Origin: Gammaproteobacteria bacterium
GTDB taxonomy: Bacteria; Pseudomonadota; Gammaproteobacteria; SpSt-1174
Length of the DNA stretch: 51,889 nt
Assembly: GCA_037388465.1 (NCBI GenBank)
Contig: JARRKE010000021.1
Span: 1-51,889, forward strand
Direction of reading: 5' to 3'
In this document: positions 1 through 51,889 of the stretch, one piece after another
Numbering within the stretch: position 1 is the stretch's first letter
Layout: each line of letters begins with the position of its first letter
Made by a program: the position numbers and the translations under genes
Notes under the pieces: model-generated
Seen by the model: only the letters and a program-made list of their open reading frames with translations
What the model was told of the DNA's origin: nothing
Databases searched by the model: none

Positions 1-2
1 CG

Positions 3-107
3 ACCGTGACGCGTATCGGCGGTGTGGCCGGCAAGGCGGTGCTCGGCATGGTGGTGGAAAAGGCGGTGGAGCGTTCGGCCGCGGCCTTGATTGCCGCCAT
101 TCTCTGA
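3..107 (+). CDS. C-terminal end of an unidentified protein (cut by window edge)
   Basis: An open frame enters from the left edge and ends at TGA 105-107, giving 34 residues rich in Gly, Ala and Val (GGVAGKAVLGMVVEKAVE...). The end is amphipathic to hydrophobic. There is too little sequence to assign a family. The gene is convergent with the metK-like gene, whose stop lies about 30 bp away. Confidence 0.5.
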   Translation, partial: TVTRIGGVAGKAVLGMVVEKAVERSAAALIAAIL

Positions 108-138
108 GCGAACCGCAGGGGCCGCTGCTGGCGGTTTC

Positions 139-1335
139 CTAGCGGCCCGTCTTCAATTGCTCAGCCAGGTCGGTCTGCTCCCAGGGCAGGTCGATGTCCG
201 TTCTTCCCACTTGGCCGTAGGCGGCCAGCTTGCGGTACAGCCCGCCATCGAGTTCGCGCGACAGTTGCAGCAGCCTGAACCTGTTCAGAATGCTGGCGGG
301 ACTGAAATCCATATGCGCCTGCAGCCGTTGGGCGATCTCATTCTCATCGAGAGTGGCGGTGCCGAACGTTTCCACCTGAACGCTCACCGGCTGTGCCAGG
401 CCGATGGTGTAGCTCAGCTGCACTTCGCATTCATCGGCCAGCCCGGCCGCAAGCACGTTTTTGGCTGCATAGCGCGCGGCGTAGGCGCCGATGCGGTCGA
501 TCCGCATGGGGTCCTTGCCGCTCAGCGCGGCCCCGCTGTGGCGCGCATATTCGCCATAGGTGTCGACGGCGGTTTTTCTGCCGGTCAGGCCGGAGTGCAG
601 TGACGGCCCACCGCCGATCACGGCGCCCTCCGGGTTGATGAAGATGCGCGTGTTCTTGTCCGGCCGCACCTTCTCGTCTGCGAACGTGGGGTCTATGACA
701 AGGCGTTTCAGATCCTCGCACAACACCTCGATGTCGGGTTGATCCGCAGTGGTCTGGCTGGCGATGAGGGTGATGCTGTGGATGCGGTGTGGTTTGCGGT
801 TGCGGTATTCCACGCCGACCTGGGTCTTGCCGTCGGGCGCGAGATAGGGGAGCTCTTCATTCAGGCGCACCGCGGTGAGACGTCGTGCGAGACGATGGGC
901 GAGCCAGATAGGCAGCGGCATCATGGCCGGAGTCTGGTTGCACGCGAAACCGAACACGGTGACCTGGTTGCGTACGGGCAGGCAATCGATATCCCCGGCG
1001 GCAGAGCGCTCCAGGCAGGTGATGCGTTCCACGTCGGGTGGCAGCTCCGTAAGGCTGGTGAGTATCGTGCAGTCGCGGGCGCTGAATTCACCCTGCCGGT
1101 AACCGACCTGTTCGATGACGCCGCGTGCCACTTCGGTGACGTCCACCTGTGCGCTGGATGCGAACCGGGCTGCGATGAAGACGACGCCGCGCGACACGGC
1201 GCATTCGGCGCTGACGTTGGCGTGGTGATCCTGGGCCATGAAGCGATCGACAATGGCATCGCTGATCTGGTCGCACAGCTTGTCGGGATGGCCTTCGGTG
1301 ACAGAGTCCGAGGTGAACATAAAATCCGATTTCAT
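139..1335 (-). CDS. Divergent S-adenosylmethionine-synthetase (MetK) family protein
   Basis: 398 residues, close to the usual 380-400 of MetK, and alignable along the whole length (GHPDK near 15-19, GLTGRK 249-254, SGKDP 272-276, AAYAARY near 283). Set by eye against E. coli MetK numbering, the ATP/triphosphate residues are kept: H16 (H15), D18 (D17), D168/K170 (D164/K166), R253/K254 (R245/K246), K274 (K266), D280 (D272). The residues that contact L-methionine are all changed: E56 to R57, Q99 to L98, D239 to H247, K270 to R278; and the GAGDQG motif reads PVRNQV, so its Asp is Asn123. The fold and ATP use are likely; synthesis of SAM from methionine is doubtful. The ATG overlaps the stop of the upstream ATPase gene (ATGA), with an AGGAGA ribosome site inside that gene, so the two are translationally coupled. 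A normal metK is expected elsewhere in the genome. Confidence 0.85.
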   Translation of the reverse strand: MKSDFMFTSDSVTEGHPDKLCDQISDAIVDRFMAQDHHANVSAECAVSRGVVFIAARFASSAQVDVTEVARGVIEQVGYRQGEFSARDCTILTSLTELPPDVERITCLERSAAGDIDCLPVRNQVTVFGFACNQTPAMMPLPIWLAHRLARRLTAVRLNEELPYLAPDGKTQVGVEYRNRKPHRIHSITLIASQTTADQPDIEVLCEDLKRLVIDPTFADEKVRPDKNTRIFINPEGAVIGGGPSLHSGLTGRKTAVDTYGEYARHSGAALSGKDPMRIDRIGAYAARYAAKNVLAAGLADECEVQLSYTIGLAQPVSVQVETFGTATLDENEIAQRLQAHMDFSPASILNRFRLLQLSRELDGGLYRKLAAYGQVGRTDIDLPWEQTDLAEQLKTGR

Positions 1336-4300
1336 GTTGCCTGCTCTCCTGTGTCGGAGGATGTGTCGTCTGTTTCCCTGCTCGAGTGCAGTGCCGGGGA
1401 TGATGTGTGCGTGGCCGATTTGATGGCCTCATTGATCAGCAATGGTGCCGCCGAACCGGCCGCAATGACCAGGGCATCGAGCAGACCGACTGGCGTGATG
1501 CCGAGCAGGCGCCGCAGCGGCGGCAGGGCGATAGCGCTCAGCTGCAGTATGACCGAGCCGCCGATGGCGATATTCAGGTAGGGATTTGAGGGGCGCCTGC
1601 GCATTTCAAACAGGCTGTGACGTTCGGAACGGCAGCTGAGCGCGTGCAGCAGCTGGGCAAGCGTCAGACTCATGAAGGCGTGCGTGCTGGCGCGCGGACC
1701 GGGGCCGTAGCGCAGCAGTGCATAAGCGTAGCTGGTCAGCGTGCCCGTGGTAATGACCGCTGATTGCATGCCGAGCCGCATCAGGTCCCGGTTGCGTATG
1801 ATGGGCTCTTCGGGGCGGCGCGGCGGTTGGGCGAGCACGTCTTCCTCGGGTGGCTCCAGGGCCAGCGCCAGGCCGGGGAAGATGTCGGTGATCAGATTGA
1901 TCCACAGCAGCTGCATGGGGTTCAGCGGCGTTGCAACGCCGGCCGTGACGGCCGCCAGCATGACCTCGATTTCGCTGAAGTTGGTCGAGAGCAGGAATTG
2001 CAGCGCCTTGCGGATGTTGTTGTAGATGGTGCGCCCCTGCCGCACGGCGACCACCATGGTCTGCAGGTTGTCGTCCTCGAGGATGACGCCGGCGACCGAG
2101 CGTGCGACGTCGGTGCCGCTATCGCCCATGGCGACCCCGATGTCCGCCGCCTTGAGCGCGGGGCCGTCGTTGATGCCGTCGCCGGTCATGGCGACCACGG
2201 CGCCGCCGGATTGCAGGGCGCGCACCACCTGCAGCTTGTTCGCCGGGCTGACGCGGGCGAAGACCTGGACCCGTTTGACCAAGCCTGCAAGCAGTTCTGC
2301 GTCCATCGTCTCCAGCCGGCTGGATTCCAGAATCTCCAGCGGACCGCCGTTGCTGAGGTTCAGGGCTTTGCCGATGGTATAAGCCGTTCCCGCCTGATCG
2401 CCGGTGATCATCACCGTCGAGATGCCGGCATCGTGAAAACGCGACATCAGCTCGGGCATGCCCGGGCGCACGGGGTCGGCAAGCCCCACCAGGCCGAGCC
2501 AGGTCAGGGCGGGTTGCGCCTCGAAGGGCGTGTCGGCATCGGTTCGCGCATAGGCGACGCCGAGCACGCGCAGCGACTCGCCGGCCATGGCGTCGTTGCC
2601 GCTCAGGATCATGTTGCGCTCGTGCTCGCCCAGCGGTTTTGCGCTGCCTTCGTGCAGGTACGAATCGCACATCGTCAGGACTTCCGTCGGGCTGCCCTTG
2701 ACGGCGAGCAGTTGGGTGCCGTCCGCGGCGCGGTGCAGCGTCTGCATGTAGTGCCGGTCTTCCGAGCGGTAGTCGATCTTGAGGCGCGGATAGGCATGCC
2801 TCAGGGCCGGGACGTCGAGACCCGCATCGCTCGCGAGCTCCAGCAGGGCGCTTTCGGTGAAGGAACCGGTTATGCGGCCGTTGTGCTGCGCGTCGTACTC
2901 CGCTTCGTTGCACAGGACGAGCGTTTGCAGCAGTGGCGGCATGTCGGCGTCGTCCAGCGGAGCGAATGCCTGGCCGTCGATGGTGAAGCGATCATCCTCG
3001 ATGCGTATTTCGCGCAGGCCATTGTGCACCGCCAGCGCCGCCATGCGGTTCATGGTGAGCGTGCCGGTCTTGTCCAGGCAGATGACCTGCACCGAGCCCA
3101 GTGTTTCTACGGCGTCCAGGTGGCGGACCAGGACGTTTTTCCGGCGCATGTCGCGGATGCCCAGTGCCAGCGTGGTGGTGGCGACGGTGGGCAGGCCTTC
3201 CGGGACCGCGGCGACGGCCAGCGATATGGCGCTTTTCAGCATTTCCAGCATGCCGTAGCCGCGCAGCAGCCCGACCGCGAACACGCCCGTGCATACCGCA
3301 CCGCTCAACAGGGCGAGTTGCGTGCTCATCTTGTCGAGCTGCAGTTCCATGGGGGTGTCCGGTGCATGTGATTCGCCGACCAGTGCCTGGATCTGCCCCA
3401 GCTCAGTCGCGCTGCCGGTGGCGACGACGGCCGCCACCGCACTGCCCCCCGTGACGTGCGTGCCCATGTGAATCATGTTGGCGCGATCGCCGAGCGGCGC
3501 ATCGTCGGGTATGCGCACCGCGGCGCTTTTCGGTACCGGCATGCTTTCGCCGGTCAACGCCGCTTCATCCACGGACAGCCGGTCGGTGCGCAACAACCGC
3601 GCGTCCGCGGGGATGCGGGTGCCGGGTGTCAGAAGCAGGATATCGCCGGCCACCAGTTGATCCACGGGGACGATCGTGGCCGCGGCATTGCGCAATACCG
3701 TGGCATGGTGCGGGCCGGTGTCGTCGAGACTCGCGATGATGCGTTCCGACTGACGCTCCGTAACGAAACCGATGCCGGCGTTGATCGCGACCACGCCCAT
3801 GATGACGATCGCGTCCGCCACGCCGCCCGTCAGTACGGAGACCACGGCGGAGGCCGCCAGCAGGCCCACCGGCAGGCTCATGAATTGTTCCGTCAAGATG
3901 GAAAGTTCGCTGCGGTGCGTCGTGCGTGGCAGCCGGTTCGGACCCCATCGCCGCAATCGGTCCAGGGCTTCCTTGCTGCTCAGGCCGTCGGTGGCCGAAA
4001 CGGTGAGAGATTCGAGCACCTGCGTGACGCCGCGCGCATGCCAGGGGCGGAGTAATTGGGTGTTCTCCACCGGGTGTATTTCGGGGCGTTGCGGATTGCG
4101 CCGGGCGCGGTAACGCTCCAGCGAGGTGATCTTGCCGCCTGCGGGCGGTTCGTCAGGGGAGATTTCCTGAGAAGGGGCTGTGCCGGAAAGCGTGTCCAGG
4201 TGAGCGGCTATCGTCCTGGCGATCTGCGTGAGAGACAGGGCCGGGGCGAATTCGATCAGCAGGTTGCCGGTCAGGGCGTTGGCCCGCGCGCGCGCGATGC

Positions 4301-4514
4301 CGTCCGTTTGATGCAACAGCGCCTCCAGGCGTTGTCCGAGCACCTCGTCGTGGTGCAGCGCGGGAAGGTGAAACCGTGCGCGACCGGCTACAGCGGTGTG
4401 GACGGGAATGACGGAGGAGGTATGCGCGGGAACGGTCGGTTGGGCCGGCGCTTGCGTAATCCGATGAGGGTCCTGATTCTGTGGGCGCCGTATCATGCCG
4501 TTCCAGGATGCCAT
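1332..4514 (-). CDS. P-type cation-transporting ATPase, Ca/Mn-pump-like, with N-terminal HMA-like domain
   Basis: 1060 residues. Around 38-105 there is an HMA_2-like ferredoxin-fold domain without a CxxC metal site. Cation-ATPase N domain about 160-200, then TM segments. Actuator motif TGES 321-324; TM4 motif PEGLP 438-442; phosphorylated Asp481 in DKTGT; nucleotide-site KGSP 606-609; TGDQ 704-707; hinge TGDGIND 777-783. TM5 has a conserved Asn and Glu (STNFSE) and TM6 has NLITD, matching residues of calcium pump site II; the site-I Glu of TM8 is Gln-like (LAQLLHAL), as in PMR1-type single-site pumps. This supports Ca2+ or Mn2+ export rather than P1B heavy-metal export, though the HMA-like N-terminus is more usual in P1B or mycobacterial Ctp enzymes. 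The final 25 residues are a polar tail. The first ATG is used; a second at codon 7 is possible and neither has a strong ribosome site. Confidence 0.93.
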   Translation of the reverse strand: MASWNGMIRRPQNQDPHRITQAPAQPTVPAHTSSVIPVHTAVAGRARFHLPALHHDEVLGQRLEALLHQTDGIARARANALTGNLLIEFAPALSLTQIARTIAAHLDTLSGTAPSQEISPDEPPAGGKITSLERYRARRNPQRPEIHPVENTQLLRPWHARGVTQVLESLTVSATDGLSSKEALDRLRRWGPNRLPRTTHRSELSILTEQFMSLPVGLLAASAVVSVLTGGVADAIVIMGVVAINAGIGFVTERQSERIIASLDDTGPHHATVLRNAAATIVPVDQLVAGDILLLTPGTRIPADARLLRTDRLSVDEAALTGESMPVPKSAAVRIPDDAPLGDRANMIHMGTHVTGGSAVAAVVATGSATELGQIQALVGESHAPDTPMELQLDKMSTQLALLSGAVCTGVFAVGLLRGYGMLEMLKSAISLAVAAVPEGLPTVATTTLALGIRDMRRKNVLVRHLDAVETLGSVQVICLDKTGTLTMNRMAALAVHNGLREIRIEDDRFTIDGQAFAPLDDADMPPLLQTLVLCNEAEYDAQHNGRITGSFTESALLELASDAGLDVPALRHAYPRLKIDYRSEDRHYMQTLHRAADGTQLLAVKGSPTEVLTMCDSYLHEGSAKPLGEHERNMILSGNDAMAGESLRVLGVAYARTDADTPFEAQPALTWLGLVGLADPVRPGMPELMSRFHDAGISTVMITGDQAGTAYTIGKALNLSNGGPLEILESSRLETMDAELLAGLVKRVQVFARVSPANKLQVVRALQSGGAVVAMTGDGINDGPALKAADIGVAMGDSGTDVARSVAGVILEDDNLQTMVVAVRQGRTIYNNIRKALQFLLSTNFSEIEVMLAAVTAGVATPLNPMQLLWINLITDIFPGLALALEPPEEDVLAQPPRRPEEPIIRNRDLMRLGMQSAVITTGTLTSYAYALLRYGPGPRASTHAFMSLTLAQLLHALSCRSERHSLFEMRRRPSNPYLNIAIGGSVILQLSAIALPPLRRLLGITPVGLLDALVIAAGSAAPLLINEAIKSATHTSSPALHSSRETDDTSSDTGEQAT

Positions 4515-4744
4515 TCAATTTGACAAATACAACATCGGCTTGTGACCGTGGTATGTCAAGCCGATGGCCGTGCCCATCGGCCAACCAAGTACATATTAGC
4601 GCCTTGGTTAAAAAAAGCGTCTGATCCAGGTCAATGAGGCTGAATGCGGTGCGGGGGCAGGCACTTCGTGTCACATGCCCTGTGTTATAAGTTAAGCGTA
4701 ACCCGCCATGTCCTGGTTTTGTTGTGGCATACGGAGGACGGTCC

Positions 4745-5122
4745 ATGTCATCCGAGAAGACACCGCCGCGTTCCGGCCGGCTCGACCACGTGGTCGCCGA
4801 GGCCCAACGCAACCGCCTGCAGCGTGAGCAGGATTACCGCGAACAGGCGTTGAAACTTTTCCCCTGGGTCTGTGCCCGCTGCGGGCGCGAGTTCACCCGC
4901 GAGAACCTCGCCCAGCTCACCGTACATCACAAGGATCACAACCACGACAACAACCCGGCCGACGGCAGCAACTGGGAGCTGTTGTGCGTCTACTGTCACG
5001 ATGCCGAGCATGGCCGTTACCTGGGTGAGGCGGGGAACGCCACCGTGCATGAACACGAACCGCCGTCTGCCACGTACAAGCCGTTTGCGGACCTGGATGC
5101 GCTGTTGAGCAAGAAAGATTGA
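4745..5122 (+). CDS. yajD: HNH endonuclease-fold protein, YajD-like
   Basis: 125 residues. CARC (C43, C46) and CVYC (C81, C84) form a structural zinc site around the HNH core HHKDHNHDNNP (61-71) and NWELLC. This is the compact YajD/HNH family, about 115 residues in E. coli, whose cellular substrate is unknown. The start at 4745 is chosen because GGAGGA at 4733-4738 is correctly spaced; an upstream in-frame ATG at 4724 has no ribosome site. It stands alone between a divergent ATPase operon and an oxidoreductase gene, with no restriction or phage partner nearby. Confidence 0.88.
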   Translation: MSSEKTPPRSGRLDHVVAEAQRNRLQREQDYREQALKLFPWVCARCGREFTRENLAQLTVHHKDHNHDNNPADGSNWELLCVYCHDAEHGRYLGEAGNATVHEHEPPSATYKPFADLDALLSKKD

Positions 5123-5153
5123 GTATGGGGCATTTATTTCGGGGAGGAATGCT

Positions 5154-5741
5154 ATGACCAGGCGGATCGCCATCATTCAGGGACACCCGGATCCGGCGGG
5201 CAGACATTTCTGTCATGCGCTGGCCGAGGCGTATGCGGCCGGGGCGCAGGCCGGGGGTCACGAGCTGAAAACCATTAACGTGGCCGAGCAGGATATTCCG
5301 CTGCTGCACGACCGCGCGGAATGGGAATCCGCGGAGGTGTCACCGGCGATTCGGGCCAACCAGGAGGTTATTGCCTGGGCGGATCATCTGGTGATCGTCT
5401 ATCCGCTGTGGCTGGGCAGTATGCCCGCCATGCTCAAGGCGTTTCTGGAGCAGGTGCTGCGGCCCGGCTTTGCGTTCGGGCCGGGCCCCAGGGCCGGCAT
5501 GGGCAAGAAGCTTCTGAAAGGAAAGAGTGCCCGCATCGTCGTGACCATGGGCATGCCGGCGTTTTTTTATCGGCTGTATTATCGCGCGCACAGTTTGAAA
5601 AGCCTGGAACGCAATATCCTGGCTTTCCTCGGCATCGGTCCGATCCGCGCCAGTCTGATCGGCATGGCCGAGGGCGGAGACGATGCACGGCGCGAGAAAT
5701 GGCTGCAAAAGCTGACCCGGTTGGGGCGGCAAGGCTGCTGA
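5154..5741 (+). CDS. NAD(P)H-dependent flavin oxidoreductase, Flavodoxin_2 family
   Basis: 195 residues with the MdaB/KefF/NQO1-type fold. The N-terminus IAIIQGHPDPAG binds the flavin phosphate, followed by a YPLWLGSMPAMLKAFLEQVL helix typical of quinone reductases. Probably reduces quinones or other electrophiles using NAD(P)H with FMN or FAD in the cytoplasm. A strong ribosome site (GGGGAGGA) precedes the ATG. No KefC-type potassium channel gene is adjacent, so a KefF role is not supported. The physiological substrate cannot be read from the sequence. Confidence 0.88.
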   Translation: MTRRIAIIQGHPDPAGRHFCHALAEAYAAGAQAGGHELKTINVAEQDIPLLHDRAEWESAEVSPAIRANQEVIAWADHLVIVYPLWLGSMPAMLKAFLEQVLRPGFAFGPGPRAGMGKKLLKGKSARIVVTMGMPAFFYRLYYRAHSLKSLERNILAFLGIGPIRASLIGMAEGGDDARREKWLQKLTRLGRQGC

Positions 5742-5863
5742 GCCGTCCCCGGGGTTGCCGTAAAATCTTTTGACGCTCATGATTGCCCGCCGGTAAGGGC
5801 AGGGCGCAACGAGTTGCTGCGCCGGTGTCCGATCAATCCACTTTTATACAAACCTGGTGAGGC

Positions 5864-6238
5864 ATGAGCAAAGCGATAGGTGACGTCGTATTTTTCGAGC
5901 AGTCGAAGCCGGAGGCAGAACGGTACCATCTCGCCGCAGAAAAGCTGGTCACGGGCAATCCGGAACAGGCGGTCTGGAATCACTATTCGGACCCCGGCAG
6001 CCAGTTTCATGTCGGCGTCTGGTCCTCCGAGGTCGGGTGCTGGCGTATCCGTTATACCGAGTACGAGTTCTGCCAAATCCTGGAAGGCGTTTCCATCCTG
6101 CGCGACAGCCAGGGCGCCGAGCGCACCCTGAAGCCGGGCGATAACTTCGTCATTCCCGCCGGTTTCGAGGGCGAGTGGGAAGTGACCGAACCCTGCAAGA
6201 AGATCTACGTGATTTTCGAGCCGGACTCGAATGCGTAA
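5864..6238 (+). CDS. Cupin domain protein (Cupin_3/DUF861 type)
   Basis: 124 residues forming one small beta-barrel. The core runs from FHVGVWSSEVGCWR (about 47-60) through EYEFCQILEG to LKPGDNFVIPAGFEGEWEV (about 88-106). This pattern matches the DUF861 cupins related to ureidoglycine aminohydrolase and several uncharacterised proteins. The classical histidine-rich metal motif is largely missing: YEFCQILEG takes the place of the usual HxH...E segment, so metal binding is uncertain. It is monocistronic, with GGTGAGG before the ATG. Function unknown. Confidence 0.8.
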   Translation: MSKAIGDVVFFEQSKPEAERYHLAAEKLVTGNPEQAVWNHYSDPGSQFHVGVWSSEVGCWRIRYTEYEFCQILEGVSILRDSQGAERTLKPGDNFVIPAGFEGEWEVTEPCKKIYVIFEPDSNA

Positions 6239-6576
6239 TGTGTTGATAGAGATCGATGGCCCCCTGTCCGGCGGGGCCGTCACTGTTCTGTTATCAGTTA
6301 TCCGCATCACCCCGGTGGCATAAGCCCACAGTAATCACGTTTATTCGTGGCTGCATTAATGAATATTCTCATTCAGCCTCCAATTTTTTTATAAATTCTT
6401 TCTTTTTCTCCATATGGCGGTCGTTTATGACTGTCATGGCGGATTCATAGTCAGTCACTAGGGTAAGGAGCCGTATCATCGGTGGCACGTGTATTTCCCG
6501 AGTGGTCCACTGAGCTATTCGTGGGTATGATGACGCGGTTCGTTTGATTGTTTCCGGCCTTTAGGGAGCGTACAGA
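6239..6576. other. Intergenic region with weak hairpin and AT-rich tract
   Basis: 338 bp without a recognisable gene. It starts with a GGCCCC/GGGGCC hairpin (6258-6278), a possible weak terminator of the cupin gene. About 6345-6415 is strikingly AT-rich for this window (a T7 run, TATAAATT, repeated TTCTTT). AAGGAG at 6465-6470 is followed by a 21-codon GTG frame at 6482-6547 that could be a leader peptide but has no other support. The AGGGAG site near 6563-6568 belongs to the next gene. Confidence 0.5.
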
Positions 6577-6981
6577 ATGCAGGATTTGTTTAGTGATGCC
6601 TGGATGAAGGCATTCAAGGAGGCTTGGAATGGAGATCTCAAACTGGTCCAGGACCTCGGGGGAATGAATTTCACCGCGAATGTGGGTTATGGCTTCGAAC
6701 AGGAGGCCGAGCCCCGCGGTGTGGTGGTCGTCAACCAGGGGGTTGTCGTCGACGCCAGGGCCTATGACGGCCAGCCGCTTAATTGGGACCTGCGCGCCAC
6801 GCCGGATCACTGGTACGAAATGCTGAAAAAGCCGCCGAATCTGATGGGGCTCGGTCTGGCTTACACCTCCAGAAAGCTGCGCTTCAAAAAGGGCGACTAT
6901 GCGGCGATGATCAAGGATCCGCGCCTTGCGGATGCCTTTGTCAGAAGCTTCATGCTGATGGGCAAGATCGTTGCGTCCTGA
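6577..6981 (+). CDS. SCP2 sterol-binding-domain-like protein
   Basis: 134 residues, soluble, with no signal peptide. The N-terminus is helical (FSDAWMKAFKEAWNGD), the middle has a strand-rich stretch (RGVVVVNQGVVVDARAYDG), then WDLRATPDHWYEML, and the C-terminus reads KLRFKKGDYAAMIKDPRLADAFVRSF. The order strand sheet, 'DLRA..W..ML', 'G.L...GD...' fits SCP2-like lipid-carrier domains found as stand-alone proteins in proteobacteria. The match is by overall pattern, so this is moderate. Ligand and pathway are unknown; no lipid-metabolism gene is adjacent. Confidence 0.6.
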   Translation: MQDLFSDAWMKAFKEAWNGDLKLVQDLGGMNFTANVGYGFEQEAEPRGVVVVNQGVVVDARAYDGQPLNWDLRATPDHWYEMLKKPPNLMGLGLAYTSRKLRFKKGDYAAMIKDPRLADAFVRSFMLMGKIVAS

Positions 6982-7217
6982 GTTGTCCGGAATTCCAGAA
7001 TTTCCTTAACGTACGGCCGTTTTCGGTCGCTACCCCGATCCCGATATCCGAGAGCTATCCGGCCATGACGTTGAACATCGGCGTCTGAGCCGGATCGTTT
7101 GCATTCGGGGTTTGATTGCCCGGTACATCGCGAGCCCGGTCGCCTGATATGATGATCTGAACGACAACCGCTGTTATTAGAGTAATGCCTGACAAGTTGC
7201 CTTTAAGGTTTTGATTT

Positions 7218-7706
7218 ATGGAGAAAGTTAGCGTTCTGTTCTGCTGTATGGGCAACATCTGCCGGTCTCCGACGGCGCAGGGCGTCTTCTGGCGCTTGGT
7301 GACCGAACAGGGGCTGGAGGACAGGATCTGGGTCGATTCCGCCGGCACGCATGCCTATCACATCGGCGAGCCGCCGGACGAGCGCGCCCAGGCGGCGGCC
7401 CTGCGCCGGGGTGTGGATTTGTCCGACCAGCGGGCGCGGCGGGTCGAGCCGCGCGATTTCGGTGAATACGATTACGTGCTCGCCATGGACCGCGATAATT
7501 TCGCGAACCTGCAGGCCGTTTGTCCCGCGGGTATGGAGTCCCGGCTGTATTTGTTCCTGGATTTCAGCGAGCGCCATACGGGGCTCGATGTGCCCGACCC
7601 GTACTACGGGGGAGAGCGGGGATTCGAGGAGGTGTTGGATCTCGTCGAGGCAGCCGCCGAAGGTCTGTTGCAGACCATCAAGACCCGTCATTTCGACGCC
7701 GCCTGA
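7218..7706 (+). CDS. Low-molecular-weight protein-tyrosine phosphatase
   Basis: 162 residues, the normal length. The catalytic P-loop CX5R is C10-MGNIC-R16, followed by SPTA, and the general acid is Asp127 in DPYYGG. It removes phosphate from protein tyrosines in the cytoplasm. Exopolysaccharide loci usually pair such enzymes with a BY-kinase, but none is seen here, so this looks like the stand-alone type. It converges on rne, with a strong intergenic hairpin between the two. Confidence 0.95.
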   Translation: MEKVSVLFCCMGNICRSPTAQGVFWRLVTEQGLEDRIWVDSAGTHAYHIGEPPDERAQAAALRRGVDLSDQRARRVEPRDFGEYDYVLAMDRDNFANLQAVCPAGMESRLYLFLDFSERHTGLDVPDPYYGGERGFEEVLDLVEAAAEGLLQTIKTRHFDAA

Positions 7707-7741
7707 CGGCGTACTGACGTACGGCGGCCCCCTGTCATGAT

Positions 7742-7766
7742 CCTGGCCGGCGCAATGCCGGCCAGG
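7742..7766. terminator. Perfect hairpin between convergent genes
   Basis: CCTGGCCGGC (7742-7751) and GCCGGCCAGG (7757-7766) form a 10-bp stem with a 5-nt loop, lying between the stops of the phosphatase gene and rne. No clear T tract follows on either strand, so it may protect 3' ends or assist factor-dependent termination rather than act as a full intrinsic terminator. Confidence 0.5.
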
Positions 7767-7782
7767 GGCAGGGCCTGACTTC

Positions 7783-10521
7783 TTACTCCGCTTTGTTTTC
7801 GCTGCCGGCGTGGGCTGCGGGTGCAGCTTCAGCCGGTGCGTCGTTGCGCGGGGTGGGTGATTCGGGTCGGGCCGGTTTTTCCGCAGCGCCGGCGGTGGGG
7901 TTAATCACCGGCAGGGGTTTCACTTCACCGGGACCGGCGGATTCGGGTTTGCTCTCGGCACGCGGTGCCGACTGCTCGGGCTTGCGGCTTTCACCACTTT
8001 CCGGCTTGCGCGCTTCCTGAGGCGCGGGTTCGGCTGCTGCGGGTTTTTTCTCCGCGGACTCGCTGCTGCTTCCTGCGGGTTTCTGACTACCCTGGGGCTG
8101 CTGCCCTCCCTGAGACTGATCGCGCTGCGGTTGACCGCCCTGGGGCTGACCACCCTGAGACTGATCGCGCTGCGGTTGACCGCCCTGGGGCTGACCACCC
8201 TGAGACTGACCACCCTGGGGCTGACCACCCTGGGGCTGACCACCCTGGGGCTGACCTCCCTGGGGCTGACCACCCTGGGGCTGACCACCCTGGGGCTGAC
8301 CACCCTGGGGCTGACCACCCTGGGGCTGACCTCCCTGGGGCTGACCTCCCTGGGGCTGACCTCCCTGGGGCTGACCGCCTTGGGGTTGACCACCTTGAGG
8401 TTGCTGCCCGCTCTGGTCCTGGCTGCCTTGCGGCTGCTGTTCACCTTGCTGGGCGTTTTGCGACTGCTCCGAACGATTGCGGTTACGGCGACGTCCGCCG
8501 CGACGTCCGCGGCTCGAGCGACTGCCCGATGGTTTGGAGGAGCCGCCGTTTTCCGGTTTTTCCTGTTCGCCCTTGGCGGGTTGCTGTTCACCCTTGGACT
8601 GCTGGGTTTCCTGGCGCGGCTTTTCAGCCTCGGGCTGTGCCTGCTGCCGGGCTTCCTTCTTTTGCGGCCTCGAACCTTTTTGCTCGTCCGAACCGTTTCT
8701 GGAGGAAGCCGGCCGGCGACGGCGTTGTTCACCGCGCTCTTCCTTCTGGCTGGAGCGGCGCGGGCTTTGTTTTCTGGGCTTGGGTGCTTCTTCCTCGACC
8801 TTGATTTGCCCGCGGCGCGGGTCGGGGGCGAAAAAGTAGTTCCAGAACTGGACGAGCAGGCCGGGTTTCAGCGTTTGCTGCCCGGCTGTGGAATCCTCGG
8901 GTTCGGCCACCATCGGTGCCGGTGTGGCCGGGGTGACGCTCTGGACCAGCGGCGTTTCGGCGCGCTGCTGCGCGGCGGCGGCCGTACGCGGTTCCTCTTC
9001 CTCGGGCTTGATGAGTTCGTAGCTGCTCTGGCTGTCGCGCGACATTTCGTCCGTGCGCAGGCGTGTCACATCATAGTGCGGTGTCTGCAGCTGCGGGTTC
9101 GGCAGGATGGTGAGCCGGACCTGATGGCGGGTTCCGATGTCCGCGACGGCTTCGCGCTTTTCGTTGAGCAGGAAGGTGGCCACCTCGACGGGCACCTGGG
9201 CAATGACCTCGCCCGTCTTTTCCTTCATGGCCTCTTCTTCCATGAGGCGCAGGATGGACAGGCTCAGCGATTCCACGCTGCGCACGGTGCCCTGGCCCGA
9301 GCAGCGGGGGCAGACGATCTGGCTGGACTCGCCCAGCGACGGGCGCAGGCGCTGGCGCGACATTTCCAGCAGGCCGAAGCGCGAGATGCGCCCCATCTGC
9401 ACGCGGGCCCGGTCGAGCTTGACGGCGTCGCGCAGGCGGTTTTCGACCTCGCGCTGGTTCTTGCTGGGCGCCATGTCGATGAAGTCGATCACGATCAGGC
9501 CGCCCAGGTCGCGCAGGCGCAGCTGGCGGGCGATCTCGTCGGCCGCCTCCAGGTTGGTGTTTAGCGCGGTCTCCTCGATGTCGCTGCCCTTGGTGGCGCG
9601 CGCCGAGTTGATGTCGATGGAGATCAGCGCCTCGGTGTGGTCGATGACGATGGCGCCGCCGCCGGGCAGGGTGACCTCGCGCTCGAAGGCGGACTCGATC
9701 TGGCTTTCCACCTGGAAACGGTTGAACAGCGGCACGCGGTCGCTGTAGATCTTGAGCTTGCGCAGATGCTGGGGCATGACCATCTGCATGAAGTCGGTGG
9801 CGCGCTGGTGCACCTGCTCGTCGTCGATGAGGATTTCACCGATGTCCGCGCGGAAGTAGTCGCGCAGGGCGCGGATGATGATGTCGCTTTCCTGGTAGAT
9901 CAGAACCGGCGCCTTGTTCTCCGCGCCCGCCTTCTTGATCGCTTCCCACAGGGTCTTCAGGTAGCCGAAGTCCCATTCCAGTTCCTCGGCGCTGCGATCC
10001 ACGCCCGCGGTGCGCACGATGACGCCCATGTCGCCGGGGATGTCGAGCTTGGAGAGGGCCTCGCGGATGAGGGCGCGTTCCTCGCCCTCGATGCGCCGGG
10101 ATACGCCGCCGGCCTTGGGGTTGTTGGGCATGAGCACCAGGTAGCGCCCGGCCAGGCTGATATAGGTGGTGAGCGCGGCGCCCTTGGTGCCGCGTTCTTC
10201 CTTGTCGACCTGGACGATGACTTCCTGGCCTTCCTTGACGGCTTCCTTGATGGGAGGACGGCCGCCGTTGCCACTCACCCCTTCGGCGTAGTACTCGGGG
10301 GCGATTTCCTTGTAGGGCAGGAAACCATGGCGCTCGGCGCCATAGTTGACGAAGGCCGCTTCCAGGCTGGGCTCGACGCGGGTGATGACACCCTTGTAGA
10401 TGTTCGCCTTACGCTGTTCGCGGGAGGGAACCTCGATATCGAGATCGTAGAGCTTCTGGCCATCGACCATCGCAACCCGGATCTCTTCGGGCTGCGTGGC
10501 ATTGATGAGGATACGTTTCAT
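7783..10521 (-). CDS. rne: Ribonuclease E
   Basis: 912 residues from the ATG giving MKRILINA; an upstream GTG-type extension of 11 codons is unlikely. It is the endoribonuclease that starts mRNA decay and processes rRNA, tRNA and small RNAs on the inner membrane. S1 domain about 36-120; catalytic Asp303 and Asp346 fall at the same numbers as in E. coli; the zinc link is C404-P-R-C407. A membrane-anchoring amphipathic helix is visible at 551-565 ([14 protein letters not shown]). It is followed by arginine-rich RNA-binding blocks, then a PQGGQ pentapeptide array and a Pro/Glu/Ala-rich tail. The tail shows no recognisable degradosome sites by eye. It is transcribed away from rluC with a long leader, as in E. 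coli, where the leader mediates autoregulation. Confidence 0.97.
8101..8400. repeat. 15-bp tandem repeat array inside rne (PQGGQ repeats)
   Basis: Twenty consecutive 15-bp units with plus-strand consensus CTGACCACCCTGGGG. The part from 8191 to 8400 holds 14 uninterrupted units, several identical. Units at 8116-8160 are repeated exactly at 8161-8205 as a 45-bp block, a recent duplication. A further unit lies at 8083-8097, set off by 3 extra bases. All units keep the rne frame and encode QGGQP-type pentapeptides in the disordered C-terminal tail. Confidence 0.97.
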
Positions 10522-10889
10522 TAAGAGGGTCTCTTGGCATACGCTCACCCACACCCGGGAGCGGCTGCCTGCGCACGGTCTTGGACGGCGCGGCCTGCCA
10601 AGTTCTGATCTGCGGTCTCACGCAAAGAGACAGCATCTGTGTAATTAGATGCACGGTCAGAGACATTCCGAATCTGGGGGCGATATAGTTAATCACGACG
10701 CTCACGCGGTTTAGGTGCTGAGCGGGCTACTTTCACACGCCAAACCCGGTCTAGGCCGGGTCTGGCGGAAAAATCTTTAAATAACGCACTGTCGCCAGTC
10801 TGTTGTACGCAAAATGTCCGGCGACTTATGCACTATATCAGCCCGCAGGAATTCCATCAAACCCTTGATTGAACTGTTATTATCCGCGC
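10522..10889 (-). promoter_or_regulatory. Structured rne 5' leader region / rne-rluC divergent intergenic
   Basis: 368 bp between the start codons of rne and rluC. Read as minus-strand RNA it has a long hairpin at 10738-10767: 12 pairs including one G-U, loop of 6. On the plus strand the same position is an A-C mismatch, favouring an RNA made towards rne. A second hairpin lies at 10633-10652 (GCATCT/AGATGC). A GTCTC element at 10615-10619 can pair with GAGAC at either 10627-10631 or 10660-10664, giving mutually exclusive folds. E. coli rne has a leader of similar length whose hairpins mediate autoregulation by RNase E; the same role here is an inference. No convincing -35/-10 pair was found. 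Confidence 0.6.
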
Positions 10890-11843
10890 ATGAGCACGCC
10901 ATCCGCCAAGCCCGCAAGCGGGGTCAGACACCAGCAGGTAAGCCGCGCCGAGGCCGGCCAGCGGGTGGACAATTATCTGCTGCGGGTCCTGAAAGGTGTG
11001 CCCCGCAGCCGGATCTACCGGATTCTGCGCAAGGGCGAGGTGCGGGTGAACGGCAAGCGCATCAAGCCCGAGTACCGGCTGCAGGCCGGGGATGAGGTCC
11101 GCCTCCCGCCGGTTCGGCAGGCCCAGGCACCGAAGGAGGCCCCGCAGCTGCCGGCCGGATTGGACGAACGCCTCGAGGCGGCGATCCTGGCCGAGGACGA
11201 GTACCTGATGATTCTCGACAAGCCCAGCGGGCTGGCCGTGCATGGCGGCAGCACCCTGGGGTTCGGAGTGATCGAGGCGCTGCGGGCGATCCGCCCCAAC
11301 GCGCCGTTTCTCGAACTGGCGCATCGTCTGGACCGGGCCACCAGCGGCTGCCTGGTGGTGGCCAAGACCCGCGCCGTGCTGAACGAGCTGCACGGACTGC
11401 TGCGCGACGGCAAGGTGGAAAAGCATTACCTGGCGCTGCTGGCGGGACACTGGGAAGGCGGGCCGCGGCGCGTCGAGCTGGCGCTGAGCCGCGGCGAGGG
11501 TGCGGCGCACTCGAAGGTGAGCGTCGACGAGGCCGGCAAGGCGGCGAGCAGCCTGTTCACGCCCAAAAAGCGCTGGCCGCAGGCCACGCTGGCGGATGTG
11601 CGCATCTTTACCGGCCGTACGCACCAGATCCGCGTGCATGCCGCGCATATCGGGCACCCCGTCGCCGGGGACGAAAAGTACGGCGACTTCGACTTCAACC
11701 GGACCCTGCGGCGGGAAGGACTCAAGCGTTTGTTTCTGCACGCCAGCGAGTTGCGCTTTCAACTGCCTGTAAGCGGGCGCAAGTATCATGTGCAGGCAGC
11801 GTTGCCTGGCGACCTGAAGGATTTTCTGAAAACGTTCAAATGA
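10890..11843 (+). CDS. rluC: 23S rRNA pseudouridine synthase RluC
   Basis: 317 residues from ATG 10890; an in-frame TTG seven codons upstream is not favoured. RluC makes pseudouridines 955, 2504 and 2580 of 23S rRNA in E. coli. An S4 RNA-binding domain covers about 15-75 (RVDNYLLRVL...YRILRKGEVRVNG), and the catalytic Asp148 lies in HRLDRATSG. The C-terminal part has the TGRTHQIRVH motif of the RluA superfamily. The divergent position opposite rne is the classical rluC context. Its stop overlaps the next start by ATGA. Confidence 0.96.
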   Translation: MSTPSAKPASGVRHQQVSRAEAGQRVDNYLLRVLKGVPRSRIYRILRKGEVRVNGKRIKPEYRLQAGDEVRLPPVRQAQAPKEAPQLPAGLDERLEAAILAEDEYLMILDKPSGLAVHGGSTLGFGVIEALRAIRPNAPFLELAHRLDRATSGCLVVAKTRAVLNELHGLLRDGKVEKHYLALLAGHWEGGPRRVELALSRGEGAAHSKVSVDEAGKAASSLFTPKKRWPQATLADVRIFTGRTHQIRVHAAHIGHPVAGDEKYGDFDFNRTLRREGLKRLFLHASELRFQLPVSGRKYHVQAALPGDLKDFLKTFK

Positions 11844-12526
11844 CTGCAGTGAAACAAGACTACGAATTGCTGATCTTCGATTGGGACGGCACGGTGATGG
11901 ATTCGGTGGCGCGCATCGTCTCCTGCCTGCATCGTGCGGCCGTGGACGCGGGCGGTAACGTGCCGCCGCGCGAGGCACTGCGCGACGTCATCGGGCTGGG
12001 CCTGCGCGAGGCGATCCTCGCCCTGTTCCCCGCGGCCGACGAGGCGTTCATCGAACGCTATTCGGCGGCCTACCGCGATTATTTTCTGGGCGGCGACGAT
12101 ACGCCCAGCCCGCTGTATGCCGGTGCCCGGGAAACGCTGACCGGGCTGCGTCAGCAGGGCTATTACCTGGCGGTCGCCACCGGCAAGTCGCGCCGCGGCC
12201 TCGACCGGGTGCTGGAGGAAACCGGCCTGGGCGATCTGTTCGCGGTCACGCGCTGCGCGGACGAGACCTTTTCCAAGCCGCACCCGCAGATGCTGCACGA
12301 GATCCTGACCGATCTGGACACGCAGCCTGGCGCCGCCCTGATGATCGGCGATTCGGAATACGATGTGCTGATGGGACAGAATGCGGGCGTGGACGCCCTG
12401 GCGGTGAGTTACGGCGTGCATTCGCTGGAGCGCCTGCAGGCACACCGGACGGTGGGTTACATCGAGGCGATCACCGAACTGCCGGCCTGGCTGGATCAGC
12501 GGCTGCCCGAGGCGGCCGGGGCCTGA
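11840..12526 (+). CDS. HAD-superfamily phosphatase, phosphoglycolate-phosphatase-like
   Basis: 228 residues. Motif I is DWDGT with nucleophile Asp14 and acid Asp16; motif II is around ATGKS; motif III/IV is KPHP...MIGDSEYD with the metal-binding acids. A helical cap lies between motifs I and II. It overlaps rluC by 4 bp and is probably translated with it. The same HAD gene follows rluC in Pseudomonas. Substrate not determined; phosphoglycolate or another small phosphate ester is possible. Confidence 0.9.
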   Translation: MTAVKQDYELLIFDWDGTVMDSVARIVSCLHRAAVDAGGNVPPREALRDVIGLGLREAILALFPAADEAFIERYSAAYRDYFLGGDDTPSPLYAGARETLTGLRQQGYYLAVATGKSRRGLDRVLEETGLGDLFAVTRCADETFSKPHPQMLHEILTDLDTQPGAALMIGDSEYDVLMGQNAGVDALAVSYGVHSLERLQAHRTVGYIEAITELPAWLDQRLPEAAGA

Positions 12527-12563
12527 ACGACGAGGAACCATCTGCTGCGCAGAGGAGAGGGAT

Positions 12564-13541
12564 ATGAGCGACGCGAATCAACAACGGCCCGGCCAGAACG
12601 AACCGCAGGGCTGGGAACGACAGGCCCTGATGCGCCTGGCCGAGGCGGGCCTGCGGGAGCAGCAGATCTCGCGGCGCTGGGGGATATTTTTCAAATTGCT
12701 CGGTTTTATCTACCTGTTCCTGCTGCTGGCGATCTTCGTGGGGAATTACGGCAAGGCGCCCAGCCTGGTCGAGGGCCGGCACACCGCGTTGGTCGATCTG
12801 AACGGGGTGATCGGGGCGGGTAACGACGCCGACGCGCAGAATATCGTGTCGGCGCTGGAAAACGCCTTTGAGGCCAAGGGCACGGCAGGTGTGATCCTGC
12901 GCATCAACAGTCCCGGCGGCAGCCCGGTGCAGTCCGCTTATATCTACGATGCCATCCGCCGGCTGGAACAGGCTCATCCCAAGATTCCGGTTTATGCGGT
13001 CATCGAGGACGTCGGCGCCTCGGGCGCTTATTACGTTGCCGCCGCGGCGAACAGGATCTATGCCAACCCGGCCAGTCTGGTCGGCTCGATCGGGGTGCGC
13101 ATGGACAGCTTCGGATTCGTGGATGCGATCAAGAAGCTCGGCGTGACGCGCCGCCTGCTGACCTCGGGCGACCACAAGGGCATGCTCGATCCCTTCTTGC
13201 CGCAGAATCCGGAGGACGTGACCCATGTCCAGCAGATGCTGGACCAGATTCACCAGCAGTTCATCCAGGCGGTGGAGCAGGGGCGTGGCAAGCGTCTCAA
13301 GAAGGATACGCCGCAGTTGTTCAGCGGCTGGGTATGGACGGGCAAGGATGCGCTCAAGCTGGGCCTGATCGACGGTTTCGGCAGTCCCACCTACGTGGCC
13401 CGCGATGTGATCGGCGCCAAGCGCATCGTCAATTACACGCCGCGCAAACCCTGGCTGGAGCGTCTGACCGGCGAGGTCGGCACCTCGGCCGCCCGGGCGT
13501 TCATGACGCAGCTGGAGGCCCGGCAGCTGAAGCTGGATTAG
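12564..13541 (+). CDS. sppA: Signal peptide peptidase SppA, S49 family (short form)
   Basis: 325 residues. One membrane segment at about 40-60, then the periplasmic Ser/Lys protease domain. Catalytic Ser153 lies in GASGAYY and Lys205 in SGDHKGM; their 52-residue spacing equals that of B. subtilis SppA (S147/K199). INSPGGSP is the oxyanion-side loop. It degrades cleaved signal peptides in the membrane. It is preceded by AGAGGAGAG-like ribosome-site sequence and follows the HAD gene by 37 bp, as in Pseudomonas. Confidence 0.94.
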   Translation: MSDANQQRPGQNEPQGWERQALMRLAEAGLREQQISRRWGIFFKLLGFIYLFLLLAIFVGNYGKAPSLVEGRHTALVDLNGVIGAGNDADAQNIVSALENAFEAKGTAGVILRINSPGGSPVQSAYIYDAIRRLEQAHPKIPVYAVIEDVGASGAYYVAAAANRIYANPASLVGSIGVRMDSFGFVDAIKKLGVTRRLLTSGDHKGMLDPFLPQNPEDVTHVQQMLDQIHQQFIQAVEQGRGKRLKKDTPQLFSGWVWTGKDALKLGLIDGFGSPTYVARDVIGAKRIVNYTPRKPWLERLTGEVGTSAARAFMTQLEARQLKLD

Positions 13542-13553
13542 CCGGATAAAAGG

Positions 13554-14138
13554 CTAGCCGCAGACGCGGACGCCCTCGGTCTCGAGCATGGTGGTGAGGC
13601 GGATCAGCGGCAGGCCGATCAGCGCGGTCGGGTCGTCGCCGCGCATGGCCTCGAACAGGCAGATGCCCAGTGCCTCCGACTTGAAGCTGCCCGCGCAGTT
13701 GTAGGGCTGCTCGGCCTGCAGATAGGCCTCGATCTGTGCGTCCCGCAGCGGCCGCATCACGACGGTGAACAACACGTCGTCCACCTGCAGTTCTCCGCTT
13801 TGCGCGTTCAGCAGCGCCAGCCCGGTATGAAAACGCACTTCCTTGCCCGACAGGAAGCGCAGCTGCTCCACCGCCCGGGCGTGGTCGCCGGGCTTGCCCA
13901 GGATTTCGCCTTCGCATTCGGCGCACTGGTCCGAACCGATGATCAGGCCGCGTTCGGCCTGTTCGGCGACGGCCCGGGCCTTGGCCTCGGACAGGCGCTT
14001 GACCAGCTGCGCGGGCGTTTCGCCGGGGCGCCGGGATTCGTCGACCTCGGGGCTGATACAGGTGAAGTCGAGGCGCAGCCGGTCGAGCAGGGCGCGGCGA
14101 AACGGCGAACTCGACGCCAGGATGATCGGTACCGCCAT
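13554..14138 (-). CDS. maf: Maf-family nucleotide pyrophosphatase, YceF type
   Basis: 194 residues, the same length as E. coli YceF, to which it aligns throughout (SSPFRRALLDRL near 9-20, LIIGSDQCAE, CAGSFKSE, GLPLIRL). YceF-type Maf enzymes hydrolyse 7-methyl-GTP and are thought to clean modified nucleotides from the pool. It is the last gene of a minus-strand group, 4 bp after pycB, and converges on sppA. In E. coli and Pseudomonas the same gene also lies by rne-rluC or sppA. Confidence 0.93.
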   Translation of the reverse strand: MAVPIILASSSPFRRALLDRLRLDFTCISPEVDESRRPGETPAQLVKRLSEAKARAVAEQAERGLIIGSDQCAECEGEILGKPGDHARAVEQLRFLSGKEVRFHTGLALLNAQSGELQVDDVLFTVVMRPLRDAQIEAYLQAEQPYNCAGSFKSEALGICLFEAMRGDDPTALIGLPLIRLTTMLETEGVRVCG

Positions 14139-14142
14139 GGGC

Positions 14143-15978
14143 CTACTCGAGTTCGATCAGGACTTCGTCCGGATTGACGCTCTCGCCCTTGCTGACGTAG
14201 ATCTCGGTTACCTTGCCCGCGACCGGCGCCTGGATTTCGGTTTCCATTTTCATGGCCTCGATGACCAGCACGGGGTCGCCCGCCTTGACCTCCGAGCCGA
14301 CCTCCACCAGGACGTCGATGACGGTGCCGGGCATGGTCACGCTGACCTGGCCCGGCTTGGTGGCGCGGGGACGCTTGCTGGTGCCGCGTTCGGCGGGTTT
14401 GGTACTCCCGCCTCCGGCGGCGGGCGTCAGCTCGATCTCCTCCAGACTCTCGAGCATGATTTCTTCCGGCATGCCGTCGACGGTGACGAAATAGGGCCGG
14501 ATGCCGTCGCGCTCGTGGCCGGAACCGCTGATGTGCACGTGGTAAGTCTCGCCGTGCATGGTGACGTTGAACTCGACCGGGGCGGTGGTCGGGGCCGCCG
14601 GCGCCGTTTCCTGTGCCGGCCGTTCCAGGGGCTCCGGCGTCAGGTTGTCCTCCGCGCGCTGCTCCAGGAATTCGCGCCCGATCTCGGGGAACATGGCGTA
14701 GATCAGCACGTCCTCGTCGTTGTGGGCGAGTTCGCCCACCGCCTCGCGCAGGTTGTCGAATTCGTCCTCCAGCAGGTCGGCCGGGCGGCTGTCGATGATG
14801 TCGGTGTTGCCGATGGCCTTGCGCCGCACCACGGGATTCACGCGCCCCGGCGCACGGCCGTAACGGCCCTGCAGGTAGAGCTTCACCTCGTTGGTGATGG
14901 TTTTGTAGCGCTCGCCGGTGAGTACGTTCATGACGGCCTGGGTGCCGACGATCTGGGAGGTGGGGGTGACCAGCGGCGGGTAGCCGAGGTCCTCGCGCAC
15001 CCGCGGGATCTCTTCCAGCACGGCGTTGAACTTGTCCAGCGCGCCCTGTTCGCGCATCTGGTTGATGAGGTTGGAGATCATGCCGCCGGGCACTTGGTTC
15101 ACGTGCACGCGCGTGTCGATGCCGGTGAACTCGCTCTCGAACTGGCGGTATTTCTTGCGCACCTCGTGGAAGTACATGCCGATCTCCTGCAGCAGCGGCA
15201 GGTTCAGGCCGGTGTCGTAGGGGGTGTCCTGCAGCGCGGCGACCATGCTTTCGGTGGCGGGGTGGCTGGCGCCGCCGGAGAACGCGGAGATCGCGGTATC
15301 GATGTGGGTGCAGCCGTGTTCGACCGCCTTCAGGTGCGACATCTCCGACATGCCCGAGGTGGCATGCGAGTGCAGCTGCAGCGGTACGGAGATGGCCTTG
15401 CTCAGGGCGCTGACCAGCTGTTCGGCGGCGAACGGGGTGAGCAGGCTGGCCATGTCCTTGATGACGATACTGTCGCAGCCCATCTCCTCCAGCTTGCGGG
15501 CGTCGGCCACGAACTGCTCCACGGTATGCACCGGGCTCACGGTATAGGAGATCGCGCCCTGGGCGTGCTTGCCCGCCTTCTTGACCGCGTCGATGGCGGT
15601 GCGCAGGTTGCGCAGGTCGTTGAGGGCGTCGAAGATCCGGAACACGTCGATGCCGTTGTCGGCCGAGCGTTCCACGAACTTGCGCACCACGTCGTCGGAG
15701 TAGTGCCGGTAGCCCAGCAGGTTCTGCCCGCGCAGCAGCATCTGCAGCCGGGTGTTGGGCAGGGCCTTGCGCAGTTCGCGCAGGCGTTCCCAGGGGTCTT
15801 CCTTGAGGAAGCGCACGCAGGCATCGAAGGTGGCGCCGCCCCAGACCTCCAGCGACCAGTAGCCGACCTGGTCCAGTTTGGCGCAGATCGGCAGCATGTC
15901 GCTGGTGCGCATGCGGGTGGCGATCAGGCACTGATGGGCATCGCGCAGGATGGTTTCTGTAATTTCAACTTTTGGCAT
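14143..15978 (-). CDS. pycB: Pyruvate carboxylase subunit B / oxaloacetate decarboxylase alpha-like (carboxyltransferase-biotin protein)
   Basis: 611 residues. An HMGL-like TIM-barrel carboxyltransferase domain (ETILRDAHQ at the start, with metal-binding HxH-type residues in LQLHSHAT) occupies about 5-290. The PYC/OADA conserved domain follows to about 460, then a Pro/Ala linker, then a biotinyl domain with Lys577 in EAMKMET. It carries carboxyl transfer between carboxybiotin and pyruvate/oxaloacetate. The adjacent biotin carboxylase gene and the absence of oadB/oadG membrane genes favour a soluble two-subunit pyruvate carboxylase (anaplerosis) over a sodium pump. Confidence 0.93.
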   Translation of the reverse strand: MPKVEITETILRDAHQCLIATRMRTSDMLPICAKLDQVGYWSLEVWGGATFDACVRFLKEDPWERLRELRKALPNTRLQMLLRGQNLLGYRHYSDDVVRKFVERSADNGIDVFRIFDALNDLRNLRTAIDAVKKAGKHAQGAISYTVSPVHTVEQFVADARKLEEMGCDSIVIKDMASLLTPFAAEQLVSALSKAISVPLQLHSHATSGMSEMSHLKAVEHGCTHIDTAISAFSGGASHPATESMVAALQDTPYDTGLNLPLLQEIGMYFHEVRKKYRQFESEFTGIDTRVHVNQVPGGMISNLINQMREQGALDKFNAVLEEIPRVREDLGYPPLVTPTSQIVGTQAVMNVLTGERYKTITNEVKLYLQGRYGRAPGRVNPVVRRKAIGNTDIIDSRPADLLEDEFDNLREAVGELAHNDEDVLIYAMFPEIGREFLEQRAEDNLTPEPLERPAQETAPAAPTTAPVEFNVTMHGETYHVHISGSGHERDGIRPYFVTVDGMPEEIMLESLEEIELTPAAGGGSTKPAERGTSKRPRATKPGQVSVTMPGTVIDVLVEVGSEVKAGDPVLVIEAMKMETEIQAPVAGKVTEIYVSKGESVNPDEVLIELE

Positions 15979-15987
15979 CTGTGCGTC

Positions 15988-17406
15988 CTAAAGACCGTGA
16001 TGTGCGGCGATGACCGCCGAGACGACGGCGGCGATTTCGCGCGTCGGGCGGCGGGTGGAGTACTCGGTCAGTTCGGGGTGGGCCTCAACGAAGCTGGTAT
16101 CGAAGTGGTGTTCGATGAAGTCCTTTGACTCCAGGATCTCCAGATAATAGGGAATCGTGCTCTTGATGCCGAACAGGCCGATGTCGCGCAGCGCCCTGCG
16201 CGAGCGGCGCACGGCGGTATCCCAGTCCAGCGCCCAGACGATGAGTTTCACGCACAACGAGTCGTAGTGCGGCGGAATATGGTAGCCGGTGTAGATGGCG
16301 CCGTCGGTGCGTACCCCGGGGCCGCCGGGGGCGAAATAGCGCGTGATGCGCCCGAAGCTCGGCAGGAAGTCGTTGCGCGGGTCCTCGGCGTTGATGCGGA
16401 ACTCGATCGCATAGCCGCGGTGCTGCACCTGCTCCTGAGTATAGGCGAGGGCCTCACCGGCCGCGATGCGCAGCTGTTCCTGAACGATGTCGATGCCGGT
16501 GATCATCTCGGTGATGGGATGCTCAACCTGCAGGCGGGTGTTCATTTCCATGAAGTAGCACTCGCCGTCCCCGGTGAGCAGGAATTCCACCGTGCCCGCA
16601 TTCTGGTAGCCGACCGCCCGGGCGGCCTTGACGGCCAGTTCCCCCATCAGCGCCCGCTGGTCGGCGTCCAGCTGGGGGGAGGGGGCGATCTCGATCAGTT
16701 TCTGATGCCGGCGCTGGATCGAGCAGTCGCGCTCGAACAGGTGGATGATGTTGCCGTGGGTGTCACCCAGGATCTGCACCTCGATGTGCCGCGGGTTGAC
16801 GATGGCCTTTTCCATGTAGACGTCGGCGCTGCCGAAGGCCTTGGCTGCTTCCGACAGCACGCGCTTGAAATTGCGGCGCAGCTCACCGGGATTTTCACAG
16901 CGGCGGATGCCGCGTCCGCCGCCGCCGTTGGTGGCCTTGAGCATGACGGGGTAGCCGATGTCCTCGGCAAGGGCCAGGGCCTCGTCCAGGTCCTGGAGAT
17001 TGCCCTCGCTGCCGGGAATGACCGGGACGCCGGCGGCGATCATGGCCTGGCGGGCGGCGATCTTGTCGCCCATGCGGCTGATGACGTCGGCCGCCGGTCC
17101 CACGAAGGCGATGCCATGCCGGGCGCAGGTTTCGGCCAGCTGCGGGTTTTCGGACAGGAAGCCGTAGCCGGGGTGGATGGCGTCGCAGCCCGCGGCCCGG
17201 GCGAGGTTCACCAGGCGGTGGACGTTCAGATAGCCGGCGACCGAGTCCGGCCCGATATAATAGGACTCGTCGGCCTTTTTGACGTGCAATCCGTGCCGGT
17301 CGGCATCGGTATAGACGGCCACGGAGGTGATCCCCAGTTCGGCGCAGGCCCGGATGACCCGCACCGCAATCTCCCCCCGATTGGCGATGAGTACCTTTTT
17401 AAACAA
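15988..17406 (-). CDS. pycA: Pyruvate carboxylase subunit A (biotin carboxylase)
   Basis: 472 residues. Biotin carboxylase N domain (KVLIANRGEIAVRVIRA at the start), ATP-grasp domain with GGGGRGIRR (about 161-169) and MEMNTRLQVEHPITE (about 288-302), then the C domain. It carboxylates the biotin on subunit B using ATP and bicarbonate. The length and the C-terminal extension past 445 are typical of archaeal/Pseudomonas-type PycA rather than AccC, and accB is not adjacent. The start codon is TTG (17406), which gives the family's normal N-terminus with a weak ribosome site. Nine bp separate it from pycB. Confidence 0.93.
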   Translation of the reverse strand: MFKKVLIANRGEIAVRVIRACAELGITSVAVYTDADRHGLHVKKADESYYIGPDSVAGYLNVHRLVNLARAAGCDAIHPGYGFLSENPQLAETCARHGIAFVGPAADVISRMGDKIAARQAMIAAGVPVIPGSEGNLQDLDEALALAEDIGYPVMLKATNGGGGRGIRRCENPGELRRNFKRVLSEAAKAFGSADVYMEKAIVNPRHIEVQILGDTHGNIIHLFERDCSIQRRHQKLIEIAPSPQLDADQRALMGELAVKAARAVGYQNAGTVEFLLTGDGECYFMEMNTRLQVEHPITEMITGIDIVQEQLRIAAGEALAYTQEQVQHRGYAIEFRINAEDPRNDFLPSFGRITRYFAPGGPGVRTDGAIYTGYHIPPHYDSLCVKLIVWALDWDTAVRRSRRALRDIGLFGIKSTIPYYLEILESKDFIEHHFDTSFVEAHPELTEYSTRRPTREIAAVVSAVIAAHHGL

Positions 17407-17437
17407 TGTGTTATCCGCGGCTTGCAGCAGAGAGCGG

Positions 17438-17467
17438 AGTATCCGACAGTAAGCGCCGATAATTCAA
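17438..17467 (-). promoter_or_regulatory. Possible promoter for pycA-pycB-maf
   Basis: On the minus strand TTGAAT (17462-17467) and GATACT (17438-17443) are 18 bp apart, each matching 4 of 6 consensus bases. It lies about 32 bp upstream of the pycA start. Weak evidence. Confidence 0.35.
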
Positions 17468-17500
17468 GCGCAACTTTCGGATTTTGCAGGTTTTTTCCCT

Positions 17501-17530
17501 TTGACAGCCAGATCGTGAAACAAGTAGAAT
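17501..17530 (+). promoter_or_regulatory. Strong sigma-70 promoter of yceD-rpmF
   Basis: TTGACA at 17501-17506 and TAGAAT at 17525-17530 are separated by 18 bp. The expected transcription start is about 17536-17538, only 2-4 bases before the yceD ATG at 17540, so the transcript would be nearly leaderless. Confidence 0.75.
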
Positions 17531-17539
17531 TCGCGCCCT

Positions 17540-18064
17540 ATGACGTCTGAGCGCTTGCCGGTGCGGTTGAACCCCTTCCGGTTGGTCGAACAGGGGCGGA
17601 TTCTGAAGGGCAGGGTCTCTCTGGCGAAGATGGAGCGGCTGGCCGGCCTGTTGGCGGCGCCTGCCGATACCGCCGAGGTGGAACTGAGGTTCTTCAATTC
17701 CGAAACCGGGCACCCCATGTTGGCCGGCAGTATTTCTGCCGTCCTGACCCTGCTGTGCCAGCGCTGTCTGGAACCCATGCCGTTCAAGGCGGAGGTCCGG
17801 CTCGAACTGTTGCTTGTGCACAGCGATGCCGAGGCCCAGCGTCTGCAGGAAGGGTTCGAGACCCTGCTTGTGGAGGACGAGACCCTGGAGGTTTCGGACC
17901 TGGTCGAGGACGAATTGATGCTGGCCCTGCCGATGGCACCCAGCCATTCGCCGGAACAGTGCGCGGTCAAGCTGGAACAGACGCCTCGGACGAAAGATGA
18001 TGACGCAGCACCCCGGGATGAGGATCGCGACAATCCCTTTGCGGTGCTGAAGCAGATGAAATGA
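17540..18064 (+). CDS. yceD: YceD family (DUF177) 23S rRNA accumulation protein
   Basis: 174 residues, typical length. The family core is seen in LTLLCQRCLEPM (about 70-81) and in the acidic segment VSDLVEDELMLALPMAP (about 118-134) followed by a Pro/charged tail. E. coli YceD is needed for normal 23S rRNA accumulation and is always next to rpmF. No ribosome site is available because the promoter -10 box lies 10 bp before the ATG. Confidence 0.92.
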   Translation: MTSERLPVRLNPFRLVEQGRILKGRVSLAKMERLAGLLAAPADTAEVELRFFNSETGHPMLAGSISAVLTLLCQRCLEPMPFKAEVRLELLLVHSDAEAQRLQEGFETLLVEDETLEVSDLVEDELMLALPMAPSHSPEQCAVKLEQTPRTKDDDAAPRDEDRDNPFAVLKQMK

Positions 18065-18079
18065 TTGGAGTAACAGACC

Positions 18080-18274
18080 ATGGCCGTTCAGCAGAATCGT
18101 AAAACCCGCTCCAAGCGTGGCATGCGCCGCGCCCACGATGCGCTCAAGACTCCCGCGTTGTCCGTCGACCCGACGACCGGCGAGACCCATCTGCGCCACC
18201 ACATGACGCCGGACGGCTTCTACCGTGGCAAGCAGATCATCAAGAACGTGGTCGAAGTTGAAGACGAAGACTGA
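18080..18274 (+). CDS. rpmF: 50S ribosomal protein L32
   Basis: 64 residues, basic N-terminus ([21 protein letters not shown]) followed by [17 protein letters not shown]. The form lacks zinc-binding cysteines, as in other gammaproteobacteria. Fifteen bp downstream of yceD with a GGAG ribosome site; cotranscription with yceD is standard. Confidence 0.98.
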
Positions 18275-18302
18275 AGTCGAAGTCGGCAATGAACTGACCA
18301 GA

Positions 18303-18331
18303 TCGCGGGATTAGATCCCGCGATTTTCTTT
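18303..18331 (+). terminator. Intrinsic terminator/attenuator between rpmF and plsX
   Basis: TCGCGGGA (18303-18310), loop TTAGA, TCCCGCGA (18316-18323), then TTTTCTTT (18324-18331). Perfect 8-bp GC-rich stem with a U tract, ending 6 bp before the plsX ATG. It would separate rpmF from the fatty-acid genes unless read through. Confidence 0.85.
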
Positions 18332-18337
18332 GGACCT

Positions 18338-19366
18338 ATGTCTACTATCTATCGCATTGCACTTGACGCCATGGGTGGCGATCACGGTGTCGGGGTGGTC
18401 GTGCCTGCCGCACTGGACGCCGTCGACCGCTATCCCGACCTGAAGCTGATTCTGGTCGGTGACCGCGCCGTCATCGAAAAGGCCCTGAGCGAGAACCACG
18501 CCGGCGAATCGGAGCGGCTGGAGATCCGCCATGCCAGTCAGTCGGTGGACATGGGCGAACCGCCGGCGCTCGCGCTGCGTAACAAGAAAGACTCGTCCAT
18601 GCGCGTGGCGATCAATATGCTCAAGGCGGGCGAGGCCGACGCCTGCGTCAGCGCCGGCAATACCGGCGCCCTGATGGCCACCGCCAAGTACGTGCTCAAG
18701 ACCCTGCCCGGCATCGACCGCCCGGCGATCTGCACCGCGCTGCCCTCGGTGTACGGTCATACCCACATGCTCGACCTGGGCGCCAACGTGGATTGCACGG
18801 CCGACCAGCTTTATCAGTTCGCCATGATGGGCTCGGTGCTGGCCAGCGCCGTGGACAATAAAAAAGCGCCGCGCGTGGGCCTGCTCAATGTCGGGCAGGA
18901 GGCCATCAAGGGCAACGACACGGTGAAGGAGGCCGGCGACATGCTGGCCGACAGCCCCCTGAACTATATTGGTTTTGTCGAGGGCGACGACATCTATCTG
19001 TCCGACGTGGACGTGGTCGTCTGCGACGGGTTCGTCGGCAACGTCTCCGTTAAGACCAGCGAAGGCGTGGCCAAGATGGTGGGGCATGTCCTCAAGCAGG
19101 TGATCAAGGAAAACCTGCTGTACAAGGCGTTGGCGGTGGTGACGCTGCCGCTGCTGCGCAATCTGCGCAAGCAGATCGATCCCCGTCAGTACAACGGCGC
19201 CAGCCTGCTGGGTCTGCAGGGCATCGTGGTCAAGAGCCACGGCGGTTCCGACCGGGTGTCGTTCGGCTATGCCATCCGCATTGCCCGCATCGAGGCGCAG
19301 AAGAACATCCCGCAGCTCATCGACAAGCAACTCGAAGTGCTGCTGTCGCAGAAGAAGGCCAGCTGA
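18338..19366 (+). CDS. plsX: Phosphate acyltransferase PlsX
   Basis: 342 residues. [11 protein letters not shown] near the start is the family signature, with TGALMA and [13 protein letters not shown] further on. PlsX converts acyl-ACP to acyl-phosphate for phospholipid synthesis and works peripherally at the membrane. It lies directly downstream of a terminator hairpin with only a GGA-like ribosome site, so expression may depend on readthrough. fabH follows after 5 bp. Confidence 0.97.
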
Positions 19367-19371
19367 CGTCA

Positions 19372-20337
19372 ATGTATGCACGGATAACCGGGACCGGCAG
19401 TCATCTTCCTGAACGGATACTGACCAACCACGATCTGGAAAAGATGGTGGAAACCACGGATGAATGGATCCGGGAACGGACCGGCATCAAGAAACGCCAC
19501 CTCGCCGCCGACGGCGAAACCACCTGCGATCTGGCCGAGGCCGCAGCGCGCCGCGCGCTGGAGATGGCGGGGCGCAAGCCGCGCGAGGTCGATCTCATCG
19601 TGGTGGCGACCACCACGCCCGACCGTATCTTTCCCAGCACCGCCTGTCTGCTTCAGCAGCGTCTCGACATCCACGGCTGCGCCGCATTCGATATCCAAGC
19701 GGTGTGCACCGGTTTCGTCTATGCGCTCGGCGTGGTCGACAAATTCATCCGTGCCGGCAGTGCCAAGTGCGCGCTGGTCATCGGTGCGGAAACCCTGTCC
19801 CGCATCATCGACTGGAAGGATCGCGGCACCTGCGTGCTGTTCGGCGACGGCGCCGGTGCCGTGGTGGTCGAGGCCAGCGAGGAGCCGGGCATTCTTTCCA
19901 CCCACCTGCATGCCGACGGCAGCTTCGAAAGCCTGCTGACCGTGCCCTACGGCGTTTCGCAGGGCATCGACAGGATGCTGGCCGGCGAGGCCTACATCCA
20001 GATGAAGGGTAACGAGGTGTTCCGCGTGGCGGTGAACACCCTGGGCCGTATCGTCGACGAAACCCTGGATGCCAACGGCATGGCCAAGAGCGACATCGAC
20101 TGGCTGGTGCCTCACCAGGCCAACATCCGCATCATTTCCGCGACCGCGCGCAAGCTCGGCATGTCGATGGAAAACGTCGTGGTGACCGTGGACGAACACG
20201 GCAACACCTCGGCCGCGTCGATCCCCCTGGCCCTGGACGCCGCCGTGCGCGACGGCCGGATCAAAACCGGCGAGACGGTGCTGATGGAGGCCTTCGGCGG
20301 CGGCTTTACCTGGGGTTCGGCCCTATTGCGTTTCTGA
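19372..20337 (+). CDS. fabH: Beta-ketoacyl-ACP synthase III
   Basis: 321 residues. Catalytic Cys112 in AVCTGF, His in VPHQANIRI (about 247) and Asn in HGNTSAAS (about 277) complete the triad. It condenses acetyl-CoA with malonyl-ACP to start fatty-acid synthesis. Normally fabD, fabG, acpP and fabF follow; here the next genes are a CYTH protein and a glycosylase, so the rest of the fab cluster is elsewhere. Confidence 0.97.
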
Positions 20338-20350
20338 CCCGGGGTTCCCC

Positions 20351-20839
20351 ATGGGACGCGAGGTCGAACGCAAATTCCTGGTGATCTCCGAGGCCTGGCG
20401 CGACCGGGTCGACCGTTCCGTACGTTACCGGCAGGGCTACCTCAATCAGAGCGGCAACGCCTCGGTGCGCGTGCGCGTCTCCGATCAAAAGGCGCATCTC
20501 AACATCAAGGGCGCCACCCTGGGCGTCGAGCGCCAGGAATACGAGTACGAGATTCCGCTCGCCGAGGCGCACGAGATCCTGTCGACCCTCTGCGAGGGGC
20601 CGCTGATCGAAAAGACCCGCCATTATGTCGAGCATGCCGGCCATGTCTGGGAAGTGGACGTGTTCGAGGGCGACAACGCGGGCCTCGTCGTCGCCGAGAT
20701 CGAGCTGGCCGAACCGGAGGAGGCCTTCGAGCGGCCGGACTGGCTGGGTGAAGAGGTCTCGCACGATCCGCGTTATTACAACGTCTGCCTGGTCAAACAT
20801 CCTTACAAGGATTGGAACGAGTCGGAGACAGGCCGGTGA
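20351..20839 (+). CDS. CYTH-domain triphosphate tunnel metalloenzyme
   Basis: 162 residues, all one CYTH domain. The metal-binding ExExK signature is E-V-E-R-K at 4-8; the rest of the tunnel carries alternating charged residues (VRVRVSDQKAHLNIKG, EYEYEIPL, EVDVFEG, EIELAEP). Short stand-alone members of this type (for example the Nitrosomonas europaea enzyme) are tripolyphosphatases, so inorganic triphosphate hydrolysis is likely; adenylate cyclase activity is less likely. It is 13 bp after fabH with a poor ribosome site. Confidence 0.9.
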   Translation: MGREVERKFLVISEAWRDRVDRSVRYRQGYLNQSGNASVRVRVSDQKAHLNIKGATLGVERQEYEYEIPLAEAHEILSTLCEGPLIEKTRHYVEHAGHVWEVDVFEGDNAGLVVAEIELAEPEEAFERPDWLGEEVSHDPRYYNVCLVKHPYKDWNESETGR

Positions 20840-20849
20840 GGTGTAAAGC

Positions 20850-21494
20850 GTGAACGAAGTCGCGTTCGATCCGGACTGCCGCCGCTGCGATCGCCTGGCG
20901 GACTTCATGGATGGCGTGAAGGCCGATCATCCCGAATACCATTGCCGGCCGGTTGCGCCGTTCGGGGATGCGAATCCCAAACTGCTGATCGTCGGGCTGG
21001 CACCGGGCATGCACGGCGCCAATGCCAGCGGACGTCCGTTCACGGGCGACTACGCCGGCATCCTGCTGTACGAGACGCTGCACAAGTACGGTTTCGGCAG
21101 CCGTCCGGTATCGGAGCACGCCGGGGATGGCTTGAAGCTGCGCGGCGCACGCATCACCAACGCCGTGAAATGCCTGCCGCCCGAAAACAAGCCGACCACC
21201 GAAGAGGTGCGCAACTGCCTCGGTTACCTGCGCGCGGAGATCGAGGGATTGAGGGAGGATGCCGTGCTGCTCGCCCTGGGCAGCATCGCGCATAACGCGG
21301 TCTTGAAATGCCTGGGTGAAAAGCAGAGTGCGTACCGTTTTGCGCACGGCGCGGTGCACCGCCTGGGCGACGGCCGGCGGTTGATCGATTCGTATCACTG
21401 CAGTCGCTACAATACCAACACCGGCCGCCTCACGGAGGCCATGTTTCACGAGGTGTTCGAGCAGGCACGCGCCCTGATCGAAGCGCGCGACTAA
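20850..21494 (+). CDS. Uracil-DNA glycosylase, family 5 (UdgB) type
   Basis: 214 residues from a GTG. Iron-sulphur cysteines start in CRRCDRL (about 10-16) with more near CLPP and NCLGYL. The active-site stretch GLAPGMHGANASGRPFTGD (about 50-68) is characteristic of UDGb enzymes, which lack the catalytic Asp/Asn of family 1. Motif 2 reads SYHCSRYNTNTGRLT, with Cys where many relatives have Pro or Val. It removes uracil and other deaminated bases from DNA. Next to uvrC, another repair gene, but 20 bp separates them without overlap. Confidence 0.88.
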   Translation: MNEVAFDPDCRRCDRLADFMDGVKADHPEYHCRPVAPFGDANPKLLIVGLAPGMHGANASGRPFTGDYAGILLYETLHKYGFGSRPVSEHAGDGLKLRGARITNAVKCLPPENKPTTEEVRNCLGYLRAEIEGLREDAVLLALGSIAHNAVLKCLGEKQSAYRFAHGAVHRLGDGRRLIDSYHCSRYNTNTGRLTEAMFHEVFEQARALIEARD

Positions 21495-21514
21495 GCGCTG
21501 CTACAGTTCCGCCC

Positions 21515-23268
21515 ATGTCGGAAGGTTTCGATTCCAAATCCTTTTTGAAGGCGCTCACCCATCGACCGGGCGTGTACCGCATGCTCGGCCCGGACCGCGA
21601 GATCCTGTACGTCGGCAAGGCCAAGGACCTGCGCAAACGCGTTTCGAGTTATTTCCGGCGCAATCAGCCCAGCCCGCGCATCGCCTCCATGGTGCGCCAG
21701 ATCCAGGGCATCGAGGTTACGGTCACCAATACCGAGGCCGAAGCGCTGCTGCTGGAGAGCAATCTCATCAAGCAGCACCGGCCGCGCTACAACGTCATAT
21801 TCCGGGACGACAAGAGCTATCCCTATATCTACATGGCGACGGAGCATCCGTTCCCGCGCCTCGGGTTTCATCGCGGCGCACGCCGCGGCAAGGGCCGCTA
21901 TTTTGGTCCCTATCCGAGCGCGGCCGCGGTGCGCGAAACCCTCGACCTGCTGCAAAAGGTGTTTCGCGTGCGCCAGTGCGAGGACAGCTTTTACAACAAC
22001 CGCTCGCGTCCCTGCCTGCAGTACCAGATCAAGCGCTGCGCGGGCCCCTGCGTGGGGCTGGTCTCGGCGGAGGATTATGCGCAGGACGTGGCCCACACCA
22101 TCCAGTTTCTGGAAGGGCGCAGCAGCGACGTGATCGACGATCTGGTGCGGCAGATGGATGCCGCCGCCGAGCAGCTCAAGTACGAACGCGCCGCGGTATT
22201 GCGAGACCAGATCGAGAATCTGCGCAAGGTGGCGTCACAGCAATACGTCACCGCCGAGGCCGGTGATGTCGACCTGTTCGCCTGCGAGGTCAGCGCCAGC
22301 AGCGCCTGCGTGCAGGTATTCAACATCCGCCACGGCCACAACCTGGGCAACCGCAGTTATTTCCCCGCGAAGTGCCGGGGGAGATCCTCGCCAGCCATGC
22401 CCTGATGGACGAGGCGGCGCTTGCCGAGATGCTCAGCGACAAGCAGGGCCGCAAGGTCAGCATCGCCACGCGCCTGCGCGGCACCCGCGCGCGCTGGATG
22501 AAGCTGGCACGGCAGAACGCGCAGCACGCCCTGGCCGCGCGCCTGGCGTTGCACGGCAACCAGCAGGCCCGCATCGTCGCGCTGCAGGAGGCTCTGGGGT
22601 TGGAGGCGCCGCCCGCGCGCATCGAGTGCTTCGACATCAGCCACACGCAGGGCGAGGCGACGGTGGCCTCCTGCGTGGTGTTCGGCCCCGAAGGACCGGT
22701 CAAGAGCGCCTACCGGCGTTTCAACATCGAGGGGATCGAGCCCGGCGACGACTACGGGGCCATGAAGCAGGCGCTGACCCGGCGCTATGCGCGCCTGGTG
22801 AAAGGCGAGGGTACCCTGCCGGACGTGCTGCTGATCGACGGCGGACGCGGCCAGGTGCGGCAGGCGCTGGACGTGTTGACGGAGCAGGGCGTCCAGGGTG
22901 TCCGCCTGATCGGAGTGGCCAAGGGCGAGGGGCGACGTCCCGAGCTCGACCGGCTCGTGTTGAGCGATGCCAAGACCATGATTAAACTGCCTGGAGATTC
23001 CAAGGCTATGCACCTGATCCAGCAGGTTCGCGACGAGGCGCACCGGTTCGCCATAACGGGACACCGCGCCCAGCGTGCACGCCGCCGCAGCACGTCGCCG
23101 CTGGAACAGATTGCGGGTCTCGGTCCCAAGCGCCGACAGGCGTTGCTGCGGCAGTTCGGCGGGTTGCGCGGCGTGACCCAGGCCGGCGTCGAGGAGCTGG
23201 CCAAGGTGCCCGGCATCAGCAAGCACCTGGCCCAGCAGGTTTACGACCATTTTCACAGTGACGCCTGA
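21515..23268 (+). pseudogene. uvrC: Excinuclease ABC subunit C, disrupted (frameshift plus internal deletion)
   Basis: Two overlapping frames: 21515-22405 (296 aa) and 22372-23268 (298 aa from a GTG). The first holds the GIY-YIG nuclease (PGVYRMLG...ILYVGKAKDLRKR) and the UVR domain (about 200-235). It then leaves the family after NRSYFP and runs 12 unrelated residues to a stop. The second starts in the family at VPGEIL and carries the RNase-H-like nuclease (ECFDISHTQGEATVASCVVF) and the C-terminal HhH domain (GLGPKRRQALL, VPGISKHLAQQV). E. coli UvrC has about 28 residues between those joints; here FP-RE-VPGEIL is nearly contiguous, so about 25-30 codons are missing and the shift suggests a deletion of 3n+1 bases near 22363-22372. 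Either a real lesion, leaving nucleotide-excision repair impaired, or an assembly error. Both halves otherwise look intact. Confidence 0.9.
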
Positions 23269-23829
23269 ATGCAATTTACTCTGAACCTTCCGAACCTGCT
23301 GACCCTGGCGCGGATCGTCCTGATCCCGCTGATGGTGCTGGTCTTTTATCTGCCGTTCACCTGGGTCGGGCCGGCCAGCGCCGCCATTTTCGCCCTGGCC
23401 GGCTTTACCGACTGGCTGGACGGTTTTCTGGCCCGTTATCTTAAACAGTCCTCGCACTTCGGCGCCTTTCTCGATCCGGTGGCGGACAAGCTCATCGTTG
23501 CGGTCGCGCTCATCCTGCTGGTCGACCAGCACCGCTCCTTTTTCCTGGCCATCGCCGCCATGATCATCATCGGCCGCGAGATCACCATTTCCGCGCTGCG
23601 CGAATGGATGGCGCACGTGGGCGCGCGCCATCGGGTGGCGGTCTCCTTCGTGGGCAAGGTGAAGACCGCCATGCAGATGCTGGCCATCGTGCTGCTGCTT
23701 TACCAGCTGCCCCTGTTCGGCTATCCCACCTATAAAATCGGTCTGGTGGCACTTTACGTGGCCGCCCTGCTGACGCTGTGGTCGATGGTGCAGTACATGA
23801 TTGCCGCCATGAGCCGAGATCAGGCTTGA
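23269..23829 (+). CDS. pgsA: CDP-diacylglycerol-glycerol-3-phosphate 3-phosphatidyltransferase
   Basis: 186 residues. The CDP-alcohol phosphotransferase motif is complete: D51-G52-x2-A55-R56-x8-G65-x3-D69-x3-D73. Several hydrophobic helices make it an inner-membrane protein. It forms phosphatidylglycerol phosphate, the committed step to phosphatidylglycerol and cardiolipin. The ATG directly follows the uvrC stop, as in the uvrC-pgsA pairing of E. coli. Confidence 0.97.
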   Translation: MQFTLNLPNLLTLARIVLIPLMVLVFYLPFTWVGPASAAIFALAGFTDWLDGFLARYLKQSSHFGAFLDPVADKLIVAVALILLVDQHRSFFLAIAAMIIIGREITISALREWMAHVGARHRVAVSFVGKVKTAMQMLAIVLLLYQLPLFGYPTYKIGLVALYVAALLTLWSMVQYMIAAMSRDQA

Positions 23830-23853
23830 CAGGAACGCGTTTCCGCCTAGAAT
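23826..23853 (+). promoter_or_regulatory. Promoter of tRNA-Gly overlapping the pgsA stop codon
   Basis: TTGACA (23826-23831) contains the pgsA TGA stop; TAGAAT (23848-23853) follows after 16 bp. The mature tRNA begins 15 bp after the -10. The GC-rich discriminator (AGGCAGCC) is typical of stable-RNA promoters under stringent control. Confidence 0.75.
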
Positions 23854-23868
23854 AGGCAGCCGCTTCGG

Positions 23869-23944
<76 letters not shown>

Positions 23945-23954
23945 GAATTTCATC

Positions 23955-23982
23955 AAACCTCGGCCAGTCCGAGGTTTTTTCT
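23955..23982 (+). terminator. Intrinsic terminator after tRNA-Gly
   Basis: AAACCTCGG (23955-23963), loop CCAGT, CCGAGGTTT (23969-23977), continuing into a TTTTTTCTT tract. It ends the tRNA-Gly transcript before tRNA-Cys, which must then have its own start. Confidence 0.9.
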
Positions 23983-24006
23983 TGTCCGGGGGCGGCATGG
24001 TATGAT
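23978..24006 (+). promoter_or_regulatory. Possible promoter of tRNA-Cys
   Basis: TATGAT at 24001-24006 is a good -10, 16 bp before tRNA-Cys. TTTCTT at 23978-23983 is a weak -35 at 17-bp spacing and lies in the T tract of the preceding terminator. Supported mainly by the -10 and by the need for a start after the terminator. Confidence 0.5.
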
Positions 24007-24022
24007 GCCGGCCCTGCGCGAC

Positions 24023-24096
24023 GGCTGGGTGGCAGAGTGGTTATGCAGCGGCCTGCAAAGCCGTGGACGCCGGTTCGATTCCGACCCCAGCCTCCA
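24023..24096 (+). tRNA. cysT: tRNA-Cys (GCA)
   Basis: 74 nt with encoded CCA. Acceptor GGCTGGG/CCCAGCC, discriminator T (required for CysRS identity), anticodon GCA at 24055-24057. Confidence 0.98.
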
Positions 24097-24177
24097 TTTT
24101 CCCTTGGTTTTGTCCTTTGGCCCGGCCTGCGCCCTGCAGCGGGAAGCTGTGTAAAGGGCATACGCGGCTGACGCTTG

Positions 24178-24264
24178 GCCCGGATGGCGGAATTGGTAGA
24201 CGCAAGGGACTTAAAATCCCTCGGCCGTAAGGCCATGCCGGTTCGACCCCGGCTCCGGGCACCA
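24178..24264 (+). tRNA. leuZ: tRNA-Leu (TAA)
   Basis: 87 nt with a long variable arm (CGGCCGTAAGGCC) typical of class II tRNA. Acceptor GCCCGGA/TCCGGGC, discriminator A, encoded CCA, anticodon TAA at 24212-24214. Confidence 0.98.
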
Positions 24265-24302
24265 TCCGTCTCCTGCATCTGTGATAGGATACGCGGCCTC
24301 AA

Positions 24303-24336
24303 TTCGGGGCTGTGCGGCCTTCCGGACATCCCCGAA
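24303..24336 (+). other. Hairpin between tRNA-Leu and 4.5S RNA
   Basis: TTCGGGG (24303-24309) and CCCCGAA (24330-24336) enclose 20 nt that hold a further CGG/CCG pairing. No T tract follows. It may be part of the 4.5S precursor leader or a processing site. A possible -10 (TAGGAT, 24285-24290) lies just upstream. Confidence 0.4.
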
Positions 24337-24349
24337 AACACCGGGTTAT

Positions 24350-24464
<115 letters not shown>

Positions 24465-24511
24465 AAACGGTATAGTCAATCTCCCTTGCCGACCAAAATC
24501 CCTCAACCGGA

Positions 24512-26182
24512 ATGAGTTACCAGGTCCTCGCCCGCAAGTGGCGGCCCCGCAATTTCCAGGAAATGGTGGGGCAGCAGCATGTTCTGCGTGCGCTGGTGAA
24601 TGCCCTCGACCAGGGTCGCCTGCATCATGCGTATCTGTTCACCGGTACCCGCGGGGTGGGCAAGACCACGCTGGCGCGCATCATCGCCAAGTGCCTCAAT
24701 TGCGAGACGGGTGTGACCTCCACCCCCTGCGGCGTATGCGACAGCTGCCGGGAGATCGACGAAGGCCGTTTCCTCGATCTGATCGAGGTGGACGCCGCCT
24801 CGCGCACCAAGGTCGAGGATACCCGCGAGCTGCTGGAGAACGTCCAGTACGCCCCCACGCGGGGTCGCTACAAGGTGTACCTCATCGACGAGGTGCACAT
24901 GCTCTCCGGACACAGCTTCAACGCGCTGCTCAAGACGCTTGAGGAGCCGCCGCCGCACGTCAAATTCCTGCTGGCCACCACCGATCCGCAGCGTCTGCCG
25001 GTGACGGTGCTGTCCCGCTGCCTGCAATTCAATCTCAAGCGCCTGCCGGCGGAAATGATCGCGGAGCATCTGGCCAAGCTGCTGGACGCCGAGAAGATCC
25101 AAGCGGAACCCGCCGCCTTGCGCCAGCTGGCGCTGGCCGCCGACGGCAGTATGCGCGACGCGCTGAGCCTGCTGGATCAGGCCATCGCCTTCGGGGAAGG
25201 TGCGGTGCGCGAGCCCGAGGTGCTGGATATGCTGGGCGGTATCTCCCGCGAGCACGTCCACGCGCTGCTGAATACGCTGGCGGCAGGAGACGGTTCGCAC
25301 CTGCTGTCGGAGGTGGCGAAGCTCGCCGAACAGGCGCCGGACTACAGCGCGGTGCTTGCGGATCTGATCACCCTGCTGCAGCAAATCGCCCTGATCCAGC
25401 AGGTGCCGGAATTGAGCGACGAACGCGTCGACGAGCCCGAACTGATCCGGCAGCTCGCGACCACGCTGAGTCCGGAAGACGTCCAGCTGTACTATCAGAT
25501 CGCCCTGATGGGGCGGCGTGATCTGCCGCTGTCGCCCGATCCGCGCGGTGGTTTCGAAATGGTGCTGCTGCGCATGCTGGCGTTTCGTCCCGATGCTGCG
25601 GCCGAATCCACCGGCGGCAGCCGGCCTGGCGGTGCCGCGCGCCCCGCGCCGTCAGCCGGGAACCCGTCCGCGCCGCCGGCGAAGCCGGCGAGTGCGCCCA
25701 AGGCCTCGTATGCCGAGCCCGCACCGGCGGCTCCCCGGGTGAGCGAACCGCCACCTGCCGAGCGGACGCCTCCCAGGCCGGCGCCGGCCCGTGCCGCGGA
25801 TCCCAACGCGCCCTGGACCGAGGTGGTACCCGCCTTGGGCCTTACCGGCATGAGCCTGCAGCTGGCCAACCACTGCATGCCGGCCGGCCGCGACGGCAAG
25901 GCCTTCAAACTCAAGTTGTCCCGCGAACACGAAAGCCTGCTCGGGCCGCGTTCCGTCGAGCGCCTGGAGCAGGCGTTGTGCGACTATTATCAGGATGCGC
26001 TCAAGCTCAGTGTCGAGGTCGTCGATGAACTGACCGAGACGCCCGCGGCGGTCGCCCAGCGCAACGACGCAGCGCGGGAAAACGAGGCCCGTGAGGCCAT
26101 CGAACAGGACCCGGTTGCACATGCGCTGCAGGAAACCTTCGGCGCCGAGCTGATAACCGGCTCCATCAAACCCATCACCTGA
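24512..26182 (+). CDS. dnaX: DNA polymerase III subunit tau (clamp loader)
   Basis: 556 residues. Walker [10 protein letters not shown] at 45-53; zinc site C64, C73, C76, C79; DEVHMLSG as Walker B; sensor and lid domains to about 365. A Pro/Ala-rich linker (about 370-440) precedes the C-terminal alpha-binding domain. It loads the sliding clamp and ties polymerase cores together. No A-rich slippery heptamer like that of E. coli dnaX is present, so gamma is not obviously made by frameshifting. dnaX-ybaB-recR is the conserved order. Confidence 0.97.
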
Positions 26183-26204
26183 ATCACGATCGGAAGGTAA
26201 GGCT

Positions 26205-26528
26205 ATGAAAGGTGGAATAGGTAACCTGATGAAGCAGGCCCAGAAGATGCAGGCCGATATGGCCAAGGCCCAGGAAGAGATCGCCCAGATGGAAGTCACC
26301 GGCCAGGCCGGCGGCGGCATGGTCAGCGTGGTCATCAACGGCAAGCACGAAGTGAAGCGGGTCAGTATCGACGACAGCCTGATCGGCGACGACAAGGAAA
26401 TGCTGGAAGACCTGATCGCGGCGGCCTTCAACGACGCCTCGCACAAGCTCGAAGAGGTCTCCCGGGAAAAACTGTCCGGCATGACGGCCGGTCTCAAGCT
26501 GCCGCCGGGGATGAACCTGCCCTTTTGA
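26205..26528 (+). CDS. ybaB: YbaB/EbfC nucleoid-associated protein
   Basis: 107 residues. [21 protein letters not shown] begins the long N-terminal helix and [20 protein letters not shown] the strand region typical of EbfC dimers. It binds DNA without strict sequence preference. It has a good ribosome site (GGAAGGTAAGG) and lies between dnaX and recR. Confidence 0.96.
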
Positions 26529-26549
26529 CCCGCCTGCGCGTAAGCCGTC

Positions 26550-27146
26550 ATGGCCGAGACCTCACTGCTCAACAAGCTGGTGGATGCCTTTCGCGCCCTG
26601 CCCGGAGTGGGGCAGAAGACGGCGCAGCGCATGGCCCTGCATCTTCTGGAACGCGACCGCGATGCGGCGCTGCGCCTGTCGGATGCGTTACGCGAAGCGG
26701 TCGAGCACATCGGCTACTGCAAATCCTGCCGTACGCTGACCGAGAACGAGACCTGCCGCATATGCGCGAATCCCGCGCGTGACCGCAGTCAGCTGTGCGT
26801 GGTCGAGTCGCCCACGGACGTGCTCGCGATCGAGCAGGCCGCGATTTTCCGCGGGCTATACTTCGTGCTGATGGGGCATCTTTCCCCGCTGGACGGGATC
26901 GGGCCCGAGGATCTCGGTCTGGACATGCTCGAACGGCGCCTGGACTCCGGCGAGGTGTCGGAGTTGATCCTGGCGACGAATCCGACCGTGGAGGGCGAGG
27001 TTACCGCCCATTACATCAGTGAACTGGCGCACGAACGCGGGATCAGCGTGACGCGCATCGCTCATGGCGTGCCGCTGGGCGGAGAGCTGGAGTACGTCGA
27101 CAGCGGCACCCTGTCACATGCCTTTGAAGGGCGTCGCGCTTATTAA
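26550..27146 (+). CDS. recR: Recombination protein RecR
   Basis: 198 residues, normal length. HhH region at 15-30 ([13 protein letters not shown]), zinc finger C57, C60, C69, C72, Toprim domain with [12 protein letters not shown], and C-terminal GGELEYVD. It acts with RecO and RecF in loading RecA at gaps; recO is at 43386 in this window. Confidence 0.97.
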
Positions 27147-27206
27147 GAAAAAGAAAGAACAAGCTGAGATAGCAGTGTTTCCCTAACGGAACCGGTGGAG
27201 AAACTT

Positions 27207-27551
27207 ATGTCCGACTGTATCTTCTGCAAGATCGCGAATGGGGAAATCCCCGCCAAGATCGCCTACGAGAACGACGATCTGCTCGCGTTTCACGACCTGA
27301 ACCCACAGGCGCCGCTGCACGTGCTGGTGATTCCGCGCCGTCACATCGCGACCATCAACGACCTGACGCCGGACGATGCCGAAATGGTCGGCAAGCTGTA
27401 TCTTGCCGCCAAGGAGATCGCCGCCGAGGCCGGATTCGGCGAGCGCGGCTATCGCACGGTCATGAACTGCAATGCGGAAGCGGGGCAGAGCGTTTACCAT
27501 CTGCATTTGCACGTACTGGCCGGCAGGCCGATGCACTGGCCGCCGGGTTGA
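27207..27551 (+). CDS. hinT: HIT-family nucleotide hydrolase (HinT-like)
   Basis: 114 residues. The histidine triad is H98-x-H100-x-H102 in YHLHLHVLAG; the N-terminus has CIFCKI with a CxxC. HinT enzymes cleave nucleoside phosphoramidates. ATG 27207 is preferred: GGTGGAG at 27194-27200 is its ribosome site and overlaps the alternative in-frame GTG at 27195. Confidence 0.93.
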   Translation: MSDCIFCKIANGEIPAKIAYENDDLLAFHDLNPQAPLHVLVIPRRHIATINDLTPDDAEMVGKLYLAAKEIAAEAGFGERGYRTVMNCNAEAGQSVYHLHLHVLAGRPMHWPPG

Positions 27552-27590
27552 TTCCGTTTCGCAGGATCGCGAATCCGCAGGGGGTGGACG

Positions 27591-28427
27591 ATGCGGCAGG
27601 GGTACCGGTTTTTCGTTGGTCTGTTGCTGCTGTTGGGCGCGCAGGCCGCGCTGGCCAGGGATTACTCGGGCGGTTTCCTGGTCGGCACCCAGGCCTTTGC
27701 CTGGCGTGAATACGACGGTGGCGGCAACCGGCTGCTGAAGGAAAACGGTTCCCGCTTCACGCTGGGCGGCTTCTACGGCAATCTCACCGCTGCGCCGCGC
27801 GGCTGGATTTATCGCGCCGACGGCGACATCTATTTCGGCTCCGTCGATTACGACGGCCAGACGCAGAGTGGTCTGCCCGTCAAGACCGATGTCTATTACT
27901 CCGGTGTGCGCGTACAGGGCATCGGCGGCTACCGCTTCGGCATCGGCGGTACCCAGACCTTCGGCATCGATCTGGTGGGCGGTCTGGGCCTCGATTACTG
28001 GAAGCGCAATCTGAAGGATTCGACGACCAGCAGCGGCACGCCGGTGTTCGGCTACGACGAGTTTTACAGCATCCTCTACGGCAAGCTGGCGGCGGGGCCG
28101 CATTTCCAGGTGGGCAACTGGCGTTCCACGCTGCATGCGGGACTCAAGCTGCCGATGTATACCGACGAGTACATTCCCAATTCCCGCAGCGGATTCGATC
28201 AGAGCATTACGCTGCATCCCAAAGGGAAGCTGTGGGGATACGTGGAATTCTCCAACGCCTTCGCGCTGCGGGGAAACCGGACGCTGCGGGTGGACCTTTA
28301 TTACGACAGTTACCGCTTCGCCAAGTCGGACAGCACCTACGCCACCTCGGGCAGCACCTTGTACCTGGTCCATCAGCCGGAAAGCCACATGGACGTCATC
28401 GGCCTGCGGGCCGGACTTGGTTTCTAA
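27591..28427 (+). CDS. Predicted outer-membrane beta-barrel protein
   Basis: 278 residues. A signal peptide ends near ALA at about 20-22 (basic MRQGYR, then FFVGLLLLLG). The rest alternates aromatic and polar residues in strand-like stretches with Gly turns (YYSGVRVQGIGGYRFGIGG, LWGYVEFSNAFAL), and the chain ends GLRAGLGF with the C-terminal Phe recognised by the Bam complex. Size suits an 8-12-strand barrel. Function is not recognised. Its stop codon overlaps that of rsgA on the other strand. Confidence 0.75.
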   Translation: MRQGYRFFVGLLLLLGAQAALARDYSGGFLVGTQAFAWREYDGGGNRLLKENGSRFTLGGFYGNLTAAPRGWIYRADGDIYFGSVDYDGQTQSGLPVKTDVYYSGVRVQGIGGYRFGIGGTQTFGIDLVGGLGLDYWKRNLKDSTTSSGTPVFGYDEFYSILYGKLAAGPHFQVGNWRSTLHAGLKLPMYTDEYIPNSRSGFDQSITLHPKGKLWGYVEFSNAFALRGNRTLRVDLYYDSYRFAKSDSTYATSGSTLYLVHQPESHMDVIGLRAGLGF

Positions 28428-29311
28428 TACGGATTCGAGCCGATCTGCTGCAGCGTAGCGAGGTAGCTTTCGTAGCGGGCGCGGCTGATGGCTCCGTCCT
28501 CCACCGCCTGCTTCACCGCGCAGCCGGGCTCGGCCTGGTGCCGGCAGTTGTGAAACCGGCATTGTTGGCGAAAGGCCTCGAATTCCACGAACCCGTGCTC
28601 CAGCGTCTGCCAGTCCGGAATCACCGGCTGGAAATCGCGCACGCCCGGTGAGTCGATCAATTCCCCGCCGCCGGGCAGGTGGTACAGCGTGGCGCGCGTT
28701 GTGGTGTGTTTGCCCGGATGAGTGTCGGCCTCTGCGACCCGCGCGTCGACGTCAGGCAGCAGGGCATTGATCAGGGACGATTTGCCCACGCCGGATTGAC
28801 CGACCAGGATGCTGGTGTGTCCCTTAAGGTAAGGCGTCAGCCCTTCGATCGACAGGGGCTTCAGGGCCGAGGTGAGCACCGCCGGATAACCCGGTTTGCC
28901 GTAGCGCGCCTCGGCATCGTGCAGGACCTCCAGGGCCTCGGGATGGTCGCCCTTGTTGACCACGATGACCGCATGCGCCTCCAGCATCCGGGCGCTGACC
29001 AGGTAACGGTCCACCATGGTCCAGTCGGGAAGGGGGGCCGGGGAGCAGACGACCAGAAACTGGTCGATGTTCGCCGCGATGGCGCGGGGCGGGCCGTGCG
29101 ATACCTGGCGGGTGAGGGCGTTGGCACGCGGCAGCAACTCCTCCACGATGCCCATACCCTGCTCGTCGCCCGGCAGCCATCGAACCCGGTCGCCGCATAC
29201 GATGTCCTGATGACGGCGGCGGGCGGTACAGCGGTGCTGCTGCCCTCGCTCATCCTCGATGACGACTTCCGCGCCGAAACGCGTGACGACCCGGCCGGGT
29301 TGCAACCCCAC
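28424..29311 (-). CDS. rsgA: Ribosome small-subunit-dependent GTPase A
   Basis: 295 residues from a GTG. N-terminal OB fold, then the circularly permuted GTPase order: G4 (VNKGD), G1 (GQSGVGKSS), G3 (DSPGVRDF). The C-terminal zinc knuckle is CRFHNCRHQAEPGC. It helps late 30S maturation and releases from mature subunits on GTP hydrolysis. Pairing with orn is widespread in gammaproteobacteria; here three genes lie between. Confidence 0.97.
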   Translation of the reverse strand: MGLQPGRVVTRFGAEVVIEDERGQQHRCTARRRHQDIVCGDRVRWLPGDEQGMGIVEELLPRANALTRQVSHGPPRAIAANIDQFLVVCSPAPLPDWTMVDRYLVSARMLEAHAVIVVNKGDHPEALEVLHDAEARYGKPGYPAVLTSALKPLSIEGLTPYLKGHTSILVGQSGVGKSSLINALLPDVDARVAEADTHPGKHTTTRATLYHLPGGGELIDSPGVRDFQPVIPDWQTLEHGFVEFEAFRQQCRFHNCRHQAEPGCAVKQAVEDGAISRARYESYLATLQQIGSNPY

Positions 29312-29314
29312 GAT

Positions 29315-29653
29315 TCAGGCGTTCAGCAATTCATCGACGCGGGCGGCGCAGATGAAATCGTTTTCCGACAGGCCGCCGATGGCATGGGTGCTGTAGCGTA
29401 CGCGGCAGCGGTTGTAGCCCACCTCCAGGTCCGGATGATGATCCTGGGTGTGGGCGATCCAGGCCACCGCGTTGACGAAGCCCATGGTCTGGTAATAGTT
29501 CTTGAAGCTGAATACGCGCTCGATGGCGTGCCCGTCTTCGATCAACGACCAGCCCTGATCCAGTTCCTTCAGCAAATTCGCGGACTCGGCGGGCTCCAGT
29601 GCCGGCGTGCCGCCCTCGCAGGGTGTGCAGTGACGCTGTTTGAGGTCGGACAT
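29315..29653 (-). CDS. phhB: Pterin-4a-carbinolamine dehydratase
   Basis: 112 residues. The active-site signature DHHPDLEVGYN (about 73-83) with its tandem histidines is intact. It regenerates the tetrahydropterin cofactor of phenylalanine hydroxylase, which is not seen here; molybdopterin-related roles have also been proposed for stand-alone copies. Three bp from rsgA, same strand. Confidence 0.94.
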   Translation of the reverse strand: MSDLKQRHCTPCEGGTPALEPAESANLLKELDQGWSLIEDGHAIERVFSFKNYYQTMGFVNAVAWIAHTQDHHPDLEVGYNRCRVRYSTHAIGGLSENDFICAARVDELLNA

Positions 29654-29660
29654 CGTTCTA

Positions 29661-29981
29661 TCACTTGGTCGCGAAGTGGTAATACTCGGTGTTGAGGTAC
29701 TTGACCACGTCGTCGATCTCCTCGGGGAACCACTGGGTGTTGGTGTTGGTCGCGCAACGCTGGACCTGGGTCTTCAGTCCGTCCAGCGAATGGATCTTGC
29801 GATCCGAGCGCGTGAACAGCAGTGAGCCGTCGCCCCCCGTCATGCTGACGTGGCAGGCCATGCATTTGCCCTCGTACAGTGCCTTGCCCTTGGCGACATC
29901 GCCTTTCAGATCGGCAAAGGCGGGCGTTGCCAGGATGCACGCCGTCATGACGATTGCAGTTAAGGATATTCCTGACTTCAT
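29661..29981 (-). CDS. Small c-type cytochrome (periplasmic)
   Basis: 106 residues. Signal peptide MKSGISL...ATPAFA, then one heme site CMACH (about 40-44). No methionine occurs beyond residue 48, so the usual distal Met ligand is missing; His in KIHSL or YYHF, or an Asn, could take its place, as in SHP-type cytochromes. A further Cys (QRCATN) is present. The C-terminal WFPEEIDDVVKYLN is a class-I C-terminal helix. It has a strong AAGGAG ribosome site. Redox partner unknown. Confidence 0.85.
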   Translation of the reverse strand: MKSGISLTAIVMTACILATPAFADLKGDVAKGKALYEGKCMACHVSMTGGDGSLLFTRSDRKIHSLDGLKTQVQRCATNTNTQWFPEEIDDVVKYLNTEYYHFATK

Positions 29982-29993
29982 ACGTTCATCTCC

Positions 29994-31238
29994 TTAGTGG
30001 CTCTGGGCATTCAGGTGCTGGATGCGCACCGCTGCCGGAGGATGTGAATCATAGAATATGGAGTGTAGCGGGTCGGGTGTGAGCGTACTGGCGTTTTCCC
30101 GGTACAACTGGACCAGCGCGCGGATCAGGGCCCGCCCGTCCGTCTGTTCGGCGGCGAATTCATCGGCCTCGAATTCGTGCCGCCGCGAACGCCAGGCGAA
30201 TAACGGGTTGAGGAAAAAGCCGAATACGGGCCCGACCATGATGAACAGCAGCAAGGCCATGTACAGGGAAGGTGTTTCGACGCCGAGACCGGTGTAGAAC
30301 CAGGGCTGGCGCATCAGCCAGGCGAGCAGGGCCAGCGCCGCCAGCGAGACGAGGGCCATCATGACCATGCTCTTGATGATGTGGCGCCGTTTGAAATGGC
30401 CGAGTTCGTGCGCCAGTACCGCCTCGATCTCATCCGCTTTCAGGGAATCGAGCAGGGTGTCGAAGAACACGATGCGCTTGTTGCGGCCCAGGCCGGTGAA
30501 GTAGGCGTTGCCGTGGCCCGAGCGGCGTGAGCCGTCCATGACGTACACGCCGCGGCTGGTGAATCCGCAGCGCTGCAGCAGGTCGGCCACGCGCTTGCGC
30601 AGCGTTTCGTCTTCCAGCGGTTTGAAGCGGTTGAACAGCGGCGCGATAAAGGTCGGCCATGCCCAGGCCATGAACAGGCTGAAGCCCAGCCACACCGCCC
30701 ATACGTAAATCCACCACCAGTTTCCCATGGCGGACATCAGCCAAAGCACCAGCAGGATCAGCGGCGTGCCGATCACCAGTGTCAGCAGCAGGCCCTTGAT
30801 GCGGTCCGCGATGAACGTGCCCGGGGTGGTGCGATTGAACCCGAAGCGCGCTTCGAGGACGAAGGTCTGGTAGATGGTGGCGGGCAGTTCGAGCACCGAC
30901 ATGATCAGCATGGCGGACAGGATGACCGCGGTACCCAGATAAAGCGCGTTCCAGCCGGTGAGACGCCAGCCGGAATCCAGCAACTGCAATCCGCCGCCCA
31001 GCGTCCACACCAGCAGCAGGGCGGCGTCGATAAACAGGTTGATGCGGGAAAGACGTGCGCGTGCGAGCGTGTAGTCGGCCGCCTTCTGGTGTTCCTCGAG
31101 GCTGATGCGCTCGGCAAAATCATCCGGCACGGCGCCGCGGTGCTGCCGGACGTGGCGGGACTGGCGCAGGTTCAGCCACAGCCGCGTCGCGATCATGAGC
31201 GTCAGCACGATGAGGAAGATCCAGGTGAATGGCTGCAT
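29994..31238 (-). CDS. M48 family membrane metalloprotease (Ste24/CAAX-protease-1 type)
   Basis: 414 residues with about six hydrophobic helices. The zinc motif is HELGH (in VLAHELGHFKRRH, about 278-290), with the downstream EADEFA carrying the third ligand. It resembles Ste24-like enzymes and, by function, E. coli HtpX in membrane-protein quality control. Next to the cytochrome gene and divergent from orn across 58 bp. Confidence 0.93.
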   Translation of the reverse strand: MQPFTWIFLIVLTLMIATRLWLNLRQSRHVRQHRGAVPDDFAERISLEEHQKAADYTLARARLSRINLFIDAALLLVWTLGGGLQLLDSGWRLTGWNALYLGTAVILSAMLIMSVLELPATIYQTFVLEARFGFNRTTPGTFIADRIKGLLLTLVIGTPLILLVLWLMSAMGNWWWIYVWAVWLGFSLFMAWAWPTFIAPLFNRFKPLEDETLRKRVADLLQRCGFTSRGVYVMDGSRRSGHGNAYFTGLGRNKRIVFFDTLLDSLKADEIEAVLAHELGHFKRRHIIKSMVMMALVSLAALALLAWLMRQPWFYTGLGVETPSLYMALLLFIMVGPVFGFFLNPLFAWRSRRHEFEADEFAAEQTDGRALIRALVQLYRENASTLTPDPLHSIFYDSHPPAAVRIQHLNAQSH

Positions 31239-31296
31239 ACGACTGATGGGCCTCTGTTAGAATCGGTTTTCAATTATATCGCCAACCCGATGAGGA

Positions 31297-31845
31297 ATGA
31301 TGGCCGCGAACCCCGATAATCTGATCTGGATCGACCTCGAGATGACCGGGCTGGACACCCAGCGCGACCAGATCATCGAGATCGCCACGCTCGTCACCGA
31401 CAAGGAGCTGAATGTCCTTGCGGAGGGTCCGGTCATTGCGATTCATCAGCATGAATCGGTTCTGGAAGGCATGGACGAGTGGAACACCAACCAGCACACA
31501 CAGTCCGGTCTGGTCGAACGGGTGCGGCACAGCCTTTACGACGAGGTGCGCGCGCAGGACGAGACGCTGGCGTTTTTGAGCGAGTTCGTTCCGCAGCGCA
31601 AATCACCCATGTGCGGCAACAGTATTTGTCAGGACCGGCGTTTTCTTGCGCGCTGCATGCCGGAGCTGGAGAGTTTTTTCCACTACCGGAATCTGGACGT
31701 GAGCACGCTCAAGGAACTGGCGCGCCGCTGGGCGCCGAACCTGGCCGGCGGCTTCAGCAAGCAGTCCATGCATCTGGCGATGTCCGACATCAAGGACTCG
31801 ATCGACGAACTGCGCTATTACCGCGAGCACTTCCTGCGCTTTTAG
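31297..31845 (+). CDS. orn: Oligoribonuclease
   Basis: 182 residues. DEDDh exonuclease: D-x-E in [22 protein letters not shown], and the final [11 protein letters not shown]. It degrades 2-5 nt RNA remnants and pGpG to mononucleotides. A second ATG follows immediately; the first is used. Convergent with the sulfurtransferase gene. Confidence 0.97.
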
Positions 31846-31849
31846 GTCC

Positions 31850-31866
31850 CGGCCGGATTCCGGCCG
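31850..31866. terminator. Short GC hairpin between convergent orn and sulfurtransferase genes
   Basis: CGGCCGG (31850-31856), loop ATT, CCGGCCG (31860-31866). It lies just after orn and before the opposite stop. No T tract, so only a possible terminator. Confidence 0.35.
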
Positions 31867-31876
31867 CTCAACCCGT

Positions 31877-32686
31877 CTATTGCTCGATCGGCGTGTCCGG
31901 CTGATTGCCCCAGTCCGACCAGGCGCCGGGGTAGCCCTTGGCGCGCGGATAGCCAAGGTGCTGCAGTGCCAGCCAGGAGAGGGCGGAACGGTGATGGGTC
32001 TGGCAGTAAGCGATGATTTCCTTGTCGGCCGTGAGATCGAGCCGGTCGAGCTGCGCCTGTAACTGCTCGGCCGGCAACAGCCGCAGGTTGCGTCCGCGGT
32101 CCATGTGTTGGGTCCACTCCAGATGCCGTGCCCCCGGGATGTGGCCGGGACGGGCCGCGCGGACATCGGTTCCCGCATATTCCCCGGCGCTGCGCGCATC
32201 GAGCAACGCAATGTCCGGGTCGCCCAGATGGTTCAGGATGTATTCCCGATCGGCGACGTTGGCACCCTCATAGCGGAGTTCGTAGCGGGTCGGCTCGAGC
32301 TGGGGAACGGCGTGTTCGACGGGATAGCCTTCGTTGAGCCAGGCGATCAGGCCGCCGTTCAGCAGGGAATAGTCATGGTGCCCGTAGGCTTCCAGCGTCC
32401 ACAGCAGACGTGCCGCCCGGCCGCCGCCCTCGTCGTCGCAGGCCACGATGTGGGTGCCCGCGTCCACGCCGGCGGTTTGCAGTACGCTGCTGAACGAGGA
32501 CGCATCGGGCAGCAGCCCCATGACGGGTGGCTGCGCGGCGACGATCTGGCCGTATTCGATGTGCACCGCGCCGGGAATGTGCTGGCGGGCGTAGTTTTCC
32601 GCCTGGCTGAGGTCGATGATCCGCAAGCCGGCATCGTTCAAATGCCCGGCCAGGGTTTCGGGTTCGATCAGCAGCGGGTAGTTCAT
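31877..32686 (-). CDS. sseA: Sulfurtransferase with two rhodanese domains
   Basis: 269 residues. The N-terminal rhodanese domain is inactive (D84 in ACDDEGG where Cys would be), and the C-terminal domain has the active Cys228 in CQTHHRS. This loop fits thiosulfate sulfurtransferases better than CGSGVT-type mercaptopyruvate enzymes. It overlaps nadB by ATGA, so the two are coupled. Confidence 0.92.
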
Positions 32687-34356
32687 GCCGTTTGCTCTAT
32701 CTTGGTGAATCGTTCGACCACTGCGGGGCGCAGTTGCAGGCGCCCCGGACGGTAATTTTCAGGCTCCAGCACCGTATCCACGAAGTCAAGGGCCGGGTCG
32801 CGTTCCGGATAGTCGCGCGTGTAGTGCAATCCCCGGCTTTCCCGGCGGGCGAGCGCGGAATGGATGATGAGCTGCGCGACCTGGGTCAGATTGCGCAGCT
32901 CCAGCAGGTCGTTGGTGACCCGGAAATTGCTGTAGTACTCGTGGATTTCGCGCTCCAGCAGGCTTGCTCGGTGCAGGGCGCGCTGCAGGCGCTTGGTGGT
33001 GCGCACGATGCCCACGTAGTCCCACATGAAACGGCGCAGCTCGTCCCAGTTGTGGGAGACCACGACCTCCTCGTCGGAGTCGGTCACCCGGCTTTCGTCC
33101 CAGGGGGGGATCGACACCGCCGGCATCGCCGGTTCCTTGCTGGCGATGATGTCCTGGCTGGCGGCGCGCGCGAAGACCAGGCATTCCAGCAGCGAGTTGC
33201 TGGCCATGCGGTTGGCGCCGTGCAGCCCCGTGCAGGACACCTCGCCCACCGCGTAAAGCCCTTCCAGGTCGGTTCGCCCGTGGATGTCGGTGGCGACGCC
33301 ACCGCAGGTGTAGTGCGCAGCGGGGACGACCGGAATGGGGTCCCGCGTCATGTCGAAGCCGAGTTCCAGGCAGCGGGCGTGGATGGTGGGGAAGTGCTCG
33401 CGAATGAAATCGGCGGGTTTATGGCTGATGTCGAGGTATACGCTCTCGATGCCGAGGCGCTTCATTTCGTGGTCGATGGCCCGTGCTACGATGTCGCGCG
33501 GGGCGAGTTCGCCCCGCGCGTCGAAGCGCTGCATGAAGCGGCTGCCGTCCGGCAGCAGCAGCTTGGCGCCCTCGCCGCGCAGGGCCTCGGAGATCAGGAA
33601 CGACTTGGCTCTGGGGTGGTACAGGCAGGTCGGATGGAACTGCATGAACTCCATGTTGGCGATGCGGCAGCCGGCGCGTGAGGCCATGGCGATGCCGTCC
33701 CCGGTCGAGGTGTCGGGGTTGCTGGTGTAGAGATAGACCTTGCTGGCGCCGCCGGTCGCCAGGATGACAAAGCGGGCGGCGAAGACCTGGACGTGATGGG
33801 TCTTGCGGTCCAGCACATAGGCGCCGTGGCAGCGGTTCGCGCCGTCGATGCCGAGTTTCTGGCTGGTGATCAGGTCGATGGCAATGTGCTGCTCGAAGAG
33901 GTCGATGCCGGGGTGGGCGCGTGCCTGGTCGACCAGACTGGTCTCCATGGCGCGCCCGGTGGCGTCGGCGGCATGCACCACGCGCCGGTGGCTGTGCCCG
34001 CCCTCCCGGGTCAGGTGCAGGCTGATATGGCCGTCTTCCAGGGTCTTGTGGGTGAAGGGGACGCCCAGCCCCAGCAGCCACTCGATCGCCTCACGGCCGT
34101 GCTCGGCCGCGTAGCGCACGACCTGTTCGTTGCATAGATGGGCGCCGGCCTCCAGGGTGTCCTGAACATGCGACTCGATGCTGTCGGCATCGTCGTAGAC
34201 GGCCGAGATGCCGCCTTGCGCATAAAGGGTGGAGCCGTCGACGAGCGGACCCTTGCTGAGGATGGCGACTTTCAGGTGGTCAGCGAGGTTCAGGGCCGCG
34301 GTCAGACCGGCTGCGCCACTGCCGATAATCAGGACGTCATGTTCGAATGAAGGCAC
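32683..34356 (-). CDS. nadB: L-aspartate oxidase
   Basis: 557 residues from GTG. FAD-binding [14 protein letters not shown] near the start, the succinate dehydrogenase-like capping domain with [12 protein letters not shown], and [24 protein letters not shown] near 360-385. It oxidises aspartate to iminoaspartate, the first step of NAD synthesis. It is divergent from rpoE, as in E. coli and Pseudomonas. nadA and nadC are not in the window. Confidence 0.97.
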
Positions 34357-34465
34357 GGTGGCTTGTGAGGAGTTTGGTCGATAGGGTATTTTGTCACACT
34401 TTGAACGATCTTCCAGAACGCCCCGTAAGGCGCGCCAAGATCCTGTCTTGATTGCAAATTCTCGT

Positions 34466-34492
34466 GAACTTTATGTCAATGAAATGGTCTAT
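34466..34492 (+). promoter_or_regulatory. Sigma-E (AlgU/RpoE) autoregulated promoter
   Basis: GAACTT at 34466-34471 and TCTAT at 34488-34492 with a 16-bp spacer match the sigma-E/AlgU consensus (GAACTT, N16-17, TCtga). It sits about 42 bp before the rpoE ATG. This is the expected feedback promoter of the envelope-stress operon. Confidence 0.85.
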
Positions 34493-34533
34493 TTTAGTGC
34501 GCAGGGGGAGCGTAAACAGGGGGGCTTGCCCGA

Positions 34534-35109
34534 ATGGGCACGAGTGAGACTGACGACGAGCTGGTAAGGCGTGTCCAGCAGGGTGATCGTGCCGCCTTCG
34601 ACATGCTGGTCCTCAAATACCAGCACAAGATCGTCAATCTCATCATGCGGTACGTGCACGATCCGCATACCGCCATGGATGTGGCGCAGGAGGCCTTTAT
34701 CAAGGCCTACCGCGGCTTGGCGCATTTCCGCGGCGACAGCGCGTTCTATACGTGGCTGTACCGGATTGCGATCAATACCGCGAAGAATCACCTGGTTGCC
34801 CAGGGCCGGCGGATACCGGACAACGACCTGGACGCCCAGGAGGCGGAACAGTTCGCGGGCGAGTCGGCGCTCAGGGAGAGCGGAACACCCGAACGCGAGC
34901 TGTTGACTGAGGAGATCAAGCGGACCGTCCTCGAGGCCATCGAAGGCCTGCCGGAGGACCTGAAGACCGCGATCACCTTGAGAGAACTGGAAGGGATGAG
35001 TTATGAAGAGATCGCCCAGGCTATGGATTGCCCCATTGGTACGGTGCGCTCACGGATTTTCCGGGCGCGCGAGGCGATCGACCGCAGTCTCAAGCCCCTC
35101 ATTGGCTGA
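34534..35109 (+). CDS. rpoE: RNA polymerase sigma-E factor
   Basis: 191 residues. Region 2 (DMLVLKYQHKIVNLIMRYV, YTWLYRIAINTAKNH) and region 4 (LREL EGMSYEEIAQAMDCPIGTV) are complete. ECF sigma factor for the envelope-stress response, held by RseA at the membrane. The rpoE-rseA-rseB-rseC-degP arrangement matches algU-mucABCD of Pseudomonas, including the terminal protease gene. Confidence 0.98.
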   Translation: MGTSETDDELVRRVQQGDRAAFDMLVLKYQHKIVNLIMRYVHDPHTAMDVAQEAFIKAYRGLAHFRGDSAFYTWLYRIAINTAKNHLVAQGRRIPDNDLDAQEAEQFAGESALRESGTPERELLTEEIKRTVLEAIEGLPEDLKTAITLRELEGMSYEEIAQAMDCPIGTVRSRIFRAREAIDRSLKPLIG

Positions 35110-35127
35110 CAGGGTCAGCCGGAGAGT

Positions 35128-35676
35128 ATGACGATGACTACTACAAAAGCGGAACGCCTTTCGGCACTGGTTGACGACGAGATCGGAACCTTCGAGCGCC
35201 ATCGCCTGTTGGACGAGCTGGCCCGCAACCCGGAGGATCGCTCGCGCTGGGGTCGTTATCACCTGATCAGCGCCGTGCTGCATCAGGAAATGCCGTCCCA
35301 TCTTGATATGCAATTCGCCGACCGTCTGCGTCAGCGCCTCGATGCCGAGGACGCACCCCACGGTCAGTGGGTACGCAAGTGGAGCCGCCTGGGACGCCCA
35401 GCCGCCGGATTCGCTCTGGCCGCCAGCGTGGCCTGGATGGCCGTGATAGGCTTCCAGAACCTGGTCGGCGAGCCCGAAGGCACTGCGCTTGAGACCGCTT
35501 CGCGTATCCCCGCCGAACTGCAGCAGGTGGCCGAACAGGAGTTCGCCGCCAGCCCTGATCCGGCCGTCGAGCGCCGCTTCAGCACCTACATAGTGAACCA
35601 TTCCGAGCATGCCGCTCAGCAGGGTGTGATTCCCTACGTGCGGCTGGTCGATTACGGGACGATGCAGCAGCCCTGA
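35128..35676 (+). CDS. rseA: Anti-sigma-E factor RseA
   Basis: 182 residues. The cytoplasmic N-terminus (RLSALVDDEIGTFERHRLLDEL, WGRYHLI) binds sigma-E; a single TM segment lies at about 91-110; the rest is periplasmic and binds RseB. It is cleaved by DegS/RseP under stress. A second ATG six bases on (35134) has better ribosome-site spacing and could be the real start. The stop overlaps the rseB start. Confidence 0.93.
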   Translation: MTMTTTKAERLSALVDDEIGTFERHRLLDELARNPEDRSRWGRYHLISAVLHQEMPSHLDMQFADRLRQRLDAEDAPHGQWVRKWSRLGRPAAGFALAASVAWMAVIGFQNLVGEPEGTALETASRIPAELQQVAEQEFAASPDPAVERRFSTYIVNHSEHAAQQGVIPYVRLVDYGTMQQP

Positions 35677-36641
35677 TGCGAGTAGCGATTATTGCGTTGG
35701 CACTGGCGGTCCCCCTGGCCGCCAACGCAGAGGAGGGGGTTTCGGATTGGCTGGGGCGGATGCACCGCTCCATGAGCACCCTCAATTACGAGGGCACCCT
35801 GGTTTATGCGCGAGGCACGCGCCTGGAGGCGATGCGTGTGCTGCATGCCCGTGAGGCGGGCGTCACGCGCGAAAAACTCACTTCCCTGTCGGGCCAGCCC
35901 CGCGAGGTGATCCGGGACGGCGGTTCGCTGACCTGCATCTGGCCCGGGCGCAACCCCATCGTGATCGGCTCCCGCTCTTCCGCCAAGCAGGGCCTGCCGG
36001 CTGTGCCGGTACAGGCCGGCATGAATACCACGGATTACGACTATCACCTGGGCCCGGAAGGCCGGGTCGCCGGTCAGACATGCCGCTATATCCGCATCCA
36101 GCCAGTGGATGACTACCGTTACGGTTACCAGCTCTGCGTGGGCACCCAGCACGGCATGCTGTTGAAATCCATCATGTTCGACGAGCATGGCCGCCGGGTG
36201 GAGCAGATGATGTTCACAGACTTCCACGTCCGCGAGCAGATCCCCGCCGCCGACTTCAAGTCCAGCGTAAACGGCCAGGCGCCGCGTATGACCACGCCCC
36301 TGAGCGAAAAAAGCGATCCCGGGTTGAAGCCTGATCCAGGCTGGCAGGTCGGATGGATGCCGGAGGGTTTTCACCCCGTATCCACGGTGATGCGGCACAT
36401 GAACGGCCTGTCCGCCCCGGTGCAGCACATCATTCTTTCCGACGGCATCGCCTCGGTGTCGGTGTACATCTCCAAGGCGGATGGCGACAAGGATGACTAC
36501 GAGGGCGGCCTGGAGCGGGGTGCGCTGCACGCCTACGCCACCTACGTCGACGGCCACGAGGTCACGGTGGTGGGGGAAACCCCCGCCGCGACGGTACGTC
36601 GAATTGCCGGCTCAGTGCGGTATAATGCCCAGCATGATTGA
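35676..36641 (+). CDS. rseB: Sigma-E regulatory protein RseB
   Basis: 321 residues. Signal peptide MRVAIIALALAVPLAANA, then the two-domain periplasmic fold (WLGRMHRSMSTLNYEGTLVY, GWMPEGF, HIILSDGIASVSVYI). It shields RseA from DegS and senses mislocalised lipoproteins or LPS. It overlaps rseC by 8 bp. Confidence 0.95.
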   Translation: MRVAIIALALAVPLAANAEEGVSDWLGRMHRSMSTLNYEGTLVYARGTRLEAMRVLHAREAGVTREKLTSLSGQPREVIRDGGSLTCIWPGRNPIVIGSRSSAKQGLPAVPVQAGMNTTDYDYHLGPEGRVAGQTCRYIRIQPVDDYRYGYQLCVGTQHGMLLKSIMFDEHGRRVEQMMFTDFHVREQIPAADFKSSVNGQAPRMTTPLSEKSDPGLKPDPGWQVGWMPEGFHPVSTVMRHMNGLSAPVQHIILSDGIASVSVYISKADGDKDDYEGGLERGALHAYATYVDGHEVTVVGETPAATVRRIAGSVRYNAQHD

Positions 36642-37101
36642 AGAAACCGGTCAAGTCGTACGCGTCGAGGGCGATCACGTCTGGGTGGAAACCCAGCGTA
36701 AGAGCGCCTGCGGGAGCTGCTCGGCCAACAAGGGCTGCGGTACGGCGACGCTCGGCAAGGTGTTCGGCAATCGCCAGTCGGTGGTGCGGGTGCTGAATAC
36801 CCTTGAGGTCGAGCCCGGCGATGCGGTTGTCCTGGGGCTGCAGGAATCGGCCCTGGTGCGGGGCTCGATCGCCATCTATGCGGTTCCGCTGCTGTGCCTC
36901 ATTCTCGGCAGCCTCGGCGCCCAGGCCGTGGGTGCCGGCGACGGGGCTACCACCCTGGCCGGCCTTTTGTCCCTGGCGGCCGGTTTTGGCTGGGTGCGTT
37001 ATTTTGCCAGTCACATCCGCAGCGATGCCCGCTATCAGCCGGTCATCCTGCGCCGCCTGCCGCGCTATGGCCTGAGCGGTCATGGTGTTTTGGCGCCCTG
37101 A
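36634..37101 (+). CDS. rseC: SoxR-reducing / sigma-E regulator RseC
   Basis: 155 residues from ATG 36634 inside the end of rseB; an ATG nine bases upstream is also possible. The cysteine cluster ACGSCSANKGCG (about 23-34) and two TM helices (IAIYAVPLLCLILGSL, LAGLLSLAAGFGWV) fit RseC/MucC. The Cys cluster may hold an Fe-S or redox site. It is an inner-membrane protein with a positive effect on sigma-E or SoxR reduction. Confidence 0.92.
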   Translation: MIEETGQVVRVEGDHVWVETQRKSACGSCSANKGCGTATLGKVFGNRQSVVRVLNTLEVEPGDAVVLGLQESALVRGSIAIYAVPLLCLILGSLGAQAVGAGDGATTLAGLLSLAAGFGWVRYFASHIRSDARYQPVILRRLPRYGLSGHGVLAP

Positions 37102-37148
37102 TTGCCATAATCCTGCCTGCAGTTATCTATAACCCATCAGGTTAGTCC

Positions 37149-38567
37149 GTGCCGCGACGTTTATTCGATTCAAGGGCGGGGCGTTACATGCGCCTTGTGT
37201 TCGTGTGTTCCCTCATGCTCGCCTGGTGGGGGCCGGTCCGGGCTGCGCAGCTGCCGGACTTCACCTCCCTGGTCAAAGCGGCCAGCCCGGCCATCGTCAA
37301 TATCAGCTCGACCCGCAAGATAACCCTCGAGGAGGCCCTGCCGCCGGGTACGGATTTGCCGGACGACGCCCAGTTACGGGACTTCCTGCGCCGCTTTTTC
37401 GGCGACGGCGGCGGACCGAGTTTCGATTCGGAATCCCTCGGCTCCGGATTCATCATTTCCAGCGACGGTTACATCCTGACCAACTGGCATGTGGTGAAGG
37501 GGGCGGAGGAGATCATCGTCAAGCTGGGCGACCGCCGGCAGCTCGCCGCGCGCATCATCGGCAGCGATACCAGAACCGATCTCGCCCTGCTCAAGATCGA
37601 CGCCAAGAATCTGCCGGTGGCCAGGATCGGTGATTCCAGTACGCTCCAGCCCGGCGAATGGGTCGTGGCCATCGGTTCGCCGTTCGGTTTCGACCACTCG
37701 GTCACGGCCGGCATCGTCAGCGCCCTGGGGCGGAGCCTGCCTGACGAGAACTACGTGCCCTTCATCCAGACCGACGTGGCCATCAATCCGGGCAATTCGG
37801 GTGGTCCGCTGCTGAATCTGCAAGGCGAAGTGATCGGGGTGAATTCGCTGATCTACAGCCAGACGGGCGGCTTCATGGGGCTGTCGTTCGCCATTCCGAT
37901 CAACCTGGCCATGAATGTGGTGAACCAGCTCAAGGCCACCGGGCACGTGACTCGCGGCTGGCTGGGCGTCTACATTCAGGCGGTCACCCGCGATCTCGCC
38001 CAGTCCTTCGGCCTGAACCGGCCCGAGGGGGCGCTGGTGTCGCGGGTCATGTCCGACAGCCCGGCCCGCAAGGCCGGTATTCGCGCGGGCGACATCCTGC
38101 TGACCTTCAACGGCAAGCGCCTCAACGAGTCTTCCGATCTCCCGCCGCTGGTGGCGAGCACGCCGATCGGCGCCAAGGTGCCGGTGCGCGTGCTGCGTGA
38201 CGGCAAGGTCATCACGCTCACCGTGAAGGTGGAGGCGCTGCCCGAAGCCACGGCCCAGAAGAAGGCCCGGTCCACCGCGCCCAAACCACACCGTCTTTAC
38301 GGCATGGAACTGCGCAACCTGACCACCAAGGAACGCAAGGACCTGGGTATCGAGAGCGGCGGCGTAATGGTTGAACAGGCAAGCGGCGATGCGGCCGCGG
38401 CCGGCATCCGCGAAGGCGACGTGATCACCATGATGGATAATCAGCCGGTGCGCGATCTTGCGCAGTTCAAGCGTTTGTTGAACAAGGCGCCCAAAGGGCG
38501 CCCTCTGGCGTTGCTTGTCCAGCGCGAAGGCGACGCCGTTTTCATCGCGCTCAAATCGCAACCCTGA
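37149..38567 (+). CDS. degP: Periplasmic serine protease DegP/MucD
   Basis: 472 residues from GTG; an ATG at codon 14 is an alternative that gives a tighter signal peptide. Catalytic triad His114 (TNWHVV), Asp144 (RTDLALL), Ser217 (GNSGGP), then two PDZ domains (about 265-355 and 375-470). Degrades or refolds misfolded periplasmic proteins. It closes the rpoE operon, as mucD does in Pseudomonas. Confidence 0.96.
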   Translation: MPRRLFDSRAGRYMRLVFVCSLMLAWWGPVRAAQLPDFTSLVKAASPAIVNISSTRKITLEEALPPGTDLPDDAQLRDFLRRFFGDGGGPSFDSESLGSGFIISSDGYILTNWHVVKGAEEIIVKLGDRRQLAARIIGSDTRTDLALLKIDAKNLPVARIGDSSTLQPGEWVVAIGSPFGFDHSVTAGIVSALGRSLPDENYVPFIQTDVAINPGNSGGPLLNLQGEVIGVNSLIYSQTGGFMGLSFAIPINLAMNVVNQLKATGHVTRGWLGVYIQAVTRDLAQSFGLNRPEGALVSRVMSDSPARKAGIRAGDILLTFNGKRLNESSDLPPLVASTPIGAKVPVRVLRDGKVITLTVKVEALPEATAQKKARSTAPKPHRLYGMELRNLTTKERKDLGIESGGVMVEQASGDAAAAGIREGDVITMMDNQPVRDLAQFKRLLNKAPKGRPLALLVQREGDAVFIALKSQP

Positions 38568-38570
38568 TCC

Positions 38571-38807
38571 ATGCCGGAATTGACCCTCTACTACCGTGAG
38601 GGCTGCCATCTATGCGACCACATGCTCGCGGCGCTGGCACCACTGCAGGCTGAACTGGGGTTTACCGTCCGTCAACGGGACATCGACGGGAATGCGGCGC
38701 TTCGCGAACGTTTCAACGAAAAAGTCCCCGTGCTCGCACTGGAAGATGAAATCATTTGTTGTCACTTTCTTGATGAAAAAGGTTTGCGGGATACGCTGAA
38801 ATCATGA
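38571..38807 (+). CDS. Glutaredoxin-like protein (DUF836)
   Basis: 78 residues. Thioredoxin fold with CHLC at 13-16 and the cis-Pro in KVPVLA. It is the short DUF836 type often found between degP and lepA. The partner is unknown. Starts 3 bp after degP and overlaps lepA by ATGA. Confidence 0.88.
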
Positions 38808-40609
38808 ATTTCCCACTTGAGCGTATTCGCAATTTCTCCATCATCGCGCACATCGACCACGGCAAATCCACGCTCGCCGACCGGTTCATTCAGCTTTGTG
38901 GCGGACTGAGCGAACGCGAGATGGCCGAGCAGGTCCTGGACTCCATGGATCTCGAACGTGAGCGCGGCATCACCATCAAGGCCCAAAGCGTTTCGCTGGC
39001 CTATACGGCGCGCGATGGCGAAACCTATCTGCTGAATTTCATCGACACCCCCGGCCACGTCGACTTTTCCTACGAGGTTTCCCGCTCGCTGGCCGCCTGC
39101 GAAGGGGCGCTGCTGGTGGTGGACGCATCACAAGGCGTCGAGGCGCAAAGCGTCGCCAACTGTTACACCGCCGTGGAGCAGGGGCTCGAGGTGGTTCCGG
39201 TGTTGAACAAGATCGATCTGCCGGCGGCCGACCCCGATCGGGTGATCGGCGAGATCGAGGAGATCATCGGCATCGAGGCGCAAGACGCCGTCCGCGTCAG
39301 CGCCAAGACCGGCGAGGGCGTGCCCGATCTCCTCGAGGCGTTGATCGTCCGGATTCCGCCGCCGCAGGGCGACCGGGATGCACCCCTGCAGGCACTCATT
39401 ATCGACTCGTGGTTCGACAATTACCTCGGTGTGGTGTCGCTGGTGCGCGTCATGCAGGGCAGTATGAAGTCGCGCGACAAGGTCCAGGCAATGTCGACGG
39501 GACGCACCTATCAACTCGACAAGGTCGGCATCTTCGGGCCACGCCCCGTGGAGCGTGGGGTACTGGCGGCCGGTGAAGTGGGGTACATGATCGCCGGCAT
39601 CAAGGAGATCGACGGCGCCAAGGTGGGTGATACCTTCACTCTGGCCTCCCGCCCCGCTGCCGAACCGCTGCCGGGCTTTCGCGAAATTCAGCCGCGTGTG
39701 TTCGCCGGCCTGTTCCCGACCAGTGCCGACGAGTACGAGGGCCTGCGTGATGCCCTGGACAAACTCAAACTGAACGATTCCTCTCTCAGCTTCGAACCGG
39801 AAACCTCTGAGGCGCTGGGATTCGGTTTCCGCTGCGGCTTCCTGGGCATGCTGCACATGGAGATCGTGCAGGAACGCCTCGAACGCGAGTACGACCTGGA
39901 TCTCATTACCACCGCACCCACGGTGGTCTACAAGGTGAGGACTACGTCCGGCGAGGAACTGGAAATCCATAATCCTTCGCAATTGCCGCCGGTCAATCAT
40001 ATTGAAGAGATCAGCGAGCCCATCATCAACGCCAACATACTGGTGCCGCAGGAGTTCGTCGGCCCCGTCATCACCCTGTGTGTGGAAAAGCGCGGCATGC
40101 AGCGGCAGATGCAATATGTCGGCAAGCAGGTCTCGCTGATCTACGACCTGCCCCTGAGCGAAGTGGTGCTGGATTTCTTCGACCGCCTCAAATCGGTCAG
40201 CCGTGGCTATGCCTCCTTCGACTACCACATCGCCCGTTTCGAACCGGCCGATCTGGTCAAGGTCGATGTGCTTATCAACGGCGACCGAGTGGATGCGCTG
40301 TCGATTATCGTTCACCGCGAAATGAGCGAACGGCGCGGGCGTGAACTTGCGGAGAGAATGAAGGATCTAATCCCGCGGCAGATGTTCGATGTCGCCATCC
40401 AGGCTGCGATCGGCAATCATATTGTCGCTCGTACCAACGTCAAGGCGCTGCGCAAGAACGTCACGGCCAAGTGCTATGGCGGCGACGTGACCCGTAAGCG
40501 CAAATTGCTCGAAAAACAGAAAGCCGGCAAAAAGCGCATGAAGCAGATCGGCCGCGTGGAAGTGCCGCAAGAGGCGTTCCTCGCCGTACTGCAGGTGGAC
40601 AACAAGTAA
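38804..40609 (+). CDS. lepA: Elongation factor 4 (LepA)
   Basis: 601 residues. G1 [10 protein letters not shown]2 region GITIKAQ, G3 DTPGHVDF, G4 [13 protein letters not shown]-like domains and the LepA-specific C-terminal domain ([17 protein letters not shown]). A ribosomal GTPase acting on stalled or assembling ribosomes. Linked to lepB downstream, as usual. Confidence 0.98.
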
Positions 40610-40628
40610 CAACCAACAGGAAGGATGC

Positions 40629-41417
40629 ATGGCTATAGATCTTGAGTGGTTGCTCGTTATCGGAACGCTGGTCACCGGCATCGTCTGGTTGCTGGACGTG
40701 GTCTGGTGGCGCAAGGTACGCATGCCGGCCCCGGAAGGCGCTGCGGAGGTCCAGGAACCCTGGTACGTCGATTACTCCAGGGCCTTTTTCCCCGTACTGC
40801 TTCTCGTTCTTCTCCTGAGGTCGTTTGTCTTCGAGCCGTTTCGCATTCCCTCCGGCTCGATGATGCCGACATTGCTGGTCGGCGACTTTATCTGGGTAAA
40901 CAAGTACGATTACGGCCTGCGTCTGCCGATCACGAGCACCAAGATCCTGAAGATCGGCGAGCCGCACCGGGGCGACGTCGTGGTGTTCCGTTTTCCGCGT
41001 GATCCCAATACCGATTACATCAAGCGTATTGTCGGCCTGCCGGGGGATGTGGTGACATATGTTCACAAGACGTTGTATATCAACGGCAAGAAGATGACCC
41101 AGACGCCCGTCGGGCCCTATGCGGACGCCGCCGACAACGGCGAGGGTGTGGACAGTACGGAATATGTTGAGAACCTCGGTGGGGTCAAGCACGATATCCT
41201 GCTGATGCCCAGCCGGCCATCGTTGTCCGGCGAGTGGATCGTACCGCCCCACCATTATTTCGTGATGGGCGATAACCGGGACAACAGCAATGACAGCCGT
41301 TATTGGGGTACCGTCCCTGAGCAGAATCTCGTAGGCAAGGCAGAGTTCATCTGGTTTAACTGGAATATCCGGGACTGGACTATGAAATTCTCCAGAATCG
41401 GCGACATCATTCATTAA
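40629..41417 (+). CDS. lepB: Signal peptidase I
   Basis: 262 residues. Two N-terminal TM helices (about 5-27 and 52-70). Catalytic Ser77 in IPSGSMMPT and Lys132 in DYIKRIVG, 55 apart as in E. coli (S91/K146). Box GDNRDNSNDSR is present. It cleaves signal peptides of secreted proteins on the periplasmic face. Confidence 0.98.
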   Translation: MAIDLEWLLVIGTLVTGIVWLLDVVWWRKVRMPAPEGAAEVQEPWYVDYSRAFFPVLLLVLLLRSFVFEPFRIPSGSMMPTLLVGDFIWVNKYDYGLRLPITSTKILKIGEPHRGDVVVFRFPRDPNTDYIKRIVGLPGDVVTYVHKTLYINGKKMTQTPVGPYADAADNGEGVDSTEYVENLGGVKHDILLMPSRPSLSGEWIVPPHHYFVMGDNRDNSNDSRYWGTVPEQNLVGKAEFIWFNWNIRDWTMKFSRIGDIIH

Positions 41418-41442
41418 TCTACCGGAGTGTCGAGGAGGGACA

Positions 41443-41817
41443 ATGAATCTACCGAGTAAACAACGCGGACTCTCATTCCTGGGCTGGCTGGTGATCATCG
41501 GTCTTGCCGGTTTTGCCGTTGTGCTGGGCATGCGGCTGGGGCCTATTTATATGCAAAATTACGAAGTCAACAACGTCCTGCATGAGGTTGCCGCCGAAGA
41601 TAATATCGGCCGTGCGCCGGAACAGGTCATCTGGGGCAAGCTTTCGAAGTTTTTCGATATCAACAATATCGACAACATCAAACAGGACGATTTCAAGGTC
41701 CAGCACAAGGATGGCCAAACGACCTTCACGCTTCACTATGAGACCCGGCTCAATCTCGTCGGCAATCTCGACGGCGTGGTCGTGTTCAACAAAACCGTCG
41801 TGGCCAACCAGCGCTAG
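41443..41817 (+). CDS. DUF4845 membrane-anchored protein
   Basis: 124 residues. One TM helix at about 8-30 (RGLSFLGWLVIIGLAGFAVV), then a small soluble domain (LGPIYMQNYEVNNVL, FTLHYETRLNLVGNLDGVVVF). This family sits between lepB and rnc in many beta- and gammaproteobacteria. The N-terminus resembles pilin-like TM segments. Function unknown. Confidence 0.88.
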   Translation: MNLPSKQRGLSFLGWLVIIGLAGFAVVLGMRLGPIYMQNYEVNNVLHEVAAEDNIGRAPEQVIWGKLSKFFDINNIDNIKQDDFKVQHKDGQTTFTLHYETRLNLVGNLDGVVVFNKTVVANQR

Positions 41818-41823
41818 ATCAGC

Positions 41824-42480
41824 GTGAGATTGCAGCAACTGGACCGGGAGATACTCGAGTCGCCCGAATTTGCGATCGCCATCACGCATCGCAGCGTCGG
41901 GGGGCAGAACAACGAGCGCCTGGAGTTTCTGGGAGACAGTATCCTCGGGTTGATCATCACCGAATGGCTGTATAAACAGCTGCCGGATGCCAGCGAAGGG
42001 CATCTCAGCCGCCTGCGTGCGCTGCTGGTGCGCAAGGAAACCCTGGCGGAGATCGGCAAGGACCTGAAGCTCGGTGAACGGTTGCGGTTGGGGGAGGGCG
42101 AATTGAAGAGCGGCGGCTTTCGTCGTCCCTCCATCCTCGCCGACGCCTTCGAGGCGGTGATCGGCGCGATCTACCTGGTCAAGGGACTCCCTTACACGGA
42201 AGGTTTCATCAAGGGGATCTATGCCCAACGCTTTGACAATCTGCCGACCGAAGACGAACTCAAGGATCCGAAGACCCGGTTGCAGGAATATCTACAGGGC
42301 AAAGGGTATTCACCGCCGAGCTACGAAGTGATTAAGGTAAGCGGCAAACCGCACGAGCAGGAATTCCAGGTGGTGTGCCGCATCGAAGCCATGAGCCGGC
42401 AGACGACCGCGATGGGGCGGAGCAGGAAAAGGGCGGAACAGCAGGCCGCTGAGGACCTGCTGAAAAGCCTGACAGAGTAA
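41824..42480 (+). CDS. rnc: Ribonuclease III
   Basis: 218 residues from GTG. The catalytic signature NERLEFLGDSILG and the second acidic site in LADAFEAVIGAIY are intact; a dsRNA-binding domain follows from about 150 (DPKTRLQEYLQ...RAEQQAAEDLL). It processes rRNA and dsRNA. The N-terminus is a little shorter than E. coli's 226-residue enzyme. Era follows after 16 bp. Confidence 0.97.
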   Translation: MRLQQLDREILESPEFAIAITHRSVGGQNNERLEFLGDSILGLIITEWLYKQLPDASEGHLSRLRALLVRKETLAEIGKDLKLGERLRLGEGELKSGGFRRPSILADAFEAVIGAIYLVKGLPYTEGFIKGIYAQRFDNLPTEDELKDPKTRLQEYLQGKGYSPPSYEVIKVSGKPHEQEFQVVCRIEAMSRQTTAMGRSRKRAEQQAAEDLLKSLTE

Positions 42481-42496
42481 GCGTGCGCGGATCGAA

Positions 42497-43378
42497 ATGA
42501 GCACTCATGCCGGTGTCATCGCCCTGGTCGGGCGCCCCAATGTGGGCAAATCCACGCTGCTTAATCAGCTGGTCGACTATCATCTGGCTGCGGTTTCGCA
42601 CAAGGTTCAGACCACGCGGCATCTGATTCGCGGGATCCTGACGCACGAAAATACCCAGTTCGTGTTCGTCGACACGCCCGGCATTCACCAGGCACATCAA
42701 AAGCAGCTGAATCGCGCGCTGAATCGAGCTGCAGTCGCGGCGTTGGAGGAGTGTGATGCGATTCTTTTCATGGTCGAGGCGGGTCGCTTCACGGATGAGG
42801 ATCAGTCGATCCTTGACCTGCTCAAGCGCCAGAAGCGGCCAATCGTGGTCGCGATCAACAAGGTCGACAAGGTCAAGAACAAGGAAGACCTGCTCGTTTT
42901 CATCGATACGCTGAAGACGCGTCATGAATTCGAGGAAATACTCCTGATTTCGGCCTTGAAACGCAGCCATCTGGATAGCGTGCTAGATGCGCTGGCCAGG
43001 CTGCTGCCGGAATCCGAAGCGCTTTATCCCGAAGATCAGATTACCGACCGGCCGTTGCGGTTCGTCATCAGCGAAATCATTCGTGAGCAGGTCTACGATC
43101 TACTGCATCAGGAACTGCCTTACGATATCGCCATTGAGATTGAGTCATTTTCAGAAGGGCGGCGCAAGACACATGTCGAGGCCTTGATTCTGGTCGCACA
43201 AAACAGCCAAAAGGCGATCGTGATCGGTAAACAGGGCAGTATGATTCGCGAAATCGGCATACGTGCCCGGGAAGAGATCGAAAGGCTCCTCGACCGTCCC
43301 GTCGATCTGCGGCTTTGGGTCAGGGTGGAACCTCATTGGGTGGATCGTTTCGAGGCGCTCGATCCCCTGCAACGCTGA
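42497..43378 (+). CDS. era: GTPase Era
   Basis: 293 residues. G1 GRPNVGKST, G3 DTPGIH, G4 NKVDKV, then a C-terminal KH domain (VIGKQGSMIREIGIRAREEIE) that binds the 3' end of 16S rRNA. Needed for 30S assembly. rnc-era-recO-pdxJ-acpS is the classical order. Confidence 0.98.
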   Translation: MSTHAGVIALVGRPNVGKSTLLNQLVDYHLAAVSHKVQTTRHLIRGILTHENTQFVFVDTPGIHQAHQKQLNRALNRAAVAALEECDAILFMVEAGRFTDEDQSILDLLKRQKRPIVVAINKVDKVKNKEDLLVFIDTLKTRHEFEEILLISALKRSHLDSVLDALARLLPESEALYPEDQITDRPLRFVISEIIREQVYDLLHQELPYDIAIEIESFSEGRRKTHVEALILVAQNSQKAIVIGKQGSMIREIGIRAREEIERLLDRPVDLRLWVRVEPHWVDRFEALDPLQR

Positions 43379-43385
43379 TTCGACC

Positions 43386-44057
43386 GTGTCACAACAGCAC
43401 GATCAAGCCTACATCCTGCACGCCAGCAAGTTCTCTGATTCGCGACTCATTCTAAAGTTGCTCAGCGAACAGAACGGCCTGATCGCAGGCGTAGCCAGGC
43501 GCGTGCGCAGTCGTGCCCACGGAGCACTTATTTTCCAGCCCGGCAGCCGTATCAGCTTCAGTTTCCGTCCACGCGAAGGGCTCAAGTCCCTGTCCGGCAT
43601 AGAGGAATTCCCTGCCGGTTTTGCACCCGGCGATGCCCGGTTGTGCCTGTATTTCAGTGAACTGATCGTCCGGTTGGTGCCGGAGGGCGGTCACCTCGAA
43701 GGCCTGTATGAAATGTTCGATCAATTCATGCATGCGCTGCGCAGTGACGAAAATCGCCGTCGGCTTCGCATGAGATTCGAACTTTCGCTGCTGGTCCTGC
43801 TGGGGTTCGTGCTGGATGACTCGATGCTGCCCGAGGATAATGTTTCTCCCGGGCAGCGGTTTGATTTCAGTGCGCACGGCGAGTTACTGCCTGTCTCCGC
43901 ACCCGAAGGCCTGCCGCTTTCGGTACTGCGCCGCCTGGCCGTACTCGAATTGGCGGATACCCAGGAATGGCATACAGCGAGGGTTTTCATTGATAGACTC
44001 TTGGACCGACTGTTGCATAACCGGGTGCTGGTCAGCCGGCGCCTGCTCAAGGAGTAA
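43386..44057 (+). CDS. recO: DNA repair protein RecO
   Basis: 223 residues from GTG 43386, which gives the normal family N-terminus ([21 protein letters not shown]); a longer frame from inside era is not favoured. OB fold followed by a helical domain. No clear zinc cysteines, as in gammaproteobacterial RecO. Binds SSB and acts with RecR, encoded at 26550. Confidence 0.93.
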
Positions 44058-44059
44058 CC

Positions 44060-44779
44060 ATGAAGCTGGGGGTTAACATCGATCATATCGCGACCCTGCG
44101 TCAGGCGAGACATACGGCGTATCCCTCCCTGACCGATGCCGTCGCGATCATCGAAAATGCCGGTGCCGACGGGATCACGCTGCATCTGCGCGAGGATCGC
44201 CGCCATATTCAGGATGCGGATGTCCGCACGCTGCGCGCGCTGCTCAAGACGCGCATGAACCTCGAAATGGCCGCAACCGAGGAAATGGTCCGTATCGCCT
44301 GCGAGGTCCAGCCGAACGATGTCTGCCTGGTGCCCGAACGACGCGAGGAGCTCACCACTGAAGGTGGATTGGCCGTCGCCGGCATGATGGACCGGCTCAA
44401 ACCGGTTTGCGGGCAGCTGGCCGCGAACAATATCCGCGTTTCTTTGTTCATCGAACCGGATCGCGATCATATCGAGGCTGCGGTACAAACCGGGGCGCCC
44501 GTGATCGAGTTGCATACAGGCCATTACGCCAACGCCGCCAATCCGGGGGAACGGGCGGAGCGGTTGGAAGGGATTATCGAGGCGGCCGAATTCGCCCAGT
44601 CGCAGGGGCTGATCGTCAACGCAGGCCACGGACTGGACTACGACAATGTCCGTGACATTGCGGCGATTCCCATCATCAACGAGTTGAACATCGGCCATTC
44701 GATCGTTTGCCAGGCGGTTTTTACCGGCCTGGACGCGGCGGTCCGTGAAATGCTCAAGCTGATGGGCCGCGAGGCCTGA
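44060..44779 (+). CDS. pdxJ: Pyridoxine 5'-phosphate synthase
   Basis: 239 residues. [15 protein letters not shown] at the start and [19 protein letters not shown], and [11 protein letters not shown] mark the TIM barrel. It condenses 1-deoxyxylulose-5-phosphate with 3-amino-1-hydroxyacetone phosphate for vitamin B6. Two bp after recO with AAGGAG ribosome site. Confidence 0.98.
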
Positions 44780-44781
44780 CG

Positions 44782-45165
44782 ATGTCCATTTACGGTGTCG
44801 GTGTCGATCTGGTCGACAATAAACGGATCGAACGGTTGTTATACCGATATGGCGAGCGCTTCCCCGCTCGTATCCTTGGACCGAACGAACAGGTCGAGTA
44901 CCTTGGGCTGAGATCGAAGACCGGTTTTCTCGCCAAGCGATTCGCGGCCAAGGAGGCCTTCAGCAAGGCGCTGGGTACGGGTTTCCAGAACGGCATCCGG
45001 TTGACCGATATCGACGTGGTTCACGATGACCTCGGCCGTCCCGGGTTTCAGCTGTTCGGCCGGACCAAGGTCTATGCCGAGGCGCGCGGGATTGCCGGTT
45101 TTCATCTGAGTCTGGCGGATGAACGCGAGTATTCGATCGCCTATGTCATCCTGGTCACGAATTGA
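44782..45165 (+). CDS. acpS: Holo-ACP synthase
   Basis: 127 residues. YGVGVDLVDNKRIERL with the metal-binding Asp, and FAAKEAFSKALGTG with the catalytic Glu/Lys. It adds 4'-phosphopantetheine to acyl carrier protein. Two bp after pdxJ. Confidence 0.97.
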   Translation: MSIYGVGVDLVDNKRIERLLYRYGERFPARILGPNEQVEYLGLRSKTGFLAKRFAAKEAFSKALGTGFQNGIRLTDIDVVHDDLGRPGFQLFGRTKVYAEARGIAGFHLSLADEREYSIAYVILVTN

Positions 45166-45192
45166 TCATGCATTCATTTATACTCAAGCGAA

Positions 45193-46095
45193 ATGACTGA
45201 CTCCACTCACTATCCAACGCTGGAAGAATTCGTCGGCAATACGCCACTCGTGCGTCTGCAACGCATGAACGCCGGCAAGGGCAACGTGCTGCTGGTCAAG
45301 CTGGAAGGCAACAACCCGGCGGGCTCCGTGAAAGACCGCCCGGCCATGAGCATGATCCGCCATGCCGAGGCTCGCGGTGAGATCAAACCCGGTGACACAC
45401 TGATCGAAGCCACCAGCGGGAATACCGGCATCGCCCTGGCCATGGCGGCCGCGATCAAGGGCTATCGCATGGTGCTCATCATGCCGGAGAACATGAGCGC
45501 CGAACGACGCGCCTCGATGAAGGCCTACGGCGCGGAGATCATCCTGGTGACCCAGGAAGAGGGCATGGAAGGCGCGCGCGATCTCGCCAAGGAAATGGAA
45601 TCCCAGGGCAAGGGCCATGTGCTCGACCAGTTCTCCAACCCCGACAATCCGCGGGCGCATTACGAGGGTACGGGCCCGGAAATCTGGCGGGACACCCACG
45701 GCGCCATCACGCATTTCGTCAGCTCCATGGGGACCACCGGCACCATCATGGGTACCTCGCAATATCTCAAGGAGCAGAGCCCTGAAATCCAGATCGTGGG
45801 CGTGCAGCCGACCGAAGGATCCAGGATTCCCGGCATCCGCCGCTGGCCGAAGGAATATCTGCCCAGCATCTTCGATGCGTCCCGGGTCGACCGACAGATC
45901 GACGTCAGCCAGACGTTGGCCGAGGAAACCATGCGCCGCCTCGCTCATGAAGAAGGGATTTTCTGCGGCGTGTCCTCCGGCGGCGCCGTGGCGGCCGCCC
46001 TGCAACTGGCTGCCGAGGTGGAGGATGCGGTGATCGTCAGCATCATCTGCGACCGCGGCGACCGTTACATCTCCACGGGGGTGTTTCCGGCATGA
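45193..46095 (+). CDS. cysM: Cysteine synthase B
   Basis: 300 residues. PLP-binding Lys47 in NPAGSVKDRP, substrate loop EATSGNTGIALA, phosphate-binding MGTTGTIMGTS. Length and motifs (GARDLAKEM) fit CysM, which can use thiosulfate as well as sulfide. The last bases overlap the next gene by ATGA. Confidence 0.95.
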   Translation: MTDSTHYPTLEEFVGNTPLVRLQRMNAGKGNVLLVKLEGNNPAGSVKDRPAMSMIRHAEARGEIKPGDTLIEATSGNTGIALAMAAAIKGYRMVLIMPENMSAERRASMKAYGAEIILVTQEEGMEGARDLAKEMESQGKGHVLDQFSNPDNPRAHYEGTGPEIWRDTHGAITHFVSSMGTTGTIMGTSQYLKEQSPEIQIVGVQPTEGSRIPGIRRWPKEYLPSIFDASRVDRQIDVSQTLAEETMRRLAHEEGIFCGVSSGGAVAAALQLAAEVEDAVIVSIICDRGDRYISTGVFPA

Positions 46096-46877
46096 TGAAC
46101 GTCATGGTTTTCGACATCGAGACGGTTCCCGATGTCGAGGCAGGACGGCGCATTTACGACCTCGGCGATCTATCGGATGCGGACACCGCCAAGGCGATGT
46201 TCCATTTGCGTCAGGAAAAGACCGGTTCGGAATTCCTGGCCCATCATCTGCACCGGATCGTGACCATCTCGGTTGTCCTGCGCAGCGGCAAGGATCTACG
46301 CGTGTGGTCGTTGGGTAATGAGGATGCACCCGAACCCGAGTTGATCCAGCGTTTTTTCGACGGCCTGGACCGCTATTTGCCGACCCTGGTTTCGTGGAAC
46401 GGCGGTGGGTTCGATCTGCCGGTGCTTCATTACCGGACGCTGCACCATGGCATCGCGGCGCCGCGATACTGGGAAACCGGCGACGATGACACGAGTTTTC
46501 GTTACAACAACTATCTGAACCGTTTTCACTGGCGTCATCTCGACCTGATGGACGTGCTGTCTGGCTACCAGGGACGCGCCGTTGCGCCGCTGGACGAAGT
46601 GGCCACCATGCTCGGTTTTCCCGGCAAGATGGGCATGAGCGGCGCCAAGGTCTGGGACGCCTACCAGGCGGGCGATATCGCCGGCATTCGCAATTACTGC
46701 GAAACCGACGTACTCAATACCTATCTGGTCTATCTGCGCTTCGAACTGATGCGCGGCCGTCTCACCGCGGCGGCTTACGAGTCGGAATGCGACCTGGTGC
46801 GCAACACGCTGGAGTCGTCCGGTCTGCCGCACCTCACCGCCTTTGCCGAGGCCTGGCAGGCCGGTGCTGCTGCCTGA
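46092..46877 (+). CDS. PolB-like 3'-5' exonuclease (DEDDy)
   Basis: 261 residues. DxE in VFDIETVPD (8-10), SWNGGGFDLPVLHYR as ExoII, and CETDVLNTYLVYLR as ExoIII with the Tyr. It is the 'predicted PolB-like exonuclease' family without a polymerase domain. Often beside rlmD in gammaproteobacteria. Substrate unknown; overlaps cysM by 4 bp. Confidence 0.92.
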   Translation: MMNVMVFDIETVPDVEAGRRIYDLGDLSDADTAKAMFHLRQEKTGSEFLAHHLHRIVTISVVLRSGKDLRVWSLGNEDAPEPELIQRFFDGLDRYLPTLVSWNGGGFDLPVLHYRTLHHGIAAPRYWETGDDDTSFRYNNYLNRFHWRHLDLMDVLSGYQGRAVAPLDEVATMLGFPGKMGMSGAKVWDAYQAGDIAGIRNYCETDVLNTYLVYLRFELMRGRLTAAAYESECDLVRNTLESSGLPHLTAFAEAWQAGAAA

Positions 46878-46879
46878 TC

Positions 46880-48202
46880 ATGGCCGCACGCAAGTCACGG
46901 CTGCCGGCCGAGCCGGTTGAAGCCCGTATCGAATCCCTGGCCCAGGATGGGCGTGGTGTCACGCATCTGGAAGGCAAGGCCGTATTCATCCATGGCGCTC
47001 TGCCTGCGGAAACCGTTCGTTTCAAATACACCGGCCGTCACCGCCAATACGACGAAGGGGTGGTCGAGGAGGTCATCGAGCCTTCGCCGGACCGGATTGT
47101 GCCGCACTGTGAACACTTTGGTGTGTGCGGCGGCTGCAGCCTGCAGCACATGGCACCCGAGGCGCAGATCGCGGCCAAACAGCAGGTATTGACCGATGCC
47201 CTGTGGCACATCGGCAAGGTCGAGGCCGGGATGATCGATCCGCCGCTGACCGGTCCGGTGTGGGGCTATCGGCGTAAGGCGCGCCTCGGGGTGAAGTACG
47301 TACCCAAAAAGGGCCGTGTGCTGGTCGGCTTTCGGGAACGGCAGAGCCGTTATCTGGCCGACCTTCATCGCTGCGAGGTTTTGCATCCTGCAGTGGGCGA
47401 GCGGTTGGAGCAGCTGGGCGCGCTGATCGGCGAACTCGACGCGCGGGAACGCATACCGCAGATCGAGGTGGCGGCCGGTGACGAGGCGGTGACCCTGGTG
47501 TTTCGTCATCTGGATCCGCTCGGCGAAGCGGACCGTGCACGGCTGGCCGATTTCGCGCGTGAGACCGGCCTGCAGGTGGCGCTGCAGTCGGCTGGACCGG
47601 ACAGCATCGTGCCGCTCTGGCCCGAATCCCAACGTCTGTATTACCGCCATCCCGAACACGACGTGACCATCGATTTCGGGCCTTCCGATTTCATTCAGGT
47701 CAATGCCGCGATCAATCACAATATGGTGAATCGCGCCCTAATGCTGCTCGAACTGAATGCGACCGACCAGGTGCTTGAGCTGTTCAGCGGTCTGGGAAAT
47801 TTCACCCTGCCTTTGGCGCGCCACTGTGCACATGTGACGGCGGTGGAGGTGGATACCGTCATGGTCAAGCGCGGTGATCAAAGCGCGCTGAACAACGACA
47901 TACACAATGTGGCGCATGTGGCCGCCGATCTGGGCGGCGAATTGAAGGGGGCACCCTGGCTCAAGTGCAAGTATGACAAGATCCTGCTCGATCCCCCGCG
48001 TTCGGGTGCACAGGAAGTGATCGCGCACTTCGGGAAGCTGGGGGCGACCCGGATTGTGTACGTTTCCTGCAATCCCGCCACACTGGCGCGCGATGCCGCC
48101 ATGCTGGTCAATGAGTTCGGCTATACGCTGGAACGCGCCGGTGTCATGGACATGTTTCCGCACACCGCGCATGTGGAGTCCATCGCCCTGTTCGTAAAAT
48201 GA
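46880..48202 (+). CDS. rlmD: 23S rRNA (uracil-1939-C5) methyltransferase RlmD
   Basis: 440 residues from ATG 46880; an in-frame upstream start lies inside the exonuclease gene and is rejected. TRAM domain, then iron-sulphur cysteines C77, C83, C86 (CEHFGVCGGC) with the fourth at RCEVLHP, SAM-binding LELFSGLGNFTLPLA, and catalytic Cys in YVSCNPATLARD. Makes m5U1939 in 23S rRNA. Confidence 0.96.
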   Translation: MAARKSRLPAEPVEARIESLAQDGRGVTHLEGKAVFIHGALPAETVRFKYTGRHRQYDEGVVEEVIEPSPDRIVPHCEHFGVCGGCSLQHMAPEAQIAAKQQVLTDALWHIGKVEAGMIDPPLTGPVWGYRRKARLGVKYVPKKGRVLVGFRERQSRYLADLHRCEVLHPAVGERLEQLGALIGELDARERIPQIEVAAGDEAVTLVFRHLDPLGEADRARLADFARETGLQVALQSAGPDSIVPLWPESQRLYYRHPEHDVTIDFGPSDFIQVNAAINHNMVNRALMLLELNATDQVLELFSGLGNFTLPLARHCAHVTAVEVDTVMVKRGDQSALNNDIHNVAHVAADLGGELKGAPWLKCKYDKILLDPPRSGAQEVIAHFGKLGATRIVYVSCNPATLARDAAMLVNEFGYTLERAGVMDMFPHTAHVESIALFVK

Positions 48203-48274
48203 CGGGCGAGGTTTCCTGATGCGGCTTTAGCGATATCGGCCTGTCCCACAAAGCCAACCCCGGATCGCCCAACG

Positions 48275-48640
48275 ATGGCATACAAGATCCTGTCCGATCT
48301 ACTGGTGCTGATCCACCTGGGCTTTATCGTGTTCGTCGTGCTCGGTGCGTTGCTGGTCGTGCGCTGGCCGAAGCTGGCGTGGCTGCACGTTCCCGCTGCA
48401 GTATGGGGTGTGCTGATCGAATGGTCGGGCTGGATCTGCCCGCTGACGCCGCTGGAAAATCACTTCCGTGCCCTGGGCGGCGAAAGCGGTTACTCGGGCG
48501 GATTCATCGAGCACTACATCGTGCCGTTGATCTATCCGCCCGGCCTTGCGCACGAAACGCAATTAATTCTGGGCATCGCGGTGATCGTCATCAACGGTAT
48601 CGGCTACGGCCTGGTGATGGCCCGTCGTCGACAGCGCTGA
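48275..48640 (+). CDS. DUF2784 membrane protein
   Basis: 121 residues with three or four hydrophobic helices (LLVLIHLGFIVFVVLGALLVV, LAWLHVPAAVWGVLIEWSG, TQLILGIAVIVINGIGYGLV). CPLTPLEN and GGFIEHYIVPLIYP are family signatures of DUF2784. Function unknown. Monocistronic, convergent with dapE. Confidence 0.9.
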   Translation: MAYKILSDLLVLIHLGFIVFVVLGALLVVRWPKLAWLHVPAAVWGVLIEWSGWICPLTPLENHFRALGGESGYSGGFIEHYIVPLIYPPGLAHETQLILGIAVIVINGIGYGLVMARRRQR

Positions 48641-48658
48641 ATCAGGGGAGCCGGCCGT

Positions 48659-50252
<1,594 letters not shown>

Positions 50253-50256
<4 letters not shown>

Positions 50257-50600
50257 GCGCCGAAGCGGTCCTGGTAGTTTTTCTCTGCGAATCCAACCGA
50301 CACGTCGTCACCGTCTTCCAGAACCGGCCGCTTGATCAACGTCGGATGCTTCAGCATGAGCTTGGTGGCGCGTGCCGCGTCGAGGTCGGCGCGTTCGGTC
50401 TCAGGCAACTGGCGCCAGGTCGTACCCCGGCGATTGAGCAGGGTTTCCCAGCCGACCTGATCCGCCCAGCGCTGCAGTTGCTTTTGCTCCAGACCGTCGG
50501 CCCGAAAATCGTGGAAACGGTAATCCACGCCATGCGCTTCGAGCCAGCGGCGCGTTTTCTTGACCGTGTCGCAGTTCTTGATGCCGTAGAGAGTAATCAT
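50253..50600 (-). CDS. yffB: ArsC/Spx-like protein YffB
   Basis: 115 residues. Single Cys10 in [10 protein letters not shown] where arsenate reductases have the catalytic Cys, followed by the ArsC-type helical core ([14 protein letters not shown]) and the C-terminal [11 protein letters not shown]. YffB proteins are thioredoxin-fold, and in E. coli the gene lies next to dapE as here. Possible glutathione-dependent thiol reductase; function unproven. Confidence 0.92.
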
Positions 50601-50684
50601 GGGTGTACGTGAGGGATAAGGTGTGAGGCGAGGATATCGCGTGACGCCTGGCTCCTCACGCTCTTCCCCTCACGCCTCACGACC
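50601..50684. repeat. GTGAGG short-repeat / imperfect inverted repeat between dapD and yffB
   Basis: Plus strand holds GTGAGGGATAAGGTGTGAGGCG on the left and CCTCACGC, CCTCACGCCTCAC on the right, so GTGAGG-type units face each other across about 20 bp. It can fold into a long imperfect hairpin downstream of dapD. It looks like a dispersed short repeat. Confidence 0.6.
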
Positions 50685-51506
<822 letters not shown>

Positions 51507-51535
51507 CGATTTGCTCCTGATGAATAGGTGATCGG

Positions 51536-51889
51536 TTATAGGGTTTCGACGTAGGCGCGGATCCGTTCGGCGGCCTCGATGCATTCTCCCAGCGGCGCCA
51601 CCAGCGCCATGCGCACACGGCGCTCGCCGGGGTTGTGTCCGTTGACAGCGCGCGACAGGTAACTGCCCGGCAGGACGGTGACGTTCTGCGAGGCGAACAG
51701 CTCTTTGGCGAAGCGCTCGTCATCCACCGGCGTCCTGGGCCAGAGATAGAAACCGGCGTCCGGGTGTTGGACGTCGAGCACCGGAGCCAGGACGTCGACC
51801 ACGGCCTGGAATTTTTTCCGGTAATGCTCCCGGTTTTCACGCACGTGATCCTCGTCGCGCCAGGCGGCGATGCTCGCGGTCTGCACCGG
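51536..51889 (-). CDS. dapC: Succinyldiaminopimelate transaminase, C-terminal part (cut by window edge)
   Basis: 117 residues up to the right edge, which cuts the 5' part. [32 protein letters not shown], and the terminal [19 protein letters not shown] fit the C-terminal small domain of the DapC-type class I aminotransferases. 29 bp upstream of dapD, same strand, so part of the lysine group. Confidence 0.9.

Follow-up and report, generated by a model that had tools for sequence, protein, structure and literature searches.

A widespread MetK-like family with an apparently remodelled adenosyl-methionine site that co-evolves with a P-type ATPase

Our analysis of a window of 51,889 nucleotides of a gammaproteobacterial genome (by the window we mean the whole stretch of DNA considered) indicates that its metK-like gene, at 139 to 1335 on the minus strand, belongs to a clade of divergent MetK paralogues that co-occurs and co-evolves with one family of P-type ATPases far beyond what species history would give. 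As judged by alignment, the triphosphate and metal half of the active site is kept in this clade, while the adenosyl-methionine half has been rebuilt, bases having taken the place of acids. We hold with moderate confidence that the protein no longer makes SAM and that it would have acquired a new function, as an enzyme whose second substrate is an anion and which acts as a partner of the pump.

The assignment of the 398-residue product rests on the reading frame, homology, alignment and a tree. The frame is open across all 398 codons with no internal stop, and the protein is a full-length homologue that matches the N, M and C domains of Pfam S-AdoMet_synt, shares 40-45% identity with MATs and scores 367 bits against the TIGR01034 metK model, whose cut-off is 309. 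Its alignment with E. coli MetK is gap-free around each named residue and confirms every substitution read in the first-pass annotation: E56, Q99, D119, D239 and K270 of the E. coli protein become Arg57 (codon at 1165 to 1167), Leu98 (1042 to 1044), Asn123 (967 to 969), His247 (595 to 597) and Arg278 (502 to 504), all on the minus strand, and the GAGDQG motif that contains D119 becomes PVRNQV. Unchanged in the same alignment are H16, D18, D168, K170, R253, K254, K274 and D280. The numbering follows an E. coli reference sequence that we take to be correct, and the ordinary MetKs of the home genome (L001 and L002) agree at the named sites.

In EcMAT the glutamate E55 contacts the methionine amino group, Q98 and K269 contact its carboxylate, D238 (D239 counting the initial Met) binds both the ribose hydroxyls and the methionine amino group, F230 is the stacking partner of adenine, and His14 is thought to protonate O5' during the adenosyl step (PMC3853416). 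The methionine amino, carboxylate and ribose contacts provided by E56, Q99, D239 and K270 are absent from the MetK-like protein, and the adenine-stacking Phe is Val239 in the window protein. The first-pass annotation had described the ATP site as intact and only the methionine side as lost. Its account stands for the triphosphate and metal ligands, which are kept, but the change extends beyond the methionine side, since the ribose-binding Asp is replaced in all members of the family and the adenine-stacking Phe is present in only about half of them. The AF2 model of the protein, with pLDDT 87, superposes on solved MATs with Z of about 47; residues 255-272, a stretch that adjoins the triphosphate lysines, have pLDDT below 50 in this model.

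These substitutions are shared far beyond the window. From the 192 relatives that a scan of species genomes returned we retained 80 loci, with identities of 54-67%, and the MetK-like clade comprises about 85 relatives in at least seven phyla, its carriers lying in Nitrospirota, Cyanobacteriota, Thermodesulfobacteriota, Myxococcota, Pseudomonadota, Planctomycetota and Binatota. In an unrooted tree a branch with support 100 separates the MetK-like relatives from 35 ordinary MetKs, so that the window protein lies outside the ordinary MetK clade. Within the clade D239 is replaced by His and K270 by Arg (85/85 each), F263 by Leu and E56 by Arg or His (86/86 each), whereas these sites hold D, K, F and E in the 35 ordinary MetKs. 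Members added later carry the same His and Arg wherever the motif is readable. Sites 56 and 99 covary: His56 comes with His99 in 17 cases out of 17, and Arg56 is never found with His99. On the conserved side (E. coli numbering), H15, D17, E43, K246, K266 and D272 are invariant in all complete rows of the clade alignment, and one member added after the main set (G081) has Glu in place of D272; R245 is kept in 83/85, the other two having Lys, and K166 is Lys in 74/85. The catalytic His (EcMAT His14) is present in 83 of 83 members and the ribose Asp D164 in 83 of 85.

The median dN/dS of close relatives is 0.07, and the family is under purifying selection. Because the new residues are fixed throughout the subfamily, because sites 56 and 99 covary and because dN/dS is so low, the substitutions reflect neither chance nor decay, and the earlier suggestion of a selected change is upheld. 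A phage or plasmid origin of the gene was considered and rejected: the MetK genes of viral contigs (L174-L193) retain the ordinary D and K where these positions are readable, and plasmid matches reach at most 48% identity among the matches listed.

Most carriers have an ordinary metK as well. A canonical metK elsewhere in the genome was one of the checks proposed in the first-pass annotation, and the home genome contains two ordinary copies, on contigs C7 (L002) and C126 (L001), which occupy different places in the tree; the second copy lies on a 7.8-kb contig and may be either a genuine duplicate or a contaminant. A full second, ordinary metK is present in 25 of the 30 carriers examined; of the other five, one carries a metK fragment where a contig ends, and four, all of them draft genomes, showed no second metK.

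The gene's constant neighbour is a P-type ATPase of 1060 residues encoded at 1332 to 4514 on the minus strand, identified by its reading frame, domains and motifs as a type II cation pump with an N-terminal HMA_2 domain (residues 33-90, at 4245 to 4418 on the minus strand, found by domain search). The end of the ATPase gene and the beginning of the metK-like gene have 4 nt in common (ATGA), and a 4-nt overlap recurs in 22 of the assessable loci. The same ATPase lies directly upstream on the same strand in all 76 loci with enough upstream sequence, 75 of them counted by script and one (L040) added because its match reached deeper into the MetK-like gene than the script's limit; four further loci, cut by a contig end, stand outside this count. 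The clade with shared substitutions and a shared ATPase neighbour that the first-pass annotation proposed to look for does, then, exist. In random draws of genomes the two families co-occur in 2/2 cases in the home phylum (150 genomes), 14/14 in Nitrospirota (148 genomes) and 11/11 in Cyanobacteriota (194 genomes), nine further cyanobacterial matches at 48-51% identity being counted apart as what we take to be ordinary MetK. Pairwise distances of the ATPase and the MetK-like protein correlate with r of 0.84, while the values for the ordinary MetK encoded in those genomes are 0.47 and 0.31; the partial r is 0.83, and none of 2000 permutations reached as high a value. The two genes move together as one unit, apparently through horizontal transfer.

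The ATPase occurs twice without the MetK-like gene, and the pump thus has no strict need of it: in G286 the ATPase sits within a related island (DUF5132, HMA_2, ATPase) that lacks the gene, and in G427 a cyanobacterial ATPase of the pump family (L195) has neither the HMA_2 N-terminus nor a MetK-like neighbour, on a branch longer than its sister's. In G548 an extra reading frame separates the ATPase from a MetK-like gene whose N-terminus is damaged, and in G249 the contig stops after the ATPase, where the MetK-like gene would be sought. An apparent ATPase-MetK fusion (a 1268-residue frame at L077) was rejected, its first 870 or so residues being an off-frame reading of the ATPase gene.

The ATPase has all of the motifs TGES, DKTGT, KGxP and TGDGIND. 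On alignment its ion-site residues (PEGLP, N845, E848, N873, D877) match those of SERCA and SPCA, and from this match a divalent cation is the likely substrate. The protein scores below both curated cut-offs for its relatives, with 634 bits against 798 for TIGR01522 and 540 against 703 for TIGR01116. Arg583 aligns with the adenine-stacking Phe of SERCA (F487), a position that is Arg in 65/65 of the pump family and Phe in 16/16 ordinary pumps. We considered whether this loss is tied to the MetK-like gene and rejected the idea: both ATPases without the gene also have Arg, which is therefore a trait of the pump family and not of the pairing.

In many loci the cassette is surrounded by HMA_2 and DUF5132 proteins, CDF and CorA-like transporters (the CorA-like identity being our own call from the sequence) and an EcsC protein, neighbours that fit metal homeostasis. 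An island recurs upstream of the ATPase (L007, L009, L012, L014, L017, L171, L173 and others), made up of a DUF5132 protein of about 100 residues, an HMA_2 protein of about 160 residues and a repetitive helical protein of about 234 residues, rich in Ala, Gly and Val and with no Pfam match. With HMA proteins beside a pump, ferrosome (fez) clusters were a candidate parallel, set aside because the ATPase at the locus is type II and not P1B. Elsewhere in the window, UvrC (21515 to 23268, plus strand) is apparently split into two overlapping reading frames in different frames, holding its N-terminal and C-terminal parts; a frameshift or an assembly error is possible.

How could a MetK fold serve a cation pump? 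In the reading we prefer, that of a neofunctionalised partner enzyme, the fold, the Mg, K and triphosphate ligands and the catalytic His are retained, as the sequence shows, and the methionine-holding residues together with one of the two ribose-holding residues have given way to a fixed new set (His247, Arg278, Arg or His57, and often Leu98 and Asn123). The protein would then still bind Mg-ATP or another triphosphate and reuse the old chemistry, by attack at C5', by cleavage of the triphosphate, or by both. Since the pocket that would hold the second substrate has changed from acidic to basic, this substrate would probably not be a zwitterionic amino acid but an anion, a suggestion drawn from the charge of the residues that replace E56 and D239. 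The product, or the freed tripolyphosphate, may support or tune the pump, a likely divalent-cation P-type ATPase of which the gene would be a dedicated partner, inherited with it as a two-gene cassette. More specifically, and tentatively, the enzyme may transfer an adenosyl (or other nucleosyl) group from a triphosphate to an anionic acceptor other than methionine, with the product or the by-product tripolyphosphate used by, or controlling, the co-inherited pump, itself without the usual adenine-stacking Phe.

We consider it rather unlikely that the protein is instead a non-catalytic or slow regulatory subunit, a sensor of ATP (or of PPPi, K+ or a divalent ion) that attaches to the pump and adjusts how active it is. 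Such a subunit would naturally be encoded strictly next to the ATPase, with translational overlap, and co-evolve strongly with it, as is seen here, and in G427 the HMA_2 N-terminus and the MetK-like gene are missing together, on a longer branch. This joint absence is, however, a single case and thus an anecdote, and the invariance of the His14 equivalent and of nearly all triphosphate ligands across several phyla exceeds what a pure sensor would need. Improbable, in our judgement, is a tripolyphosphatase or polyphosphatase, which would run only the second MetK half-reaction and accept further phosphates in the basic pocket that formerly held SAM. The preserved triphosphate half, the rebuilding of the other half with basic residues and the half-conserved adenine-stacking Phe agree with it, but the His that serves as acid in adenosyl transfer is retained, as is the ribose Asp D164, although a pure tripolyphosphatase should need neither, which favours retained adenosyl chemistry; nor were polyphosphate genes recognised beside the MetK-like gene.

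We regard it as highly improbable that the protein has remained a SAM synthase whose methionine site is unusual and which provides SAM locally or under stress. It does share the MATs' fold and much of their sequence, four draft carriers have no other metK, and archaeal MATs, which are still MATs, bind the methionine carboxylate by quite different residues (PMC3853416), so that carboxylate contacts can evidently change and SAM synthesis could survive the loss of E56, Q99 and K270 by itself. The case against it consequently rests on D239, which is Asp in 35/35 ordinary MetKs and in the viral MetKs that were read and is reported in archaeal and bacterial MAT alike (PMC3853416). In the MetK-like clade both acids that contact the methionine amino group (E56 and D239) have become bases in every member, and SAM synthesis would leave the link to one pump unexplained. 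A decaying metK duplicate, which the many differences from ordinary MetK around the active site might bring to mind, is contradicted by intact reading frames in several phyla, a dN/dS of 0.07 and new residues fixed within a single clade, and can be dismissed.

In the literature MATs are viewed as housekeeping enzymes, the only ones known to catalyse their reaction (PMC3853416). If our preferred reading, a partner enzyme that no longer makes SAM, is right, this widespread, misannotated clade, with its tie to a single kind of cation pump, would give the MetK fold a new function and P-type ATPases a new type of partner. Each of the 43 proteins scanned, comprising 42 clade members and one ordinary MetK, matched TIGR01034 with E of 1e-91 or better and near the trusted score, and genome pipelines will therefore name clade members SAM synthases; as judged from their residues, the model misnames them. 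A metK call by TIGR01034 would then not always imply that SAM is made, a point that matters for metabolic models and for the use of metK as a phylogenetic marker. In the open-access literature on MetK paralogues, MAT pseudoenzymes, FUPA families and HMA_2/DUF5132 loci we did not find the MetK-like/ATPase pair described.

With MetK/MAT (TIGR01034, PF00438, PF02772, PF02773) the MetK-like protein shares whole-length homology at 40-45% identity, the three-domain fold (Z of about 47), the residues that bind triphosphate, Mg and K, and the catalytic His. It differs in the fixed replacements of E56, Q99, D239 and K270, in the loss of the ribose Asp D239 and the GAGDQG loop, and in forming a separate clade with an obligate ATPase neighbour. 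The partner ATPase, for its part, shares TGES, DKTGT, KGxP, TGDGIND and the ion-site residues with the type II Ca2+/Mn2+ ATPases (SERCA, SPCA/PMR1, LMCA1), but it carries an N-terminal extension of about 150 residues with HMA_2, has Arg for F487, falls under the TIGR01522 and TIGR01116 cut-offs and forms a clade of its own.
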